NCBI GenBank assembly: GCA_017794825.1
Contig: CP051237.1
Span: 496,001 to 560,000 of the forward strand
Direction of reading: 5' to 3'
Source of the DNA: Pararhizobium sp.
GTDB taxonomy: Bacteria > Pseudomonadota > Alphaproteobacteria > Rhizobiales > Rhizobiaceae
DNA: 64,000 nt
The notes under the pieces are model-generated. The model made no database searches. It was given only the letters and a program-made list of their open reading frames with translations, and was not told where the DNA came from. Positions 1 to 64,000 of the stretch are shown here, piece after piece (the stretch's first letter is position 1; each line of letters starts with the position of its first letter). Both the position numbers and the translations under genes were made by a program.

Positions 1-986
1 TCGGGCGCAACGACCACGGTCGCCCATGCCGTCAGGCCCTGGTTTCCGTCGCCGCCTGCTTCCCGGTAGAGCATCTGCTCGGCGATGGCGTAGACACCGT
101 AGTTGCCCGACTTCGTCCGGGTCGAATCCGAAAGATACGCATAGTCGCTGCTGTCATAGACGCCGCCGAGCACATATCGGCCCGGCAGCCAGCTTGAAGA
201 ACTGTCCTGATTGGTCGCAAGGTTGATCTGGGCGAGATACAGCACGCCGTCCTGCGGGTTGAAGCGGAAATCCACGCCGTGCATGTCGTCGTCCTGAACC
301 GACGGATCGGCGTTGTAGGCGCCCGCCAGAATGGAGAAATTTTCCGTCGGCGCCAGCCTCACGCGCGCGCCCCACTGGGCGAATGGCGGCGTCGTAAAGG
401 ATGGGAAATTCGCAAGTATGCCCGTCGGATTGCCGTTCACCGCGCCGTTGACGTAGTAACCGTAACTGTCGGCGGCGGCGAAATCGTCGCCGGCGGCGAG
501 CCGCCCGACCGCGATCTTGAGTTTGTCGTCGAGCAGGGACTGTTCGAAATAAAGCTGCGCCAGCCGCGCGGCGTCGCCGTTGAACGCTTCGGCGACGCCG
601 AAGATATTGCCGATCGCCTCGTCGGACAGATCGCGTCCCTGCTGGATGGACGCGCCGGCGTAAAGCGTCAATCCCTTGATGTCGAAGAGCCTTTCGAAGT
701 CGAAGACGACCGATCCGTACCAGCCCGATGCAAACGCTGTCTCCTGCCGCATTCCGCCGGTCGGATTGCCCAGCAGATCGCCCGTGAAATTCAGCGACCA
801 TGCGACGCCCTGATCCTCAAGCCGCGTTCTCGCGCCGCCCCAGTCTCCCGTCGCCGTCTCCCGTTCGAACCAGTCCGTTTCGGTCGGCTGAGCATCCTGG
901 GCGACCGCTCCACTGCAAACGCACGCAGCGACGGCGCCGACAATCAGCCGCATTCCGACGGTTCCGGTCACGGAGTGCTCGATCAT
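1..986 (-). CDS. OprB-family carbohydrate-selective porin, partial (runs off left edge)
   Basis: Outer-membrane beta-barrel porin for small solutes such as sugars or acids. Reading the minus strand from the ATG at 986 gives one open frame to the window edge. The product has a 30-residue signal peptide ending AVAQ and, near residue 48, the segment TGDWGGARTRLEDQG, which is the hallmark at the start of the OprB barrel. This is followed by aromatic-rich beta-strand sequence. A GAGGAACG ribosome-binding site lies 6 bases before the ATG. The C-terminal part is missing because of the window edge, not because of mutation. It lies downstream of the aromatic catabolic operon on the same strand, so a role in substrate entry is possible, but the 189-bp gap leaves that open. 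Confidence 0.85.
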   Translation of the reverse strand, partial: MIEHSVTGTVGMRLIVGAVAACVCSGAVAQDAQPTETDWFERETATGDWGGARTRLEDQGVAWSLNFTGDLLGNPTGGMRQETAFASGWYGSVVFDFERLFDIKGLTLYAGASIQQGRDLSDEAIGNIFGVAEAFNGDAARLAQLYFEQSLLDDKLKIAVGRLAAGDDFAAADSYGYYVNGAVNGNPTGILANFPSFTTPPFAQWGARVRLAPTENFSILAGAYNADPSVQDDDMHGVDFRFNPQDGVLYLAQINLATNQDSSSSWLPGRYVLGGVYDSSDYAYLSDSTRTKSGNYGVYAIAEQMLYREAGGDGNQGLTAWATVVVAP

Positions 987-1175
987 GGCGGCGTTCCTCG
1001 CCCCTATATGCAATCGGAAAACAATATTGAAAAACTATCACTCACCCGAGACTAGTCATGATGGTAGTGCCGGTCAATGTTTCCGCAGCTGCTGATTGCA
1101 GACCGGATGATGAGCGGGCGCTGAGCCGGCGCCAGCCCCCAATCCCTAGCGTGAAAACAATGACGCCTGAATGGC

Positions 1176-1946
1176 TTAGACGACGGCTGACGCCTTGAAA
1201 TGGCGCGCCAAGTCGTCGGCCTGCCGCACCAGCAGTCCGAGATCCACCGCCACCGCCACGAACTGGAAACCCCAGCCGAGATAGCGTTCGGCGTCCGCCG
1301 TATTCGTCGCCAGAATGCCGGACGGCTTGTTCAGCGCCTTTAGCGTCTCGAGGCCGGATCTCAGCGCATCCTGCACTTCGCTGTGCGATGGATTGCCGAT
1401 ATGGCCGTAAGACGCCGCAAGATCAGACGGTCCGAGGAACACGCCGTCGACCCCGTCAACGCCGGCGATTTCCTCGATGCGCCCCATCGCCTCACGGGTT
1501 TCGATCTGGACGATGAGGCCGATTTGCGCGTTTGCGTTCGCCAGATAGTCCTTTTCGCGACCATAGCGGCTTGCCCGCGTGGCGCCGGCGACGCCGCGAA
1601 TACCGGCGGGCGGATAGCGTGTGGCGGCGACCGCGTCACGGGCCTCGTCGGCGTTTTCGACAAAGGGGATGAGCAGGGTCTGCGCGCCCATGTCGAGATG
1701 CCGCTTGATGAGAACCTTGTCGTTCCACGCCGGACGCACCAAGGCCGCGGCGGAGCCGCCGGCTGCGGCCTGCAGCAGAGGCAGAACGCCGGCGGCGTCC
1801 ACCGGCGAATGTTCGGTGTCGAACAGCAGCCAGTCGAAACCGGAGCCGGCGAGCGCTTCCGCCGCGATCGGGCTGCACAGGCTGCACCACAGGCCGATCA
1901 GGCGTTCACCCGAAAGCAAACGGTCCCTGAAATTATTCACCGGCAT
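1176..1946 (-). CDS. hpaI: HpcH/HpaI-family 2-oxo-acid aldolase
   Basis: Class II pyruvate aldolase that cleaves 4-hydroxy-2-oxo acids, the product of hydration after meta-cleavage, into pyruvate plus an aldehyde. The 256 residues match the family length. The TIM-barrel motifs are present: FDWLLFDTEHSP near the N-terminus, RPAWND, the metal-binding VQIETREA (Gln/Glu) and GVFLGPSDLAASYG (Asp). The start is preceded by GAGGATG. It is the last gene of the operon, 15 bp after the hydratase with which it works. The HpaI name rests on family resemblance; the natural substrate could be any 4-hydroxy-2-oxo acid, and related enzymes include 2-keto-3-deoxysugar-acid aldolases. Confidence 0.9.
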   Translation of the reverse strand: MPVNNFRDRLLSGERLIGLWCSLCSPIAAEALAGSGFDWLLFDTEHSPVDAAGVLPLLQAAAGGSAAALVRPAWNDKVLIKRHLDMGAQTLLIPFVENADEARDAVAATRYPPAGIRGVAGATRASRYGREKDYLANANAQIGLIVQIETREAMGRIEEIAGVDGVDGVFLGPSDLAASYGHIGNPSHSEVQDALRSGLETLKALNKPSGILATNTADAERYLGWGFQFVAVAVDLGLLVRQADDLARHFKASAVV

Positions 1947-1961
1947 CGCTGGAAATCATCC

Positions 1962-2744
1962 TCACACGAACTGGACCGCGACCGAGCCAAGCGGGCCGAA
2001 ATCGGCGTGCAGCGTGTCGCCCTTGTTCGCCCAGACCGGACGGGTGAACGAGCCCGAAAGCATCAGGTGTCCAGGCTCGAGCGTCGTACCGAAAGGTCCA
2101 AGCTTGTTGGCGAGCCAGGCGATCGCCATCGCCGGATGTCCGAGCACGCCCGCCGCGATGCCTGTCTCCTCAATTTCCGAATTGCGATAGAAAATCGCGC
2201 CGACCCAGCGCAGGTCGACGTCCTCCGGCCGCACCGGTCGGCCGCCGAGAACAATGCCGGCCGCCGCGCCATTGTCGGCCACCGTGTCGAAGATCTTGCG
2301 CGGCTCGGTCACCCGCGCGTCGATAATCTCGATGGACGGCACGACCCATTCGGTCGCCCGCATGACGTCCACGAGGCCGACGCCTGGTCCTTTCAGCGGC
2401 TCCTTCAGAATGAAGGTGAGCTCCGGCTCGACGCGAGGCACGCAAAACGTCTCGAACGCCACCTTCGCGCCGTCTTGCAGCACGAGATCGTCGAACAGGT
2501 AGCCGTAGTCGGGCTCGTCGATCTTCGAGGACGCCTGCATCGCCTTGGAGGTGAGACCAATCTTGTGACCGACGATCTTGCGTCCCTGACGCACCCGTTC
2601 CTCCGCTACGCCGGAGGATATCGCATAGGAATCCTCGATTTCGATGTCGGGAAACATTTCCGACGGTCGGCGTCCCTGCACCTTGGTGCGATGGCTTTCC
2701 AGGAGGGAGGCGATCGCTTCCGCGCGCTGTTCTTCACTTAGCAT
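1962..2744 (-). CDS. hpaH: 2-oxo-hept-4-ene-1,7-dioate hydratase-like enzyme (FAH superfamily)
   Basis: Hydrates a 2-oxo-alk-4-enoate to the 4-hydroxy-2-oxo acid that the adjacent aldolase splits. The 260 residues, the N-terminal helical part (QRAEAIASLLESHRTKVQGRRPSEMFPDI) and the motifs GHKIGLTSKAMQ, EPELTFILKEPL and NGAAAGIVLGG are those of the HpaH/MhpD hydratases, which bind Mg or Mn. The ATG has GAGG a few bases upstream and follows the dehydrogenase stop by only 7 bp, so the two genes are probably coupled. Assignment to HpaH rather than MhpD or DmpE is inferred from the HpaI-like partner and the chain length. Confidence 0.9.
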   Translation of the reverse strand: MLSEEQRAEAIASLLESHRTKVQGRRPSEMFPDIEIEDSYAISSGVAEERVRQGRKIVGHKIGLTSKAMQASSKIDEPDYGYLFDDLVLQDGAKVAFETFCVPRVEPELTFILKEPLKGPGVGLVDVMRATEWVVPSIEIIDARVTEPRKIFDTVADNGAAAGIVLGGRPVRPEDVDLRWVGAIFYRNSEIEETGIAAGVLGHPAMAIAWLANKLGPFGTTLEPGHLMLSGSFTRPVWANKGDTLHADFGPLGSVAVQFV

Positions 2745-2751
2745 GCTGACC

Positions 2752-4194
2752 TCAGAGCTTTATGCAGACATTTCGAAGTTCGGAATAGAACTCCATGGAG
2801 TGTATACCACCTTCGCGGCCAATTCCGCTGGCTTTTGATCCTCCGAACGGCGTTCTGAGGTCGCGCAGGAACCAGCAATTGACCCACGTGATGCCGACCT
2901 CGACAGCCGCCGCGACACTGTGCCCGCGCGTCAGGTTCTCGGTCCAGATCGTCGTGGCGAGACCATAGGGCGACGCATTGGAGAGCGCGATCGCCTCCTC
3001 TTCCGTGTCGAACGGCGTCAGATGCGTGCACGGACCAAAGATTTCTTCGGTGACGATGGGCGACGACTCGGTGAGGCCGGTCCACACGGTCGGCTCGACC
3101 CAGTAGCCACCCTCGTAGCCTTGCAATTCGGGCGCGCCGCCGCCCGCCAGCACCTCGGCGCCCTCTCTTTTCGCCCGGTCGTAATAGGAGATCACCTTGG
3201 CGCGATGCTCGTCCGAGATCACTGGTCCCATGGTGGTCGCATTGTCGAACGGATCGCCGAAGCGATAGCCCCGCGCTGTTGCGGCCAGACCTTCAGCGAC
3301 CCGGTCGAATATGCCGCGCTGAACGTAGAGGCGCTCCGTGCCAAGGCATACCTGGCCGGTATTGGCGAAACAGGCGCGTCCGATGCCTTCCATGGTCTTG
3401 TCGAAATCCGCGTCGTCGAAAATGATGCCGGGGTTCTTGCCGCCGAGTTCCAGCGACACCGGGCGCACGCCGCTGGACGCCGCCGCCATGATGGCTTCGC
3501 CGGTGCGGGTTTCGCCGGTGAAGGTGATGCCGTTCACATCCGGATGGGACGTCAGGAACGCGCCGGCGCAGTCGGGGCCGCGCCCGTGCACGACATTGTA
3601 GACGCCTGCGGGAATGCCGACCTCGTTCATTACCTCGCCGAGCAGCGTCGCAGTGGCCGGCGTCTCTTCCGACGGCTTGACGACGACCGTGTTGCCGCAG
3701 GCGAGCGCCGGCGCAACCTTCCAGGTCATCAGCAGCAGCGGCAGGTTCCACGGGCAAATGACGGCGATCACACCGCGCGGCTTGCGAACGGCGTAGTTGA
3801 GCGCGCCGGCGCCGTCAGGCGTCGGCTGCGCGAAACTCTCCGCGCCAAGCACCGACACCTGGTCAGCGAACACGTTGAAATTCGCGGCGCCGCGCGGAAT
3901 GTCGATATGGCTTGCGATCGACCGCGGCTTGCCGGTGTCGCGAATTTCGGCTGCGAGAAACGCGTCGAACCGCGCATTGATCCCGTCGGCGAGCTTGCGC
4001 AGCAGCGTCATTCTTTCGGGAACGCTCATCGTCCCCCACGGACCTTTCAGGGCGGCTTTGGCAGCGCCGACGGCGGCGTCGACCTGCTCGCGATCGGCCG
4101 CGCGAATTTCGCCGATAACCTCTCCGGTCGTCGGGAAATGATTGGCGAGGCTCGCGCCGCGGCCGGATACGAAACGGCCGTCGATGAAATTCAT
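2752..4194 (-). CDS. NAD-dependent semialdehyde dehydrogenase (HpaE/2-hydroxymuconic semialdehyde type)
   Basis: Aldehyde dehydrogenase that probably oxidises the semialdehyde formed by ring cleavage. All class motifs are visible: CPWNLPLLLMTWKVAPALA, VNGITFTGETRTGEAI for NAD binding, LELGGKNPGIIF with the general-base Glu, and NTGQVCLGTERLYV with the catalytic Cys. With the ATG used here the protein has 480 residues. A TTG at 4206 would add LTEF, would overlap the upstream stop codon and has a better-placed AAGGAC, so it may be the real start. Its position between a ring-cleavage-type gene and the hydratase indicates the oxidative branch of a meta pathway. Confidence 0.9.
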   Translation of the reverse strand: MNFIDGRFVSGRGASLANHFPTTGEVIGEIRAADREQVDAAVGAAKAALKGPWGTMSVPERMTLLRKLADGINARFDAFLAAEIRDTGKPRSIASHIDIPRGAANFNVFADQVSVLGAESFAQPTPDGAGALNYAVRKPRGVIAVICPWNLPLLLMTWKVAPALACGNTVVVKPSEETPATATLLGEVMNEVGIPAGVYNVVHGRGPDCAGAFLTSHPDVNGITFTGETRTGEAIMAAASSGVRPVSLELGGKNPGIIFDDADFDKTMEGIGRACFANTGQVCLGTERLYVQRGIFDRVAEGLAATARGYRFGDPFDNATTMGPVISDEHRAKVISYYDRAKREGAEVLAGGGAPELQGYEGGYWVEPTVWTGLTESSPIVTEEIFGPCTHLTPFDTEEEAIALSNASPYGLATTIWTENLTRGHSVAAAVEVGITWVNCWFLRDLRTPFGGSKASGIGREGGIHSMEFYSELRNVCIKL

Positions 4195-4202
4195 GAACTC
4201 AG

Positions 4203-4895
4203 TCAAAGCGCACTGTCCTTGTTTTCCCGGGATTTCTCCGGATCGCCTGCGGTCAGATGATCCCACATGCGTTCAATGATCCGGCCGGCCTTTGTGGCCC
4301 GCGCCGCCGCAGCCTCGTCGGAAATCGGTTCGGCGTTCGTCAGACCCGTCGAACGGGCGACGATCTCGACGCGGCACATGTCTTCCAGGTACCAGGCGAG
4401 CACCACGGCTTCCTCGAGGCTTGCGCCTGCCGTGACTGCGCCATTGCCGCGCATCAGCAGTCCGGCGCCGTTCGCCATGGCCTTGATTGCGCCGTCGGCG
4501 CGTTCGTCGTCGCGAATGAGTTGGGGGTCGTTCCAGTATCCGACGCGGGGCGCAAAATAGGCGCCGAATCCGTGGCGCGGCAGCGGCGCCACGCCCAGCG
4601 CGCCGAGCGCCATGACGTTCGGTCCCATGAAACGCACCACGCCGCTGGCCTCAGGCCGTGACGCATAGATGCGCTGATGCAGCCGCACTTCGCCCAGCAC
4701 GCCGTCCGGCAGCGGCCCTTCGACAGGCGCTTCGTAGCAGGGCGCCCCTGCCCCGATCAGACCCATCGGCTCGGGCGGGCATACGAGAAACCGATCCGCG
4801 TCGATGCGCGCCGAGCAATGGCCATAGGCGTGAACGAGCCCGGCGCGCGCCAGCGCGCGCGCCGCCATGCGAACCGTAACGGAAAGATCGCTCAT
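4203..4895 (-). CDS. Class II aldolase/adducin-fold protein without the zinc histidines
   Basis: A 230-residue protein of the fuculose-aldolase/adducin family; its step in this pathway is unknown. The fold is recognisable from HAYGHCSARID, the Glu of GEVRLHQRIYASRPEASGVV, and GNGAVTAGASLEEAVVLAWYLE. The usual zinc ligands are replaced: the family's V-H-x-H segment reads VRFM (Arg88, Met90), and the third His, normally in N-H-G, is Asn151. The gene overlaps the dioxygenase stop by 4 bp (ATGA) and runs into the dehydrogenase, so it belongs to the operon. It could be a decarboxylase, an isomerase or a structural partner. Aldolase chemistry of the classical zinc type is unlikely. Confidence 0.85.
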   Translation of the reverse strand: MSDLSVTVRMAARALARAGLVHAYGHCSARIDADRFLVCPPEPMGLIGAGAPCYEAPVEGPLPDGVLGEVRLHQRIYASRPEASGVVRFMGPNVMALGALGVAPLPRHGFGAYFAPRVGYWNDPQLIRDDERADGAIKAMANGAGLLMRGNGAVTAGASLEEAVVLAWYLEDMCRVEIVARSTGLTNAEPISDEAAAARATKAGRIIERMWDHLTAGDPEKSRENKDSAL

Positions 4896-5761
4896 CCGTC
4901 CTTTCCACTGTCGAATGCGGCGATCCGGGGCGCGGCTCCCCATTTGCAGAAGCCCTTGGCTTCGAAATGGAATTGCCGGTCGCGCCACAGCGGTTCGTCG
5001 TGGATCTCCAGCACACCCGTCGAATATTCGAAGGTCATGCCGTCCGGGCCGGTGAAATACAGAAATTCGGCCGACGAGGTCGGATGCCGGCCGGGGCCGA
5101 ACGTGATCTTGACCTGGTTGTCGCGCACGAAATTGAAGCTGCGCTGAATGTCGTCCGTGCCGCCCACCTGGTGGTTGATGTGCTGGATCCCGGCCTTGTG
5201 GAAAGGAAACAGCGCGATCGAGTGGTGGATCGTGCCGAGCCGCATTAGCGGCGCGTCGCCGATACGGTCGCTGACGCGGGCGTTGCAGACCTTGGTCCAG
5301 AAGGCCTCGTCGCGCGCGGCGTCCGTCGTGCACAGCCCGACATGGGAAAAGCCGGTGATGCCGGCGTCGCGCGTTCCGTGATAATTCACGCCGGTGGTTT
5401 CCGGCCGTACCACGAATTCGATTGCGTTTCCGGTCGGGTCGCGAAACCGGATGAACTCGCGCACATAGCGCGCTTCGCATTCCTGCCGCGTCCCGTAATG
5501 CACCGCGTGACCCAGCGTCTCCAGTGTCGCCGCCGCCGTCTGCAGGTCCTCGCCGCGCCCGAGTTCGAAGGCCGTCACCTGATCTTCCGGATCGCCCTCG
5601 ACATAGCACAGCGTGTGGGCGCGCTCGTCGGACTTGAAATAAGTCGCGCCCTTGCGGCGCTCGGACACTTCAAGGCCAAGTATGTTGGTGGCGAACCACT
5701 CTGCGCCGGCGAGATCCCGCGTGCCGAGGCGGCAATAGACGACGTCTCTGAGCTCGATCAT
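4892..5761 (-). CDS. Type I extradiol ring-cleavage dioxygenase (catalytically complete copy)
   Basis: Opens a catechol-type ring next to its two hydroxyls using Fe(II) or Mn(II) and O2. The 289 residues form two vicinal-oxygen-chelate domains as in BphC. The C-terminal domain carries the full facial triad: His140 in GFSHVGL, His197 in GIQHINHQVGG and Glu245 in GMTFEYS. The C-terminal strand RQFHFEAKGFCKWG is also typical. It overlaps its paralogue upstream and the class II aldolase gene downstream by 4 bp each (ATGA), which indicates tight translational coupling. The downstream hydratase and aldolase fit a meta-cleavage pathway. The substrate is not determined; a demethylated lignin-derived catechol is plausible from the distal O-demethylase gene. 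Confidence 0.9.
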   Translation of the reverse strand: MIELRDVVYCRLGTRDLAGAEWFATNILGLEVSERRKGATYFKSDERAHTLCYVEGDPEDQVTAFELGRGEDLQTAAATLETLGHAVHYGTRQECEARYVREFIRFRDPTGNAIEFVVRPETTGVNYHGTRDAGITGFSHVGLCTTDAARDEAFWTKVCNARVSDRIGDAPLMRLGTIHHSIALFPFHKAGIQHINHQVGGTDDIQRSFNFVRDNQVKITFGPGRHPTSSAEFLYFTGPDGMTFEYSTGVLEIHDEPLWRDRQFHFEAKGFCKWGAAPRIAAFDSGKDG

Positions 5762-6624
5762 AATACGTCTCCTCCAAGAAATTCCGCCTGTTCGGTCACG
5801 GATCCCCAGATGCCGTGGCTGCGAGCGGCGTTGGCGAACTGTCGCGGGCCGCGTTCCGCGATCTGCGGCCCCGTTTCCATGTCGGTGATGTAGCTCATCA
5901 GAAGTCCGCGCGGACCGCCGGTGGTCACATACATGGCTCTCGAAGCGGCCTGGCGGTCGGGGCCTGCGATCACCGGAAGCTGGCTCTTCTGCATGAAATA
6001 CCAGTTGCGCATGATGCTGTCCTTGTCGTCCACCTCCCAGCAGGCGCCCAGAATGCCGTCCCGGTCGGACGGATAGAGCGCCACGCGGTGATGCGCGGCG
6101 TCCAGCGCCAGATAGGCCGTGTCGCCAGCCCAGTCGGAAACCCGCAGACCGAGCCCCTTCGTCCAGAAGGCTTCATTGGCGACCACGTCCGTGCAGGCCA
6201 TTTGCACCGAGTTGAACTCGACGATCCCGGCGTCGCGCGGCGCATGATAGCGCCAGCCCGAATGAAGTGGGCGCCATACGATCTCGACGGCGACGCCGTT
6301 CGGCGCCGTAACCGCCAGAGCGGCCTTCGCCTGACGCGTTGCGGCTTCCGCCTCGGTGAGTTTCGACGGGCTGAAGCCGGCGCCGTCCAGCCGGGCTGCA
6401 ACGGTTTCCAGATCCTCTTCCCGCGCGACGGTCAGGGCGACCGCATCGCCGTCGCCGGCGGTGGAAAAGCAGATAGAGTAGTTGCGTGCGTCGGACCGGA
6501 ACATGGCGTGCGCATCGTCCCGGTCTGCGGCCTGAAGACCGAAGACGTCGGTGGCGAAACGCGCGGCGGCGTCAAGGTCGTCCACAGATACCCGCAGGTA
6601 TCGAAGGTCACGATATCGGATCAC
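5758..6624 (-). CDS. Extradiol-dioxygenase paralogue lacking all three metal ligands
   Basis: A 288-residue two-domain vicinal-oxygen-chelate protein, colinear with the next gene over its whole length (shared AFWTK, RVSDWAGD/RVSDRIGD, matching strand order). At each metal position it differs: the first His is Ser139 (VEFNSVQM), the second is Trp196 (GACWEV) and the Glu is Ser244 (GLLMSYIT). Classical ring cleavage therefore looks impossible. The frame is intact, with a GTG start directly behind AGGAGG, and it is the first gene of the operon, so it is probably expressed. It may be a non-catalytic partner subunit of the active dioxygenase, a binding protein, or an enzyme with other chemistry. 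Confidence 0.85.
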   Translation of the reverse strand: MIRYRDLRYLRVSVDDLDAAARFATDVFGLQAADRDDAHAMFRSDARNYSICFSTAGDGDAVALTVAREEDLETVAARLDGAGFSPSKLTEAEAATRQAKAALAVTAPNGVAVEIVWRPLHSGWRYHAPRDAGIVEFNSVQMACTDVVANEAFWTKGLGLRVSDWAGDTAYLALDAAHHRVALYPSDRDGILGACWEVDDKDSIMRNWYFMQKSQLPVIAGPDRQAASRAMYVTTGGPRGLLMSYITDMETGPQIAERGPRQFANAARSHGIWGSVTEQAEFLGGDVL

Positions 6625-6730
6625 TGGTTCCTCCTGCGCCGGGCCAGCGCCGACGCGATTTTACAGAAAGCGCGGCGCTGGCGTCAAAGGCGGCGCGCCG
6701 TCGCTTCTGCAATTATTGTGCGCCTATTAA

Positions 6731-6746
6731 AATATCGATATTTTTA
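6731..6746. promoter_or_regulatory. Candidate operator of the GntR regulator (site 1)
   Basis: The AT-rich gap between the catabolic operon and the regulator contains the perfect 16-bp palindrome AAAATATCGATATTTT at 6729-6744. The stretch AATATCGATATTTTTA recurs with one mismatch upstream of dctP (13234-13249), and a related TATTGATTTTTT lies at 6763-6774. FCD-type GntR regulators bind short palindromes in their own divergent promoter regions, so this is the expected place and form. Binding itself is inference. Confidence 0.6.
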
Positions 6747-6874
6747 ACTGTCAACGCCTAATTATTGATTTTTTCGCCAAACGCGTTAAAATGGCAATTG
6801 ATCTGTTGTCAACGAAAGCCTGCGACGATATGGCCCGGTATCCGGCAACATCCACGATGGGAAAAATGCTTCAA

Positions 6875-7564
6875 ATGAGTGACAAGACCAACACGGAGAA
6901 AGCCTACCGTCTTCTGCGCGAAGACATCGTTTCCGGACGGCTTGCTCCCGATCTCAAACTCAAGATCGAGATGCTTCGCCAGCGCTATTCGCTGGGCGCG
7001 AGTCCCATTCGTGAAGCGCTTGCGCGGTTGTCGGGCGAACATCTGGTCACGCTTGAAGGCCAGCGCGGCTGCCAGGTCGCGCCAATGTCGATCAATGACG
7101 CGCACGATATCGGCCGCATGCGCAAGATGATCGAGGCGGAAGCGCTTCGGCTGGCCATCCCCGCCGGAAACCAGAGCTGGGAAGACACGGTCATTACCTC
7201 CTTTCACAGGCTGGAGCGCGTCGAGCGCCGCAGTGACCAGGGCGTCGACGACCTCGCCGAATGGGAAATCCTGAACGGTCGCTTTCACCAGGCGCTGGTC
7301 AGCGCCTGCGGCTCGCCCTGGCTGTTGCGCATCCGCAGCCTGCTTTTCGATCAGCATGAACGCTATCGCCGTCTGTCGCGCATGCGCACGGTGCTGACCC
7401 GCGACATCAACGAGGAGCACCGGCGCCTGATGGAAGCCGCCCTCGACCGCGACGCCGAAGAAGCCGTCAAGATCATCGAGGTCCACGTCGAACGCACGAC
7501 GGACGCCGTCGTCGACGCGCTGCAGCAGAATTCAGACATGGCAGTGAGCCTGGTCGCATCCTGA
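6875..7564 (+). CDS. GntR-family (FadR/FCD subgroup) transcriptional regulator
   Basis: Likely ligand-responsive repressor of the divergent aromatic operon and perhaps of the TRAP operon. It has an N-terminal winged helix with the typical SPIREALARLSGEHLV recognition segment, then an all-helical FCD ligand-binding domain that keeps the metal/ligand residues in LNGRFHQALVSACGSPWL and INEEHRRLMEAALDRDAEEA, ending with HVERT. The start chosen (MSDKTNTEKAYRLL) gives about 229 residues, the usual size. The frame is open back to an ATG at 6791, but those extra 28 residues have no family counterpart. It is transcribed away from the operon across a palindrome-bearing gap. Confidence 0.9.
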   Translation: MSDKTNTEKAYRLLREDIVSGRLAPDLKLKIEMLRQRYSLGASPIREALARLSGEHLVTLEGQRGCQVAPMSINDAHDIGRMRKMIEAEALRLAIPAGNQSWEDTVITSFHRLERVERRSDQGVDDLAEWEILNGRFHQALVSACGSPWLLRIRSLLFDQHERYRRLSRMRTVLTRDINEEHRRLMEAALDRDAEEAVKIIEVHVERTTDAVVDALQQNSDMAVSLVAS

Positions 7565-7574
7565 TTCAGGCGCC

Positions 7575-7605
7575 GGCGGCGATCCGCTTCAATCGGATCG
7601 CCGCC
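7575..7605. terminator. GC-rich hairpin after the GntR gene
   Basis: A perfect 12-bp stem (GGCGGCGATCCG and its complement) with a 7-base loop begins 11 bp after the regulator's stop codon. No T-run follows. Before the IS insertion it would have separated the convergent regulator and O-demethylase genes, so it probably serves, or served, as a terminator in both directions. Confidence 0.55.
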
Positions 7606-7625
7606 GCGCAGAGCGCTAGTGCGTT

Positions 7626-8141
7626 TCAGGTTTTCACGGAAGCATATCCTGCGTTGTTGAGATAGTTTGCACATTCATTGGGAGTAATGGTGTGGATAAG
7701 ACTTCCGATGTGCCTCCATGTATCCTCGATGGTGCGCTTTTGGGCCATTCTCATCCAGTGCTTGATCTTTGCGAAGGTCTGCTCGATGGGATTGAGATCT
7801 GGTGAATAGGGTGGGAGAAACCAAAGCCGAGCTCCTGCCGCTTTGATCAATTGACGAATGATTGCGGCCTTGTGAGAGCCAAGGTTGTCCATAATGACGA
7901 TATCGCCGGGTTTCAGCGTCGGCAGCAGGATCTGCTCCACATAGGCGCGGAAACTTTGGCCGTTGATTGGCCCGTCGAAGACGCAAGGAGCGGCAAGACC
8001 ATCACACCGCAGTGCTCCAAGGAAGGTCATCGTACGCCAGTGACCGTGCGGCGCAAAGCTGCGCAGTCGTTTGCCTTTGTCTGCCCAGCCGCGCAAGGGG
8101 GTCATATTCGTCTTGATCCAGGTTTCATCGATAAAGACCAA
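7626..8141 (-). CDS. IS630-family transposase, DDE catalytic part (second frame)
   Basis: Carries the catalytic core of the transposase: VFIDETWIKTNM (first Asp), GDIVIMDNLGSHK (second Asp) and LPPYSPDLNPIEQTFAKIKHWMR (Glu in NPIE). The listed start is only the first Met. The reading frame is open further upstream, through EQARADIARRRQRWRSFQANLDPRQL, to the A-tract at 8231-8238 where it must join the first frame. The functional protein is expected to be a fusion of both frames of about 315 residues made by frameshifting or slippage. Confidence 0.9.
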   Translation of the reverse strand: MVFIDETWIKTNMTPLRGWADKGKRLRSFAPHGHWRTMTFLGALRCDGLAAPCVFDGPINGQSFRAYVEQILLPTLKPGDIVIMDNLGSHKAAIIRQLIKAAGARLWFLPPYSPDLNPIEQTFAKIKHWMRMAQKRTIEDTWRHIGSLIHTITPNECANYLNNAGYASVKT

Positions 8142-8214
8142 CTGACGTGGATCGAGGTTGGCCTGGAAGGAGCGCCATCGCTGTCGTCGTCGTGCGATAT
8201 CGGCGCGCGCCTGC

Positions 8215-8574
8215 TCAAGAGCGAATAGAGTTTTTTTTGAACCGAAATCCTTCCCGGCGCAGGAACCGCCACACTGTATCGTGCGATACTGTCACGCCGC
8301 GGGCCGCCAGTTGCGCCTTCAACCCATGCAGTGTCAGATGTGGCGTCTGGTTGATAGCCTCTACGATAAAGGCCCGGTGCGGCTCCAGAATGTGCTTGCG
8401 ATGGCCGCCCATCTTGCCAGGCGCAACCGAGCCGGTCGCGCGATAGCGTTGCGACCATTTGACGACGGACGAAACAGCAACGCCAAATCGGGTCGCAACT
8501 GCACGGCAGCTTTCGCCCGCCGCAACCGCCGCAACAACCCGCTCACGAAGATCCATAGAAAGAGGTCGTGTCAT
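8215..8574 (-). CDS. IS630-family transposase, helix-turn-helix part (first frame)
   Basis: The N-terminal DNA-binding part (MTRPLSMDLRERVVAAVAAG, then RFGVAVSSVVKWSQRYRATG) recognises the element ends. The frame closes shortly after a run of eight A residues on the coding strand. Removing one A, or a +1 shift, joins it to the catalytic frame and yields the normal family sequence RFKKTLFALEQARADI. Programmed frameshifting or transcriptional slippage at such runs is known in IS630 relatives, so this is not necessarily a defect. The next Met (MDLRERV, at 8556) is an alternative start. Confidence 0.85.
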   Translation of the reverse strand: MTRPLSMDLRERVVAAVAAGESCRAVATRFGVAVSSVVKWSQRYRATGSVAPGKMGGHRKHILEPHRAFIVEAINQTPHLTLHGLKAQLAARGVTVSHDTVWRFLRREGFRFKKNSIRS

Positions 8575-8665
8575 CAGATGCTGGCCTCCTGTCCCAGCCA
8601 GCATCTTGAATCACAAACATCCGAAAAAGGGAATCCCTATTGATTCAGTCAAGGGCAGAATCGCT

Positions 8666-10069
8666 CTAGCTCACCCGCCAGCTTCCGCCATATCCCTCGC
8701 GCGCGAGGCTGGAATAGGGAACCGTCGAGACCCGCACCCGGATTTCAGCCTGCTTGTGGCGCTCGATCGCATTCTTGCCGGATCCGCCGTCGGGTTCGCC
8801 CCAGACCATGGTCAGAACGTCGCCGACCTCCACATCCGCGTCGACAATGCCGAGCGAGAGCATCGAGCGCTCATTGTAGGAGTAGCCGGCGTACATGGAC
8901 ATGCCGACGACCTTGTCGCCCTTCATGACGCTGTCGTAACTCGACGACGCGTAGTTCGAGAGCGGCAGGTCGATCCACTTGTAGTGCTCCTCGCCCGGCT
9001 TGAAGGCGGAGGCGACGACCTTGACGACGTCGTCCGCGTTCCACTCGAAGGTCACCTTCTTGCGCTGCGGCGTGTCCTGCATCTTCTCCAGCGCTTCGCG
9101 GCCTATGAAGTCGTGGTCGAACTTGACGTAGAACCCGTAACCGAGATCCTCGGGCGTTGCGTAGTAGTCGGTTATGTCGTCGGAGACATAACTGCCGCCG
9201 ATCGAGCCTGCCGCCTCGTATCCGTCGGCGGGCAGCCATTTTCGGTACTGCTCCATGATCCCGCCGCCCGTGTAGATCGCCGGCAGCGGCGAGGGAATCC
9301 ACCCCGATTCCAGCGGCGTCGTCGGATAGGCGCGGCTGCCGACAAGGCACAAATTCACGCCGACTTCCTTCGCCGCCCGCATGATGGCGTCGCGGATATG
9401 ATCCTTCTGGTCGTAGGGACCCCAGATCTCCAGCCCCGGAGCGCCCGCCATTCCGTGGCGCAACGCCTGGACGCGGGTGTCTCCGACATTGATCCAGTCC
9501 ACGTGGAAGAACTTGATCTCGGGCAGCGGTCCGCCATTCATCTGTTCGAAGATCAGCGGCGCTTTCGGGCCCTGTATTTCGTAACGGTAATGCGTGCGGA
9601 CAACGGACTTTCCGTCTGGGCGCGAGGGAGAGCGCGGATCGCGGTGGACCCGGCAATTGTATGAGCCGATCGAGTGGTTGAATTCGATCCAGTTGGCGGC
9701 GGGCGCACGCCCAACCAGGATGAACTTGTCCTCGCGTTCGCGGAACATGATCATGTCGCCGATGAATTGGCCGTCCGGATTGACCGCCACGAAATGCTTT
9801 GCGCGGTTGGTGCCGAACTTGGCGAACGAGTTCACCGCCAGGCCTTCCAGCAGCTTCGCCGCGTCCGGTCCCTCCACGATCAGTTCGTCCATGTGGTGGC
9901 ATTGGTCGAAGAGAACCGCCTCCTCGCGCCACGCCTTCTGCTCGTCGCGCCAGTTCGAGAATTCGGGCGCCACCACCGGATAGACGTAGATTCCGCATTT
10001 CGAGTTGCGCAGCATCTCGACGGCGTTTCCATGCTGCTGGATGGCTGCTTCGAGGCAGTTGGTCGTCAT
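8666..10069 (-). CDS. LigM/DesA-like tetrahydrofolate-dependent aromatic O-demethylase (GcvT family)
   Basis: Probably transfers the methyl group of a methoxylated aromatic acid to tetrahydrofolate. The 467-residue length, the N-terminal region with YPVVAPEFSNWRDEQKAW and the internal segments DGQFIGDMIMFRE, HGMAGAPGLEIWGPYDQ and GYGFYVKFDHDFIGREAL fit the LigM/DesA branch of aminomethyltransferase-like proteins better than glycine-cleavage GcvT. DmdA-like demethylation of sulfonium compounds is a less likely alternative. It is the last gene of the TRAP operon, 84 bp after dctM. The TAG stop codon coincides with the TA target of the adjacent IS630 element, but the coding sequence is complete. 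Confidence 0.8.
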   Translation of the reverse strand: MTTNCLEAAIQQHGNAVEMLRNSKCGIYVYPVVAPEFSNWRDEQKAWREEAVLFDQCHHMDELIVEGPDAAKLLEGLAVNSFAKFGTNRAKHFVAVNPDGQFIGDMIMFREREDKFILVGRAPAANWIEFNHSIGSYNCRVHRDPRSPSRPDGKSVVRTHYRYEIQGPKAPLIFEQMNGGPLPEIKFFHVDWINVGDTRVQALRHGMAGAPGLEIWGPYDQKDHIRDAIMRAAKEVGVNLCLVGSRAYPTTPLESGWIPSPLPAIYTGGGIMEQYRKWLPADGYEAAGSIGGSYVSDDITDYYATPEDLGYGFYVKFDHDFIGREALEKMQDTPQRKKVTFEWNADDVVKVVASAFKPGEEHYKWIDLPLSNYASSSYDSVMKGDKVVGMSMYAGYSYNERSMLSLGIVDADVEVGDVLTMVWGEPDGGSGKNAIERHKQAEIRVRVSTVPYSSLAREGYGGSWRVS

Positions 10070-10153
10070 GAACAGTCCCTTTCGTGATTGAAAATATGCG
10101 TCAGTCGAATACGCCGCAGACTGCGGCGGGCATTTGCGGATCGTCGCCCTTGC

Positions 10154-11413
10154 TCAGAACCAGACGGTCGTGAGCGCCGGAAAAATCGCCAGCAGAACGG
10201 TCACCGCCACGGCCATGGCAACGTATGCGATCATCGGACGAAAGATCCTCATCGGTGCGATGTTGGATATGCCGGCGGCGATGTAGAGAACGGTGCCGAC
10301 GGGCGGCGTGACCAGGCCGATCACCAGCGTCAGCACGACCACGACGCCGAACTGCACCGCGTCGATTTGAAAGACGTCTTGGGCGATCGGCAGCAGGATC
10401 GGCACGATCAGGATGAGCGCAGCCATGCTTTCCAGCAGCGTTCCGACCACCAGCAGCATCGCCACCACGAGCAGAAGAAACAGCGTGGGATCGGAGGTCA
10501 GCGACGCCATCCACAGCGAGAGCTTCTGGGGAATGCCGCCATAGACGATCACCCAGCCGAATGCGTTCGCCGCGCCGATCAGGAACAGCACGAGCGCCGA
10601 ATTCAGCGCGGTGTTGAGAAACACGACCCCAAGCCTGGAAAAGCGGAACTTCCGATAGTGGAACTTGCCCAGAAGCAGCGCGACGATGGCCGCGACGGCC
10701 GCCGCGTCTGTCGGCGAGCCGAAACCGAAGACGATCGTCAGAAGTATGGATAGCGGCACGAGCAGCGACGGCGCAGCGGCAAGCACGATGCGCCGCGTTT
10801 CGGCGCGGTCCAGACGTTCGCTCGCCGGATAACCCTTGCGCCGCGCGGTCACGGCGACGATCGCCACGAACCCGACGAGAAGCATGACGCCGGGAATGAT
10901 GCCGGCGATGAACATGCCGGAGACGGAGACCTGCGCCAGCACGGCGAAGACGATGAAGGGCATTGACGGCGGGATGATTGGACCGAGCATGCTGCCTGCG
11001 CAGGTAATCGCGGCGGCGTCGTCCGTGTCGTAGCCGTGCGATTTCATCTCCGGCACCATGATGCGGCTCATCATCGCCGACTGCGCGATCGCCGATCCGA
11101 TGATCGCCGCCATGAAACCGTTGGCCACCAGATTGACCTGCGCCAGCCCGCCGCGAATGGGGCCGACCAGCACGCGCGCCATGGCGATGAGCTGCTGGGT
11201 GATGCCGCTTTCATACATCATCTCGCCGGCGAGGATGAAAAGCGGGATCGCCAGCAGGGCGTAGTTGGTCATCCCGTTGTAGATCTGTACGAGATAGGAG
11301 CTCAAGAGTACCGTATCGCCGGAAAACAGGATGTAGACGAGCGTGCTCAGGCCCAGAACGACGGCGACCGGAACGCCGAGCAGCAGCAAAACGATGAACG
11401 CGGCGCCGACCAT
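10154..11413 (-). CDS. dctM: TRAP transporter large permease (DctM)
   Basis: The 419-residue membrane subunit that carries the sodium-driven translocation path of a TRAP transporter. It shows about 12 hydrophobic segments and the family signatures IPLFILAGEMMYESGI, GSAIAQSAMMSRIMVPEM, CAGSMLGPIIPPSMPFIVFA and VIGLVTPPVGTVLYIAAGI. Its start lies one base after the stop of the small permease gene, so translation is probably coupled. It is followed in the same direction by the O-demethylase gene, which suggests that the transported solute is the demethylase substrate. Confidence 0.95.
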   Translation of the reverse strand: MVGAAFIVLLLLGVPVAVVLGLSTLVYILFSGDTVLLSSYLVQIYNGMTNYALLAIPLFILAGEMMYESGITQQLIAMARVLVGPIRGGLAQVNLVANGFMAAIIGSAIAQSAMMSRIMVPEMKSHGYDTDDAAAITCAGSMLGPIIPPSMPFIVFAVLAQVSVSGMFIAGIIPGVMLLVGFVAIVAVTARRKGYPASERLDRAETRRIVLAAAPSLLVPLSILLTIVFGFGSPTDAAAVAAIVALLLGKFHYRKFRFSRLGVVFLNTALNSALVLFLIGAANAFGWVIVYGGIPQKLSLWMASLTSDPTLFLLLVVAMLLVVGTLLESMAALILIVPILLPIAQDVFQIDAVQFGVVVVLTLVIGLVTPPVGTVLYIAAGISNIAPMRIFRPMIAYVAMAVAVTVLLAIFPALTTVWF

Positions 11414-11414
11414 G

Positions 11415-11975
11415 TCAGGAGCCCGTTGCGGCGGCGCGGCCGGACAGGAGGCGCGCCATGGCGTCCAGCGTATGGATCGTCATGGTGACGCCGACGATCG
11501 GGAAGACGAGCCAGAAGAGAAATTTCGGAACGCCGAGCGTCAGCGTCGGCTCCTGATAGGTAAAGTTGCCGGAATCGAGCGCGAACTCCATGGCGTCGAA
11601 GCTGTGTCCGGCCAGTCCCAGCGGATCGAAGAGACGCCAGGACAGCCAGATGACGATCACTGCAAAGAGCAGGTTCGCCGCCGCCACGCACACGGCGAAT
11701 GCAGTCGCGGCCGGCCCTTTGAGGAAGTCGCTGATCAGCGTCACGCCCGGATGCGATCCCTTGTGCATCAGCAGAGAGGCGCCGACGAAACCGATCACGC
11801 CCATGAGGTTTGTCACCAGTTCGTCGACCCAGTAGATCGGCGAACCGAACGCCGCCAGCACCACGTTGAGCGCCACCATGACGCAAAGACATCCGCAGAC
11901 GCCGATCAGAACCCGGCTTTCGACGCGGCCCGTGGCCGTCGAAAGGCGTGAAAGAAGCACCGGGGATGCGGTCAT
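11415..11975 (-). CDS. dctQ: TRAP transporter small permease (DctQ)
   Basis: A 186-residue protein with four membrane segments of the DctQ family, the small membrane partner of DctM. Visible features are the paired helices around VLIGVCGCLCVMVALNVVLA and GVIGFVGASLLMHKGSHPGV, and the C-terminal pair FLFWLVFPIVGVTMTIHTLD. It lies between the binding-protein gene (84 bp upstream) and dctM (1 bp downstream), the canonical TRAP order. The substrate is set by the binding protein, not by this subunit. Confidence 0.9.
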   Translation of the reverse strand: MTASPVLLSRLSTATGRVESRVLIGVCGCLCVMVALNVVLAAFGSPIYWVDELVTNLMGVIGFVGASLLMHKGSHPGVTLISDFLKGPAATAFAVCVAAANLLFAVIVIWLSWRLFDPLGLAGHSFDAMEFALDSGNFTYQEPTLTLGVPKFLFWLVFPIVGVTMTIHTLDAMARLLSGRAAATGS

Positions 11976-12059
11976 GGCTCTGGCCTGTGGACGTGCGGAT
12001 TGGAGAGAGCGTCGGCGAGCGGGCGGAGCGCCTGGCAGACAGGCCTCCGCCCGGATAGG

Positions 12060-13064
12060 TCATTCACTCTTGGGAGAGAGTTCAGCCGCCTGTGCCCGGA
12101 GTTCGGGAAGCATGGGCAGCCGGTCGGCCCATTCCGCGTCCCAGGCGGCGGCCAGTTCCGACATGTCTTCCGGCGACAGTTCGACGATGTTCAGCTTGCC
12201 GGCGTCGCGAAAGCCCGCGAGACCGTTGACTTCGCCTTCCACCGTCCGGTCGATCACCTTCTCCAGGAAGGGACCGGCGGCCTCGGTGATCGCCGCCTTT
12301 TCTTCGTCCGACATTTGCCGCCAGGCGCGTTCGGACACCAGCAGAACCGACGGGAACATCGACTGGTTTGTGATCAGAAGCGTCGAGCCGATGGCGTCCA
12401 GCTTAAGAATCCGCATCAGGTCGAGATTGATTTCCACGCCGTCGACCTGGCTGTTGGCGAAGGCGTCGTAAACCGCCGGAAGCGGAAGCGGAATGGCGTT
12501 GGAGCCGTTGATGCGGTGCAAATCGCGGATAGCCGGAGACGGCGTGATGCGCACCTTGGATCCGGCCAGGTCTTCGAGGCTCGCCGCATCAACATTTGTG
12601 ATGACCTGCGTGTTGCCCGCCATGCCGTATCCAAGACCCCGAACCCCGATCTGCGACAGGTTGTCCATGAGATCAGCCGCCACGGAGCTGTTGCGCAACA
12701 CGGCGGCCGTGTTTTCATTGGAATCGACGAGACCGGGCGCCAGCAGCGCGTTGAATTGCGGCACGCGGCTTGCGACTTCCGATACGGTGATCAGCGCAAA
12801 GGTCAAGGCGCCCGATTGAAGCTGCCGGATCATCTCGCCCTCATTGCCGAGCTGTCCGGAATGGAACACGGAAACGGTGTGCTTGCCGTCCAGCTTTTCG
12901 GAAACGTCGGCGCCGAATGCCTCGGCTTCCTGCGTCCATATCTGCTTGGCCGGCGTGATCACGCCGAAGCGCCATTCATCCGCCGCGCTCGCGGTCACGC
13001 CCGCGGCGAGAATGGCGGCGACGCCGATCGTGGTGCGCAGTTCGCCAAGAAGTCGTGTCAACAT
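12060..13064 (-). CDS. dctP: TRAP transporter solute-binding protein (DctP)
   Basis: Periplasmic receptor that captures the solute for DctQM. It has an N-terminal signal peptide (cleavage after TASA), the family core FGADVSEKLDGKHTVSVFHSGQLGNEGEMI, the ligand-arginine region GSKVRITPSPAIRDLHRINGS and the long C-terminal helix with VSERAWRQMSDEEKAAI. The Arg of KVRI is the residue that usually binds the carboxylate, so the ligand should be an organic acid. GGGAGGAATTGG precedes the ATG. The 223-bp upstream region holds a copy of the GntR-type operator motif, which links it to the aromatic operon. Confidence 0.93.
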   Translation of the reverse strand: MLTRLLGELRTTIGVAAILAAGVTASAADEWRFGVITPAKQIWTQEAEAFGADVSEKLDGKHTVSVFHSGQLGNEGEMIRQLQSGALTFALITVSEVASRVPQFNALLAPGLVDSNENTAAVLRNSSVAADLMDNLSQIGVRGLGYGMAGNTQVITNVDAASLEDLAGSKVRITPSPAIRDLHRINGSNAIPLPLPAVYDAFANSQVDGVEINLDLMRILKLDAIGSTLLITNQSMFPSVLLVSERAWRQMSDEEKAAITEAAGPFLEKVIDRTVEGEVNGLAGFRDAGKLNIVELSPEDMSELAAAWDAEWADRLPMLPELRAQAAELSPKSE

Positions 13065-13233
13065 TCCAATTCCTCCCAGAAATTACGAGAGAGCCGGTCG
13101 TTTCGATATCCGGCTGTCCACGTTTTCCCGGCGTTTCAGTGGGTAAACCGTCACGGTTCCGCCCTGCGTCAGCCGGCAATTATCCTCAACGTCTAAATCC
13201 GTAAAGTAACGATAAAATCGTGTCAACTGCAAT

Positions 13234-13249
13234 AATATCGATTTTTTAT
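13234..13249. promoter_or_regulatory. Candidate operator before dctP (site 2)
   Basis: AATATCGATTTTTTAT matches 15 of 16 positions of the site between the aromatic operon and its GntR gene, allowing one A/T change in the centre and one at the end. TAAAATCG (13213-13220) and TTATCGATA (13264-13272) flank it. It lies about 170-185 bp before the dctP start in an AT-rich gap, which is far but acceptable for a promoter with a long leader. A shared regulator is inferred. Confidence 0.5.
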
Positions 13250-13287
13250 CACAAACCGCCAATGTTATCGATACGCGTCGCAGACGA

Positions 13288-14175
13288 TCAGTTTTGCGGT
13301 CGCGCGCGGCTCAGCATCACTGTCGCGAAGAGGATCAACGCTCCGCCGACAATCGCCGGCCAGCCGGGAACAACGTGGTAAAGAGCGAAATCGAACAGGG
13401 CGGCGAACACCAGCGCCGAATAGAACGCCGGAATGACCAGGCTGGCCTCGCCGCGCTTCATTGCCTGGATGAACAGGGCCTGTCCGCACACCATCACGGC
13501 GCCCAGACACGCCAGCAACGCCCACTGCCATTGCGAGGGCCAGGTCCAGACGAAGCTGGATACCGTCAGGGACACGATCGCGCCCATCGAATTGTTGATC
13601 AGCAGGATGCGTAGCGGCGGCTCGCTGTCGCTCAGCCGTTTAATGAATATGGCTTCAAGCCCGAGAAATCCGGCGGCCGCAAGCGCGAACAGCCCGGCGA
13701 CGCGAAACGCCTCCGTGCCCGGTCTCAGGATCAGGATCGCGCCGGCGACGGCCAATAGAGCAGCGATGATCTTGCGTCTTTCCAGATGTTCGCCGAGAAG
13801 CAGCACGGCAAGCCCCATTGTGACGAGCGGATTGAGGAAACTGATGGCGGTGGCCTCGGCGACGGGCATCCGCGCCACCGCAGCGAACATCGCGGTCACG
13901 CCCAGCCATCCGCAGAGCGATCGCGCCATGTGCCAGTCCCAGCGCGTGTTTTCGAATGTCGGGCGCATGCGCGGCCTGACCAGAAGAAACAGGCAAACAG
14001 ACGCAAGCCCGAAGAAAAACCGCCCGGCGCTGATCTGGAACGGGTGGAGGCCGACGTCCTCGCCGTCAATTCCGAGCGCCTTCGCAATCAGCGACGTCGC
14101 CGCTATGACCGCCGCCGCGCCTGTCATCAACGGGATCCCCCAGCGGATCCGCGCGGTTTGCTTCGCCAGTTCCAT
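13288..14175 (-). CDS. DMT-superfamily transporter (EamA type)
   Basis: Inner-membrane metabolite exporter or importer of unknown substrate. The sequence contains two EamA repeats, about ten membrane helices in 295 residues; the first repeat contains VARMPVAEATAISFLNPLVT and the second QAMKRGEASLVIPAFYSALV, both typical. The start at MELAKQTARIRW is chosen because GGAAG lies just upstream; the frame stays open to an ATG at 14211 that has no ribosome-binding site. It is transcribed in the same direction as dctP but is separated from it by a promoter-like gap, so it may not share the regulon. Confidence 0.88.
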   Translation of the reverse strand: MELAKQTARIRWGIPLMTGAAAVIAATSLIAKALGIDGEDVGLHPFQISAGRFFFGLASVCLFLLVRPRMRPTFENTRWDWHMARSLCGWLGVTAMFAAVARMPVAEATAISFLNPLVTMGLAVLLLGEHLERRKIIAALLAVAGAILILRPGTEAFRVAGLFALAAAGFLGLEAIFIKRLSDSEPPLRILLINNSMGAIVSLTVSSFVWTWPSQWQWALLACLGAVMVCGQALFIQAMKRGEASLVIPAFYSALVFAALFDFALYHVVPGWPAIVGGALILFATVMLSRARPQN

Positions 14176-14269
14176 TTCCAACTTCCGCGCCTGTCGCGCC
14201 TGACCCGGCATGGGGCGTGAATCAGTGACCGAATGGCGCGCTATCTGCTCAGCTCAATGGCAGGTTTTG

Positions 14270-15181
14270 TCAATAGCCGTTGGGATGTCCGGGGATGGCC
14301 TTGAGATAGGCGGCGACCGCCTCACGGTCTGTGGCCGGCAGTTCGGCGAAATTCTTTTGCACGGCCACCATCGAGCCGCCGACGGAATCGAAATCCGGCG
14401 TGAAGCCGCTTTCCAGATAGTAGGCGATGTCTGCGGCGCTCCACGACGAAACGCCGCCGTCCGGCGTGATGTTGGGAATGATGCCCGGACCGTCAGGGTT
14501 CGGACCACCGGAAAGCCAGGCGGCGCGTTTCAGCCCGCCGATCAGGTCTCGCGGCGTATGGCATTCGCCGCAGTGGCCCGGCCCCTCCACGAGATACTGG
14601 CCGCGCGCGACCTGTTCATCGGCGCCGGCGAGATCGACCACCGGCCCGTCCTTGAGATAGAGCAGCTTCCACAGTCCCAGGCCGCGGCGGATATTGAAGG
14701 GAAACGGAAGATCGTGTCCGAGCGAAGCCTCGCTGCTGGCCGGCAAGGTCTGCAGATAGGCGAAAAGGTCGTTGAGGTCCGCCACCGTCATGCGCGTGTA
14801 GGACGTGTAGGGAAAGGACGGGTAGAGATGCTCGCCGCGTGCGCCGACGCCGGCTTTCATCGCATTGGCGAATTCGGGGAAGCTCCAGCCGCCGATCCCA
14901 GCGTCCGGATCGCTGGAGATGTTCGGCGCGTGGAACACGCCGAAATCGCTTTCGATCGCAAGCCCGCCGCTCAGGATCAGCTTGTCGTCGCCTTCGGCGT
15001 CCGGCGCGGCGTGGCAGGATGTGCAGCCGCCGGCGAGAAATACCTGCCGGCCCCGTTCCGCGTCGGGGTCGGCAAGACCGTCAAAGGCCGATTGCGGGAG
15101 TGGGCTGGGAGCGCTCAGAAACCAGAGGATGACGGCTGCAACGACCGCCAGCACGATCAGGCTTCCGATAAACTTGCGCAT
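14270..15181 (-). CDS. Membrane-anchored di-haem cytochrome c
   Basis: Electron carrier with an N-terminal hydrophobic anchor (residues 5-23) and two class I cytochrome domains, each with a CxxCH haem site: GGCTSCHAAPD in the first and GHCGECHTPRDLIGG in the second. The axial-ligand Met regions appear to be NAMKAGV and GGSMVAVQ. Relatives act as electron acceptors for periplasmic alcohol, aldehyde or sugar dehydrogenases, and no such dehydrogenase is adjacent here. A GGGAG site precedes the ATG. The next gene upstream encodes a second cytochrome 29 bp away, so they are likely cotranscribed. Confidence 0.9.
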   Translation of the reverse strand: MRKFIGSLIVLAVVAAVILWFLSAPSPLPQSAFDGLADPDAERGRQVFLAGGCTSCHAAPDAEGDDKLILSGGLAIESDFGVFHAPNISSDPDAGIGGWSFPEFANAMKAGVGARGEHLYPSFPYTSYTRMTVADLNDLFAYLQTLPASSEASLGHDLPFPFNIRRGLGLWKLLYLKDGPVVDLAGADEQVARGQYLVEGPGHCGECHTPRDLIGGLKRAAWLSGGPNPDGPGIIPNITPDGGVSSWSAADIAYYLESGFTPDFDSVGGSMVAVQKNFAELPATDREAVAAYLKAIPGHPNGY

Positions 15182-15210
15182 GCAAACTCCCGAATCAATT
15201 CAGCGGGTAA

Positions 15211-15651
15211 TCAGCTGTTCTTCAAGCGATAGGTTTCGTGGCAGGATCCGCAATTCTGGCCGACCATGCCCAGTTTCTGGCCAAGGTCACTGGCGTCTTC
15301 GCCAACGCTGTCGGCAGCCGCAGCCGCATCCGCCTTCAGCTTTGCAACCCGTGCGTCGAAATCATCGCGGTTGGTCCAGATGTCGGGATGCGCTTCTGTG
15401 TCGAATCCCGTTTCCGATCCTTCCGGAAACTGCTGTCCGAACTTCTCGGCTGATTCCGATATCGTCGTGAAGGCTTGGCGAGCGGCGGCGGCGTCATATT
15501 CCGCCTCACCCTTGGCCATCTTGGCGAGCGAACCCATGGCGCCCCCGATCTGTTTCATCGTCATCTGCCGTTCTTCCTGCGGTTCCGCGGCATAGGCGAC
15601 CGTTGCGGCGGTCATCGATGCGGCTAGGATAAGAGCAATCCCTGGCTTCAT
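15211..15651 (-). CDS. Cytochrome c' / c556-type protein
   Basis: Small periplasmic four-helix cytochrome of 146 residues. It has a signal peptide (MKPGIALILAASMTAATVAYA) and the single haem site CGSCHETYRLK at the very C-terminus, which is where class II cytochromes carry it. The start is set by the strong AAGGAG in front of the ATG at 15651; the frame itself is open to 15705. Such proteins pass electrons or bind NO, and the role here is unknown. It precedes the di-haem cytochrome gene in one transcription unit. Confidence 0.9.
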   Translation of the reverse strand: MKPGIALILAASMTAATVAYAAEPQEERQMTMKQIGGAMGSLAKMAKGEAEYDAAAARQAFTTISESAEKFGQQFPEGSETGFDTEAHPDIWTNRDDFDARVAKLKADAAAAADSVGEDASDLGQKLGMVGQNCGSCHETYRLKNS

Positions 15652-15892
15652 GTCGCACTCCTTCTTGGCGATTAGAATTATTACAATATCGCCAGTTATC
15701 GCCAAGGAAACTCACACTTTTTTGATGGGCCGAAATAAACATCGGCAAATCGGCTCGCAAATCGTCGACGAGCCGTCCCAAGGGCGCCTCCTCCATCTTT
15801 CGGGGACATCGTGGAAATTGATCGAAACACCGATTGAACACGACCGTCGTGATGTATAGGTAGTGAATCGTCAAAAGAAACTGGACTTTTAC

Positions 15893-16567
15893 ATGCTCGA
15901 CAACAGCCGGCGGCAACCAATCCATTCCGAAAACACCCGTGAGGGAATAGACAAGCTTGAAACTGGCGAATGGTACGATGTGTACGACTGGTCGCTGAAG
16001 CTCGCGCCGCCGAAGATCGGTCCCTGGGTCACAGAATGCCACTCGATGACCAAGACGCTCGAAGCCAGCTACAAGGGCGACGTCAAGGTCGACCTGCTGT
16101 CCGAGCGCCTCGACGAGACGCTGCCCTCCGAACGCAAGATACTGGGCGAAAACGTCGAAGAGGGCCGGATCAGAGAAGTCATTCTGAAAATACGCGATCT
16201 GCCGGTGCTGACCGCCCGCACCGTCATTCCGGTCGAAACCTTTGACGAGATGCAGAAGACCTTCGTCGAACTCGGCACACGGCCGCTCGGCAACGTCCTG
16301 TTCGAACTCAAGGACGTCCGTCGCAAGACAGCGGAAATCGCAGCGCTGGATTTCGATTACCCGCTGCTTGGCTCCATCCGGGAACGGTGCGGTTTCAGCG
16401 AAGCCGACATTCCGTTCTGGGGACGGCGCAACCTGTTCTCGCTGAGCGGCCTGCCCCTGCTCCTGACAGAAATCTTCCTGCCGCCGTCCTTTGGAGAGGG
16501 CGCCGACATTCCGACCCCGGTCATCAGGGAAGAATTCCGCCGCCCGATCCCGCTCCAGCAGGATTGA
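15893..16567 (+). CDS. UbiC-like chorismate--pyruvate lyase family protein
   Basis: Probably converts chorismate to 4-hydroxybenzoate, the ring precursor of ubiquinone, releasing pyruvate. The C-terminal half has the family's ordered motifs: LTARTVIPVETF, RPLGNVLFELKDVRRK and WGRRNLFSLSGLPLLLTEIFLPP, which contain the Arg and Glu residues that hold chorismate. The length (224 residues) is somewhat above E. coli UbiC. A GTG at 15863 in frame is an alternative start; neither start has a strong ribosome-binding site. It stands alone between the cytochromes and the second TRAP operon. Confidence 0.75.
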   Translation: MLDNSRRQPIHSENTREGIDKLETGEWYDVYDWSLKLAPPKIGPWVTECHSMTKTLEASYKGDVKVDLLSERLDETLPSERKILGENVEEGRIREVILKIRDLPVLTARTVIPVETFDEMQKTFVELGTRPLGNVLFELKDVRRKTAEIAALDFDYPLLGSIRERCGFSEADIPFWGRRNLFSLSGLPLLLTEIFLPPSFGEGADIPTPVIREEFRRPIPLQQD

Positions 16568-16576
16568 CCGGGTGGA

Positions 16577-17863
16577 TTACCGCCCAAAACCCGACGCGTA
16601 GGGCAGCCAGGTCGCAAGGCCCGGCATGATGATCAGCAGCGCAAGGCCGGCGAGCATCAGGAACACGTAGGGATAGGTTCCGCGCACGATCTCGCCCAGC
16701 GAAGCGTCGGTGATCCCTTTCAGCACGAACAGGTTCATGCCCACCGGCGGTGTAATCAGCGCCAGCTCCAGGTTGATCATCAACAGCACGCCGTACCAGA
16801 TGAGGTCGATGTCGAAGGCGACCATGGTCGGCAGCAGGATCGGCGTGGTGATCAGAATGATGGCGATGGTCTCGAAGAACATGCCCATGATGAAGATCAC
16901 GGCCATGACGGCGAGAATGAACCCGAGCGGTCCGAGCCCCATCTGCGTCACCGCCTCCGTCACCCCGACCGGCAGCCGGATGATGGTGATGGCGTGGCCG
17001 AACATCGCGGCGCCCGCGATGATCATGAACATCATCACCGAGGTGCGCATCGAGCGGTAGGCGCAGTCGAGGAGGTCCCGAAGGCCGAAATTTCGATAGG
17101 CGAACACGGCCACCAGCAGCGCGTAGAGCACGCCGACGGCGGCGGCTTCCGTGGCCGTGAATATGCCGAAATAGATGCCGCCCAGCACCACCGGCGGCGT
17201 CATCACCGCCCAGAAGGAGCGGCCGAGCGCTCTCGCGACCTTCGGCCAGCCCACCCATTGCGGCGTCCCCTCCTGCTTCTGGGCGCCGGCGCGCGCCAGG
17301 CAGTAGAGCGAGAAGATCAGCGCCAGCAGCAGCCCCGGTATGATGCCCGCCAGAAACAGCGCCCCGATCGAGACCTCCGAGACGATGGCGTAGAGTATCA
17401 TCGGGCCGGACGGCGGAATGAGGATGCCGAGCGTGCCGCCGGCGGCCACCACGCCAAGCGCGTCGCGCTCGGGATAGCCGAACCGCTTCATCTGGGGAAT
17501 GGCGCTCGATCCGATGGAAAGCGCCGTCGCGACCGAAGAGCCGGAAATCGCCGCGAAGATCGTGCAGGAAAGCACCGTCGCGATCCCAAGGCCGCCGCGG
17601 ACATGGCCGATGACGGCGTTCGCCATGTCGTAGAGATCGTCGATAACCTTCGCCCGCACCATGATCTGCGCCATGAACACGAACAGCGGGATCGTCGCCA
17701 GCACAGGCTTGTCGAGCGCCGCGAACACCGTGTCGGCGACGCTCGACACGGTGCCTTCGAAGATCAGCAGGATCGCCGTCGCCGCCAGACCCAGCGCCGC
17801 GAACACCGGAATGCCGGTGACGAGCAGAACGATCAGCCCGGCGAACACCAGCGCCATCGTCAT
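16577..17863 (-). CDS. dctM: TRAP transporter large permease (DctM), second operon
   Basis: A 428-residue twelve-helix TRAP permease: IPLFVFMAQIMVRAKVIDDL, the ISGSSVATALSIGSSAIPQMK loop, GGTLGILIPPSGPMILYAI and ITPPVGMNLFVLKGI are diagnostic. It overlaps the small permease gene by 4 bp (ATGA). It is the last gene of the operon with the CoA transferase and lyase and ends 9 bp from the convergent UbiC-like gene. Confidence 0.95.
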   Translation of the reverse strand: MTMALVFAGLIVLLVTGIPVFAALGLAATAILLIFEGTVSSVADTVFAALDKPVLATIPLFVFMAQIMVRAKVIDDLYDMANAVIGHVRGGLGIATVLSCTIFAAISGSSVATALSIGSSAIPQMKRFGYPERDALGVVAAGGTLGILIPPSGPMILYAIVSEVSIGALFLAGIIPGLLLALIFSLYCLARAGAQKQEGTPQWVGWPKVARALGRSFWAVMTPPVVLGGIYFGIFTATEAAAVGVLYALLVAVFAYRNFGLRDLLDCAYRSMRTSVMMFMIIAGAAMFGHAITIIRLPVGVTEAVTQMGLGPLGFILAVMAVIFIMGMFFETIAIILITTPILLPTMVAFDIDLIWYGVLLMINLELALITPPVGMNLFVLKGITDASLGEIVRGTYPYVFLMLAGLALLIIMPGLATWLPYASGFGR

Positions 17864-18387
17864 GGGGCGGTCCGCCGCAAGGCAAGGGCGCCAAGTCGGG
17901 CCAGCGCCATGAGGGCCAGAAGCACGGAGCCGATCAGCAGCGGTGTCTGCGGTATCCAGCTCGGTATCGGAAAATTGCCGGTCGTGTAGGACCCGAAGGA
18001 GCGCGCAAAGGCGATCGCTTCCCAGGCGCTGAGGGCGATCACCACGGCGATCGCGAAAACCGCGAGATCAAACAGCGCCCGCAACAGGATCGCGCCGCGT
18101 CCCTTGACCCGCGAAGACACGATGTCCATCGCGATATGGTCGTTCTGCCGGTAGGCCTCGGCCGCGCCGAAGAGGATCATGGCGATCAGCAGCCACCCGG
18201 TCGTCTCGTCGCCCCACAAGAGCGGCCGGCCGAAGAAATAGCGCTGCGCGACGGCGTAGATCACCACCGCGAAGACGACAAGCAACAGGGCCGCGCTCAC
18301 AGCCCCAAAAAGCCGCACGACGAGGCTCGTCGCGCGCAGGAACAGCGGGGCGCTGTCGCCGGCCCCGCTATCCTCCTGACTGATCAT
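17860..18387 (-). CDS. dctQ: TRAP transporter small permease (DctQ), second operon
   Basis: A 175-residue protein with four membrane helices of the DctQ family, including AVAQRYFFGRPLLWGDETTG, the most conserved family segment, and AAEAYRQNDHIAMDIV. It overlaps both neighbours by 4 bp, a sign of translational coupling within dctPQM. It forms the membrane complex with DctM. Confidence 0.93.
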   Translation of the reverse strand: MISQEDSGAGDSAPLFLRATSLVVRLFGAVSAALLLVVFAVVIYAVAQRYFFGRPLLWGDETTGWLLIAMILFGAAEAYRQNDHIAMDIVSSRVKGRGAILLRALFDLAVFAIAVVIALSAWEAIAFARSFGSYTTGNFPIPSWIPQTPLLIGSVLLALMALARLGALALRRTAP

Positions 18388-19379
18388 TGATTGATCTGGC
18401 TGATGAGATCCAGCAGCTTCTGGCTGTCGGGATCGTCGGCGACGAAGGTTTTCTCGTAGGCGGGCCGCATGATCGCTTCCAGCGCGGCGATCTCCTCGTC
18501 CGACGCGATGTGGACGTTGACGCCCTTCTCGCGCAGTTCGTCCGGCGCCGAGGCTCCGGCTTCCTCGGACGCCTCGATGGCCCAGAGCGCCGCCTTCTTA
18601 CCGGCTTCGTCAACCGCCGCCTTCTGGCTGTCGGTGAGACCGTCATACCAGCCCGGGTTCACGTATCCGTGGAAGTAGACCGAGATCACCGGCAGGACGT
18701 TGAAATTGTCCTGCACCTCGTAATACTTCCGGGACACGGCGGCGGCGACGTCGGTCAGCCCGCCGTCGATGACGCCGGTTGCGAGCGACTGGTAGACTTC
18801 CGAGCCCGGCATCGACACGGGCGCCGCGCCCAGCGCTTCCAGCGAGGCGTTGAAGGCGGGGTCCAGCCCGCGGATCTTCATGCCCTGGAAATCATCCGGC
18901 GTAACCAGCGGCTTGCCCTTGGAGCTGAAAACGGAAGAATTCGTGGTGAACAGCCAGACGACGTTGCGCACGCCCTTTTCCAGAAGCTTGTCGGAGAGGA
19001 AGCCTGCTGCTTCCGAATCCGGCCATGCCCGCCACAGATCAAGGTCGCCGAAGGCGAACGGCGTGGTCGTCACGCCCATGATCGGCAGGGTCTTGCCCCA
19101 CTGGAAGTTGACGGAGAAGGCGCAGTCGACGTCGCCCTTGGCGGTCGACACGATGTTCTCGTTGGCGCCGACAAGGCTGTTGGCGCCGAAGATCTGCACA
19201 TCGATCTCGCCGCTGGACTGGGTTTCGATTTCCTCCGCCCAGCGGTCGATCACCTTGGCGATGTGGTGGCCGGGCGGCAGCTGGTGGCTGCAGCGCATGG
19301 TCTGCTCTGCGGCGTAGCCGGCGCCGGCCATTGCAAGCGACAGGCCTGCGGTCGCAAGTGCGAGTTTGAATCCGTTCAT
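18384..19379 (-). CDS. dctP: TRAP transporter solute-binding protein (DctP), second operon
   Basis: Periplasmic organic-acid receptor of 331 residues with a signal peptide ending GYAAEQ. Family hallmarks are RCSHQLPPGHHIAKVIDRWAEE, FGANSLVGANENI, the substrate-Arg region MKIRGLDPAFNASLEALGA and the SMPGSEVYQSLATGVIDGG loop. AAGGGAGGAAACC precedes the ATG. It starts 19 bp after the HMG-CoA-lyase-like gene, so uptake and CoA-dependent breakdown appear to be one unit. The likely ligand is a branched or hydroxy dicarboxylic acid, inferred from those enzymes. Confidence 0.93.
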   Translation of the reverse strand: MNGFKLALATAGLSLAMAGAGYAAEQTMRCSHQLPPGHHIAKVIDRWAEEIETQSSGEIDVQIFGANSLVGANENIVSTAKGDVDCAFSVNFQWGKTLPIMGVTTTPFAFGDLDLWRAWPDSEAAGFLSDKLLEKGVRNVVWLFTTNSSVFSSKGKPLVTPDDFQGMKIRGLDPAFNASLEALGAAPVSMPGSEVYQSLATGVIDGGLTDVAAAVSRKYYEVQDNFNVLPVISVYFHGYVNPGWYDGLTDSQKAAVDEAGKKAALWAIEASEEAGASAPDELREKGVNVHIASDEEIAALEAIMRPAYEKTFVADDPDSQKLLDLISQINQ

Positions 19380-19398
19380 GGTTTCCTCCCTTTTCGGA

Positions 19399-20340
19399 TC
19401 AAGAATTCTGCCAGCGAACGCCGGGCGGAACGCCGGCGCGGGCGAGGTGGCCGTGGAACGGCTCTCCGGGCATTTCAGCTTCGGCTATGGCGCGTACCCT
19501 CGAAAGCGCGCCTATGTCAATACCGGTCGCCAGGCCTTTGGTTTCACACAGGAAAACGAGATCCTCAAAGACCACGTTTCCGGTCGCTCCGGGCGCAAAG
19601 GGACAGCCTCCCAGCCCCCCCAGCGATCCGTCCAGAATACGCGCGCCGGCGTCGAGCGCGGCCGAAGCGTTGGCGATGCCCATACCGCGCGTGTCATGCA
19701 GGTGCACGATATAGGGTGTGTCGCCGCAAACCCGCGCCACGCCCCTGCACATCCGTTCGACCTGTAAAGGCCCTGCGAAACCGACCGTGTCCGCGACGCC
19801 CACCAGATCGGCGCCGGCGTCAAGACAACGCTCGACCAGCCGCAACACCTCGTCCGGCGCCACTTCGCCGGCGATGGAGCAGCCGAACGCCATCGATATG
19901 CCGACATTGACGATCTTGCCCTCGGCGTGCGCCCGCCCGGCGGCCAGCCGCACAAGGTCGATGGCGCTGTCGCGCGAGCGGTTCATGTTCGCCCGGCTGT
20001 GTTCCTCGGTCGCCGAGACCACGCAGACCAGTTCGTCAACCTTGGTCGCTATCGCGTCCTCGACGCCGCGTTCGTTCATTGTCAGCGCGGCCGAAGTGGC
20101 GCCCTCCAGCGCCGCGACGCAATCGATCAGTTCCCTGACGTCTGCGAATTGCGGCATCCGGGCCGCCGGCAGAAACGAGCCGACCTCGAAATGGCGAACG
20201 CCGGCGCGATACTCCTCGTCGATCCAGGCTTTCTTGGCGTCCGTGCAGGGAAAACGCTTGACCAGCTGCAGCCCGTCGCGCAGGCCCACCTCGCGCAGCG
20301 ATGCGCGGTCAGGCGGATAGATGCGCGCTGCGCCGCTCAC
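19399..20340 (-). CDS. HMG-CoA lyase-like acyl-CoA lyase
   Basis: TIM-barrel enzyme that splits a 3-hydroxy-3-methyl-acyl-CoA into two CoA or keto products. It has LREVGLRDGLQLVKRF (metal/substrate Arg-Asp), HLHDTRGMGIAN (metal His) and the HMG-CoA lyase Cys loop GGLGGCPFAPGATGNVVFEDL. Length 313 matches. The start is a GTG that overlaps the CoA transferase stop (GTGA). With a CoA transferase before it and a TRAP importer after it, it probably acts on an imported acid after CoA activation rather than in leucine degradation; related lyases act on citramalyl-type thioesters. Confidence 0.88.
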   Translation of the reverse strand: MSGAARIYPPDRASLREVGLRDGLQLVKRFPCTDAKKAWIDEEYRAGVRHFEVGSFLPAARMPQFADVRELIDCVAALEGATSAALTMNERGVEDAIATKVDELVCVVSATEEHSRANMNRSRDSAIDLVRLAAGRAHAEGKIVNVGISMAFGCSIAGEVAPDEVLRLVERCLDAGADLVGVADTVGFAGPLQVERMCRGVARVCGDTPYIVHLHDTRGMGIANASAALDAGARILDGSLGGLGGCPFAPGATGNVVFEDLVFLCETKGLATGIDIGALSRVRAIAEAEMPGEPFHGHLARAGVPPGVRWQNS

Positions 20341-21524
20341 GCCGCCGCGTCCTTCTTGCCCTGCGCGGCCGCGACTTCTTCCGCAGTCAGGCCCAATCCG
20401 GCCAGCACCGCGTCCGTATCGCGTCCGATTTCCGGAAGATCCGGATTGTCCGGCCCGGGCGCCTTGCCGTCGACCTCGTATGGCAAGGCCGGCGCGCGGA
20501 AGCTCTGCCCGTCGGGCATGGTGGTGGTCAGCAGACCGCCCGGCCGGTTGACATGCGGATCGTCGAACATTTCGGCCGGCCGGTTGATCGGGGAAAACGG
20601 CAACCCCGCCTCCTCGAAGGCCTTTACCAGCTCGTCATAGCGGCGGCCGGCGATGGCTTCGGCGAAAATCGGCAGCGTCCAGGAGCGGTTGTCGATCTGG
20701 TCCATGCGCGACAGCAGGCGCGGATCGTCCAGCAGACGCTCCAGCCCGAGGATCCGGCACAGCTTCTCCCACTGCTGCTCGGTCACCGCGCCCACGAAGA
20801 TCTGCCGCCCGTGATCGGTGTCGAAGATGTCATAGACGGGCCAGCTGAAATCGCGCTCGGGCATCGGCGGCGCCTCCCTGCCCTCCAGATCGTACTGAAC
20901 CATGTGCTGGGCGACGAGCAGCAGGGAATTCTCGAACAGGCCGACGCGGATCGCGTGCCCCTCGCCGTCCTTCTGCCGCTGCATCAGCGCGCCCAGCACC
21001 GACAGCGCCCCGAACAGCCCGGCCATGATGTCGTTGGCCGACGAGCCGATCCTGAGCGGCCGGCCGGTCGGGCCGGTCATGTAGGCGAGACCCGTCATCA
21101 TCTGCACGACCTCGTCCAGCGCCGTGCGGTCCTGGTACGGCCCGTGCAGGAAGCCCTTGCAGGAAGCGACGATCAGCTTCGGATATTTCGCGCGCAACAT
21201 ATCGGGCGCAAAGCCCATCTTCTGGAGAGACACGTCGCGGAAGTTCTCGACGAACACATCCGCCGTCGCCAGCAGCCGGTCGAGCGCCGCGCGTCCGGCT
21301 TCTGTCGAAAGATCGAGCGCGATCGATTTCTTGCCGCGGTTGAATGTCGGAAAGAAGCCGCGGCCCATGCCGGTCAGGTTTCGGGTCTTGTCGCCCTGCG
21401 GCGGCTCGACCTTGATCACCTCGGCGCCGAGAAACGCCAGGAACATGCCGCAGGACGGCCCCATGATCATGTGGCTCATCTCGACGACGCGGATTCCTTC
21501 AAGCGGTTCTTCCGAACGGTTCAT
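20337..21524 (-). CDS. CaiB/BaiF-family (class III) CoA transferase
   Basis: Moves CoA between carboxylic acids, here presumably activating the acid brought in by the TRAP system. The 395 residues show the N-terminal GIRVVEMSHMIMGPSCGMFLA, the GDKTRNLTGMGRGFFPTFNR region, the LDLSTEAGRAALDRLLATAD motif, VFVENFR, and SSANDIMAGLFGALSVLGAL with the catalytic Asp. It is the first gene of the operon, GGGAGCACAG precedes the ATG, and it diverges from a LysR gene. The donor (for example succinyl-CoA) cannot be read from sequence. Confidence 0.92.
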   Translation of the reverse strand: MNRSEEPLEGIRVVEMSHMIMGPSCGMFLAFLGAEVIKVEPPQGDKTRNLTGMGRGFFPTFNRGKKSIALDLSTEAGRAALDRLLATADVFVENFRDVSLQKMGFAPDMLRAKYPKLIVASCKGFLHGPYQDRTALDEVVQMMTGLAYMTGPTGRPLRIGSSANDIMAGLFGALSVLGALMQRQKDGEGHAIRVGLFENSLLLVAQHMVQYDLEGREAPPMPERDFSWPVYDIFDTDHGRQIFVGAVTEQQWEKLCRILGLERLLDDPRLLSRMDQIDNRSWTLPIFAEAIAGRRYDELVKAFEEAGLPFSPINRPAEMFDDPHVNRPGGLLTTTMPDGQSFRAPALPYEVDGKAPGPDNPDLPEIGRDTDAVLAGLGLTAEEVAAAQGKKDAAA

Positions 21525-21570
21525 TCTGTGCTCCCGGGGTCCGGTCAGTGGGATAGCATTGATCGCTGGT

Positions 21571-21593
21571 TTGAAAAATTATAAAGAATTCAA
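21571..21593. promoter_or_regulatory. Candidate LysR-type operator
   Basis: A 23-bp site with TTGAA and TTCAA arms separated by 13 A/T-rich bases, of the T-N11-A type that LysR regulators bind. It lies in the 94-bp gap between the divergent LysR and CoA transferase genes, 26 bp before the regulator's ATG. The site is visible; its use is inferred. Confidence 0.5.
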
Positions 21594-21618
21594 GTTTGCT
21601 TTCTGAAAAAATGAAACC

Positions 21619-22548
21619 ATGAACTCGAAACAGCTCCACTACTTCGCGACCATATATGAATCTGGAACGATGTCGAAAGCCTCGGTTCAGCTCAACGTCG
21701 CGGTTTCGGCGCTAAGCCACCACCTTTCCAATCTCGAAGCGGAGCTGGACACGCGCCTGTTCGATCGCAAGTCGCGCGGCCTGCGTCCGACGGCGTCCGG
21801 AGAGCGGCTTTACGATCACGCCCGCGGCATTCTGCGCGCGATCGACGCCGCGCGCGAGGACCTGCGGATCAGCGGCCGCGAAGTGGCCGGCGACGTCGCC
21901 ATCGGCATGGCGCATTCGGGCGTCAAGGCGATCGGCGTGCCGCTGATCGAGCGGATGCTCTGCGAACATCCGAAGTTGAGATTGTCGATCTCGGAAAGCC
22001 TGTCAGGGGCGACGCTCAACCACCTCTTGTCGACGGAGGTGGATCTGGCGCTCATCTACAATCCGCCCTCCGATACGCGACTGCGAACCTGGCCGGTGCT
22101 GGAGGAAAGCATGGTCTGCGTCGGCAAGCGCGCGATGATCGGCGATACGGACGCCCCGATCCGCTTTCGCGAAATGCTGGAGCTGCCGGTCATCATGCTG
22201 CGGCATGGCATTTTCGCGCGGGCGCAGCTCGACGACGCGGTCCTGCTGAAGCAGCTCGAGGCGCGCGCGCGTCTTCAGATGAATTCGGTCTACGCCATCG
22301 CCGGCGCCATCCGCGCCGGTCTCGGCTGCGTCATCGGCACCCGCCTCTTCATGGGCGACCTGATCGACGAGGACGACATCCATGCAAGACCGATCATCGA
22401 GCCGGAACTGAAGCGCACCCTCTATGTCTGCGAGCTGACCCAACGCCGCGCCAGTTTCGCCATCGAAACGGTCCGCGACACGGTGATAGAGATGATCCAC
22501 GCATCGATCCGGAATGGCGTGTGGGAGGCGGAGGCAAGAGGCGAGTGA
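21619..22548 (+). CDS. LysR-family transcriptional regulator
   Basis: Probable regulator of the divergent CoA transferase/lyase/TRAP operon. Residues 1-60 form the LysR winged helix (QLHYFATIYESGTMSKASVQ, SALSHHLSNLEAELDTRLFDRKSRGL is the recognition part), and the rest (about 90-295) is a periplasmic-binding-like effector domain. It resembles the Nac/Cbl-like branch in which the first helix reads MNSKQLHYF. The stop codon falls inside a long inverted repeat. The inducer is likely the transported acid or its CoA ester. Confidence 0.92.
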   Translation: MNSKQLHYFATIYESGTMSKASVQLNVAVSALSHHLSNLEAELDTRLFDRKSRGLRPTASGERLYDHARGILRAIDAAREDLRISGREVAGDVAIGMAHSGVKAIGVPLIERMLCEHPKLRLSISESLSGATLNHLLSTEVDLALIYNPPSDTRLRTWPVLEESMVCVGKRAMIGDTDAPIRFREMLELPVIMLRHGIFARAQLDDAVLLKQLEARARLQMNSVYAIAGAIRAGLGCVIGTRLFMGDLIDEDDIHARPIIEPELKRTLYVCELTQRRASFAIETVRDTVIEMIHASIRNGVWEAEARGE

Positions 22549-22616
22549 TGGGGATTGTCTTACTGCATCCTCAGCCGAATCTGCATCGGATGCAGGCGTA
22601 AACAACGATCCCCATC
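22547..22616. repeat. Long interrupted inverted repeat overlapping the lysR stop
   Basis: Two nested pairs of arms: GATGGGGAT with ATCCCCATC on the outside and CTGCATCC with GGATGCAG inside, enclosing a 17-base loop. It lies between the convergent LysR and DUF1428 genes, so a two-way terminator or a small dispersed palindromic element are both possible. There is no T-run at either end. Confidence 0.6.
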
Positions 22617-22676
22617 AGTTGAACTGACTGAACTCGCGAAATCCGCGTGTGTCCAGTTCCTGGCGGGCTACCTTGT

Positions 22677-23402
22677 TCAGCCAGCCGTCGCGGAGTCGAA
22701 CAAGGGCTCGAATCCCGCCCACATCATCCGCTTGCCGTCGAAGGGCATCTGCGACATGTCCATATCGCCCATTTCGGCTTCCATTGCTTTGGAGGCCTTG
22801 TCGCAGGTGGCGCGATCGGGCCAGGCCACCCAACTGAACATCGCTGCTTCGCCGGCTTCGGCCCTGGTCGCGCGGTAGAAGTCCGTGACTTTTCCGTGGG
22901 GCACGTCTTCTCCCCAGCCTTCGACCATGCCGGTGGCGCCGTACTTTTCAAACATTTTCCAGCCCTCGTCGGCCATTTCGGCGTAAAGCGCCTTGTTGCT
23001 TTCCGGAACAGCCAGCAGAAAACCCTGATAGTATCCCGCAGCAGCGCGCGTTCCGCCCTCGTAAACCGGAGCAAACCCGCCAAATATCATGCGGCTGCCG
23101 TCAAACGGCATCTCGGGCAACTCTTTCATTGCCGGATCTTCCTGCATCTTTTGCCAGGAGGCGTCGGCCGTCGCCTTGTCGGGCCATTCGATCCAGGAGA
23201 AAACGATCGTTTCTCCTTCCTCGGCGTCCACAGCGCCATAGAAATCCGTAACCTTGCCCTTGGGCACATCCGCGCCCCAGGTCTCAACCATCCGGCTGGC
23301 GCCGTAGGATTCGAACAGTGGCCATACAGCTGCGACATGTTCTGAGTATTTGCCTTTGTTGGCGGTCGGTACGGCCGCAACCGCGCCTGTGATGTAAGTC
23401 AT
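22677..23402 (-). CDS. Tandem DUF1428-domain protein
   Basis: Contains two copies of the roughly 100-residue DUF1428 (dimeric alpha-beta barrel) domain in one chain of 241 residues. The repeats align well: VETWGADVPKGKVTDFYGAV with VEGWGEDVPHGKVTDFYRAT, and MPFDGSRMIFGGFAPVY with MPFDGKRMMWAGFEPLF. Most family members have a single domain, and their function is unknown. The start is set by GGAAGGAAAA before the ATG; the frame is open further upstream but enters the divergent promoter. It is probably controlled by the adjacent HxlR regulator. Confidence 0.9.
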   Translation of the reverse strand: MTYITGAVAAVPTANKGKYSEHVAAVWPLFESYGASRMVETWGADVPKGKVTDFYGAVDAEEGETIVFSWIEWPDKATADASWQKMQEDPAMKELPEMPFDGSRMIFGGFAPVYEGGTRAAAGYYQGFLLAVPESNKALYAEMADEGWKMFEKYGATGMVEGWGEDVPHGKVTDFYRATRAEAGEAAMFSWVAWPDRATCDKASKAMEAEMGDMDMSQMPFDGKRMMWAGFEPLFDSATAG

Positions 23403-23499
23403 GCAATTTTCCTTCCCATGAAACTCGTAGCAGGCGATTTCCGCTTGCGGTTTCAGCCTGCCAAAGATAGTATTAAAAAGCAACTGACAGTATGTTAAT

Positions 23500-24156
23500 A
23501 TGATTAAACAGGCAAAAGACACGCGCATCCGGTATGATGAGGGCTGTCTTGCGGCCCATGCGCTCAACCTTATCGGGGACCGCTGGGCGCTGCTGGTGGT
23601 GCGCGAACTGATGTTTGCGCCCAAACGCTTCCAGATGATCCGGGCCGGGCTGCCGGGCGTCACCGCGAGCGTGCTGACGGGGCGTCTGGCGCAACTCGTG
23701 CAGGCGGGAGTGATCGATCACGACGAACGCCTCGGCATCTATGCCCTGACCGAAGCCGGTTGCGGATTGCTTCCCGTTCTCGAGGCGCTCTGTCGCTGGG
23801 CGTTGACCGTTCCGGGACACGACCCCTCGCGTTTCATCAGTCCCTCGGCCTTGATGATTTCGATGGGAGTCACCCTCGTGCGCGACTGCGCACAGGGGCG
23901 CGAAACGCTCGCCGGGTTCGACTTCGGTGACGAGGCGTTCGAAATGCGATTGGCCGGAACCCGTCTGCAAACAACTTCGGTCCGCGCGCCCGATGCACCT
24001 TTCGTGCTACACGGAAACGGAAACGCGCTGGCCAAGGCTGTCTATGGCGCCATTCCCCTGAAAACGTTGATCAAACGAAATGTGATCCATGCCGACGGCG
24101 ATATCGCCGCCGCCGAAGAATTCCTGTCGCTCTTCACTCTGCAGCCACAGGCCTAA
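23500..24156 (+). CDS. HxlR-family transcriptional regulator
   Basis: The N-terminal 110 residues form an HxlR winged helix: the CLAAHALNLIGDRWALLVVRELM and FQMIRAGLPGVTASVLTGRL segments are diagnostic. The C-terminal half (about 120-218) resembles the sterol-carrier-like extension of some members. Residue Cys16, just before the helix, is the position of the redox-sensing Cys in many HxlR proteins. It diverges from the DUF1428 gene across a 97-bp AT-rich gap and is likely its regulator. Confidence 0.88.
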   Translation: MIKQAKDTRIRYDEGCLAAHALNLIGDRWALLVVRELMFAPKRFQMIRAGLPGVTASVLTGRLAQLVQAGVIDHDERLGIYALTEAGCGLLPVLEALCRWALTVPGHDPSRFISPSALMISMGVTLVRDCAQGRETLAGFDFGDEAFEMRLAGTRLQTTSVRAPDAPFVLHGNGNALAKAVYGAIPLKTLIKRNVIHADGDIAAAEEFLSLFTLQPQA

Positions 24157-24312
24157 CCACGGCAGAGTCGCTCTCTCACGCGCGAAACCGCCAATGAGAT
24201 GATTCACGACGCCTTCCGGCGGAACGTATGGGAGGCCGTGGCGAGCGGCGCCACTCCACTGCGAGTGAGCGCTGAACGCGCATGTGCGCGCATCGGCTCT
24301 GCGCCCAGCCCA

Positions 24313-24455
24313 TCAAGCCGCGTTACATTGCCTGTGCATTGCGTTGAGGCGCCAGACAATTCCGAAGGCAATCACGCACACGCCGCCCAGCGTCGCGAAC
24401 ACCGCATGGGCGCCGATTGATGTCATCAGCGCCGACACGACCGGCCGCGCCTGCA
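24313..24455 (-). pseudogene. Remnant of the C-terminus of an MFS-type transporter
   Basis: A short minus-strand frame encodes RPVVSALMTSIGAHAVFATL followed by a hydrophobic helix (GGVCVIAFGIVWRL) and a charged tail, then a stop. This pattern is that of the last helix of major facilitator transporters. Nothing upstream in the same frame continues the protein, since the AbiE toxin gene ends there. The rest of 24157-24496 holds no recognisable gene. Confidence 0.35.
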
Positions 24456-24496
24456 AAATGACTTCGACGTCCGCGACCGGTTCGCTCCCGGCCCGC

Positions 24497-25453
24497 CTAA
24501 ATTCCGTCCATGACGGTCGCATCGACAATCGTTTTCATGATTTCTTCGAAAGACGGCTGTCCTTTGTAGTAGAGCGATCTGGTAGACTGAAATGCCTGCT
24601 GGTAAAGCTCAAGGATCCGTTCGTCGCGCAGGAGAAACGCCTCGTTCTCTGACAAGAGAGGGTTATCGGAAGATCGAAACCGCTTTTTCTTGTGCTGCGC
24701 GTAGTCGTCAGATCCGATGAAAGCCAGTACCAACGGATTGTTCAGCAAGCAATAAACATCATAGTAGTGTCGCATGAAGTTTGCCGGGAACTCGCCAGTC
24801 TCCTGCTGCCTGCGGAACTTCGTCGAAATGGTCTGCAGCTTTTCGACGAGGGTGAACCCGGGATGATAGCAAGCAACGCCGATCGCGCGATTGTCGATGA
24901 CGTCAACACCGCTGTCTCTTGCGTGATCGTAGGCCCAGGACGATATGGCGCAGGGCGCGTTGGGCGTAATGTCGTCAAACCCGACTTCAAGCAGAATTCC
25001 TTCCTTGAGACCGGCAATCGATCCGGCGTGGTTTTCGTAACGCAGCCGGATGCCCCCGCTGCGATAGTAGGTCTCATCATCGAAATTCGTGTCACGATCG
25101 ACGTCGACGATCCCTTCGATCGCGATTTCATTCGCCAGCCAGTCATAAAACGCCTTGCGGCTCTCCACGTGGGCAGGCTTCTGCTGGTTCGGGTTTGTCG
25201 CGACATCGAGCTCCGGCGAAGGTTCGATCCTGATATCGAGGTCTTCGGAAAAACGGTCGATGATCCCGAAACCCTTTGAAAGGGACGTGCCTCATTTCAA
25301 CTGGAAAGACCAGCCCATGCGCTGCAATCCGGACAGGCTGTGCATGATCCAGTAGTCTTTTTCAACAAGGACGGGATCGATCGACAAGGCGTCGCCGACA
25401 ATACGGATCAGGTCGGGGAAATCATCGAGCTGATGAAGATACTCAGGCGGCAT
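24497..25453 (-). pseudogene. AbiEii-type nucleotidyltransferase toxin, disrupted by an in-frame TGA
   Basis: Toxin half of an AbiE system, a DNA-polymerase-beta-like nucleotidyltransferase. From the ATG at 25453 the frame reads PPEYLHQLDDFPDLIRIVGD, VEKDYWIMHSLSGLQRMGWS, FQLK, then TGA (25292-25294), then GTSLSKGFGIIDRFSEDLDI and continues intact to the end, about 318 codons in total. The family sequence is K-G-G-T-S, so the TGA replaces the first Gly (GGA to TGA is one base). A GTG restart at 25168 would lack the nucleotide-binding motif. The start overlaps the antitoxin gene by 11 bp, as normal in this family. The rest of the frame is undamaged, so the loss looks recent. Confidence 0.88.
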
Positions 25454-26039
25454 GCGCCTGTTCGCCATTTGTCAGCAAATGCTCGAAGAGTTTTTTGGCC
25501 TTTACCCCGCCATAGTCGCGGACAGCCCTGGCCAGAGCCCTGGCGTCGACCCGCCGGGCTTTTTTCTCGACGAGGCCGAGGATGGTCGATTTGCTCTCGG
25601 CCAGCCGATCGATATTGTCAACCAGATCAACCAGCAGAAATTCCTCGGTAAGTCGTCGCGGGAAATGCGGCTTTATACGGAAATCGAAGGCACGGTTGCC
25701 CAAGCTGAAGCGGCCATGGCGCTTGTGATTGTAGACAACTGTCTCATTGTAAAGCTGCGTCGAACCAACACCCAGCGCGTTGTAGGCGTTGGGCGACGTC
25801 AGCAGGAACCGATGATCCTTCAGAAACGCTTCCACCATCTTTGCATCGTCAGGGGGCGCGGAACCGAAGCGTGTCGGTTTGGGATACGCATAAAGCCCTC
25901 CTGACAGCTTGGTCAGAGTTCCCTCGTCCACAAGCTGTCTGAGATGCCGGTCGACGGCGTTCGACCAGGGAAGCAGATCGGCGCGCCGATAGACCTGCCC
26001 CGGACGTAAATGCTTTTTCAGTTCGTTCAATGCGCTCAT
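25443..26039 (-). CDS. AbiEi-type antitoxin (winged-helix)
   Basis: Antitoxin and autorepressor of the AbiE type IV system. Of its 198 residues, the first 60 form a winged helix (RRADLLPWSNAVDRHLRQLV, GTLTKLSGGLYAYPKPTRFG) and the C-terminal part (about 100-190) is the toxin-neutralising domain with FDFRIKPHFPRRLTEEFLLVDL. It is intact although the toxin downstream is broken. It lies in an AT-richer stretch than its neighbours, consistent with acquisition. Inverted repeats upstream are the likely operators. Confidence 0.85.
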   Translation of the reverse strand: MSALNELKKHLRPGQVYRRADLLPWSNAVDRHLRQLVDEGTLTKLSGGLYAYPKPTRFGSAPPDDAKMVEAFLKDHRFLLTSPNAYNALGVGSTQLYNETVVYNHKRHGRFSLGNRAFDFRIKPHFPRRLTEEFLLVDLVDNIDRLAESKSTILGLVEKKARRVDARALARAVRDYGGVKAKKLFEHLLTNGEQAHAA

Positions 26040-26061
26040 GGCTTCAAGATAATCGCATTGC

Positions 26062-26103
26062 GCAATTTTGCAAGATTTCTAATTTAAAATTCATGCAAAA
26101 TTG
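26062..26103. promoter_or_regulatory. Inverted repeat before the AbiE operon
   Basis: GCAATTTTGCA and, 21 bp further on, TGCAAAATTG face each other 23-64 bp upstream of the antitoxin start in AT-rich DNA. AbiEi proteins are known to repress their own promoter by binding paired inverted repeats, and this arrangement fits. Confidence 0.55.
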
Positions 26104-26500
26104 AAGTGCGGCGCATCTGTCGAAACTGAGGATACAAGACTTTTGCAAATCGCAGGACACAGTAAAGCCGCCCCGGCGCTAACAGCGCTTCACTCGGCTC
26201 AACTGCTTCAGTTGGTCGACCTCGCGCTGATTCTTGTCGAGCAGCGCTTTCTGATCCTCGTCGTTCTCGATCGCCCCAACCGGAACCACATAGAGCGCGC
26301 CGGAACGATGTTGAGCGTGAGCCTCGAGGCGGCGTGGACGGAGCCTTGCTCCTGGAGAACCAGGCCGATAGTGGTAAAATTGCTTGCGCTGCTGGTATTT
26401 ATCGGTGTCTGTCGGACGATGGTCGCCCCTCGCATCGACATTGTAAAACGCGCACCAGACAGTAGCGCCAGCGGGTAGATCGAGTCTTGTCGGAGCATTG
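26104..26500. other. Gene-poor stretch between AbiE and the TRIC gene
   Basis: No convincing gene. On the minus strand two short frames have protein-like pieces (NFTTIGLVLQEQGSVHAASR in one, VVPVGAIENDEDQKALLDKN in another near 26180-26290). They could be halves of a small frameshifted gene, but neither has a recognisable family or a good start. Confidence 0.3.
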
Positions 26501-27163
26501 ATGGATATCCCGGACGAACAGCTCAGCGCCAGCATCATCGCGATCATGTATTTCGGCGATATCGTCTTTGCGGTCAGCGGCGCGCTGACCGCCGCCCGCT
26601 ACCGCATGGATGTCATGGGATTCGTGCTGATCGGCACGATTACAGGGATCGGCGGCGGCACCGCCCGGGATCTGCTGCTCGGCCGCACGGTATGGTGGAC
26701 ACAGGATCCGACCGAATTGATCCTGTGCGTGGCGGCGTCGTTCCTCACCTTTTTCCTGATAAAGGACGATATCACGCGGCGCAGAGGCATGATCTGGGCC
26801 GATGCGCTTGGGCTGGCGGCATTCGCGATCGTTGGAACGCACATTGCTCTTTCGTTCGGAACACCCTTCATCGTGGCCGTCTTCATGGGCATGATAACGG
26901 CGACCGGAGGCGGCCTCATTCGTGATGTCATCACCAACACGCAGCCCATGGTCCTGCGCGGGCAGCTCTACGCCACCGCCGCCCTGGCAGGCGCCCTGAC
27001 CTATGCTTCTCTCGACCTTCTGCAGTTGAACTGGCTCCTGGTCGAGGCAACATCCTTCCTGGTCGCGTTCGGCCTGCGCGCCTCGGCCATCATATTCGAT
27101 ATCCGCATGGGACCGCCCGGCGAGTTCATCCGCATCGGCAAGTCTGACGATGCGGATGGATGA
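26501..27163 (+). CDS. TRIC-type cation channel / YicG (UPF0126) membrane protein
   Basis: A 220-residue inner-membrane protein with about seven helices formed by two repeats. The first contains AVSGALTAARYRMDVMGFVL and TGIGGGTARDLLLGR, the second FMGMITATGGGLIRDVITN; the doubled GG-x-RD motif is the ion-path signature of prokaryotic TRIC channels. The ATG follows GGAG by 5 bases; an adjacent TTG at 26498 is less likely. It stands alone and ends near the terminator shared with sodB. Confidence 0.92.
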   Translation: MDIPDEQLSASIIAIMYFGDIVFAVSGALTAARYRMDVMGFVLIGTITGIGGGTARDLLLGRTVWWTQDPTELILCVAASFLTFFLIKDDITRRRGMIWADALGLAAFAIVGTHIALSFGTPFIVAVFMGMITATGGGLIRDVITNTQPMVLRGQLYATAALAGALTYASLDLLQLNWLLVEATSFLVAFGLRASAIIFDIRMGPPGEFIRIGKSDDADG

Positions 27164-27176
27164 CCGGCTCCGCCAA

Positions 27177-27206
27177 AACAAAAGAACCCCGGCGTCGCCG
27201 CCGGGG
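27177..27206. terminator. Rho-independent terminator between the TRIC and sodB genes
   Basis: A stem of CCCCGGC (27187-27193) and GCCGGGG (27200-27206) with a 6-base loop. Read from the minus strand it is followed by TTCTTTTGTTTTG, so it mainly terminates sodB. Read on the plus strand only a short T-run follows. The two genes converge here. Confidence 0.8.
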
Positions 27207-27240
27207 TTTGGATCGTCTCTTGAGAAAAGCGTCTCGCCGG

Positions 27241-27843
27241 TCAGGCGGTCGCTTTTTCGTAGCACTCCAGCACGTAATCCCAGTTGATGAGATTGTCTAT
27301 GAAGGCTTCGAGATACTTCGGACGCGCGTTGCGGTAGTCGATGTAATAGGAGTGCTCCCACACGTCGACGCCCAGGATCGGCGTCGCGCCGTGAACCAGC
27401 GGATTTTCGCCGTTCGGCGTCTTCATGATCTCGAGCTTGCCGTTCTTCACGGCGATCCAGGCCCAGCCCGAGCCGAACTGCGTGGCGCCGGCGCTGGCGA
27501 AGTCGGCCTTGAACTTGTCGTAGCCGCCGAGATCGGAATCGACCGCCGAGGCGAGCTTGCCCGGCAGGGAGGATCCGCCGCCGCCCTTCTTCATCCACTT
27601 CCAGAAATGGACGTGGTTGTAGTGCTGCGCCGCATTGTTGAAGAGGCCCTGGTTTGTGCCGTAGGATTTCTTTACGATCTCCTCCAGCGAAAGGTCGCTC
27701 ATACCGGCTTCATCGGCAAGCTTGTTGCCGTTGTCGACATAGGCCTTGTGGTGCTTGTCGTGATGATATTCCAGCGTCTCGCGCGACATGAACGGGGCAA
27801 GCGCCTCGTAGTCGTAGGGAAGGTCCGGAAGTTCAAAAGCCAT
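27241..27843 (-). CDS. sodB: Iron/manganese superoxide dismutase
   Basis: Converts superoxide to oxygen and peroxide in the cytoplasm. The 200 residues contain the four metal ligands: His27 in YHHDKHHKAYVD, the His of NAAQHYNHVHFWKWM, and Asp and His in GVDVWEHSYYIDYRN. The sequence WAWIAVKNGKLEI and the first-shell residues resemble iron-type enzymes, though cambialistic use of Mn cannot be excluded. AAAGGAGAGC precedes the ATG, and a terminator follows the stop. Confidence 0.96.
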   Translation of the reverse strand: MAFELPDLPYDYEALAPFMSRETLEYHHDKHHKAYVDNGNKLADEAGMSDLSLEEIVKKSYGTNQGLFNNAAQHYNHVHFWKWMKKGGGGSSLPGKLASAVDSDLGGYDKFKADFASAGATQFGSGWAWIAVKNGKLEIMKTPNGENPLVHGATPILGVDVWEHSYYIDYRNARPKYLEAFIDNLINWDYVLECYEKATA

Positions 27844-27962
27844 TATGCTCTCCTTTGCGGGTTGTTTCGTATGATTTGGTCTGGAACATATGCGCGAGGG
27901 GGTCAGACGGCAAGCGCTCCCGGAGGATTAATCGACCGCCTGACGAATAGTTCCGGCAGGTT

Positions 27963-28841
27963 TCAGATTTTCTCGCCGCTGTGGGCCCACTCCCAGTAGA
28001 GGTCGCGCGCCTTGCGGGCCACGGGTCCGGCCTGCATTTCACGGTCATCCAGCTTGATCACCGGCACGACCTTGGAATGGTTGCCGGTCGAGAACACCTC
28101 GTCCGCGTCCATGAAGTCGCTGACCTTCAGGGATTTCTCCACCACTTTCAGGCCGGCGTCGGCAAGCAGCGCGATGGTCCGCGCCCGGGTGATGCCGGAA
28201 AGAAACGTGCCGTTCGGCACAGGCGTCATGACGACGCCGTCCTTGACCATGAACACGTTGGAGCTCGCGGTCTCAGCGACATTGCCGAGCATGTCCATCA
28301 CCAGCGCATTGTCGTAGCCGCGCCGGCGCGCGTCCATGATGGCGCGCCCATTGTTGGGGTAGAGGCAGCCGCTCTTCGCGTTGGTCGGCATGGTCTCCAG
28401 CGACGGCCGCCGGAAGGGCGACACCGTCAGGGTGAAACCGTGGGAAGGGATCATTGGCGATTCGTAGAGGCACAGGCAGAAGCGCGTCGAATCCGGGTCG
28501 GCAGGCACCGACATGTAGGCGCCGTGCTCGGCCCAGTACATCGGCCGGACGTAGACGGCGGTCTCGCCGTCGAATTTCTTCAAGCCCTCCCGGGCCAGAT
28601 CCAGTATCGCGTCGACGCTCATGGTCGGCTTCAGGCCCAAGGCCTCGGCCGACGCGTTCACCCGCGCGCAGTGCAAATCGAGGTCCGGCGCGACGCGTTC
28701 GAACCAGCGCGCGCCGTCAAACACCGAACTGCCCAGCCACATGGCGTGCGAGCGCGGCCCGATCAGCGGCACGTTGCCCTCGTGCCAGTCTCCATCGACA
28801 TAGGTCCAGGTTCGCGATTGCGCCTCGGTCAACACAGTCAT
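27963..28841 (-). CDS. Branched-chain-amino-acid-aminotransferase-like PLP enzyme (class IV)
   Basis: Fold-type IV PLP enzyme of 292 residues that probably transaminates branched-chain amino acids. Visible are SSVFDGARWFE (N-terminal substrate region), AVYVRPMYWAEHGAYM, the PLP-Lys site in TNAKSGCLYPNNGRAIMDAR, and VAETASSNVFMVKDG with the conserved Glu. The start has a strong GGAGGAAGC at the right distance; a longer frame reaching 28994 lacks one and would overlap the divergent gene. The sequence is shorter than E. coli IlvE, and D-amino acid or 4-amino-4-deoxychorismate relatives cannot be fully excluded. Confidence 0.88.
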   Translation of the reverse strand: MTVLTEAQSRTWTYVDGDWHEGNVPLIGPRSHAMWLGSSVFDGARWFERVAPDLDLHCARVNASAEALGLKPTMSVDAILDLAREGLKKFDGETAVYVRPMYWAEHGAYMSVPADPDSTRFCLCLYESPMIPSHGFTLTVSPFRRPSLETMPTNAKSGCLYPNNGRAIMDARRRGYDNALVMDMLGNVAETASSNVFMVKDGVVMTPVPNGTFLSGITRARTIALLADAGLKVVEKSLKVSDFMDADEVFSTGNHSKVVPVIKLDDREMQAGPVARKARDLYWEWAHSGEKI

Positions 28842-28992
28842 CAGTTGCTTCCTCCAATTGCCCGTCTTTTTCTTCTCTTTGCACCAGATTGAAGCAGCGG
28901 GGCAAGGCCTATCCGCCGCGGCCTTCCGGCGCCGACCCTTGACCTTAACTGCGCAACGGCACAATGTGCCGCCGAAAAAGGTCACGACTGCC

Positions 28993-29655
28993 ATGCCTGC
29001 AACGCAACCCTACGCCGCTTATGTCTTCGACGCCTACGGCACCTTGTTCGACGTGCACGCCGCGGTGCGCCGGCACGCTTCGGATATCGGTCCGGACGGC
29101 CCGCGCCTTTCGGAAATCTGGCGCAACAAGCAGCTTGAATATTCCTGGGTGCGCTCGCTCATGGGCGCCTACCAGGATTTCTGGGCGCTGACGGAACAGG
29201 CGCTGGACTATGCGCTCGCCGCCACGCCGTCCGTCGACAAGGCGCATCGGCAGGACCTGCTCGACGCCTACTGGAAGCTCGATTGCTACGCCGAGGTGCC
29301 GCAGGTTCTCAAAGGCCTGAAGGCGCGCGGCGCAAAGCTCGCCATCCTGTCCAACGGCTCGAAGGCGATGCTTGAATCGGCGGTGAAGAACGCCCTTCTG
29401 GACGATATCCTCGACGACGTCTTCTCGGTCGAGGACGTCGAGGTCTTCAAGACAGCGCCGTCCGTCTACGAACTCGTCGCCACCGGCTATCGCCTCTATC
29501 CCGACGCAATCTCTTTCCAGTCGTCGAACCGCTGGGACATCGCCGGCGCCCGCAAGTTCGGCTTCCGCACTGTCTGGATCAACCGCGCCGGAAACCCGGA
29601 CGAATATCTCGATTTCACGCCGCACGCCGTGCTGCCGGACCTCACCAGACTTTAG
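28993..29655 (+). CDS. Haloacid dehalogenase type II (L-2-haloacid dehalogenase-like)
   Basis: HAD-superfamily hydrolase of 220 residues. Motif I is YVFDAYGTLFDVHA with the nucleophile Asp13, motif II is LAILSNGS, motif III is the Lys of EVFKTAPSVYELV, and motif IV is SSNRWDIAGARKFGF. This set, with the SSN-x-WD signature, marks the type II dehalogenases that convert L-2-haloacids to D-2-hydroxyacids; several family members act on other small substrates. The ATG follows AAAAAGG. A methyltransferase gene starts 13 bp downstream, probably in the same transcript. Confidence 0.9.
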   Translation: MPATQPYAAYVFDAYGTLFDVHAAVRRHASDIGPDGPRLSEIWRNKQLEYSWVRSLMGAYQDFWALTEQALDYALAATPSVDKAHRQDLLDAYWKLDCYAEVPQVLKGLKARGAKLAILSNGSKAMLESAVKNALLDDILDDVFSVEDVEVFKTAPSVYELVATGYRLYPDAISFQSSNRWDIAGARKFGFRTVWINRAGNPDEYLDFTPHAVLPDLTRL

Positions 29656-29668
29656 GCGGGAATTTGCC

Positions 29669-30475
29669 ATGGACAGATCGGACATCGAACGCGCCGTCGC
29701 CTCGCACTACGGCCGCGGCGGTCTCACGGACAACATCCTGAAATCGCTCGGCCTGCAGGACGCAGCCCCCGGCTCGGTCCCGATCGAAGCCTTGTTTCCG
29801 GTCGACCAGTTGCACCATGGCGGCGTCGGCCTGACGGAAAAAATGGCCGCGGCATCCGGCGTCCGCGCCGGCGTGAAGGTGCTCGACGCCGGCAGCGGCA
29901 TCGGCGGATCTGCCCGCTTTCTGGCTGGCCGTTTCGATTGCGACATCGACGCGATGGATCTGAGCGAGGATTATGTGCAGACGGCCAATGATCTCGACAT
30001 GCTCGTCGGATTGTCGGAAAAAATCAGCCATCGCGCCGGCTCGGTGCTTGATCTGCCCTATGAAGGCGGATCGTTCGATGTGGTCTGGTGCCAGAACGTC
30101 ACGATGAACGTCGCCGACAAGAAAACCATGTTCTCGGAAGCCTTTCGCGTTTTGCGCTCCGGCGGCGTCTACGTTCTCACCCATATCGGAAGAAAATCGG
30201 ACGGCGCGATCGACTATCCCCTTCCCTGGGCCATAACCGAAGCGACCAGCTTCGTCACATCCCCGTCCGATTTCACACAGGCGCTGTCGGACGCCGGGTT
30301 CACCGATGTTCGGGATCACGCGAAAGACGCGCCGCCCCCGCCGCCGGCTTCGAAAGGCGAGCCAGACGATTCCGTCGCAATGGGCGCTGATATGTCTCTG
30401 AGGCGCGACAACATGCGCCGCTCGGTCGCGGCAGGGCGCCTTGTCCCCATGCTGGTGACCGCCGTCAAACCCTGA
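29669..30475 (+). CDS. Class I SAM-dependent methyltransferase
   Basis: Small-molecule methyltransferase of 268 residues. The Rossmann motifs are clear: VKVLDAGSGIGGSARFLAGR binds SAM, then the acidic end of strand 2 in DIDAMDLSEDYV, and SFDVVWCQNVTMNV. The N-terminus HYGRGGLTDNILKSLGLQD is like glycine/sarcosine and phosphoethanolamine methyltransferases or UbiE-like enzymes, but no substrate can be assigned. It follows the dehalogenase by 13 bp. Confidence 0.88.
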   Translation: MDRSDIERAVASHYGRGGLTDNILKSLGLQDAAPGSVPIEALFPVDQLHHGGVGLTEKMAAASGVRAGVKVLDAGSGIGGSARFLAGRFDCDIDAMDLSEDYVQTANDLDMLVGLSEKISHRAGSVLDLPYEGGSFDVVWCQNVTMNVADKKTMFSEAFRVLRSGGVYVLTHIGRKSDGAIDYPLPWAITEATSFVTSPSDFTQALSDAGFTDVRDHAKDAPPPPPASKGEPDDSVAMGADMSLRRDNMRRSVAAGRLVPMLVTAVKP

Positions 30476-30503
30476 GCCTGAAGCGAAGCGGCGCCGAACC
30501 GGT

Positions 30504-31361
30504 TTAATCGAACGTCACGGATACCTGCGGATCGCCGACCAGCCCTTCATAGGTCACGGTCGCCGTCAATCCGGCTTTCGGAACGAGCAGCGGTCCGATG
30601 GAGCCAACGCTGATCAGGTCGCCCTTCTCGAAGATCGCCCCGCTCTTGCGCAGCCAGAGCACGGCGTTCAGCGGATGGCCGAGCACGGCGGCGCCCGGCG
30701 CGCTCGACAGTTTCTCGCCGTCCTGGCTTTCAACCGACACCGTCATGTCGGCAAGCGAGGCGAAGAACTCTTCCGTCTGTTCGACATCGATCGGCTCGCC
30801 CAGCACGCCCAGACGCGCGCCGACATTGATCGCGGTGATCACGGCGCCGTTCAGCGTCTTCGGGTCGTCGACCACGAGGTCCGGCAGTTCGATGAAGGGG
30901 TAGACGGCGGCGAGATGCTTCAATACGTCCTCGGCAGTCGCGGCCTTGTTGATTTCGTCATCGGCGACCGAGACGATCAGATCGGCCTCGAAACGCGGCA
31001 GCGCGCCGAAATCGGCGGGCACGGTCGCCCCGCTTTCCAGCATCATGTCCTTCATCAGCGTGCCGCGCACCGGCTCGTCGACATTGAACATTTCCTGCGC
31101 CGGCTTGCTCGTGAGGCCCGCCTTGTAGCCGACCGGATTGCCCCAGCTTTCCGACAATATGGCGACCAGCTTTTCCTGGGTGCAGATCCCGTCATTGACC
31201 GTTGCGACGTCCGGCGCCGGCGCCGGTTCTTTCGCCAGAATTTTTGCCGCAAGCGCTTCCACGCCTTCTTCCGTCGCGCAGGCCGCAAACGCCTGGGGCG
31301 ACGCGAGCGCCGCGACGATCGCCGCTGCGCTGAACCACATCCGTCTCGTGTTCCTCACCAT
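30504..31361 (-). CDS. Exported 2-keto-4-pentenoate-hydratase-like (FAH) protein
   Basis: A 285-residue protein of the hydratase branch of the fumarylacetoacetase superfamily (GYKAGLTSKPAQEMFNVDEP, FEADLIVSVADDEI, GAAVLGHPLNAVLWL). Unlike cytoplasmic MhpD/HpaH it starts with a signal peptide (WFSAAAIVAALASPQAFAA), so it should be periplasmic. AGGAGGAAAAAGG precedes the ATG at 31361. Relatives with this feature exist, but a function outside the cytoplasm is not established. It might bind or hydrate unsaturated oxo acids, or have become a binding protein. Confidence 0.85.
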   Translation of the reverse strand: MVRNTRRMWFSAAAIVAALASPQAFAACATEEGVEALAAKILAKEPAPAPDVATVNDGICTQEKLVAILSESWGNPVGYKAGLTSKPAQEMFNVDEPVRGTLMKDMMLESGATVPADFGALPRFEADLIVSVADDEINKAATAEDVLKHLAAVYPFIELPDLVVDDPKTLNGAVITAINVGARLGVLGEPIDVEQTEEFFASLADMTVSVESQDGEKLSSAPGAAVLGHPLNAVLWLRKSGAIFEKGDLISVGSIGPLLVPKAGLTATVTYEGLVGDPQVSVTFD

Positions 31362-31397
31362 GCCTTTTTCCTCCTCAGGCGCTGGAAAAATTTCCAC

Positions 31398-31733
31398 TCA
31401 ACCACGCCTGGCTGCAATCGCCCGTTTTGGCGCAATCGCACGCCAGCGCCGCTCGATCAGACCGGCGATATCTTCGACGCCGGCGTTGTCGAGACGCGCC
31501 AGCACGATAGCATAATCCTGGTAGTGCGGTTCCCAAAAGAAGATGTCGGGCGCAGATTCAGACAGCATCTCCCGCTCTTCCGGGGGGACATCCGGCAGCA
31601 CGATGCTGTTGTCCTTCTCGCGCAGCCGCGTCAGCATTTTCTTGCCGACCTTCAGCGACGGCTCGCCGTAAGAGGTCGACGGCGCGACTTCGGGAAGCGT
31701 CAAGGCAAATGCGACGATGTCGTCCCAGGTCAT
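31398..31733 (-). CDS. MmcQ/YjbR-family protein
   Basis: Small protein of 111 residues with the YjbR double-wing fold. It has WDDIVAFALTLPEVAPSTSYGEPSLKVG at the start, then SIVLPDVPPEEREMLSE and the aromatic stretch FFWEPHYQDYAIVLARLD. The family resembles DNA-binding proteins structurally, but no function is proven. AAAGGAACG precedes the ATG. Its stop lies 36 bp before the exported hydratase gene. Confidence 0.88.
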   Translation of the reverse strand: MTWDDIVAFALTLPEVAPSTSYGEPSLKVGKKMLTRLREKDNSIVLPDVPPEEREMLSESAPDIFFWEPHYQDYAIVLARLDNAGVEDIAGLIERRWRAIAPKRAIAARRG

Positions 31734-31822
31734 CCACGTTCCTTTCTGGCGGTCTTATACTGATCCGACGGGCCCACATCCGCGGCGCCAACTCGAACTC
31801 TTTATCCTGCCGGAATGTCGTA

Positions 31823-31960
31823 CTGGACGCCGGATCAAGTCCGGCATGAGGGATGCAGAATGGCCATTCCATAAAGCATTTGCCCCATAAGGCACGTTCC
31901 CATTGCCCCTCATCCCGGGCTTGACCCGGGATCCAGTCAGCGCCGCGTCTGCGGCGTGAG
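31823..31960. repeat. Two palindromic repeat units of a dispersed family
   Basis: Unit one (31823-31851) has GCCGGATCAAGTCCGGC as a hairpin. Unit two (31909-31960) has CATCCCGGGCTTGACCCGGG followed by ATCCAG and a second hairpin GCCGCGTCTGCGGC. The same layout recurs at 45968, 46361 and 63837. Such elements are frequent in intergenic regions of alphaproteobacteria and are probably non-autonomous. Confidence 0.8.
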
Positions 31961-31991
31961 AAATGCAATGTCGCAGTGTCCCGTACGCACG

Positions 31992-33575
31992 CTACCGCCC
32001 CTTCTTCAAACTCCCGAGAATGCCGCGCGCCAGCGCCCGCCCGAAGCTGGTCGCCGCCGAGCGCGCCACCGACTTGATCATCACCTCGGTCGTCGACTGG
32101 CGCTGGTAGCGCGAGCGGGTTGAGCGGCTGCGCGTCGACGTCTGCTTGCGGCCGCGATCGTCGTAGTCGTCCTCGTCGCCGAAGCCCGGCAGCGTCCAGC
32201 GCCGGCTTTCCTCGATTTTGCGGCTCTCTTCCTCCTCGCGGCGGCGCTGCTCCTCTTCCTTGCGGGCCGCGCTTTCGGCGCGTTTCGCAAGGATCTCGAA
32301 GGCCGATTCCCGGTCGATATCCTTGTCGTACTCGCCGGCGACGGGGCTCACGCCCATTACGTCTCGGCGTTCGGCGTCGGTGATCGGCCCGAGCCTGGAG
32401 GACGGCGGCCGGATCAGCGTGCGCTCGACCATGGAGGGGATGCCCTTTTCGGCGAGCGTGGAGACCAGCGCCTCGCCGACGCCCAGCTGCGTGATCGCCT
32501 CGAAGCAGTCGAAATCCGGATTGGGGCGGAAGGTTTCGGCCGCCACCTTCACCGCCTTCTGCTCGCGCGGCGTATAGGCGCGCAGCGCGTGCTGAATGCG
32601 GTTGCCAAGCTGGGAGAGCACGGTTTCCGGCACATCCAGAGGGTTTTGCGTCACGAAGTAGACGCCCACGCCCTTGGAGCGGATCAGCCGCACCACCTGC
32701 TCCACACGGTCGATCAGCACCTTCGGCGCCTCGTCGAAGAGCAGATGCGCCTCGTCGAAGAAGAAGACCAGCCGGGGCTTGTCCGGATCGCCCACCTCGG
32801 GCAGTTCCTCGAACAGTTCGGAGAGCAGCCAGAGCAGGAAAGTCGCGTAGAGACGCGGATTCATCATCAGCCGGTCGGCGGCCAGCACGCTGATTGCGCC
32901 GCGGCCGTCCGGGGTCGTGCGCATGATGTCGCTGATCGCCAGCGCCGGTTCGCCGAAGAAATGCTCCGCCCCCTGCTGCTCCAGCACCAGGAGATCGCGC
33001 TGTATCGCGCCGATCGACTGCTTCGACACGTTGCCGAACATGCCGCTGAGCTCGGAGGCGTTCTCCGACATGTAGGTGAGCAGCGCCTGCAGGTCCTTCA
33101 GGTCGAGCATCGCCATGCCGTTCTCGTCGGCGATCTTGAAGGCGATGTTGAGCACGCCCTCCTGCGCGTCGGTCGAATCCATCAGCCGCGCGAGCAGCAA
33201 TGGCCCCATTTCGGCGAGCGTCGTGCGCACGCGGTGGCCCTTTTCGCCAAACAGGTCCCAGAAGATCACCGGGAACTCCTGGAATTCGTACGGGTCGAGG
33301 CCGATCGTCTCGGCGCGTTTGGCCAGGAAATCCTTCGGCTCGCCCGCGGCCGCGATGCCCGACAGGTCGCCCTTCACGTCGGCGCAGAACACCGGCACCC
33401 CGGCGCTTGAAAAGCTCTCGGCGAGGATCTGCAGCGTCACCGTCTTGCCGGTTCCCGTCGCCCCGGTCACCAGCCCGTGCCGGTTGGCGTATCCGAGATC
33501 GAGATACTCGCCCTTGTTGATGGAATCGTCCGGCTTTCTGCTCGTGCCGATGAAAAGCTTTCCGTCCTGCAGCAT
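31992..33575 (-). CDS. HerA-like helicase / DUF853 ATPase
   Basis: A 527-residue P-loop ATPase of the HerA-FtsK type. Walker A is LVTGATGTGKTVTLQILAE (near residue 40), Walker B is RLVFFFDEAHLLFDEAP, and there is an arginine-finger region VRLIRSKGVGVYFVTQNP. The C-terminal 110 residues are rich in Glu and Arg (AARKEEEQRRREEEESRKIE), probably a coiled coil, followed by a basic Arg/Ser tail. DUF853 members are common in Hyphomicrobiales, with a suspected role in DNA handling. No NurA nuclease is next to it. Confidence 0.92.
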   Translation of the reverse strand: MLQDGKLFIGTSRKPDDSINKGEYLDLGYANRHGLVTGATGTGKTVTLQILAESFSSAGVPVFCADVKGDLSGIAAAGEPKDFLAKRAETIGLDPYEFQEFPVIFWDLFGEKGHRVRTTLAEMGPLLLARLMDSTDAQEGVLNIAFKIADENGMAMLDLKDLQALLTYMSENASELSGMFGNVSKQSIGAIQRDLLVLEQQGAEHFFGEPALAISDIMRTTPDGRGAISVLAADRLMMNPRLYATFLLWLLSELFEELPEVGDPDKPRLVFFFDEAHLLFDEAPKVLIDRVEQVVRLIRSKGVGVYFVTQNPLDVPETVLSQLGNRIQHALRAYTPREQKAVKVAAETFRPNPDFDCFEAITQLGVGEALVSTLAEKGIPSMVERTLIRPPSSRLGPITDAERRDVMGVSPVAGEYDKDIDRESAFEILAKRAESAARKEEEQRRREEEESRKIEESRRWTLPGFGDEDDYDDRGRKQTSTRSRSTRSRYQRQSTTEVMIKSVARSAATSFGRALARGILGSLKKGR

Positions 33576-33943
33576 TGCGCGCTCGCACCCCCGTATTGTT
33601 CGTCGTTTTTCTTATAGGGATACTGACGGCGCGGAACAATCGCGGAGTGGACGTGCGGGCGCGGATGTTGAGTTTGAATATCTTCCGGCCACGATGACGC
33701 CATGTGGCGGCCGGAATTTCCGAAGATGGCCGCCTGGACGTTCGCCCGCAAGGCAGAACCGATGGACGAACCGCCCCCGCTTGTTCGCCATCGGACACGG
33801 CGCCGTTGAGAGTGCTTCGAAATTCGATTCGGACAATGCGCGCCTGATTTGCAGATCAAGGCTTCCCTTGAGCCTGATTTCCGGTAGCTTGCACAGATCT
33901 GAAACCGAACCTGACGCTCGCAGGAAATTCCCCGGGATCTGCA
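33576..33943. other. Intergenic region between the HerA-like and GST genes
   Basis: A 368-bp divergent gap. No gene with a plausible start or family was seen on either strand. It must hold both promoters; no clear operator or repeat stands out. Confidence 0.5.
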
Positions 33944-34561
33944 ATGTCCGAAATCATTCTGTACGCTTCCAAGGCGTCCCGCTCTCTCGCCGGATACTGG
34001 ATCCTCGAGGAGCTTGGCGTCCCCTACAAGGTTGTGGACGTTGACATTCTTGCGGGCAAACACCGCGAGCCCGAATATCTCGCGATCAATCCGTCAGGTC
34101 AGGTGCCCGCGATCGCCGTTGAAGGGGTTGTCGTCACGGAGCGTCCGGCGATTTGCGCCTTTCTTTCCGATCGCTTCGGATACGGCTCCATGGCCCCGAA
34201 AATAGAAGCGCCCGAACGCGGCGCCTACCTCAAATGGCTTGTCTACTCCACTTCCGTCATTGACCCGGCCATCGCGGTTTACGCGTCGAAGCTCGACAAG
34301 CCGTTGAGGCAAACGACATGGGGCGATGCGCATCAGGTCGTCGAAATTCTCGCGCGCGCGCTCGAGGGACGCGACTGGCTGCTCGGGGACTGGTTCACAG
34401 CCGCCGACGTCGCTGTCGGAGCGGTTGTTTCGATGGCGTTGTTCAACGGCCTGCTGCCGGAAAACCGGATCCTGAACGACTACAATGACAGACTGAAGAA
34501 ACGGTCGGCGTTTCAGCGGGCGGAGCAACTGACCTGGCCGCCGGAGCTCTTCGCGCCATAG
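33944..34561 (+). CDS. Glutathione S-transferase family protein
   Basis: A 205-residue GST. The N-terminal thioredoxin-like domain (1-80) contains ASKASRSLAGYWILEELG, the cis-Pro motif SGQVPAIAVEGVVVTERPAI and the gamma-Glu-binding ERPAI in place of the usual ESxAI. The C-terminal helical domain (90-200) has the N-capping motif WFTAADVAVGAV. Many proteobacterial members of this kind act in detoxification or aromatic catabolism. It lies beside the glutathione-dependent alcohol dehydrogenase but converges with it. Confidence 0.9.
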   Translation: MSEIILYASKASRSLAGYWILEELGVPYKVVDVDILAGKHREPEYLAINPSGQVPAIAVEGVVVTERPAICAFLSDRFGYGSMAPKIEAPERGAYLKWLVYSTSVIDPAIAVYASKLDKPLRQTTWGDAHQVVEILARALEGRDWLLGDWFTAADVAVGAVVSMALFNGLLPENRILNDYNDRLKKRSAFQRAEQLTWPPELFAP

Positions 34562-34664
34562 GCGTCCGCCGCCAGGCCAATGGCGACGGGCCGTTCGCAT
34601 GACGCAATGCTGGCCACGGCGCACGCAATGTCAGAGCGCGCCGCGCCTGCAGGGCAATGGCCCA

Positions 34665-35828
34665 TTAATCCGGAATGAACTCGCCGGGCAGGGAATTGAC
34701 CGTCATCGTTTCGGAGGGCTGAAAGTGGATGACCGAGCGGATCGATTTCCCGGCCTTCAACAGATCGAACGCGGTGTTGATCTGTTCATGTTTCATGTGG
34801 TGCGTGATGTAGGGGTCGACGCTGAAATCGCCGCGCAGCCACTCGTCAACCATGCCCGGCAACTGGCTGCGGCCCAGCACGCCGCCAAAGGCGGTCCCGC
34901 GCCACACGCGGCCGGTCACCAGCTGGAATGGCCGGGTTGATATCTCCTGCCCGGCGCCGGCCACTCCGATCACGGTGCACTCGCCCCATCCCTTGTGACA
35001 GGCCTCGAGCGCCGAACGCATCAGCTCGACATTGCCGACGGCCTCGAATGTGTAATCCAGCCCGCCGTCGGTCATTTCCACCAGGACCTCCTGGATCGGC
35101 TGGTTGAAATTTTTCGGGTTGAGGCATTCCGTTGCGCCGAGGGCCTTTGCGAGGGGGAACTTGGCTTCGTTGACGTCGATCCCGATGATGCGCGAGGCGC
35201 CGTTGAGAACCGCGCCCTGAATAACCGCCATGCCGACCGCGCCCAGACCGAAGACCGCGACGCTCGCCCCCTGTTCAACCTTGGCGGTGTTTCGAACCGC
35301 TCCGATCCCCGTCGGCACGGCGCATCCCATGACGGACGCCTTGGAGAGCGGGGCTTCTTTGGTGATCTTGGCCACCGCTATTTCCGGCAGCACGGTGTAC
35401 TCGCTGAATGTGCTGGTGCCCATATAGTGGAGAATCTGCCTGCCCTTGTAGGAAAATCGGGAGGTGCCGTCGGGCATCACGCCGGCGCCCTGGGTCTTGC
35501 GGATGGTCTGACAGAGGTTCGTCTTGCCGGACTTGATGTAGGGGCAGTTGGGGTCTTCGGGAACGTAAAGCGGGATCACATGGTCGCCCGGCGCAACGGA
35601 GGTTACGCCCTTGCCGACTTCCTCCACCACGCCGCAGCCCTCATGACCGAGAATGCACGGGAACAGGCCTTCCGGGTCCTCGCCCGACAATGTGAACACG
35701 TCCGTATGGCAAAGGCTGGTCGTCACAATGCGAACCAGGACCTCGCCTTCCTTCGGACCTTCAAGGTCGATTTCTTCAATTTCCAACGGACGGTTTGGCT
35801 CCCATGCGATGGCTGCGCGTGTTTTCAT
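34665..35828 (-). CDS. frmA: Class III (glutathione-dependent formaldehyde) alcohol dehydrogenase with reduced structural-zinc lobe
   Basis: Oxidises S-hydroxymethylglutathione, formed from formaldehyde, with NAD. The catalytic zinc ligands are in [26 protein letters not shown] and [12 protein letters not shown], and [13 protein letters not shown] binds NAD. The 387 residues include a C-terminal extension ([18 protein letters not shown]). In the structural-zinc lobe the usual four Cys segment reads [17 protein letters not shown], so two of the four Cys are Asp and Ile. AGGAGACC precedes the ATG. No formylglutathione hydrolase gene is adjacent. Confidence 0.88.
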
Positions 35829-36012
35829 GGTCGGTCTCCTGTCGATATTCGAGGATTAATGGGAAGGGAAATCCGGGTCCTGACGCCCGACGCGCAGCGA
35901 TCGAAGCACATGCGGCTTCGCGAACAAAACATGGTCCATCTATTCGGAACCGCCGCCTATGCCCCAGGCCAACAAACGCTTGCTCACTCCATTCAGAACA
36001 CTTCACAGCCTG

Positions 36013-36050
36013 GCGTAATTTACTACGCATGTTACTTTATAACGTGACAT
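36013..36050. promoter_or_regulatory. Palindromic sites in the frmA/amidohydrolase divergent gap
   Basis: GCGTAATTTACTACGC (arms GCGTA/TACGC) is followed directly by ATGTTAC and GTGACAT, arms around an A/T centre. These lie in the AT-rich heart of the 450-bp gap between divergent genes. The rest of the gap, including 36051-36278, shows no gene of note. A regulator is not identifiable. Confidence 0.4.
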
Positions 36051-36278
36051 TTTCCCTGTTGCAATGATACTTGCCGAATCTGAAGTCCTTGACGATGACT
36101 GATTGCTGTTGGATGACCGAACCCGGACCCGAGCGCATCAAGCCTTGAAAAACCTGCTCGAACCGCGCAAGCTCGGCGCAACGCCGGCCGACATTTTCCT
36201 CGCCCTTGCCGGCCCCCACCGCATTCAAGCCCGTCCGGTTGTCAGTTGCCGGATATCCGGCAAAAAACTGGATCTGTA

Positions 36279-37796
36279 ATGAAAGACAAGACCTCGAACG
36301 CCGTTCTCATTCGCGGCGCGGATTTGCTGTCCATGGCCGCAGGCGAGGAAGTGCGTCCCCGCCGCTGTGACGTGATGATCGAAGACGGACGCATTTCAGA
36401 ATTGGGACCGGATCTCGTTCCCCCGCCGGGGGTCGAGATCGTTCAGGCCGAGGGCCGCCTCGTCATGCCGGGCCTCGTCAACGCCCACGTGCATTCCAGC
36501 GAGATGTTCTATCGCGGCCGCTACGAGAGAATGCCGCTGGAGACCTGGCTTTGCTGGTCCTACCCTTTTCTCGGAACACAGCCACTGGACCTCGACATGC
36601 TCCATCTTCGCAGCCAGTTGGTGGCGATCGAGTCGCTGCGCTCCGGCGTGACGATGATATCGGACGATTTCTTCGATCCGCCCGCCCATGACCTCGAACG
36701 GCTGGGAACAGTGTTTCGCGCCTATGACGAGGCCGGTATCCGTGCCAACGTTTCGAGCGGGCTCATGAACCTGCCCTATCTCGACACCATCGCGCACGCA
36801 CGCGACGTGTTCCCGCCGGACGTCCAGGCGCAGCTTGATTTTCCGCTGATCGGAACCGCCGACTATGTGTCCTATTGCGAGGAGGTCTTCGCCACCCTGC
36901 ACGGCAGCGGTGGCGGGAGGCTGCGCTATATGCTCGCGCCCTCCGGCCCGCAGCGCTGCACCGTCGAACTCATGCAGGCCTGTCGGGACCTCTCCCTGAA
37001 ATGGCAGGCGCCCTATCACACGCATGTGCTGGAAACCCGGACGCAGGCCGTCACGGCCGACAGGCTTTTCGGAGGCTCCATCGTGCGTTTCATGCAGGAT
37101 CACGGATTGCTGCATCCGGGCGTACTGATGGCGCATGCGGTCTGGGTGACGGACGCCGACATCGAATTGATGGGCAACGCCGGCGTCTCGATCTCCTGGA
37201 ACGCGCTCGCCAATCTGAGGCTCGGGTCGGGGCTTGCGCCGGTGCGGCGCATGCTGGACGCCGGCGTGAACGTGGCGCTCGGCACCGACGGCGCGTCGTC
37301 CAATGACACGATGCGGCTGTTCGACGTCATCAGGGTCGCCGGCATGATCTCGTCGGCGACAACCGCCGGCCCCGGCGCCGGCCTGTCCGCGGACGAGGTG
37401 TTGCGCGCAGCGACGCTGGGCGGCGCCCAGGCGGCGATGCTTTCCGGGTCCACAGGCTCTCTCGAAGTCGGCAAACAGGCGGACCTCATCATACTAAACC
37501 TGTCCAATGGCACGGCCTTCACGCCCCTCTCCGACGTGGCGAAACAGCTGGTTTACTGCGAAAACGGAGGCTCGGTGGAAAGCGTCATGGTGGACGGCCG
37601 GTTCGTGATCCGGGGCGGGATCATGCAAACCCTGGATGAGAAGGCGGTGCTCTCCGAAATCCGGGACAGAATGGCCTTCTATCTGCGCGAGCACGAAAGG
37701 ATTGAGGCGGAAAACGCCTTTCTCATTCCGCTGTTCGACAAGGTGCTGGAGCGCTGTGCGGCCGAGCCCGTATCGATCGAACGGCGGCTACCGTAG
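36279..37796 (+). CDS. Amidohydrolase-family deaminase (ATZ/TRZ type)
   Basis: Metal-dependent hydrolase or deaminase of 505 residues with unassigned substrate. Its metal site is seen in GLVNAHVHSSEMFYRG (HxH), YHTHVLETRTQA (His and Glu), LMAHAVWV (His) and GTDGASSNDTM (Asp). These are the motifs of the guanine deaminase, S-adenosylhomocysteine deaminase and atrazine hydrolase group. The C-terminal DLIILNLSNGTAFTPLSD belongs to the small beta-sandwich. ATG at 36279 is preferred to the upstream in-frame codon at 36246, which adds a non-conserved tail. The 3' end overlaps the convergent protease gene by 9 bp. Confidence 0.88.
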   Translation: MKDKTSNAVLIRGADLLSMAAGEEVRPRRCDVMIEDGRISELGPDLVPPPGVEIVQAEGRLVMPGLVNAHVHSSEMFYRGRYERMPLETWLCWSYPFLGTQPLDLDMLHLRSQLVAIESLRSGVTMISDDFFDPPAHDLERLGTVFRAYDEAGIRANVSSGLMNLPYLDTIAHARDVFPPDVQAQLDFPLIGTADYVSYCEEVFATLHGSGGGRLRYMLAPSGPQRCTVELMQACRDLSLKWQAPYHTHVLETRTQAVTADRLFGGSIVRFMQDHGLLHPGVLMAHAVWVTDADIELMGNAGVSISWNALANLRLGSGLAPVRRMLDAGVNVALGTDGASSNDTMRLFDVIRVAGMISSATTAGPGAGLSADEVLRAATLGGAQAAMLSGSTGSLEVGKQADLIILNLSNGTAFTPLSDVAKQLVYCENGGSVESVMVDGRFVIRGGIMQTLDEKAVLSEIRDRMAFYLREHERIEAENAFLIPLFDKVLERCAAEPVSIERRLP

Positions 37797-38465
37797 GAAG
37801 CGCAGTATCCGAAACACATTGAGGATCTGCATCAATGACGCGGCAACGTAGGTGAAGGCGGCGGCTTTCAGCACCGACCGCGCCGCCGGCATGTCGGGCT
37901 TGCCCAGATAGCCGCCCTGTTCGAGGATCGGCAGGGCGCGTTTGAAGCTGGCGTCGAATTCGACAGGCAGCGTCACAAGATGCGCCAACACCCGGACCAG
38001 CCCCATCAGGACGACGGCGGCCGCGCCGAACAACAGCAGCCGGGGCGTCGCGACAGCGCTGCCCAGCACGGAAAGCGCCACCATGCCCAGCGAACCGAGC
38101 TGATCCGTGAACGCGGCGGTCCTGACGGTGGTTTCGCGCCATTTCAGCGGACCATATCCGTCGCTATCCTGAATGGCGTGGCCGACCTCGTGTGCCGCGA
38201 CAGCCACCGCCGTGATGGAGCGCCCGTCAAAATTCTGCCGCGTTAGCCGAACCGTCTTGGTCTCCGGATCGTAGTGATCCCCGGCGTCGGTATATTCGAC
38301 CGGGACCTCCCTGAGTTCGTGCAGATCCAGCAGATGCCGGGCAAGCTCGCCGCCAGTCCCCGGAAAATCGTCGCGATCGTTCCGGTGCCGGGCCATCACG
38401 ACATGAACCCACGCCATGGGCCCGAAAATCAGCAGCAGGATTGCGGCGACGCCGATCAGAATCAT
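37788..38465 (-). CDS. YugP-family membrane zinc metallopeptidase
   Basis: Membrane protein of 225 residues with the zinc site AVAAHEVGHAIQDSDGYGPL. A helix at residues 4-22 anchors it, and two or three hydrophobic segments follow (MVALSVLGSAVATPRLLLFG, AAAVVLMGLVRVLAHLVTL). The end has the family sequence LKAAAFTYVAASLMQILN. The start is set by GGGAGAGAG upstream; the frame itself extends to 38546. The peptide substrate is unknown. Confidence 0.92.
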   Translation of the reverse strand: MILIGVAAILLLIFGPMAWVHVVMARHRNDRDDFPGTGGELARHLLDLHELREVPVEYTDAGDHYDPETKTVRLTRQNFDGRSITAVAVAAHEVGHAIQDSDGYGPLKWRETTVRTAAFTDQLGSLGMVALSVLGSAVATPRLLLFGAAAVVLMGLVRVLAHLVTLPVEFDASFKRALPILEQGGYLGKPDMPAARSVLKAAAFTYVAASLMQILNVFRILRFLR

Positions 38466-38856
38466 GCTGTGCTCTCTCCCGGTTGATCGTCCAGCTTTAT
38501 ATAGGTCTTTCTCGCGCTGAATCAGCCTCCGCCTTCCCGAAACCATCCATTATCATGTCTGGCAAAGATCGGCCTCAGGGATAGCCATTCCGTCCATGCA
38601 GCATTTTTGATGCAATCCGCTAACTATTCCGGCGCGTCCAATGACGCAGCAAGCCAAAAGCGGGCATATGGGACATTTTGTGACATGAGTTGCTTCTGGA
38701 ATCCATGATAGTGGGACAACCATGCATCCATGCTCGAGCAGGGATCAAAAATTCCCGCAGATTGAATGATTGCAATTTCAATGCTGATCAAAAATCCACG
38801 ATTACAATCCGGCTTCGAAGCAAAATTTCTTATATATTACAATCAGGTATAAACAC
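38466..38856. other. AT-richer intergenic stretch
   Basis: Holds no gene that could be supported. The base composition drops clearly after about 38560 and stays AT-rich into the next small gene, which suggests foreign origin of the segment. No repeats or terminator were seen. Confidence 0.5.
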
Positions 38857-39267
38857 ATGAAGACCCTGACGAGAATAATTATCGCATATCTTTTTTCTTC
38901 TATCATTGCAGGCGGATTATTTTTCTCATTGTTTGTAAATTCATTCAGAATCCATATGAATCTGCCAATTGTCGAGCGAATCTATACGGTATTGTCGGTC
39001 GGCATAATGATCGGAACAGTTGCCGCTTTTTATGCAGCGATACCTTCATTTGTAGTCATATTTATTGCCGAGCGCAGGCGCTGGAACGGAATTGCAGAAC
39101 ACCTGGCCATCGGCGCCCTCATCGGCATGACTTGCGTCGGCGTCGTCTCGGGCTTCGGCGCGGATTTCTTCGGACGCGAGGGGCTCCTGTCCGCTTTCAG
39201 CGGATGCGTTGGCGGAGCTGTTTACTGGCTTCTGTCAGGTCGGAAGGCCGGGACTTTTCAGACATGA
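38857..39267 (+). CDS. Hypothetical four-helix membrane protein
   Basis: 136 residues with four hydrophobic segments: residues 6-26 (IIIAYLFSSIIAGGLFFSLF), about 42-70, 83-101 and 108-127. No family is recognised. The 5' half is unusually AT-rich with many ATT/ATA codons, unlike the GC-rich neighbours, while the 3' half is normal. A start at ATG 38857 has no obvious ribosome-binding site. Possibly a recently acquired or poorly expressed gene. Confidence 0.65.
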   Translation: MKTLTRIIIAYLFSSIIAGGLFFSLFVNSFRIHMNLPIVERIYTVLSVGIMIGTVAAFYAAIPSFVVIFIAERRRWNGIAEHLAIGALIGMTCVGVVSGFGADFFGREGLLSAFSGCVGGAVYWLLSGRKAGTFQT

Positions 39268-39316
39268 AAGGTTCGCGCGAGCCTGAAAATTCGATCTGAC
39301 GTGTGGAGCGTCGCAT

Positions 39317-39688
39317 TTACCGATGCTGGTCGATCAGGATCTGGTTTCCGTCGGGATCCGTGAGCATCAGACTTGCTGGCCCTGTGGAATCTTCGTCCGC
39401 CTCGCTCGACAACGCGACGCCCTGCCGCTTCAGGTGGCGCTGAATGTCACGCACATCGTCAAATGATGCGGTTTCGACGCCGTCCTGGTCCCATCCCGGA
39501 TTGAACGTGAGAATATTGCGCTCGAACATGCCTTGAAACAAACCGATGACATGAGGTCCATTTCTCAAAATCAGCCAGTTGTCCTGCTCGACGCCACCAG
39601 CGACTTCGAAGCCAAGCTTCTCATAGAATGTTCTGGATTTGGAAATGTCTTTCACCGCAAGGCTTACCGAAAACGACCCGAGATTCAT
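39317..39688 (-). CDS. Glyoxalase/VOC-family protein
   Basis: Single VOC domain of 123 residues: FSVSLAVKDISKSRTFYEKLGF at the start, and LMLTDPDGNQILIDQH at the end, where the typical metal-binding Glu is replaced by Leu or Asp neighbours. It may be an antibiotic-binding or isomerase-like protein; no substrate can be assigned. It diverges from the SulP gene. Confidence 0.87.
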   Translation of the reverse strand: MNLGSFSVSLAVKDISKSRTFYEKLGFEVAGGVEQDNWLILRNGPHVIGLFQGMFERNILTFNPGWDQDGVETASFDDVRDIQRHLKRQGVALSSEADEDSTGPASLMLTDPDGNQILIDQHR

Positions 39689-39939
39689 GCTTCACCACCA
39701 CTTTGCCGCTACACTTTCTAAAGTCGCAACTTAAGAGAATCGCACTGGTTTTACAAACGGCGGCAATGGGCGATGCGCAATTTGCGAATGGCGAGCGGAG
39801 GTCCGGACTGCCGTCAGCGCGACCTCCCAACCATGCGGCAATATTGAACGTATCGCATTGGCGGCATTCCGTAGTAGAGTGCTGCCCTGCATTCAAAATC
39901 CAATTCGCGCAGCAAGGCGCCGCGTCACCGAACGAACCC

Positions 39940-41238
39940 ATGTCCCATCCCGCGGAAGCGCAACCGCGCCGACCTATTCTCCAGCCGAAAATCCTGACCA
40001 CGATCAGGGAATACAGCTGGGCGCTCTTCTGGGGCGATCTCATCGCCGGCGTCACCGTCGCCATGGTGGCGCTGCCGCTCAGTCTGGCGATCGCCATCGC
40101 CTCCGGCGCCGATCCGGTCAAGGGCCTGGTGACGGCCGTCGTCGGCGGTTTCTTCATCTCGTTGCTCGGCGGCAGCCGCGTGCAGATCGGCGGGCCGACC
40201 GGCGCCTTCATCGTCGTCGTCTTCGGGGTGATCGCCGAACACGGATACGACGGGCTGGTGATCGCAACCGCAATGGCCGGCGCGTTGCTCGTCATCGCCG
40301 GCTATCTGAGGATCGGCAACCTCATAGAATTCGTGCCCGATGCGGTCGTCAACGGCTTCACCATCGGCATCGCGTTGATCATCGCGACCAGCCAGCTGCA
40401 GGATTTCTTCGGCCTGTCGGTGGAAGACGTTCCGGCCGATTTCCTTGAAAAACTGCCCGTGCTCTGGCAGGCGCGCGACACGGCCACGCTGTCGGCGATC
40501 CTCATCGCCGTCCTCACCATGGCGCTGATCGTGATCCTGAGGAAGCGCTTTCCGAAATTCCCGGGCATCCTGCTCGCCGTCGCGATCGGTTCGGGACTGG
40601 CGGCGGCCTTGTCGCTGCCGGTGGACACGATCGCCTCGCGCTTCGGCGCGCTGCCGAGCCAGTTCCCGATGCCGGGCCTGCCGGATCTGTCGCCGGAACG
40701 GATCGTCGAACTGCTGCCGTCCGCCATCGTCATAGCCTTCCTGGCCGGCGTGGAATCGCTGCTGTCGGCCATGGTCGCCGACCGGATGATCGACGGCCGG
40801 CACAGGCCCAACGCCGAAATCGTCGCGCAAGGGATCGCCAATATCGCCTCGTCGATATTCGGCGGCATGCCGGCCACGGGCGCAATCGCGCGCACCGCCA
40901 CCAATGTGAAGGCGGGCGGCAAGACCCCCGTCGCGGGCCTCTCGCACGCTGTCTTCATCCTGCTGTTCATGGTCTTCGCGGCGCCGCTCGCCGGTTATCT
41001 GGCGCTGCCGGCGCTCGCCGCTCTCCTCATGCTGACCGCCTGGAACATGAGCGAACCGCACCACTGGCCGGCCTACATGAAACTCAGGCTTTCGGATCGT
41101 GTCCTTCTCATCCTTACTCTGGTATTGACCGTCGTGGTCGACCTGACGGTGGCGATCGGCGTTGGCGTCTCGATCGGCCTTGCGCTCAGACTCGCCAGGC
41201 GCAGGCCTCCGCAAGACTGGCACTTGCCGGACAGGTGA
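39940..41238 (+). CDS. SulP-family anion permease without STAS domain
   Basis: Inner-membrane transporter of 432 residues, probably for bicarbonate, sulfate or another anion. It has the SulP hallmarks ALFWGDLIAGVTVAMVALPL, GGSRVQIGGPTGAFIVVVFG, FVPDAVVNGFTIGIALII and GGMPATGAIARTATNVKAGG, and about 12 helices. It ends directly after the last helix (RLARRRPPQDWHLPDR), so the C-terminal cytoplasmic STAS domain present in most SulP proteins is missing. The start is taken where family similarity begins; the open frame reaches back to 39628 but those residues are not protein-like. Confidence 0.9.
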   Translation: MSHPAEAQPRRPILQPKILTTIREYSWALFWGDLIAGVTVAMVALPLSLAIAIASGADPVKGLVTAVVGGFFISLLGGSRVQIGGPTGAFIVVVFGVIAEHGYDGLVIATAMAGALLVIAGYLRIGNLIEFVPDAVVNGFTIGIALIIATSQLQDFFGLSVEDVPADFLEKLPVLWQARDTATLSAILIAVLTMALIVILRKRFPKFPGILLAVAIGSGLAAALSLPVDTIASRFGALPSQFPMPGLPDLSPERIVELLPSAIVIAFLAGVESLLSAMVADRMIDGRHRPNAEIVAQGIANIASSIFGGMPATGAIARTATNVKAGGKTPVAGLSHAVFILLFMVFAAPLAGYLALPALAALLMLTAWNMSEPHHWPAYMKLRLSDRVLLILTLVLTVVVDLTVAIGVGVSIGLALRLARRRPPQDWHLPDR

Positions 41239-41338
41239 TCGTTGCATGCGACCGTTTGCTTCCGTATTATCCGGCCGGATTTCAGGGTGAGACCAAAAGC
41301 ACTGTAAAAACACGGTCTTCCGCATACGGCGAGGAAAT

Positions 41339-42706
41339 ATGGACTATCGGGAAATAGAAAACACGGCGTTTGCGCCAGCCGATGAGGCGACCTGGCGCAA
41401 GCTCGCCGAAAAGGCCCTGAAGGGCGCGGATTTCGACGCTGCGCTCGTCTCCCGAAGCGATGACGACATCGCCTACGGCCCGATCTACACGCAATCCGCC
41501 TCGCCGGCGTTCCTGCATCGGATCGACGCCGACACTCCCTGGTCGGTCTGCCAGCGCGTCGATGATCCGGACGCCGAGCGCGCCGCCGGCCAGATCGCCG
41601 AAGATCTGCAAAACGGCGCCGACAGCCTCGCCGTCTGCCTGGAAGGCGCGCCGTCGGCGCATGGATTCGGCGCCTCCGCCGACATTGCTGATCGACTTGC
41701 CTATCAAAAGCCGCGCGCGATCTGGCTCGATCCCGGCGCCGATTTCGATGCGGCGGCAAAGTTTTCCGGCATCGAAGGCGCAACCCTTTACGGCGGGCTG
41801 GACCCGTGGAGCGTCGCCGCGCGCTTCGGCGTCGATCAGGCCGATCCGTCGGCTCTCGCTCCCGCGGCCCGCAGCCTCGGCGGTGTTGCGCTGAAGGCGG
41901 ACGGCCGCACCGTGCACAACGCCGGCGGCACGGAAGGCCAGGAACTTGCCTTCATCCTCGCAAGCCTTGCCGAAAATCTCCGCCTGCTCGAAGCAGCCGG
42001 CGTCGCTCCGGGCGACGTCTTCGCCATGACCGCGCTTTGCGCATCGGTGGATCAAGACCAGTTCCTGTCGACCGCCAAGCTACGGGCGTTGCGCCAGCTT
42101 GCCGCCGCCATGCAGAAGGCGTGCGCCGTCACGCCGCTGTCGATGCCGGTCCACGCGGAAACCTCGCTGCGAATGCTGACCCGTCAGGACGCCGAGACCG
42201 GCGTCCTGCGCAACACGATCGCGGCCTTCGCAGCCGGGATCGGCGGCGCCGACGCCGTCACCGTGCTGCCGCACAGCTGGTCGGCCGGCCTGCCGGACGC
42301 GGCCGCGCGACGGCTTGCCCGCAACACCCAGACGGTGCTCATCGAGGAAAGCCGCCTCGACCACGTGCTGGACCCGATGGCGGGCGCCGGCGGCGTCGAA
42401 TATCTGACGAGCGAAATCGCCGCCGTCGCCTGGCGCCTGTTTCAGGAGATCGAAGCCGAAGGCGGCCTGCTGGCGAGCCTGACGAGCGGCGCATTCCAGA
42501 ACCGCGTTCATGAAGCGCGCGCCGCCCGGTTCCAGCGCATCGAAAAGGGCGAGCGGCCGATCATCGGCACGACGCTCTATCCGCCGTCGACGGAGCGTCC
42601 GCTCGACGTGTACGAAAAAGCCCCTGCCCCTGCATTGCCGGCCATGGACGCGAAAACGCTCGCGCCCGCGCCGCTCTACCTCGCCGTGGAAGGAGAAGCA
42701 GCATGA
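41339..42706 (+). CDS. mutA: Methylmalonyl-CoA mutase small subunit
   Basis: Beta chain of the adenosylcobalamin-dependent mutase that interconverts methylmalonyl-CoA and succinyl-CoA. The 455 residues follow the TIM-barrel pattern of the large chain but without cobalamin-binding motifs: the typical N-terminus [40 protein letters not shown] and [19 protein letters not shown] are visible. GAGGAAAT precedes the ATG. It overlaps the large-subunit gene by 4 bp (ATGA). Confidence 0.95.
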
Positions 42707-44850
42707 GCAAGCTTCCCGATTTCAGCACAATCGACTGGGCGCCCGAAGCCGGCCAGCCCGCGCCCGCCGGCGGAGACGCCGTCTGGGACACGCCGGAAGG
42801 CATCGACGTCAAGCGGCGTTACACCGCCGACGATCTCGCCGGGCTTAAGCATCTGGACACATGGCCGGGCCTTGCGCCCTATATCCGCGGCCCCTACCCG
42901 ACCATGTACGTCCAGAAGCCCTGGACGATCCGCCAATATGCAGGCTTTTCGACAGCCGAGGAATCCAACGCCTTCTATCGCCGCAATCTTGCGGCCGGCC
43001 AGAAGGGGCTCTCCGTCGCCTTCGACCTCGCCACCCATCGCGGTTACGATTCCGATCATCCGCGCGTCGCCGGAGACGTCGGCATGGCGGGCGTGGCGAT
43101 CGACTCCATCCTCGACATGCGCCAGCTCTTCGACGGCATCCCGCTCGACGAGATGAGCGTGTCGATGACCATGAACGGCGCCGTGCTGCCGGTTCTCGCG
43201 CTCTACATCGTTGCGGCCGAGGAACAGGGCGTTCCGCAGGAAAAGCTGTCCGGGACCATCCAGAACGACATCCTCAAGGAGTTCATGGTCCGCAACACCT
43301 ATATCTATCCGCCGCGCCCCTCCATGCGCATCATTTCGGACATCTTCGCCTACACGTCGAAGCACATGCCGAAATACAATTCGATCTCGATTTCCGGCTA
43401 TCACATCCAGGAAGCCGGCGCGACGGCCGATCTGGAGCTCGCCTACACCATCGCCGACGGCATCGAATACGCCCGCGCGGGCGTCGCCGCCGGTCTCGAC
43501 ATCGACAAATTCGCGCCGCGGCTCTCCTTCTTCTGGGCGATCGGCATGAACTTTTTCATGGAAGTCGCGAAGATGCGCGCCGGCAGGCTGATCTGGGCCG
43601 CGCTCATGAAAAAGAATTTTGCGCCGAACGACGTCCGCTCGTTGTCGCTGCGCACCCATTGCCAGACGTCCGGCTGGTCGCTGACCGCGCAGGATCCGAT
43701 GAACAACGTCATGCGCACCATGATCGAGGCGATGGCGGCCACGCAGGGCCACACCCAGTCGCTCCACACCAACGCCTTCGACGAGGCCCTGGCGCTGCCG
43801 ACGGACCATTCCGCCCGCATCGCCCGCAACACGCAGCTTGTCCTGCAGCACGAATCCGGGACCACCCGCATCATCGATCCCTGGGGCGGCTCGCACTATG
43901 TCGAACGCCTGACGCATGATCTGGCGGCGCGCGCGCTGTCCCATATCGAGGAGGTGGAAGCGCTCGGCGGCATGGCCCGCGCCATCGAGGAAGGCATTCC
44001 GAAGCTGCGCATCGAGGAAGCCGCCGCCCGCACACAGGCGCGCATCGACAGCGGTCAGCAGACCGTCGTCGGCGTCAACCGGTTCCGTCCGTCGGAGGAT
44101 GGCGAGGTCGACGTGCTCAAGGTCGACAACGCCCAGGTCCGCGCAAGGCAGCTCTCCAAGCTGCAGGAACTGAAAGGCACGCGCGACGTCGCCGCCGTCG
44201 AATCCGCGCTCGACATTCTGACGAAAGCCGCCGAAAGCGGCGAAGGCAACCTGCTCGCCTTCGCTATCGAAGCCGCCCGCCACAAGGCGACCGTCGGCGA
44301 GATCTCGCTGGCCCTGGAAAAATCCTATGGCCGCCACACCGCGGATATCCGCACGATTTCCGGCGTCTACCGCACGGAGATCGGCAATTCCGACGCCGCC
44401 TTCAACCGCGCCGTCGCAAGGGTCGAGCATTTCGCGAAGATCCGCGGCCGCAAGCCGCGCATTCTCGTCGCCAAGATGGGCCAGGACGGCCACGACCGCG
44501 GCCAGAAGGTGATCGCCACCGCCTTCGCCGATCTCGGCTTCGACGTCATCGTCGGCGCGATGTTCCAGACGCCGGAGGAAGTCGCCAGACTGGCGATCGA
44601 CGAGGACGCGGACATCGTTGGCGCGTCCTCTCTCGCCGCAGGTCACCTGACGCTGGTTCCGGAACTGCGCGAGGCGCTGGAACGCGGCGGCGTCAAGACG
44701 CTGATTGCGGTCGGCGGCGTCATCCCGCCACAGGATTTCGACGCGCTGAAACGCGCCGGCGCCAACGCCATCTTCCCGCCCGGCACGGTAATCGCGGAAG
44801 CGGCGGTAGAACTGATCGACAGCCTGGAGGCCGAAGACAAGGCGGCGTGA
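42703..44850 (+). CDS. mutB: Methylmalonyl-CoA mutase large subunit
   Basis: Catalytic alpha chain of 715 residues. The barrel domain holds [40 protein letters not shown] and [16 protein letters not shown] (substrate/radical residues). The C-terminal B12 domain has [20 protein letters not shown] with the lower-ligand His, plus [16 protein letters not shown] and FPPGTVI. Together with the small subunit it feeds propionyl-CoA carbon into succinyl-CoA. No MeaB-like GTPase or carboxylase gene lies in this window. Confidence 0.97.
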
Positions 44851-44903
44851 ATCGGTAGGAAGATACGGATCGAACTCGACAGATATTGAAGGAAACGACC
44901 ACG

Positions 44904-45713
44904 ATGCCACGGTTCTTCGTTCTGCTGCTGATTTTGTCCGTGTTTCCAGTCTCCACTTCAGCCAATCCGCTTGAATCTGACGAAGTGAGACGCTTGCAAA
45001 GCGACTTGTCCAAGTGGAGGTATTTCCACGGGGAAGTCAGCGGCACGCTGGACGATGAAACCCGACTCGCCATTCGACAGTTCCGGAGCGACTGGGATCT
45101 TCCCGAAACCGATGCAATCGACGACAATCTCATTACGATGCTTGGGCGCGATCACCCGCTCACCGAACCTCGGCAACAATTGGCTGAGAATCAGGACTGT
45201 CTGATCCCCAATCCACAACCTCAGGCTCACGAAACAATCTTGTTTACTGGATCCTGTGTCGACCAAAAGCCGGAGGGTTACGGTGAGGCCGTTTGGCGTT
45301 ATCGTTTCCGCGGCGAATGGAAAGAACATGTCTATCGGGGGGATTGGCGTGACGGACAGCAGTCAGGCAAGGGAGAATATGTCTGGGCGGACGGCGCTGT
45401 TTACAAAGGCGACGTCCTGAACGGCGAATCCCATGGTCAAGGTGTTTTTGTTTCGCCCTATGGTGTCTACAAAGGGGAATACATAAACGGAGAACGGACC
45501 GGCCACGGTGTTTTCGAGTGGCCTGACGGGAACCGATACGAAGGGGAATTCCTGGACGGCAAACGAACCGGATATGGAATTTATACCTGGTCGGACGGAG
45601 ACCGCTACGAAGGCGAGTTCAGGAATGGCAAACGAGAAGGTTTCGGTACTTATGTGTCCGCAACCGGTCAGAAATATTCAGGACCGTGGAAAGACGACAA
45701 ACCTGCGCCGTGA
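44904..45713 (+). CDS. Secreted MORN-repeat protein with peptidoglycan-binding-like N-terminus
   Basis: A 269-residue exported protein. A signal peptide (residues 1-20) precedes a helical PG_binding_1-like region (LQSDLSKWRYFHGEVSGTLD, ETRLAIRQFRSDW), a spacer, and at least five MORN repeats of about 23 residues from about residue 140: YRGDW..., YKGDV..., YKGEY..., YEGEF... and YEGEF..., each with a G-x-G turn. ATG 44904 lies behind GAAGGAAACG. Such proteins sit at the envelope, role unknown. Its last codons belong to a 394-bp tandem duplication downstream. Confidence 0.85.
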   Translation: MPRFFVLLLILSVFPVSTSANPLESDEVRRLQSDLSKWRYFHGEVSGTLDDETRLAIRQFRSDWDLPETDAIDDNLITMLGRDHPLTEPRQQLAENQDCLIPNPQPQAHETILFTGSCVDQKPEGYGEAVWRYRFRGEWKEHVYRGDWRDGQQSGKGEYVWADGAVYKGDVLNGESHGQGVFVSPYGVYKGEYINGERTGHGVFEWPDGNRYEGEFLDGKRTGYGIYTWSDGDRYEGEFRNGKREGFGTYVSATGQKYSGPWKDDKPAP

Positions 45714-46084
45714 AAACGGTCGTCAATCGTCGGCGCTTCGTCGCTTGCCGTCGCCGCCATCTTGCTCTTGAACTGCGCAGCGCAAAGCGACTTCGCCACA
45801 TCGGCCGCTCGAAAGACACATCGGTATGGCGTCTCTCACCGCGCAGACGCGCGGTGGCTGGATGCCGGCTCGTCGGCCGGCACGAAGGTGATTATGAAGG
45901 TCGACATAAAGCAGCGACTGCACAGCGCGATGCATTGGAGATGTGCCTCACCGCCTCCCCCAAACTCCTCATCCCGGGCTCCGACCCGGGATCCAGCAGC
46001 GCCGCGTCGGCGGCGCGAAAGATGGGCGGAGTTGCAATAAATCCAAAGAACATGCTTCGGTAAACCCTTTGAAGTTCATCCGGC
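45691..46084 (+). repeat. First copy of a 394-bp tandem duplication
   Basis: Starts inside the end of the MORN gene (AAGACGACAAACCTGCGCCG) and runs through non-coding DNA, including one dispersed palindromic unit (45968-46018). No open frame in it is supported. The second copy follows head to tail. Confidence 0.9.
45968..46018. repeat. Dispersed palindromic unit
   Basis: CATCCCGGGCTCCGACCCGGG followed by ATCCAGCAGCGCCGCG, the same element as at 31909 but with a CTCCGA loop. It lies inside the first 394-bp unit and is therefore repeated at 46361-46410. Confidence 0.8.
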
Positions 46085-46499
46085 AAGACGACAAACCTGC
46101 GCCGTGAAAACGGTCGTCAATCGTCGGTGCTTCGTCGCTCGCCGTCGCCGACATCTGGCTCTTGAACTGCGCGGCGCAAAGCGACTGCGCCACATCGGCC
46201 GCCCGAAAAACCTGTCGGCAAGCCATCTCTCACCGCGCGGACGCGAGGCGCCTGGATGCCGGCTCGCAGGCCGGTATGAGGGTGATATAAAAGGTCGACA
46301 TAAAGCAGCGACTGCACAACGCGCTGCATTGGAGATGTGCATCACTGCCCCCCCCCGCGCCTCATCCCGGGCTCCGACCCGGGATCCAGCAGCGCCGCGT
46401 CGGCGGCGCGATAGATGGGCGGAGACGAAACGAATATAAAGAACATGCTTCGGTAAACCCTTTGAAGTTCATTCGGCCAGACGACAAACCTGCGCCGTA
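46085..46499 (+). repeat. Second copy of the 394-bp duplication and start of a third
   Basis: About 90 percent like the first copy, judging by eye, with the same order: the MORN-gene tail, GTCAATCGTCGG, TAAAGCAGCGACTGCACA, a palindromic unit (46361-46410) and AAGAACATGCTTCGGTAAAC. The initial 22 bases repeat a third time at 46478-46499, where similarity stops. The duplication is expected to be unstable. Confidence 0.9.
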
Positions 46500-46827
46500 A
46501 CGAATCTCGGCGCCGCCGGCAAATCATCGCCTCGCATCCAACCTGAGCCGGCTCCGATTAACGCGCTGATTTCATTTTTCTTTTGTCGCCCTTCCAGCGA
46601 GCGGAAAACTTTTCCGAGAGACAAATTCCTCCGCCTTGCACGTCCGCTGAAGACGCAATCGAATGGCGCGTCCGGTACCCCCTCCTCTTCTCTCGGCCCG
46701 GTTCATCCACCGGTTGATACACAGCCCCAAAACACGGAAGGCTTGACAACCAGGTTTCTTGTGCAAGTCTTGCGCTACCTTCGATGGCGGCTTCGGCTTC
46801 GATCCGGAGCGGCTGCCTGATGAAGGA
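46500..46827. other. Gap upstream of the Liv operon
   Basis: Contains no supported gene. It should hold the promoter of the ABC operon. A very long antisense frame covering it and the next gene is a reading-frame artefact of GC-rich coding DNA. Confidence 0.5.
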
Positions 46828-46861
46828 TCTTTGGGAGGAGAGACTCTTTGGGAGGAGAGAC
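46828..46861 (+). repeat. Perfect 17-bp tandem duplication of the ribosome-binding site
   Basis: TCTTTGGGAGGAGAGAC occurs twice head to tail, ending two bases before the ATG of the binding-protein gene, so the mRNA carries two identical GGGAGGAG sites. Only the second is at a normal distance. Confidence 0.9.
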
Positions 46862-46863
46862 TT

Positions 46864-48111
46864 ATGCGAAATGCGCTTAAATTTGGCGCCGCAACGACGC
46901 TTGCACTCATGCTGTCGGCAGGCGCCGCCTATGCGGAAAACATCAAGATCGCCTATATAGATCCGCTTTCCGGACCGTTCGCGGCAACCGGAACCAATGG
47001 CCTGCATCAATATGAATTCGCCGCCGAGAAACTGGTCAACGAAGAGGGCGGCGTGCTCGGGGGAATGAACTTCGAGATCGTCGCCTTCGACAACAAGATC
47101 AGTCCGAAGGAGTCGCTGATTCAACTGCAGGTCGCCATCGACCAGGGCATCCGCTACATTGTTCAGGGCAATTCGTCCGGCGTCGCCAACGCGCTGACCG
47201 ACGCCATCGACAAGCACAACAAACGCAATCCGGACAACCGGGTGCTTTTCCTGAATTATTCGGCCGTCGATCCGGCGCTGACGAACGAGAAGTGCAATTT
47301 CTGGCACTTCCGCTTCGACGCCCACGCCGACATCAAGATGGATGCGCTGACCGATGTGATCGCGGAAAACGGGGACATCAAGAAGGTCTATATCATCGGC
47401 CAGGACTATTCGTTCGGCAAGGCGGTCGCTGACGCCGCGGTTCTGTATCTCGGCCAAAAGCGACCCGACATCGAAATCGTCGGCAACGAACTGCATCCGA
47501 TCGGCAAGGTGAAAGACTTTACCCCCTACGCCCGCAAGATCATGTCGTCGGAAGCCGACGCCGTCATCACCGGCAACTGGGGCGCCGACATGCTCGGGCT
47601 CGGAAAATCGATCATCGAAAACGGTTTCGACGGCCCGATCTACACCTACTACGCAGCGGCCGACGGCATCACCGCAGCCTTCGGCGAGAGCGGCAAGGGC
47701 ACCCTCAAGCTCGTCGCCGAAGGCGGAGACAATCCGCCGGACAAGGACAAGGCGCAGGAATATATCCGCGCCTTCAAGGAGAAGTATCCGGACGGAAACC
47801 TGAGCCAGTCCCGGATCACCAATGTCGTCGAGATGCTCGCACAGGCGATCAACGAGGCGGGAACGGCCGACGACGTCGTGGCCGTCGCGAACAAGCTCGA
47901 AGGCATGAAGTTCTCCGACGGGCTGTGGAGCGGTGAACTCACCATGCGTCCGCAGGACCACCAGCTCATCCAGGATGTGCATATCTACGAACACACGGAC
48001 GTGGAAGCTCCCTTCGATTTCGACAATTCGGGCTACGGTCTGAAAATCGAGAACACCATCACCAACGCGTCCGCCGACATCGACACGACCTGCGAGATGG
48101 AGCGTCCGTAG
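46864..48111 (+). CDS. livK: Branched-chain amino acid-type ABC transporter substrate-binding protein
   Basis: Periplasmic receptor (type I fold) of 415 residues with a signal peptide ending GAAYAEN. Family features are IKIAYIDPLSGPFAATGTNG, the ligand loop VQGNSSGVANALTDAID, and YIIGQDYSFGKAVADAAV in the second lobe. Length and an internal Cys pair (NEKCNF near the hinge and TTCEMERP at the end) suggest a disulfide. The true ligand may be an amino acid, urea-like compound or aromatic acid. GGGAGGAGAG is duplicated before the start. Confidence 0.92.
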   Translation: MRNALKFGAATTLALMLSAGAAYAENIKIAYIDPLSGPFAATGTNGLHQYEFAAEKLVNEEGGVLGGMNFEIVAFDNKISPKESLIQLQVAIDQGIRYIVQGNSSGVANALTDAIDKHNKRNPDNRVLFLNYSAVDPALTNEKCNFWHFRFDAHADIKMDALTDVIAENGDIKKVYIIGQDYSFGKAVADAAVLYLGQKRPDIEIVGNELHPIGKVKDFTPYARKIMSSEADAVITGNWGADMLGLGKSIIENGFDGPIYTYYAAADGITAAFGESGKGTLKLVAEGGDNPPDKDKAQEYIRAFKEKYPDGNLSQSRITNVVEMLAQAINEAGTADDVVAVANKLEGMKFSDGLWSGELTMRPQDHQLIQDVHIYEHTDVEAPFDFDNSGYGLKIENTITNASADIDTTCEMERP

Positions 48112-48234
48112 CAATTCCGGCAACAGGTGGTTGACCGGGCAGGCCATGCGCCGCGCCCGGCCAATCTGAAGACTTGCCGTCCGGATTCCATTGCGACGCC
48201 GGGCGGCTGAGCCAACCACCGGAAGGGAGGCCTC

Positions 48235-49191
48235 GTGGAACTCGTCTTCGTCAACCTCATTGACGGGTTGGTGACAGGGCTGCTGCTGTTCATGCTGTCG
48301 GCCGGCCTGACGCTGATCTTTTCGATGATGGGCGTCCTCAACTTCGCCCATGCGAGCTTTTACATGCTCGGCGCCTATTTCGGTTACCAGATAAGCCAGT
48401 ACACCGGCTTCTGGATCGGTCTGGTGCTTGCGCCCCTCATCGTCGGCGTCGCCGGCGCAGGCGTGGAGCGCTACGGCCTCAGGCGCGTTCACCAGTACGG
48501 CCATGTGCCGGAACTGATCTTCACCTTCGGGCTCGCCCTGCTGATCGAGGAGATCGTCCAGTTCATCTGGGGCAAGAACCAGGTGTCCTACGGCATACCG
48601 GAGGTTCTGCAGTTCACCGCCTTCTCGATCGCCGGCAATTCCATCCCCGCCTACAAGGTCTTCATGATCTTCATTTCCATCGGGATCTTTCTCGGCCTGC
48701 TTTACGTGCTGACGCGGACGCGGATCGGGATGATCATCCAGGCCGCGCTCAGCTATCCCAAAACCGTCGAGGCGCTCGGCCACAACGTGCCGCTGGTCTT
48801 CATGGGCGTGTTCGGCGCGGGAACCGCGCTCGCCGGCGTCGCCGGCGTGATCGCGGGGCCCGTTCTCGGCACCTTTCCCGGCATGGCGTTCGTGCTCGGA
48901 TCGATCATTTTCGTGACGATCGTCATCGGCGGCCTCGGCAGCCTGTGGGGCGCTCTCATCGCGTCGCTCCTCATCGGCTGGATCACGACGTTCGCGAAAT
49001 CCTACAATCTGGAGATGGCCGACCTTCTGACGGCGATCGGCTTCAAGAAGCCGGAGCCGATCTGGGACAGCGCCTGGCGCGACCTGTGGACGGTGACGTC
49101 GCCGCAGATCGCCGACATCCTTCCCTATATGCTGATGGTCCTGATCCTGATTTTCAGGCCGCGCGGCCTGTTCGGAAAGCGTGACGTATGA
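48235..49191 (+). CDS. livH: Branched-chain amino acid ABC transporter permease LivH
   Basis: Inner-membrane permease of 318 residues with eight helices. The first segment LIDGLVTGLLLFMLSAGLTL, the GVLNFAHASFYMLGAYFGY loop and the ATPase-contact EAA-like loop AALSYPKTVEALGHNV are typical. The start is a GTG with GGAAGGGAGG in front. It overlaps LivM by 4 bp. Confidence 0.94.
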   Translation: MELVFVNLIDGLVTGLLLFMLSAGLTLIFSMMGVLNFAHASFYMLGAYFGYQISQYTGFWIGLVLAPLIVGVAGAGVERYGLRRVHQYGHVPELIFTFGLALLIEEIVQFIWGKNQVSYGIPEVLQFTAFSIAGNSIPAYKVFMIFISIGIFLGLLYVLTRTRIGMIIQAALSYPKTVEALGHNVPLVFMGVFGAGTALAGVAGVIAGPVLGTFPGMAFVLGSIIFVTIVIGGLGSLWGALIASLLIGWITTFAKSYNLEMADLLTAIGFKKPEPIWDSAWRDLWTVTSPQIADILPYMLMVLILIFRPRGLFGKRDV

Positions 49192-50486
49192 CGGACGACA
49201 TCACAACGGATCCTTCCCGGCCCAGCGAGCGCATGCGCGCCGGAAGCATGGTGATCGGCAAACTGCCCTGGATCGTGGCGGGCCTGTTTCTCGTCATCCT
49301 GCCGGTGATCTTTCCCTCGAATTCCGCCATCACCATCATGAACCAGATGTCGATCACCATGGTGTTCGCGCTGGCATACAACATGCTTCTGGGTCAGGGC
49401 GGAATGCTCAGCTTCGGCCATGCGGTCTACATGGGCGTCGGCGGGTTCGCCTGCGTGCACCTGATGAATGTCGCGGGCTTCTTCGACTACCTGCCCCTGC
49501 CCTTCCTGCCGCTGTTCGGCGGGCTCGGCGGCATGGCGCTGGCCATCGTCGTCGGCAGCTTCTCGACCCGCCGCGCCGGCACGATCTTCGCCATGATCTC
49601 GCTCGGCATCGGCGAGCTTGTAGCAGCCTGTTCGGTGATCATCGTCGTCTTCTTCGGCGGCGAGGAAGGCGTCTCGGCGGACCGCACCGTGGGCATGCCG
49701 TTCTTCGGCATCGAGTTTCTGCAACAGCGGGAAGTCTATTACCTGATCGCCTTCTGGCTGATGCTTTCCGCGATCCTCATGTACCTGTTCTCGCGCACGC
49801 CCATGGGGCGCATGGCCAACGCCGTGCGCGACAACCCCGAGCGGGCTGAATTCCTCGGCTATTCGTCCCGCTGGGTGCGTTTTCACAGCTTCGTGGTGTC
49901 CGGCTTCTTCGCCGGCGTCGCCGGCGGGCTGTTCGCGATCAACTACGAGATCCTGACCGAGGAAAACCTCAATCTCACCACGTCGGGAACCATCCTGCTT
50001 GTCACGTTCCTCGGCGGCGTCGGACATTTCTTCGGGCCGGTCATCGGCACCGTCGTCTTCACCCTGGTCCAGACCGTGCTCAGCCTCGAAACCGAATTGT
50101 GGGGCTTCTACGCCGGACTGCTGTTCCTGGCGACCGTGATGTTCTTCCCCGGCGGCATCGCCGGCCTGATCATGATGCACGCGCCGGCGATACGGCTCGG
50201 CAGGGCAAGCCGCCTGATCCTGCCCTATCTGAGATGCCTCGCGCCGGCCTTCATCGGCATTCTCGGCGTCGCGGCCCTCATCGAGATGGTCTTCCACGTG
50301 CGCCACGCATCCGTGGGCGACGAGGAAATGAGCCTCTACTGGATGACGTTCGACAGCCACGCCGTGGCGCCATGGGTCGTCGCGATCGCGGTCACGGCTG
50401 TGGCGCTGGCGTTGACCAAACGGTCGGCGCCGGCGCTGCGGGCGGCCTGGCACGACGCCAACACGCCGGAAGGAGGCGCGGCATGA
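49188..50486 (+). CDS. livM: Branched-chain amino acid ABC transporter permease LivM
   Basis: Second permease, 432 residues. LGQGGMLSFGHAVYMGVGGF, AVRDNPERAEFLGYSSRWVR (ATPase coupling) and GGVGHFFGPVIGTVVFTLVQ are family motifs. The C-terminus is extended by about 90 residues that include one more helix pair (FIGILGVAALIEMVFHV and VVAIAVTAVALAL) not present in the shortest homologues. Both ends overlap neighbouring genes by 4 bp. Confidence 0.94.
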   Translation: MTDDITTDPSRPSERMRAGSMVIGKLPWIVAGLFLVILPVIFPSNSAITIMNQMSITMVFALAYNMLLGQGGMLSFGHAVYMGVGGFACVHLMNVAGFFDYLPLPFLPLFGGLGGMALAIVVGSFSTRRAGTIFAMISLGIGELVAACSVIIVVFFGGEEGVSADRTVGMPFFGIEFLQQREVYYLIAFWLMLSAILMYLFSRTPMGRMANAVRDNPERAEFLGYSSRWVRFHSFVVSGFFAGVAGGLFAINYEILTEENLNLTTSGTILLVTFLGGVGHFFGPVIGTVVFTLVQTVLSLETELWGFYAGLLFLATVMFFPGGIAGLIMMHAPAIRLGRASRLILPYLRCLAPAFIGILGVAALIEMVFHVRHASVGDEEMSLYWMTFDSHAVAPWVVAIAVTAVALALTKRSAPALRAAWHDANTPEGGAA

Positions 50487-51244
50487 CGGCGCCTGCGCTC
50501 GAACTGGAAGGCGTGACGAAAAGTTTCGGCAGGATCGAGATCATTCGCGGCGTCGACCTCAGCATCGCGGAGGGCGAGCGTCACGCCATCATCGGACCGA
50601 ACGGCGCCGGCAAGTCCACCCTGTTCAATCTGATTACCGGCCGCTTTGCGCTGACCTCCGGCCGCATCCGGCTGCACGGAACGGACCTGCGGGGCAAGGC
50701 GCCCTACCAGATCAATCGCATGGGTCTCAGCCGCTCGTTCCAGATCACCAACATTTTCGCGAAGATGACGGTGTTCGAGAACATCCGCTGTTCGCTGCTG
50801 TGGCCGCAGGGCTACGGCTACTCGTTCTGGAACCTGGTGCACAACCAGCCTTCGCTGACCGAGGGGGCCGAACAGATCCTCGAACAGATCAACCTGACCG
50901 CCCGCCGCGACACCATGGCCGGGCTTCTGTCCTATGCGGAGCAGCGGGCGCTCGAGATCGGCATCACCATCGCCGGCGGCGCGGACGTCATCATGCTCGA
51001 TGAGCCGACGGCGGGGATGAGCCATTCGGAAACCGACTACATCGTCGAACTGATCCGCAAGGTCACCGAGGGCCGCACGCTGGTGGTGGTCGAACACGAC
51101 ATGGGTGTCGTCTTCGGCCTCGCCGACAGGATCAGCGTGCTCGTCTACGGCGAGATCATCGCCAGCGACGTTCCGGAAGCAGTCCGACGCAGCCCGCAGG
51201 TCCAGGAAGCCTATCTCGGAACCGCCCTGGAGGCCGAACACTAA
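50483..51244 (+). CDS. livG: Branched-chain amino acid ABC transporter ATPase LivG
   Basis: 253-residue ATPase. Walker A IIGPNGAGKST with Lys44, Q-loop SRSFQITNIFAKMTVFENI, signature LLSYAEQRALEIG (the usual LSGGQ is LSYAEQ, frequent in LivG), Walker B ADVIMLDEPTAGMSH and switch His in VVVEHDMGVVFGL are complete. It ends with the overlapping TAATG of livF. Confidence 0.95.
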   Translation: MTAPALELEGVTKSFGRIEIIRGVDLSIAEGERHAIIGPNGAGKSTLFNLITGRFALTSGRIRLHGTDLRGKAPYQINRMGLSRSFQITNIFAKMTVFENIRCSLLWPQGYGYSFWNLVHNQPSLTEGAEQILEQINLTARRDTMAGLLSYAEQRALEIGITIAGGADVIMLDEPTAGMSHSETDYIVELIRKVTEGRTLVVVEHDMGVVFGLADRISVLVYGEIIASDVPEAVRRSPQVQEAYLGTALEAEH

Positions 51245-51945
51245 TGCTCACCGTGACAGACATGCACGCCTATTACGGCAAGTCGCACATCCTCCAGGGC
51301 ATCAACATGGAGATCGCGGAAGGCGAGATCGTCGCCCTGCTCGGACGCAACGGCGTCGGCCGCTCCACGACCTGCAAGGCGATCATGGGCGAGGTCGAGC
51401 CGCACGGATCGGTCAGGTTCAAGGGCGTCGAGATCGCGGGCTCCAAGGCCTATGAAGTGGCGAACATGGGCATCGGCTACGTTCCGGAAAACAGGGACAT
51501 CTTTCCGGGCCTCACCACGCGGCAGAACCTCAGCCTGGGGCTGAAGTTCCGCCAGAAGGACGGCGCCGGTCGCTGGTCGATGGAAAACATGTTCGACATG
51601 TTCGAGAATCTCAGAACCCGGGCGGATGTCGAGGCGAGCGTGCTGTCGGGCGGCGAGCAGCAGATGCTCACCATCTGCCGCACCCTGATGGGCGATCCCG
51701 ACCTGATCATGATCGACGAACCGACCGAAGGCCTGTCACCGCAGATGGTGCAACGCGTCGCCGAACTCATCAAGGAGATCGCAAGGCGGGGCGTGGCGAT
51801 CCTCCTCGTCGAGCAGAAACTCGCCATCGCGCTGGACATCGCCCACCGGGTCTACGTGATGGGCCACGGCGAAGTGGTGTTCGAAGGCACGCCCGCCGAC
51901 CTCCGCCAGCGCGAGGACATCCGCAACGAATGGCTCGCGGTCTGA
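51244..51945 (+). CDS. livF: Branched-chain amino acid ABC transporter ATPase LivF
   Basis: 233-residue partner ATPase. The Q-loop region, signature SVLSGGEQQMLTICR, Walker B PDLIMIDEPTEGLSPQ and switch His position (VEQKLAIALDIAHR, where Gln replaces His as in many LivF) are present. Walker A reads GRNGVGRSTT: the invariant Lys is Arg40. The last 28 codons and the downstream DNA recur twice further right, at 54319 and 56287. Confidence 0.93.
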   Translation: MLTVTDMHAYYGKSHILQGINMEIAEGEIVALLGRNGVGRSTTCKAIMGEVEPHGSVRFKGVEIAGSKAYEVANMGIGYVPENRDIFPGLTTRQNLSLGLKFRQKDGAGRWSMENMFDMFENLRTRADVEASVLSGGEQQMLTICRTLMGDPDLIMIDEPTEGLSPQMVQRVAELIKEIARRGVAILLVEQKLAIALDIAHRVYVMGHGEVVFEGTPADLRQREDIRNEWLAV

Positions 51946-52054
51946 GGCTTCTTTCAGGAAGCTTGTATCACGCCGGCATGTCGAACTTCAGTGTCCGCTG
52001 TGGCTCCCGGGAGGGTGATCTGTCCTGCGAGTTCAAACGGCCGCGTTGAACCCA
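51862..52054 (+). repeat. livF 3'-end repeat, original copy
   Basis: The end of livF and 109 bp beyond its stop form the reference copy of a repeat. GGCCACGGCGAAGTGGTGT, GCGAGGACATCCGCAACGAA and AGGGTGATCTG are landmarks found again at 54319-54510. Confidence 0.85.
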
Positions 52055-52198
52055 AATTGCTTGATGCTGCGCAATGAACGAACGTCCGCTATTTGAGCTT
52101 TGGCTGGGATGTGCATCAGCTGGAACGTTTGTGGGCGTTCGAGAAATGTGCTTTCATCGCTGCCATTGATTGAGGCGAGTTTGGCAAGGCGGACCACA

Positions 52199-53428
52199 AT
52201 GCAGCATATTCCCTTTTTGGCGCCGGTGGGGGCGGCAGCCTTTTTTGTCACATTTGCAATCGGCCCAGTGATGGCCGAGACGCCTTCAGGCACAGATTTG
52301 CTGAGCTTCGCGCAAGGCGCGCTGCCGTTGGAGCTGGGTCAAGACGCGGAAGTTCTGCGTGTCGGACCAGAGCACGCCATCGCACTGATTGATGGCAACC
52401 CTGTCAAATTTGCGGCGATGCGCAAACCAGCGACGGCGGAACAAAGTGTTGCTTTCCACTATGCTCTGCCAGCGCCAACAAAATTCTCGGGATTCTTCGT
52501 TCCAAGTATCCAGGAGACGCCAAGCCCTTCACAAACGTTCTTCAAGAATGTCACAGTTTCCGGATCATCCGAAGGACCGGAAGGTCCATTCGTGCCGCTG
52601 GCGTCCGGTGTGCTTGAGACACATACCGAGGACGACCAGGTGACTCCGCTGGCATTGGAGGCCAACCAGCCCAAGGTGCAATGGGTCCGTGTCGTGTTAC
52701 AGGGCGGAATCGACGTTCAGACAGACAAGAGCTTTCTGGAGTTCTCTGAACTGATTGGCACGGGTGTTCAGGACGAAGCACCTATATCTGAAGGTTTCCA
52801 GGGCGTCTGGACAGGCCGCGGGGTGAAACTGGAGTTGGAGCAAAACGGTGCGACGGTGACCGGTTGCTATGACGGCGAGTCGATGTTGACCGGCACAGTG
52901 TCTGGCAATGTTCTTCGTGCACTTGGTGAGAATGCGGCCGGAATTTCCTCACAGTTTATTTTGCTGGCGAGGGACGATGGCTCGATTCAAGGGTTGCGAT
53001 CAACGAACGGCGCTCCGTTCAGCCAATATAATGGCGCGTCATCGGACAAGGCGGCATCCTGTCTTGCACCCGAGCCACCCAAATTGGGCTGTGGATCAAT
53101 CGTGCATGGCATTCAGTTTGACTTTGACAGCGATGTCATCCGGCCATCGTCCAGCGTTGTTCTTGCCGATCTTTATGAAGGTCTGCGGGCAGATGGCGCA
53201 GATGCGGTCACAATTGTTGGCCATTCCTCCAGCGAAGGCGCTGAAGACTATAACCGCGACCTTTCCGAACGCCGGGCGGCATCGGTTGCGAAGGCGCTTG
53301 TCGCCTTGGGGTTGAACGCGGCAACGATCACCGCGGCAGGGCGCGGCGAGGACGAGCCTATTGCAAGCAACGCCGATGAGGCCGGGCGATCATTGAATCG
53401 GCGGGTTGAGGTACAATGCACAGGCTGA
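52199..53428 (+). CDS. Exported OmpA-family protein with novel N-terminal region
   Basis: 409 residues. After a signal peptide (AAFFVTFAIGPVMAETPS) come about 180 residues resembling a beta-sandwich (discoidin-like FHYALPAPTKFSGFFVPSIQ, WVRVVLQGGI), then a small calycin-like part (FQGVWTGRGVKLELEQNGATV). The C-terminal 120 residues are an OmpA peptidoglycan-binding domain: GIQFDFDSDVIRPSSSVVLA, VGHSSSEGAEDYNRDLSERR and SLNRRVEV. The start has AAGGCGG upstream; the frame is open to 52100. GC content is lower than in the flanking genes. Confidence 0.85.
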   Translation: MQHIPFLAPVGAAAFFVTFAIGPVMAETPSGTDLLSFAQGALPLELGQDAEVLRVGPEHAIALIDGNPVKFAAMRKPATAEQSVAFHYALPAPTKFSGFFVPSIQETPSPSQTFFKNVTVSGSSEGPEGPFVPLASGVLETHTEDDQVTPLALEANQPKVQWVRVVLQGGIDVQTDKSFLEFSELIGTGVQDEAPISEGFQGVWTGRGVKLELEQNGATVTGCYDGESMLTGTVSGNVLRALGENAAGISSQFILLARDDGSIQGLRSTNGAPFSQYNGASSDKAASCLAPEPPKLGCGSIVHGIQFDFDSDVIRPSSSVVLADLYEGLRADGADAVTIVGHSSSEGAEDYNRDLSERRAASVAKALVALGLNAATITAAGRGEDEPIASNADEAGRSLNRRVEVQCTG

Positions 53429-53590
53429 TTGCGTTTGGGCTGGGACCATGCGCTATGGCGTTGTTACCCGCATCGGCCGCCTGAACTCCGGGGCGATGCA
53501 ATTTTTCTGGCAAAGCAGGAGAAATCCAGCGTGATCGTGTATGTGTCGAACAGTGGCAAGCGCGATAGCTACTGGCAAGGAGATTGACCG

Positions 53591-53956
53591 ATGTCGGGAC
53601 TGCGCGTTGTCTTGGTTTTGCTCGCGTGTTGGATCGCACTCCAGATAGGCTCCTATGTTTCGACTTCTGACATTGAGGGACCAAGAAACACCGACACTGG
53701 ATTCAAACGGTTGGATGTTTTCTTCAAATGGCAGGTCACCGCGCTTGCGGTGTCGCTGGTTGCCGCTGCGGCAGGGTTCGTCGGGCCGGACAAACGCTGG
53801 CGCAAGAGATTGATCGGCCTCGCACCGTTGGGATTAACGCTTGCCGCGGTCGGCGGTCTGGCCTTGGTGGGACTGATCATCCAAAATGCCCAGACACCTG
53901 ACACCTCTTTTCGGCCAACGACAGCTCCCGCGGCAACGGCAACGGCAACGGAGTAA
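53591..53956 (+). CDS. Hypothetical small membrane protein
   Basis: 121 residues with three predicted helices (VVLVLLACWIALQIGSYV, the VTALAVSLVAAAAGFV region, and LTLAAVGGLALVGLII) and an Ala/Thr-rich tail. No family is recognised. The 162-bp gap after the OmpA-like gene holds no gene. A GCAAGGAG site lies 11 bases before the start. Confidence 0.6.
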   Translation: MSGLRVVLVLLACWIALQIGSYVSTSDIEGPRNTDTGFKRLDVFFKWQVTALAVSLVAAAAGFVGPDKRWRKRLIGLAPLGLTLAAVGGLALVGLIIQNAQTPDTSFRPTTAPAATATATE

Positions 53957-54034
53957 TTGAGGCCACAGGCAAAGGAGACGGCGAAACTCTCGGCAAAGCA
54001 GCCATTTGCGCAGCCGCAGCGAATTCTCACTTTA

Positions 54035-54318
54035 TCCGCTTTGCTGACCTGCGCGGTCGGTTGACGTGTCCCAGCGCCTCTGCCGAAGTCGGTTATCGGC
54101 ATTCGCCCGCCGGTCACGGAAGCGGTCGGAACCTCGATCGGCTGTTCATCACGGAGGCCGGGACAGGAACCGTGTTGAGCGCACAGTCGGAGACGCGCGG
54201 CCTACCCCTCTTCAGCGGATATTGAGCAAGACGCCCGGCGCTCCGGACAGGTCTTTATACCAAACGCATGCAACGGTCTGGAAACGAAGCTCATCTTCTC
54301 CCACCTGTCCATGTCATA
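54035..54318 (+). repeat. Repeat block, left copy (contains SMP-30 remnant)
   Basis: Matches 55901-56286 in order: TCCGCTTTGCTGACCT, GGCATTCGCC, TGTTCATCACGGAGGCC, ACAGGTCTTT and AACGAAGCTCATCTTCTCC. About 100 bp present in the right copy (around 55998-56105) are missing here. Both copies end directly at a livF-tail copy. No gene is supported in 53957-54699. Confidence 0.85.
54133..54225 (+). pseudogene. SMP-30/gluconolactonase C-terminal fragment (left)
   Basis: The frame LDRLFITEAGTGTVLSAQSE followed by TRGLPLFSGY and a stop is the end of an SMP-30/regucalcin-type lactonase. No start or upstream part exists; only the last 30 codons survive. Confidence 0.65.
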
Positions 54319-54510
54319 GGCCACGGCGAAGTGGTGTACGAAGGCCGGCCCGCCGATCTGCGCCAGCGCGAGGACATCCGCAACGAATGGCTTGCTGTCT
54401 GAGGCGCGTTTCGGGAGCTTGAATTACGACGGCATGTCAAACTGCAGTGTCTGCTTTGTTTCCCACGAGGGTGATCTGGCCTGCAGTGTCAGCCGGCCGC
54501 ATTGAGCCCA
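54319..54510 (+). repeat. livF 3'-end repeat, second copy
   Basis: Repeats the end of livF (GEVVYEGRPADLRQREDIRN, then EWLAV and stop) and the following 109 bp at roughly 85 percent identity by eye. The changes are mostly silent, so this comes from a functional relative and not from a random decay of the first copy. Confidence 0.85.
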
Positions 54511-54699
54511 TTCTACCCGGATGTTGTTCACGGGGCGAAGGTCTGCTTTGGCACCTCGTCGCTATCCGACTCGGAGACGTAGACGGGAGCTGCTCGAACT
54601 GGTATCAGGCGTCGGTTCGCACCGAGACCGCGAACCTTGCCCGGGACGACCCGGGCATGGATGATCTCGACGGGGACGACCCCGCAAGAGGTCTCGAAT

Positions 54700-55854
54700 A
54701 TGCAGAAATTTGTATCCTACCTTCCATCGCGCGCCGCTGGCGTCAAGCTCGCCGTTGCTTGGATCGTCGTGGCGGCGTTTCAGTTCGGCCTTCATTCGCT
54801 GCTTGGACCGGATATGTCGGTACTGGTAGCCCTGTCGTTGTTCGCAATTCTGTTCGGAACCATCCTGATGGCCGCCTTCGGGGCCGTCCACGAGGCGGAT
54901 GAGCTGGCTCACCAACTCGGAGAGCCCTACGGAACGCTGATCCTCACGGTATCCATCGTGGTTATCGAGGTCGTCCTGATCGTTGCAGTCATGCTGGGAC
55001 CGAGCGCGTCGGCGACCATCGGGCGCGATTCCATCTTTGCCGTCATGATGATCATCATGAACCTCGTCACCGGGCTCTGCTTACTCGTCGGAGCAATCCG
55101 GTACGGAGAGCAGGAATACAACGCGCCCGGCGCGATCACCTTTATCAGCATGATTCTGGTCTTCGTCGGGGTCGCGTTCCTGCTTCCGAACTACGCCGGG
55201 TCCGAAGACGGGGCATTCACGCCGGTGCAGGCCGTCTTCGTCTCGATTTTGTTCCTTGTCGGCTATGCCGGCTTTCTTTATCTCCAGATGGGCAGGTACC
55301 GGACCGATTTCGTGCAGCCGGAGACAGGTTCGATGCGAATTCTTCTTAGGGAAGCCCGCCGTCGTGAAGCGATAGACCATCAAGCACAGGTCGAGGGCGG
55401 GGATAGCACGCTCAAGCACGCGATCACGCTCGTCGCGTTGATCCTACCCATCGTGCTGCTGGCGCACGATCTTTCGATCATCATCGATTACGGTGTCGTG
55501 GCGGCTGGTGCGCCGGCCGCTTTGAGCGGCGTCCTGATTGCGATCATCGTATTCACGCCAGAATCCGTCACGGCTGTGAGGGCCGCCCTCGACGATCAGG
55601 CGCAACGGGCGATCAACCTCTGTCTGGGCGCGTTCGTCTCAACCGTCGGGCTCACGGTTCCGGCCGTTCTGGCCGTCGGGCTGATCACGGGCAAGAGCGT
55701 CGCCTTCGGCATCTCAGAAACCGAGACCGTGCTCCTGGCCCTGACCGTCGCACTGACGACGCTGACCTTTATGGGGCACAGGACCTCGGCGACACAAGGT
55801 ATGCTGCACCTGCTGCTCTTCGCGGTCTTTGGCCTCATGCTGTTCACAGTCTAA
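54700..55854 (+). CDS. chaA: ChaA-type calcium/sodium:proton antiporter
   Basis: 384-residue inner-membrane cation exchanger of the CaCA superfamily. Eleven helices and both alpha repeats are visible: GAVHEADELAHQLGEPYGTL with LILTVSIVVIEVVLIVAVML (Glu motif) and VLIAIIVFTPESVTAVRAAL (PES motif). The TSATQGMLHLLLFAVFGLML end is typical of ChaA. The ATG at 54700 has AGAGGT upstream. The gene sits between the two copies of the repeat block, a sign of insertion as a cassette. Confidence 0.92.
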   Translation: MQKFVSYLPSRAAGVKLAVAWIVVAAFQFGLHSLLGPDMSVLVALSLFAILFGTILMAAFGAVHEADELAHQLGEPYGTLILTVSIVVIEVVLIVAVMLGPSASATIGRDSIFAVMMIIMNLVTGLCLLVGAIRYGEQEYNAPGAITFISMILVFVGVAFLLPNYAGSEDGAFTPVQAVFVSILFLVGYAGFLYLQMGRYRTDFVQPETGSMRILLREARRREAIDHQAQVEGGDSTLKHAITLVALILPIVLLAHDLSIIIDYGVVAAGAPAALSGVLIAIIVFTPESVTAVRAALDDQAQRAINLCLGAFVSTVGLTVPAVLAVGLITGKSVAFGISETETVLLALTVALTTLTFMGHRTSATQGMLHLLLFAVFGLMLFTV

Positions 55855-55900
55855 GCCACCAGAGCGGGCATTTATTCCGTATCGTTGAGGGGCCGCTCTG

Positions 55901-56286
55901 TCCGCTTTGCTGACCTTCGCGGTCGGTTGATGTGTCCCGGCGGCTCTGCCGAGGTCGGTCATCGGCATTCGCCTGCCACTCACGAAAGCGGTCGGAACCG
56001 CGTGTCGGAAACCAGAAACTGCGCCGAGAGGAGAACCGGCGCGCCGCTTCGTCTCGCCGACAGGGCTGCACACGACGAACGTCGCCTTCGGGGGCGAGAA
56101 CCGCGATCGGCTGTTCATCACGGAGGCCGAGACAGGAACCGTGTTGAGCGCACAGACGGAGGCGCGCGGCCTTCCCCTCTTCGGAGGATACTGAGCGAGA
56201 CGCCCGGCGCCCGGACAGGTCTTTGATCCGAAAGCATGCAACGGGCTGAAAACGAAGCTCATCTTCTCCAAACTGTGCATGTCACG
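55901..56286 (+). repeat. Repeat block, right copy (contains SMP-30 remnant)
   Basis: The longer copy of the block that also precedes the ChaA gene. It includes AACGTCGCCTTCGGGGGCGA, missing on the left. No gene is supported between 55855 and 56559 besides remnants. Confidence 0.85.
56042..56194 (+). pseudogene. SMP-30/gluconolactonase C-terminal fragment (right)
   Basis: The frame RRFVSPTGLHTTNVAFGGEN followed by RDRLFITEAETGTVL, SAQTEARGLPLFGGY and TGA is the conserved end of an SMP-30/gluconolactonase/LRE protein (TNVAFGG and ITE are family residues). The upstream two-thirds of the gene is absent. Confidence 0.7.
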
Positions 56287-56325
56287 GGCCACGGCGAAGT
56301 GGCGTTCGAAGGCGCGCGCGCCGAC
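56287..56325 (+). repeat. livF 3'-end repeat, third (short) copy
   Basis: GGCCACGGCGAAGTGGCGTT and CCGACTTCAG correspond to the start of the other two copies; after about 39 bp the similarity ends. Confidence 0.75.
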
Positions 56326-56559
56326 TTCAGGCGGCCTCTTGGCACAAAAGTAATTAATGTGTTGAATGTCAAAGCTGATCGAAGACAATCACGGCGATGA
56401 CGTTTCCGGGGCGCAACAGGGAAATCCTGCCGTTTCACGCCGAAGATTGCAGCGCTCGGCCATATTGAGTTGATTTTGAAACAGACAATACGCGCCGCGG
56501 GAATCTTCGAATGATTTCCGCATGAGGATAATGAAATTCATTTGCATGAGGGTTGAACC

Positions 56560-57834
56560 ATGACTGACGCCGCCGTCGCCCCAGCGGGCACACGCACGCC
56601 GATCATCGCCGGCGCCGTCGGAAGCGTCGTGGAATGGTACGATTTCGCCGTCTACGGTTTCTTCGCAGCGTCGATCGGCAAGCTGTTCTTTCCGTCCGAT
56701 GTTCCGGTCGCCTCGCTTCTCAGCGCATTCGCCGTCTTTGCTGTCGGATACGCGGCGCGCCCGGTCGGCAGCCTGCTCTTCGGCTATCTCGGCGACACGT
56801 TTGGCCGGCGCCGGGCGCTGATGATTTCGATCGTCGCCATGGGCGCGAGCACCACCGCCGTCGCGATTTTGCCAACTTACGCCCGGATCGGCGTGGCGGC
56901 GCCCGTGATCCTGATCGCGCTCAGGATCCTGCAGGGACTGTCGGTCGGCGGCGAATATACCGGCGCCAGCGTCTATGTCGCCGAGCACGCTCCGCCGGCG
57001 CGCCGCGGCTATCTGACCTCCTTCGTCGAGTTCGGGGTCGTCGGCGGCTTCATGCTGGGTTCGGCGATCGGCGCCATGACCGCCGCAGTTCTCGGCGAAG
57101 ACGGCGTCGCCGAATGGGGATGGCGCATCCCGTTCGCCCTTGGCGGCGTGCTCACGCTGATCGTGCTGGCGCTGCGGCGGAACATGCCGGAAAGCTTCGC
57201 CGGCTCGACCGCGGAGGACTTGTCCGTCTCGCCGCTGATCGAGGTTTTCCGCGATCACTGGCGCGAGATGCTGCACATCACGGCTCTCGTCGCCTACGCC
57301 GGGCCGATGTTCTATATCGTATGGGTGTACGCCGCGTCCTATCTCGAGCAGACGCTGCATTTCTCCACCGTCGCGACAATGGACATCTACCTCGTCTCGC
57401 TGGGCGTGATCGCCGTGACGGTGCCAATCTTCGGCCATCTGAGCGACCGCTTCGGCCGCCGGCCGTTCTTTCTGGCCACCGGCGTCGCCGGCGTCGTGCT
57501 GACATGGCCGCTCTTCTACCTGCTCCACCAGCCTTCGGTGATCCAGGTGCTCGTCGCCCAGTGCGGCTTCGCGATCCTGCTCGGCGCGGTCTACGGAATG
57601 GTGCCCGCCACCATCGCTGAACTCCTGCCGACCCGGGTCCGATGCTCCGGCGCCGCGATCGGCTACAACGCCTGCCTCGGCCTCATCGCCGGAACGGCGC
57701 CGCTGCTGTCGACCTGGCTGGTCGCGCGCACCGGCGACGTCCTCGCGCCCGCCTGGTATCTGATCCTGCTGGCCGGCGTCCATCTGATCGGCTGGGCCTT
57801 CCTGAAGGAAAAGGCCGGCCAGCCGCTGGCCTGA
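56560..57834 (+). CDS. MFS transporter, metabolite:H+ symporter (MHS) family
   Basis: 424-residue, 12-helix secondary transporter, probably for an organic acid, proline or betaine. Family signs are GSVVEWYDFAVYGFFAASIG at the first helix, SLLFGYLGDTFGRRRALMIS in the loop 2-3 motif, and the LSVGGEYTGASVYVAEHAPP region that is specific to MHS members. GAGGGTTGAACC precedes the ATG. It converges with a paralogue 32 bp downstream. Confidence 0.92.
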   Translation: MTDAAVAPAGTRTPIIAGAVGSVVEWYDFAVYGFFAASIGKLFFPSDVPVASLLSAFAVFAVGYAARPVGSLLFGYLGDTFGRRRALMISIVAMGASTTAVAILPTYARIGVAAPVILIALRILQGLSVGGEYTGASVYVAEHAPPARRGYLTSFVEFGVVGGFMLGSAIGAMTAAVLGEDGVAEWGWRIPFALGGVLTLIVLALRRNMPESFAGSTAEDLSVSPLIEVFRDHWREMLHITALVAYAGPMFYIVWVYAASYLEQTLHFSTVATMDIYLVSLGVIAVTVPIFGHLSDRFGRRPFFLATGVAGVVLTWPLFYLLHQPSVIQVLVAQCGFAILLGAVYGMVPATIAELLPTRVRCSGAAIGYNACLGLIAGTAPLLSTWLVARTGDVLAPAWYLILLAGVHLIGWAFLKEKAGQPLA

Positions 57835-57866
57835 CGTGATTTGCCCAATCTCCCGGCCCGCCTCGC

Positions 57867-59123
57867 TCACGGCAGCGGCCGGAACCGGGTTTCGGGGATC
57901 AGGAACAGCGCGGTGAGCAGACCCACGGCGCCGCCGCCCGCGATCCACCAGGCCGGCGCGATCGGGTTTCCTGTCTCGACATAGAGCCAGGTCGCGATGA
58001 GCGGCGTCGTGCCGCCGAAACAGGCGAGCGATATGTTGTAGGCGAGCGCCAGCCCCGTGCAGCGCACGGCCGTCGGGATCAGTTCGGCCATGCAGGCGGT
58101 CGCGCCGGCGAACAGCAGGCCGAGCGCGGTCACGTAGCCGAGTTTGCGCAGGAAGATCAGCGACGGCGGCGGACCGTGGATCAGCTCCAGAAACGGAATG
58201 GCGCCTGCGGCGAACAGCGCGCAGCCGGCGATGATCAGCGGCTTGCGGCCGATCCGGTCCGACAGCAGCGCCGCAAGCGGCGTGATCAGCAGCACGAAGC
58301 CCATGGCGGCGGTGTTGAGGCCGAAGGCGGCCCGTGAGCCGATCTGGTCGATCTTTTCCATGTAGGAGACGGAGTAGACGAGCGTCGAATAGGTCCCCAC
58401 GCCCACGGCGACGTTCAGCAGCGCCACTTTCGCCACGGCGCCGCGATAGCGGCCGAAGGCGTCGCGCACCGGCCGGGCGGACCCGCCGGCGGCCTGGCCC
58501 GCGTGCAGTCCGTTGCGCAGCAGGTAGCCGACGCCTGCGATCAACACGCTGCCGAGAAACGGCAGCCGCCAGCCCCAGGCGTCGATCTGGCTGTCGGTCA
58601 GCGCCGAGGTCAGCGCGAAGCCCGTGGCCGAGCCGAGCATGATGCCGAACACCGAGCCCCAGGGCGCCCACACGGCGTTGAACGCGCGGCCGTTTGCCGG
58701 CGCCTGCTCGACGAGGAAGGCGACCGAGCTTGTATATTCGCCGCCGGCCGACAGGCCCTGCGCCATGCGCAGCGCCACGATCAGCACGGGCGCGGCAACG
58801 CCGATCGTCTCGAACGTCGGCAGGCAGCCGATGAGAAACGTCGGAACCGCCATGAGCAGGATCGACAGCATCAGCGCCCGCTTGCGTCCGAACCGGTCGC
58901 CGATGCGCCCGAACGCCACGCCGCCCAGCGGCCGCACCAGAAAACCGGCCGCAAAGGCGCCGAAGGCCGCCAGCAGCGACGCCTGCGGATTGTCCGCCGG
59001 GAAGAACTGCCGGCCGATCACGGTCGCGAAATAGCCGTAGAGCGAGAAGTCGTACCACTCGGTCGTGTTGCCGATCAGGCCGGAAAGAATGACGCGTCGC
59101 CGCGATGCAGGCAGCAGGCTCAT
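57867..59123 (-). CDS. MFS transporter, metabolite:H+ symporter (MHS) family, convergent paralogue
   Basis: 418 residues, again with the MHS pattern: [36 protein letters not shown] and [20 protein letters not shown]. It is clearly related to the previous gene but only moderately similar, so it is an old paralogue. The ATG at 59123 with GAGGGGACC upstream was preferred over the in-frame codon at 59216. Substrate unknown. Confidence 0.92.
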
Positions 59124-59295
59124 CGGTCGCGCGGTCCCCTCGCAAGCGAATCTCCGGTTGACGCTAACCCAAAGCGCAACCCATGGCGACTGCCCGCCTG
59201 ACCCGCCACGCGTCAAAATTGCGCGTGCATGGAACCTTGCGCCCGCCTGGCTGTTTCACGCACTCACGCAAAGAACAAAGCCGAGGCTACCGATC

Positions 59296-60831
59296 ATGAG
59301 CAAGAAGAAGACAACCGTTCCTCCGACAACCAACGACGCCGGTATCCGCGTGCAGAGCGACGAGCATTCGCTGACCGTCGGACGCGACGGCCCGATCGTG
59401 CTGAACGACCATTACCTGCTCGAGCAGATGGCGAATTTCAACCGCGAGCGCATCCCCGAGCGCCAGCCCCACGCCAAGGGCGGCGGCGCCTTCGGCCATT
59501 TCGAGGTCACTGAGGACGTGAGCCAGTACACCAAGGCGAAGGTGTTCCAGCCGGGCGCGAAGACGGACGTGCTGATCCGCTTTTCCACCGTCGCCGGCGA
59601 GCGCGGCAGCCCCGACACGTGGCGCGACCCGCGCGGCTTTTCGGTGAAGATGTACACCGAGGACGGCAATTTCGACATGGTCGGCAACAACACGCCGATC
59701 TTCTTCATCCGCGACCCGATCAAGTTCCAGCAGTTCATCCGCAGCCAGAAGCGGCGCGCCGACAACGACATGCGCGACCACGACATGCAGTGGGATTTCT
59801 GGACGCTGTCGCCGGAAAGCGCTCACCAGGTGACGTATCTGATGGGCGACCGCGGCATTCCGAAGACCTGGCGCGAGATGAACGGCTATTCGAGCCACAC
59901 CTATTCGCTGGTCAACGCGAAGGGCGAGATGTTCTGGGTGAAGTTCCACTTCCACACCGACCAGGGCGACGGCAACGCGTACCTCAGCCAGGACGAGGCC
60001 GACAAGCTCGCCGGCAGCGACGGCGACTATCACCGCCGCGACCTCTTCAACGCGATCCGCGACGGCGACTATCCGAGCTGGACGCTGAAATGGCAGATCA
60101 TGCCGTTCGACGACGCCAAAACCTACCGCATCAACCCGTTCGACCTCACCAAGGTGTGGCCGCACGCCGACTATCCGCTGATCGAGGTCGGCCGGATGAC
60201 GCTCACCCGCAACCCGACCGATTTCCACACGGAGATCGAGCAGGCCGCCTTCGAGCCGAACAACATGGTGCCCGGCATTGGCCTTTCGCCCGACAAGATG
60301 CTGCTTGCCCGCGGCTTCTCCTACGCCGACGCGCACCGCGCGCGCCTCGGCGTCAACTACAAGCAGATCCCGGTCAACAAGCCGCGCTGCCCGGTCTACA
60401 GCTATTCCAAGGACGGCGCGATGCGCACGGAAAACGTCTCCGATCCGGTCTACGCGCCGAATTCCTGGGGCGGCCCGGCCGCCCAGCCCGACATGTCGGG
60501 CGAAGCCGGCCTCTGGCACGCCGACGGCGAGATGGTGCGCGAAGCCTACACGCTGCGCAAGGACGACGACGATTTCAGCCAGCCCCGCGCGCTGATCAAC
60601 GACGTGATGGACGCGGCGGCGCGCAAGCGGCTGGTCTCCAACGTCGTCGGCCATCTCTGCGACGGCGTCAGCGAAAAGGTGCTTCAGCGCGCGTTTGAGT
60701 ACTGGCGCAACATCGACAAGAAGATCGGAGACCGGATCGAAAAGGGCGTGCGCGACAAGCTCGGCGGCAAGTCGTCCGCGAAGGGCATGGCTTCGGCCGA
60801 AAGCATCGGACGCAAACAGGCGGCGGAGTAG
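59296..60831 (+). CDS. katA: Monofunctional haem catalase (clade 3)
   Basis: Splits hydrogen peroxide. Of 511 residues, the distal haem pocket is [19 protein letters not shown] with the catalytic His, then [11 protein letters not shown] with the Asn, and the proximal haem ligand Tyr lies in [17 protein letters not shown]. The length is that of small-subunit catalases; the last 40 residues ([20 protein letters not shown]) are a basic tail. It follows a divergent transporter and is convergent with the sulfatase. Confidence 0.96.
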
Positions 60832-60854
60832 CCGGCCCGGAAAACACGACGGCC

Positions 60855-60870
60855 GCCGGGTCTCCCCGGC
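60855..60870. terminator. Hairpin between katA and the sulfatase
   Basis: GCCGGG and CCCGGC arms around TCTC, with an outer GGC/GCC extension, 24 bp after the catalase stop. A short T-run (CCTTTTG) lies 20 bp further on. It probably serves both convergent genes. Confidence 0.5.
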
Positions 60871-60899
60871 AGCCGCTCAATGTGCGCCTTTTGTAAGGC

Positions 60900-62525
60900 C
60901 TAGTTGCCGGTTCGGCTGGCCAGCGCCTGCTCGACCTTGGTCTTCACGGCTTCGAGATTGAAGCTCGCGCCTGGCTGCATCGGCGGAAACTCCACCGCCG
61001 TCTGCGCAAGCTTGGCCACTTCCTGCTGCACGAAGACGAAGCGCCAGAATTCGTAGGTCCACCAGTTGGCGGCGTACATGGAGTCGCCGATGCTCATCTT
61101 CTCGAACGGGTCGAGACGCAGGTTGTAGATGCCAGGCCAGTCGAGCTTCACCTTCGGTCCGAACCAGCCGTCGGGCTGCTCGACGAAGACATACTTGAAG
61201 TCGCCGACGCGGGCCGAGGCGAGCGTCGATTCGGTGAAGTACCAGATCTCGTCGCGCGCCGAGTCTGCGCCTTTGGTCAGCATCTCCATCTGGTTGTAGC
61301 CGTCGAGATGGACCTTGTACTCCTTGCCGTTCAGCGACGCGCCCTTCTTCAGGTCTTCGGCGATGTCGCCGTCATAGCCGGCGGCGGCGACGAGCGTCGG
61401 GAACCAGTCGAGACCGGACATCACCTGGTTGATGACCTGGTTGGGCGCGACCTTGCCCGGCCAGCGCATGACCATCGGAACGCGGAAGCCGCCCTCGGTG
61501 CCCATGCCCTTCCAGCCCTTGAACGGCGTCGTGCCGCCGTCCGGCCAGGTGAAGCCCTCGGTGCCGTTGTCGGTGGTCACGGCGATGATGGTGTTGTCGG
61601 CGACGCCCATCGCTTCCAGCTTGGTCATCACGTCGCCGATGATGTCGTCGAACTGCGCCATGCCGGCTTCCTGGATCGACCAGCCGTTGCTGGAATTGCG
61701 CATGTCCTCGTATTTTTGGGAGAGGTGCGTCTTGACGTGCATGCGCGTCGGGTTCAGCCACACGAAGAACGGCTTGCCGTCCGCCTGCGCCTTGTCGATG
61801 AAGTCGAACGTCCGGTCGCGGATCACCTCGTCGACCGTCTCCATGTTCAGTTCGATCCCGTCCATCGGATGCGGCGGCAGCGGCCCCATGTCGACGATGC
61901 GCTGCTTGCCCACCTTGCCCCAGCGCGGATCGACCGTTTCGTCGTCCGTGTCGGTGGCGAAGCTGTGCAGCACGTTGCGCGGGCCGACCTTGTCGAGCAG
62001 GTCCTGCGGATAGTTCGGATGGAAGGGGTCCTCCATCGCGTCGAGATGGTAGAGATAGCCGAAGAACTCGTCGAAGCCGTGCACGGTCGGCAGGAACTCG
62101 TTGCGGTCGCCCAGGTGGTTCTTGCCGAACTGTCCGGTGGCGTAGCCGAGCTCCTTCAGCGCCGTGGCGATGGTCGGCGCCTTGTCCGGCATGCCGATCT
62201 TTGCGCCCGCCTGGCCAACGGTCGTCAGGCCGGTGCGGATCGGCAGTTCGCCGGTGATGAAGTTGGCGCGGCCGGCCGTGCAGCTCGCTTCGGCGTAATA
62301 GTCGGTGAAGATCGCGCCTTCGGCGGCCAGCTTGTCGATGTTCGGCGTGCGGCCGGCCATCAGGCCGCGGTGATAGGCGCCGATGTTCCACATGCCGATG
62401 TCGTCGCCCATGATGACGATGATGTTGGGCTTTTCGGCGTCCTGCGCCTGCGCTGCGCCCACGGCGCCCGCTAGACAGAAAGCCGACGCCACGCAAAGCG
62501 TGGACACGAATTTATGCACGAACAT
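60900..62525 (-). CDS. Exported type I sulfatase (formylglycine-dependent)
   Basis: 541 residues, periplasmic: signal peptide ending AAQAQDAE. The alkaline-phosphatase-like metal site is NIIVIMGDDIGMWN, and SCTAGRANFITGELPIRTG is the C-x-A-x-R motif whose Cys82 is changed to formylglycine by the maturase. KPFFVWLNPTRMHV and AVTTDNGTEGFTWPDGG give the other metal and sulfate residues. It may hydrolyse an aryl or choline-type sulfate ester; sub-family assignment is not possible by eye. AAAGGGAGAA precedes the ATG. No maturase (FGE) gene is in the window. Confidence 0.93.
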   Translation of the reverse strand: MFVHKFVSTLCVASAFCLAGAVGAAQAQDAEKPNIIVIMGDDIGMWNIGAYHRGLMAGRTPNIDKLAAEGAIFTDYYAEASCTAGRANFITGELPIRTGLTTVGQAGAKIGMPDKAPTIATALKELGYATGQFGKNHLGDRNEFLPTVHGFDEFFGYLYHLDAMEDPFHPNYPQDLLDKVGPRNVLHSFATDTDDETVDPRWGKVGKQRIVDMGPLPPHPMDGIELNMETVDEVIRDRTFDFIDKAQADGKPFFVWLNPTRMHVKTHLSQKYEDMRNSSNGWSIQEAGMAQFDDIIGDVMTKLEAMGVADNTIIAVTTDNGTEGFTWPDGGTTPFKGWKGMGTEGGFRVPMVMRWPGKVAPNQVINQVMSGLDWFPTLVAAAGYDGDIAEDLKKGASLNGKEYKVHLDGYNQMEMLTKGADSARDEIWYFTESTLASARVGDFKYVFVEQPDGWFGPKVKLDWPGIYNLRLDPFEKMSIGDSMYAANWWTYEFWRFVFVQQEVAKLAQTAVEFPPMQPGASFNLEAVKTKVEQALASRTGN

Positions 62526-62910
62526 GAAATTCTCCCTTTGTAGAGACTCAGTAAGTCTGCGCGCCCTCCATAACAAATATCTCGATAGATAACGTGTTTT
62601 CTTTTAGGCAATTTCAAAGATTGGAATCGTTCAAGGGGAATACAGGCGTCCGGCGCTCGGATTCACTTTTTTTCAGAAACCGGCGGAACCAAATCTCCGC
62701 GTTGACGTTCTATTAACATCTCCCGACCCGCTCCCCCCAAAGCGACGGGATTGAGCCCGGCGGTCACGAACACCCGGGATTTAAAGCCGGCCGGAGCCGT
62801 CCCCAAACCCCCAGTCAAAGCTCCGGCTGGCGCCCCCTCTCCCGGACACACCAGTCACGACAACGCCTCATCCGCTTACGCGCATGCGCCGCCAAAGGTC
62901 GCCTTGCGTT
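62526..62910. other. Gene-free stretch between the sulfatase and a lipoprotein gene
   Basis: About 385 bp on the promoter side of the sulfatase. A short AT-rich segment (62570-62640) could hold the promoter. No gene, repeat or terminator was recognised. Confidence 0.5.
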
Positions 62911-63561
62911 CTACCGGAACCTGACGATGTCCGGCGGCGCGTCGCCGGACCGCATCGGATCCTGCACGATGATCTGTGGATTGATCTTCGGGAATTTCTG
63001 CGTGAACAGCGGAACATCCCGCCCCGGATTGCTGGAGATCGTGAAGACGCCGCCTGCGAGCACAGGCAGGCCGAAAAGGCTTCGCCCAATCACCGGAGAC
63101 ATTGTGATCTCGCCGATATAGGTCGCCCTGCCCGGCCTGACGGTAAACGGAATCGAGAACTCTTCCTTGGGCTCCCATTCGCTGTAGCCGCCATATTGGC
63201 CCTGAATGATCGAGAACTTGTAAAAATGATACTGTCCGGCCGGCAGCGTGTAGGATTTCACGGTGCCCTTTTCGTTGGCGGCCTTGTTTCTGATAGTCTT
63301 CTCGTTGCCCAGCAGACCGGGCGTGTAGGTGATTTTGCCAATCCCGCCGTCGGCTTCATTCCTGAAATAGAAACTGTATATCGCGTTGACGTTCCAGTGC
63401 TGCCCCTGGACGAGCGACATGAACACAAATCCCTCGTTCGGCTTCAGGCTGTTGCTGCTGAAATCGACAGGCGTGCCGGAATAGAGATAGTTGACGCAAC
63501 CCGTCAGCGGTATGGTTAGAACAATCAATAAAAACAGACGCGACAATATTCTTTGCGCCAT
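62911..63561 (-). CDS. Hypothetical lipoprotein
   Basis: 216 residues with a lipoprotein signal (LFLLIVLTIPLTGCVNYLYS; the lipobox LTGC puts the lipidated Cys at residue 22). The rest is beta-rich (FVFMSLVQGQHWNVNAIYSF, YTLPAGQYHFYKFSI, TYIGEITMSPVIG) and resembles predicted sandwich domains. No family name can be assigned. It has its own promoter region upstream. Confidence 0.78.
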   Translation of the reverse strand: MAQRILSRLFLLIVLTIPLTGCVNYLYSGTPVDFSSNSLKPNEGFVFMSLVQGQHWNVNAIYSFYFRNEADGGIGKITYTPGLLGNEKTIRNKAANEKGTVKSYTLPAGQYHFYKFSIIQGQYGGYSEWEPKEEFSIPFTVRPGRATYIGEITMSPVIGRSLFGLPVLAGGVFTISSNPGRDVPLFTQKFPKINPQIIVQDPMRSGDAPPDIVRFR

Positions 63562-63926
63562 CTTTTACCCCCGTATGAGATGGTTCGCTGCATTGATAGC
63601 CGGTTGTATTCCTCAGCGCCACCACTTGTGGACAAGTTGTTGCCGCGGCCCACACATTTCCGCCCACCCTGTTCCCAGCTTGGGCTGTAGGAGGGACTGA
63701 ATGCGCGTCAACAAACCATCCCCCTACCTTCATTCCGGCCGTGAGTCGCAGCAAAGGCTGCGAGCGCGTCAACGCGCCGCCGCCACTTAGCCTAGCCGCC
63801 AATTCTGAAGCTGCCACCGCCAACAAACCATCCCCCTCATGGCGGACTTGATCCGCCATCCAGCCGGCGCCGCGTCCGCGGCGCGGACAGAGAACAGAAA
63901 AGGACGGTTGTGGCGGCCCGTCAGCC
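63562..63926. other. Intergenic region with short repeats
   Basis: Contains two copies of CAACAAACCATCCCCCT (63708 and 63819) and one unit of the dispersed palindrome family at 63837-63886 (GGCGGACTTGATCCGCC, ATCCAG, GCCGCGTCCGCGGC). No gene is supported. Confidence 0.55.
63837..63886. repeat. Dispersed palindromic unit, variant
   Basis: CATGGCGGACTTGATCCGCC, ATCCAG and GCCGCGTCCGCGGC show the same two-hairpin layout with a compensated change in the first stem (GGCGGA with TCCGCC in place of CCCGGG). Pairing is preserved, which supports a structural role. Confidence 0.7.
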
Positions 63927-64000
63927 ATGCAACTCTTCGCCGCTGTCTGGGATACAATGCACGTGGACGACCGGTTGCGGGATCACTTTGACGGCTTTCC
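63927..64000 (+). CDS. Possible start of a gene cut by the right edge
   Basis: An open frame begins at ATG 63927 and reads MQLFAAVWDTMHVDDRLRDH, then FDGF to the edge. The composition is protein-like, but there is too little to name a family and no ribosome-binding site is clear. Confidence 0.25.
   Translation, partial: MQLFAAVWDTMHVDDRLRDHFDGF

Follow-up and report, generated by a model that had tools for sequence, protein, structure and literature searches.

Type I extradiol dioxygenases are, to our knowledge, homo-oligomers encoded by a single gene, and in BphC, HsaC and homoprotocatechuate 2,3-dioxygenase, all of them homo-oligomers, every chain carries a 2-His-1-Glu site. The described systems closest to the locus analyzed here are the type I extradiol enzymes DhbA (Pseudomonas reinekei MT1), OpaC (Pseudomonas sp. 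PTH10) and PsbC2 (Rhodopseudomonas palustris no. 7), which are encoded, as is probable in our case, in clusters with a decarboxylase, and which the available part of PMC6362003 describes as 2,3-dihydroxybenzoate or 2,3-dihydroxy-p-cumate 3,4-dioxygenases. The meta-cleavage routes for these two substrates are represented by DhbA/DhbB, OpaC and CmtC/CmtD (PMC6362003, PMC5224996, both as excerpted). OpaC is a protein of 285 aa, the opa cluster includes a 2-hydroxymuconic semialdehyde dehydrogenase, and an active extract was obtained from E. coli in which OpaC is expressed from its own gene (PMC6362003, same part). No inactive partner is mentioned for DhbA or OpaC in that part of the source, whereas the enzyme of the present locus has one. 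The name PsbC2, as it appears there (PMC6362003), hints at a psbC1 described in 2000, so that a pair was perhaps cloned then, and priority for noticing such a pair may rest with the 2000 psb description. Among titles and abstracts of the open literature, a scope outside which most subscription journals fall, we recognized no published type I extradiol pair that is heteromeric or has an inactive partner.

The locus lies in a stretch of 64,000 nucleotides (hereafter, the window) from a genome of 6.06 Mb represented by a single contig. On the minus strand, an open frame at 5758..6624 encodes, from a GTG start, a 288-aa type I extradiol paralogue that lacks the metal site and matches PF00903 and BphC_D1. 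It is followed on the same strand, at 4892..5761, by a gene of 289 aa with an ATG start, the product of which presents the ligand triad and profile matches of a type I extradiol dioxygenase with a predicted active site. The two genes, here termed the inactive and the active copy, are 35% identical in a global alignment and overlap by 4 bp in a stop/start ATGA (5758..5761), through which the inactive copy, translated first, is coupled to the active one. A ribosome-binding site AGGAGG (6630..6635, minus strand) stands 5 nt before the GTG of the inactive copy, and that of the active copy, GGAGGA (5770..5775, minus strand), lies 8 nt before its ATG, within the 3'-terminal part of the inactive gene. 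An earlier sequence-only reading of this DNA had described the first frame as intact, its AGGAGG as strong and its overlap with the active copy as 4 bp, and it was accurate on all of these points.

The active copy overlaps by another 4 bp with a gene for a class II aldolase family protein (4203..4895, minus strand; 230 aa from its ATG; PF00596), the product of which shows weak similarity, below the cut-off, to the PhtC decarboxylase model. Also on the minus strand are genes for a 2-hydroxymuconic semialdehyde dehydrogenase (2752..4266; TIGR03216, 798.8 bits, above the cut-off), the true start of which may lie slightly inside the frame, an HpaH-like hydratase (1962..2744; TIGR02312, 350 bits, just under the cut-off of 351.5) and an HpaI-like aldolase (1176..1946; TIGR02311, 321 bits, below the cut-off of 368.8), and the operon thus reads inactive copy, active copy, class II aldolase, dehydrogenase, hydratase and aldolase. 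A nearby PF00596 gene of the decarboxylase type and a TIGR03216 dehydrogenase gene are what would be expected of a DhbA/PsbC2 setting, in which the class II aldolase family protein is the probable decarboxylase of the ring-cleavage product, in the role of DhbB or CmtD. The active copy resembles DhbA, OpaC and PsbC2 in length, triad and gene context, a likeness of features rather than of compared sequences. By this analogy, the operon probably fits a meta-cleavage route for 2,3-dihydroxybenzoate or 2,3-dihydroxy-p-cumate, and the substrate of the active copy would most likely be a 3-carboxycatechol, likeliest 2,3-dihydroxybenzoate or a 4-alkyl derivative of it. Protocatechuate 2,3-cleavage (pra) was also considered as the pathway and dropped, because OpaD, which is 28% identical to the PraH decarboxylase, is a metallo-dependent hydrolase, whereas the class II aldolase type of decarboxylase is represented by DhbB, from the 2,3-dihydroxybenzoate route (PMC6362003, in the part available).

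A GntR/FCD regulator (6791..7564, plus strand; PF00392, PF07729) is encoded divergently from the operon, and the divergent promoter region contains a 16-bp perfect palindrome, AAAATATCGATATTTT (6729..6744), as a candidate operator. A copy of it with two mismatches lies at 13232-13247, upstream of the genes for the TRAP transporter components DctM, DctQ and DctP (10154..13064, minus strand; PF06808, PF03480, PF04290), which makes two matches against 0.04 expected. Together, the palindrome and its copy suggest a single GntR regulon joining both operons, with the palindrome as the putative operator of the regulator. The TRAP genes form a block with a gene for a LigM-family O-demethylase (8666..10069, minus strand; NF047885, 657 bits, above the cut-off of 580), and between this block and the GntR gene lies a transposase in two overlapping frames (7626-8604, minus strand; DDE_3 and HTH domains), which we take to be IS630-like. 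It is possible that the demethylase supplies the catechol substrate; together with the TRAP transporter it would do so, for instance, from o-vanillate.

The metal-ligand columns were set by aligning the active copy with BphC (1han) and HsaC; the residue roles and numbering of BphC are those that we assume for this enzyme, the numbering running one above the 1han chain. In the active copy of the window the 2-His-1-carboxylate iron site is complete (H140, H194 and E245), and the second-sphere His/Tyr residues H180, H226 and Y235 are present and aligned with BphC. In the inactive copy, the ligand columns hold S139, G193 and S244, so that the 2-His-1-carboxylate site is absent, and the second sphere is also affected, with Q225 and T234 in the place of BphC H241 and Y250. 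The pair H178-H179 (BphC H194-H195), beside the former metal site, is retained. The sequence-only reading had reported the replacement of all three ligands, and rightly identified Ser139 and Ser244 as the substitutes of the first and the third; the second His, however, maps to Gly193 and not to Trp196, which faces H197 of the active copy, three residues off the ligand column. With its ligands missing, the inactive copy is expected to have lost ring cleavage.

A complete triad is likewise found in none of the 73 distinct rows of the clade to which the inactive copy belongs, and a single row keeps one ligand; the same loss across such a clade rules out chance or sequencing error. The former ligand columns are now occupied by mostly small and variable residues: 32 Ala, 20 Ser, 19 Gly, one His and one Asp in the first; 30 Gly, 18 Ala, nine Tyr, eight Glu, six Ser and two Asn in the second; and 46 Ser, 14 Gly, nine Thr, one Val, one Cys, one Asn and one gap in the third. 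Eight His, Asp, Glu or Cys residues are kept in at least 80% of the inactive rows (D45, D131, D164, D175, H178, H179, C271 and E281), six of which the paired active copies likewise retain, while D175 and E281 occur there only in a minority. No new conserved ligand set or triad stands out by sequence conservation in the 73 rows, and a relocated metal site, which would have undermined the sequence-only reading, thus appears unlikely. The one inactive copy that keeps a ligand is that of L051 (7983-8840; the same protein occurs in L132), which retains the first His in an HET motif, is separated from its active partner by 1.7 kb and may possibly represent an early or separate state.

Other positions are nearly invariant in the inactive clade. 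The His-His pair beside the site is found in all 73 rows and Arg180 in 71. Position 171 is Tyr or Phe in 73/73 rows, the same column being Leu in 96/96 active family rows; it aligns with BphC Phe187, which presumably belongs to the substrate pocket. Leu192 marks the clade less strictly (65/73). The conservation of the His-His pair, of Arg180 and of Tyr/Phe171 at a presumed pocket position, in a gene that is under purifying selection, is what might be expected if the inactive copy were a metal-independent enzyme or binding protein working beside the dioxygenase, for example by holding or isomerizing the ring-cleavage product before decarboxylation, with no lasting contact between the two. Against this stand the small and variable residues of the former ligand columns and the lack of conserved new potential ligands, to which the distances between genes, given below, add a further objection.

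Structure prediction with AF2 drew on alignments of 69 of the 73 inactive rows (68 fetched sequences and the window copy) or of 66 of the 74 partnered active rows, each with some rows of other groups. The single-chain model of the inactive protein (pLDDT 96.6, pTM 0.93) presents the two-domain fold of paired beta-alpha-beta-beta-beta modules and superimposes on 6l3w as a complete two-domain type I extradiol fold (VIA-align Z 33.2, rmsd 2.1, 275 residues); entries of BphC, HsaC and homoprotocatechuate 2,3-dioxygenase give Z values of 31-33 over 266-283 residues. The active copy is modelled with a pLDDT of 93.4 and a Z of 34.4 to 6l3w. Along their full length, the two models align with type I (VOC) extradiol enzymes, and not with the LigB-superfamily fold. 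Foldseek, run with the inactive model only, returns the type I extradiol fold with a best E of 2.2e-23, and both this search and the profile library matches (PF00903, BphC_D1) place the inactive protein, as had been proposed from the sequence, among the extradiol dioxygenases.

The source genome and 60 relatives were searched for further inactive-active pairs, which were found in three of them (G018, G053 and G001). A pattern-based contig scan with four inactive proteins as queries was then extended over one genome per species (84,980 species), a scan that depends on two short conserved peptides and is therefore not exhaustive. It recovered 69 loci, 62 of which contain an inactive copy as judged from the residues in the ligand columns, the split copy of L048 among them. 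The active copy follows directly in 60 of these 62, the exceptions being L051, with 1.7 kb between the copies, and L087, where they are about 4 kb apart and on opposite strands. Seven loci show no inactive copy (L054, L066, L067, L071, L083, L084 and the fragment L089); for L066 and L071, less than 300 bp of upstream sequence is left on the contig, and a partner could be out of view. Judged by record titles, the carriers in the scan belong mainly to the Alphaproteobacteria, with further cases in Stenotrophomonas, Luteimonas and Pseudoxanthomonas.

A survey of 1,832 genomes, which comprised relatives, class, phylum, order and two families, with some genomes searched repeatedly, E limits from 1e-3 to 1e-50 and only the best few candidates scored per genome, gave a congruent picture. 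All 42 genomes with an inactive copy also contain an active one, which is adjacent (at most 234 bp) in 41 and about 1.8 kb away in G974. Fourteen genomes hold only active family copies, 11 of them a single one and three a tandem (G268, G358 and G436). In seven further genomes the active VOC proteins are all more distant (E 5.9e-26 to 4.5e-31), and in six relatives of the source genome nothing beyond weak matches was obtained (E 2.7e-7 to 7.6e-4). For each of the 73 distinct inactive rows the locus also contains an active copy, and an inactive copy without an active one was found in 0/73 distinct rows and 0/42 genomes across the contig scan and the genome survey. The pairing in one operon noted in the sequence-only reading is hence real, ancient and near-obligate (73/73 distinct rows, 42/42 genomes), and the solitary inactive homologues that would have spoken against it (0/73 and 0/42) are lacking in both searches. 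On the other hand, the same reading had called the arrangement unusual for BphC-type enzymes, and here it needs qualification, since the arrangement recurs well beyond the source genome and the family is, by gene context, DhbA/PsbC2-like and not that of BphC itself.

The setting of the pair varies. In the Bradyrhizobium locus L068, and in L055, the pair lies near genes for a Rieske dioxygenase, a ferredoxin reductase and a short-chain (diol) dehydrogenase, with an amidohydrolase gene also present in L068, and we read both as p-cumate-type operons; no class II aldolase was detected in either. The pair is thus found in differing settings, with or without the class II aldolase, and the constant neighbour of the inactive copy is the active one. 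Within the genus of the source genome, the pair of G001 (L006) is far more divergent, with inactive copies that are 37-38% identical, compared with 75-80% for Oricola, Roseibium and Nitratireductor soli, and the greater distance of the congener suggests that the operon was transferred horizontally. On plasmids, too, matches to the two copies occur side by side (H4/H42 on NZ_CP086891.1 and H1/H41 on NC_017966.1), and 44 plasmid records match the inactive copy by similarity, 38 of them from Pseudosulfitobacter and 39 predicted to be conjugative; a scan of viral contigs revealed no relative.

The phylogeny was reconstructed from 185 distinct rows, with identical copies merged and four fragments left out (L020, the two pieces of L048 and L089). 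All 73 distinct rows that lack a complete triad group in a single clade (SH-aLRT 93), and the partnered active copies constitute one subclade (74 rows, SH-aLRT 99), outside which all 22 unpartnered active family rows fall. An inactive copy lies -20 to 150 bp upstream in 69 of the 74 partnered rows; the exceptions are L081 (234 bp), L051 (1.7 kb), L087 (far, on the other strand), L027 (an apparent 206-bp overlap due to an over-long frame) and L071 (contig edge). Clade structure and upstream distances together indicate that the pairing is limited to one subclade, in which, where flanks are readable, no loss of the partner was seen. In the 185-row tree the inactive clade branches next to the active family rows as a whole, while a topology that unites the inactive and the paired active copies withstands the AU test (p-AU 0.26, on 70 of the 185 rows), and long branches may mislead on where the duplication is placed. 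Tandem pairs with a complete triad in both copies were observed in L096, L097 and L100 (three genomes of one family), and constitute a separate duplication within the same family.

These data bear directly on whether the inactive copy might be a duplicate in decay, or a neutral one, that still awaits loss. Its gene has a median dN/dS of 0.12 (range 0.06-0.57) in 27 pairs of related loci, pairs that overlap and in which some dS values approach saturation, and its frame is open in all 73 counted rows; pseudogene features are therefore not apparent, apart from L048. In this locus, from Metarhizobium album, two separate frames (7854-8844) make up the inactive copy, while the active one beside it is intact; either draft error or decay may be the cause. 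Besides that split, decay could explain why the inactive gene evolves faster than its neighbour, with the higher dN/dS in 26 of 26 comparable pairs. Yet the inactive copies form one clade with conserved residues of its own, no loss is seen in the partnered subclade where flanks are readable, and the median dN/dS is low, so that a decaying duplicate is already contradicted and seems to us extremely improbable.

The evolution of the two copies was further compared through pairwise distances in the 47 loci with all four genes (inactive copy, active copy, class II aldolase and aldehyde dehydrogenase). Inactive and active distances correlate strongly (r 0.936), and the correlation persists given the aldolase and the dehydrogenase (partial r 0.667; partial Mantel p 0.001), while the partial r is 0.334 between the inactive copy and the aldolase and 0.175 between the active copy and the aldolase, a low value given that, in most of these loci, the active copy has the aldolase gene as its immediate downstream neighbour. 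As far as distances among sequences can tell, the test thus indicates a specific relationship between the inactive and the active gene, and part of the correlation may also stem from their shared history as paralogues in one operon. The inactive copy shares a greater excess of evolution with the active copy (0.667) than with the aldolase (0.334), and a metal-independent enzyme acting on the ring-cleavage product appears rather unlikely. A complementary degeneration of the two copies, by which the active one would lose what the inactive one keeps, was considered as well. At six positions (D176, R181, S187, M206, Y210 and E282) the inactive copy retains the residue of the unpartnered enzymes and the paired active one has another; in the count, however, based on the 145 columns conserved in unpartnered active rows and sorted by their state in the inactive copy, the paired active copies had lost 6/72 kept, 4/25 half-kept and 3/48 lost columns. 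There is thus no enrichment, and this pattern was not used as evidence.

Over the same 47 loci, distances among the inactive copies exceed those among the active ones by a factor of about 2.5. Such a rate, and the fact that the inactive copy is translated first and overlaps the active one by 4 bp, would also suit a regulatory or chaperone-like partner that binds the substrate or the nascent active protein transiently and stays outside the mature enzyme, with a role in iron loading, folding or substrate sensing that translational coupling would aid. Tight coupling is nonetheless not universal, as gaps of 10-49 bp between the two genes are common and in two loci the copies lie apart, and the inactive protein is predicted to have the full two-domain enzyme fold, with no domain reduced. 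A partner of this kind is quite improbable in our judgment.

The conserved and intact frame, the loss of the metal site, the grouping in one clade, the exclusive and mostly adjacent pairing, purifying selection and correlated evolution are the observed basis for an interpretation of the locus. Given the near-obligate, ancient pairing and the distance test, the best reading is that of a dedicated partner subunit: on these sequence-based grounds, the inactive gene probably encodes a non-catalytic subunit, or pseudo-dioxygenase, that belongs to a heteromeric enzyme of the type I extradiol class, an enzyme that is best read as being of the 2,3-dihydroxybenzoate or p-cumate type. From this we infer a physical association of the two products, their stoichiometry, the contribution of the partner and the substrate. 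The active copy encoded downstream would hold the iron and cleave a 3-carboxycatechol, and the inactive copy would replace one kind of protomer of an ancestral homo-oligomer and would stabilize or shape the active subunit, in a structural and possibly allosteric role.

The family needs no partner in principle, since unpartnered active relatives exist and the extract with OpaC alone is active (PMC6362003, in the part available). With the related OpaC active from one gene, a dependence on the partner, if real, would have evolved within the partnered subclade. It is about an even question whether this whole subclade is obligately heteromeric, as the outcome of one ancient duplication in which one copy lost its iron, the cleaving copy then became dependent on it, for assembly or for the substrate pocket, and the pair spread as a unit from one bacterium to another. 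If members of the subclade do need the metal-less partner, their expression from a single gene may give weak or wrong activities, and it is misleading to annotate the inactive gene simply as a VOC family protein. The natural series that leads from solitary active copies through double active copies (L096, L097 and L100) to active copies with an inactive partner would provide a direct test of the passage from a homo-oligomer to a complex of enzyme and pseudoenzyme.

In the type I extradiol dioxygenases, then, the pair of enzyme and pseudoenzyme is recurrent and conserved. The inactive window protein shares the two-domain fold of BphC, HsaC and homoprotocatechuate 2,3-dioxygenase and, unlike them, has no metal site. 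A second subunit beside the catalytic one, as proposed here, is found in 2-aminophenol 1,6-dioxygenase and similar enzymes of the LigB type (type II), the fold of which is unrelated to the VOC fold. The alpha subunit of 2-aminophenol 1,6-dioxygenase is an inactive, non-catalytic homologue; the beta subunits contain the active site in enzymes of this type, according to the part of PMC4250580 available. As in 2-aminophenol 1,6-dioxygenase, homologous inactive and active copies are encoded together in the window and in its relatives. A physical complex is familiar from the LigB-type enzymes, whereas for the window pair it is put forward as a proposal. An obligate heteromer in the partnered subclade, if true, would parallel, within the VOC fold, the LigB enzymes that carry non-catalytic subunits.
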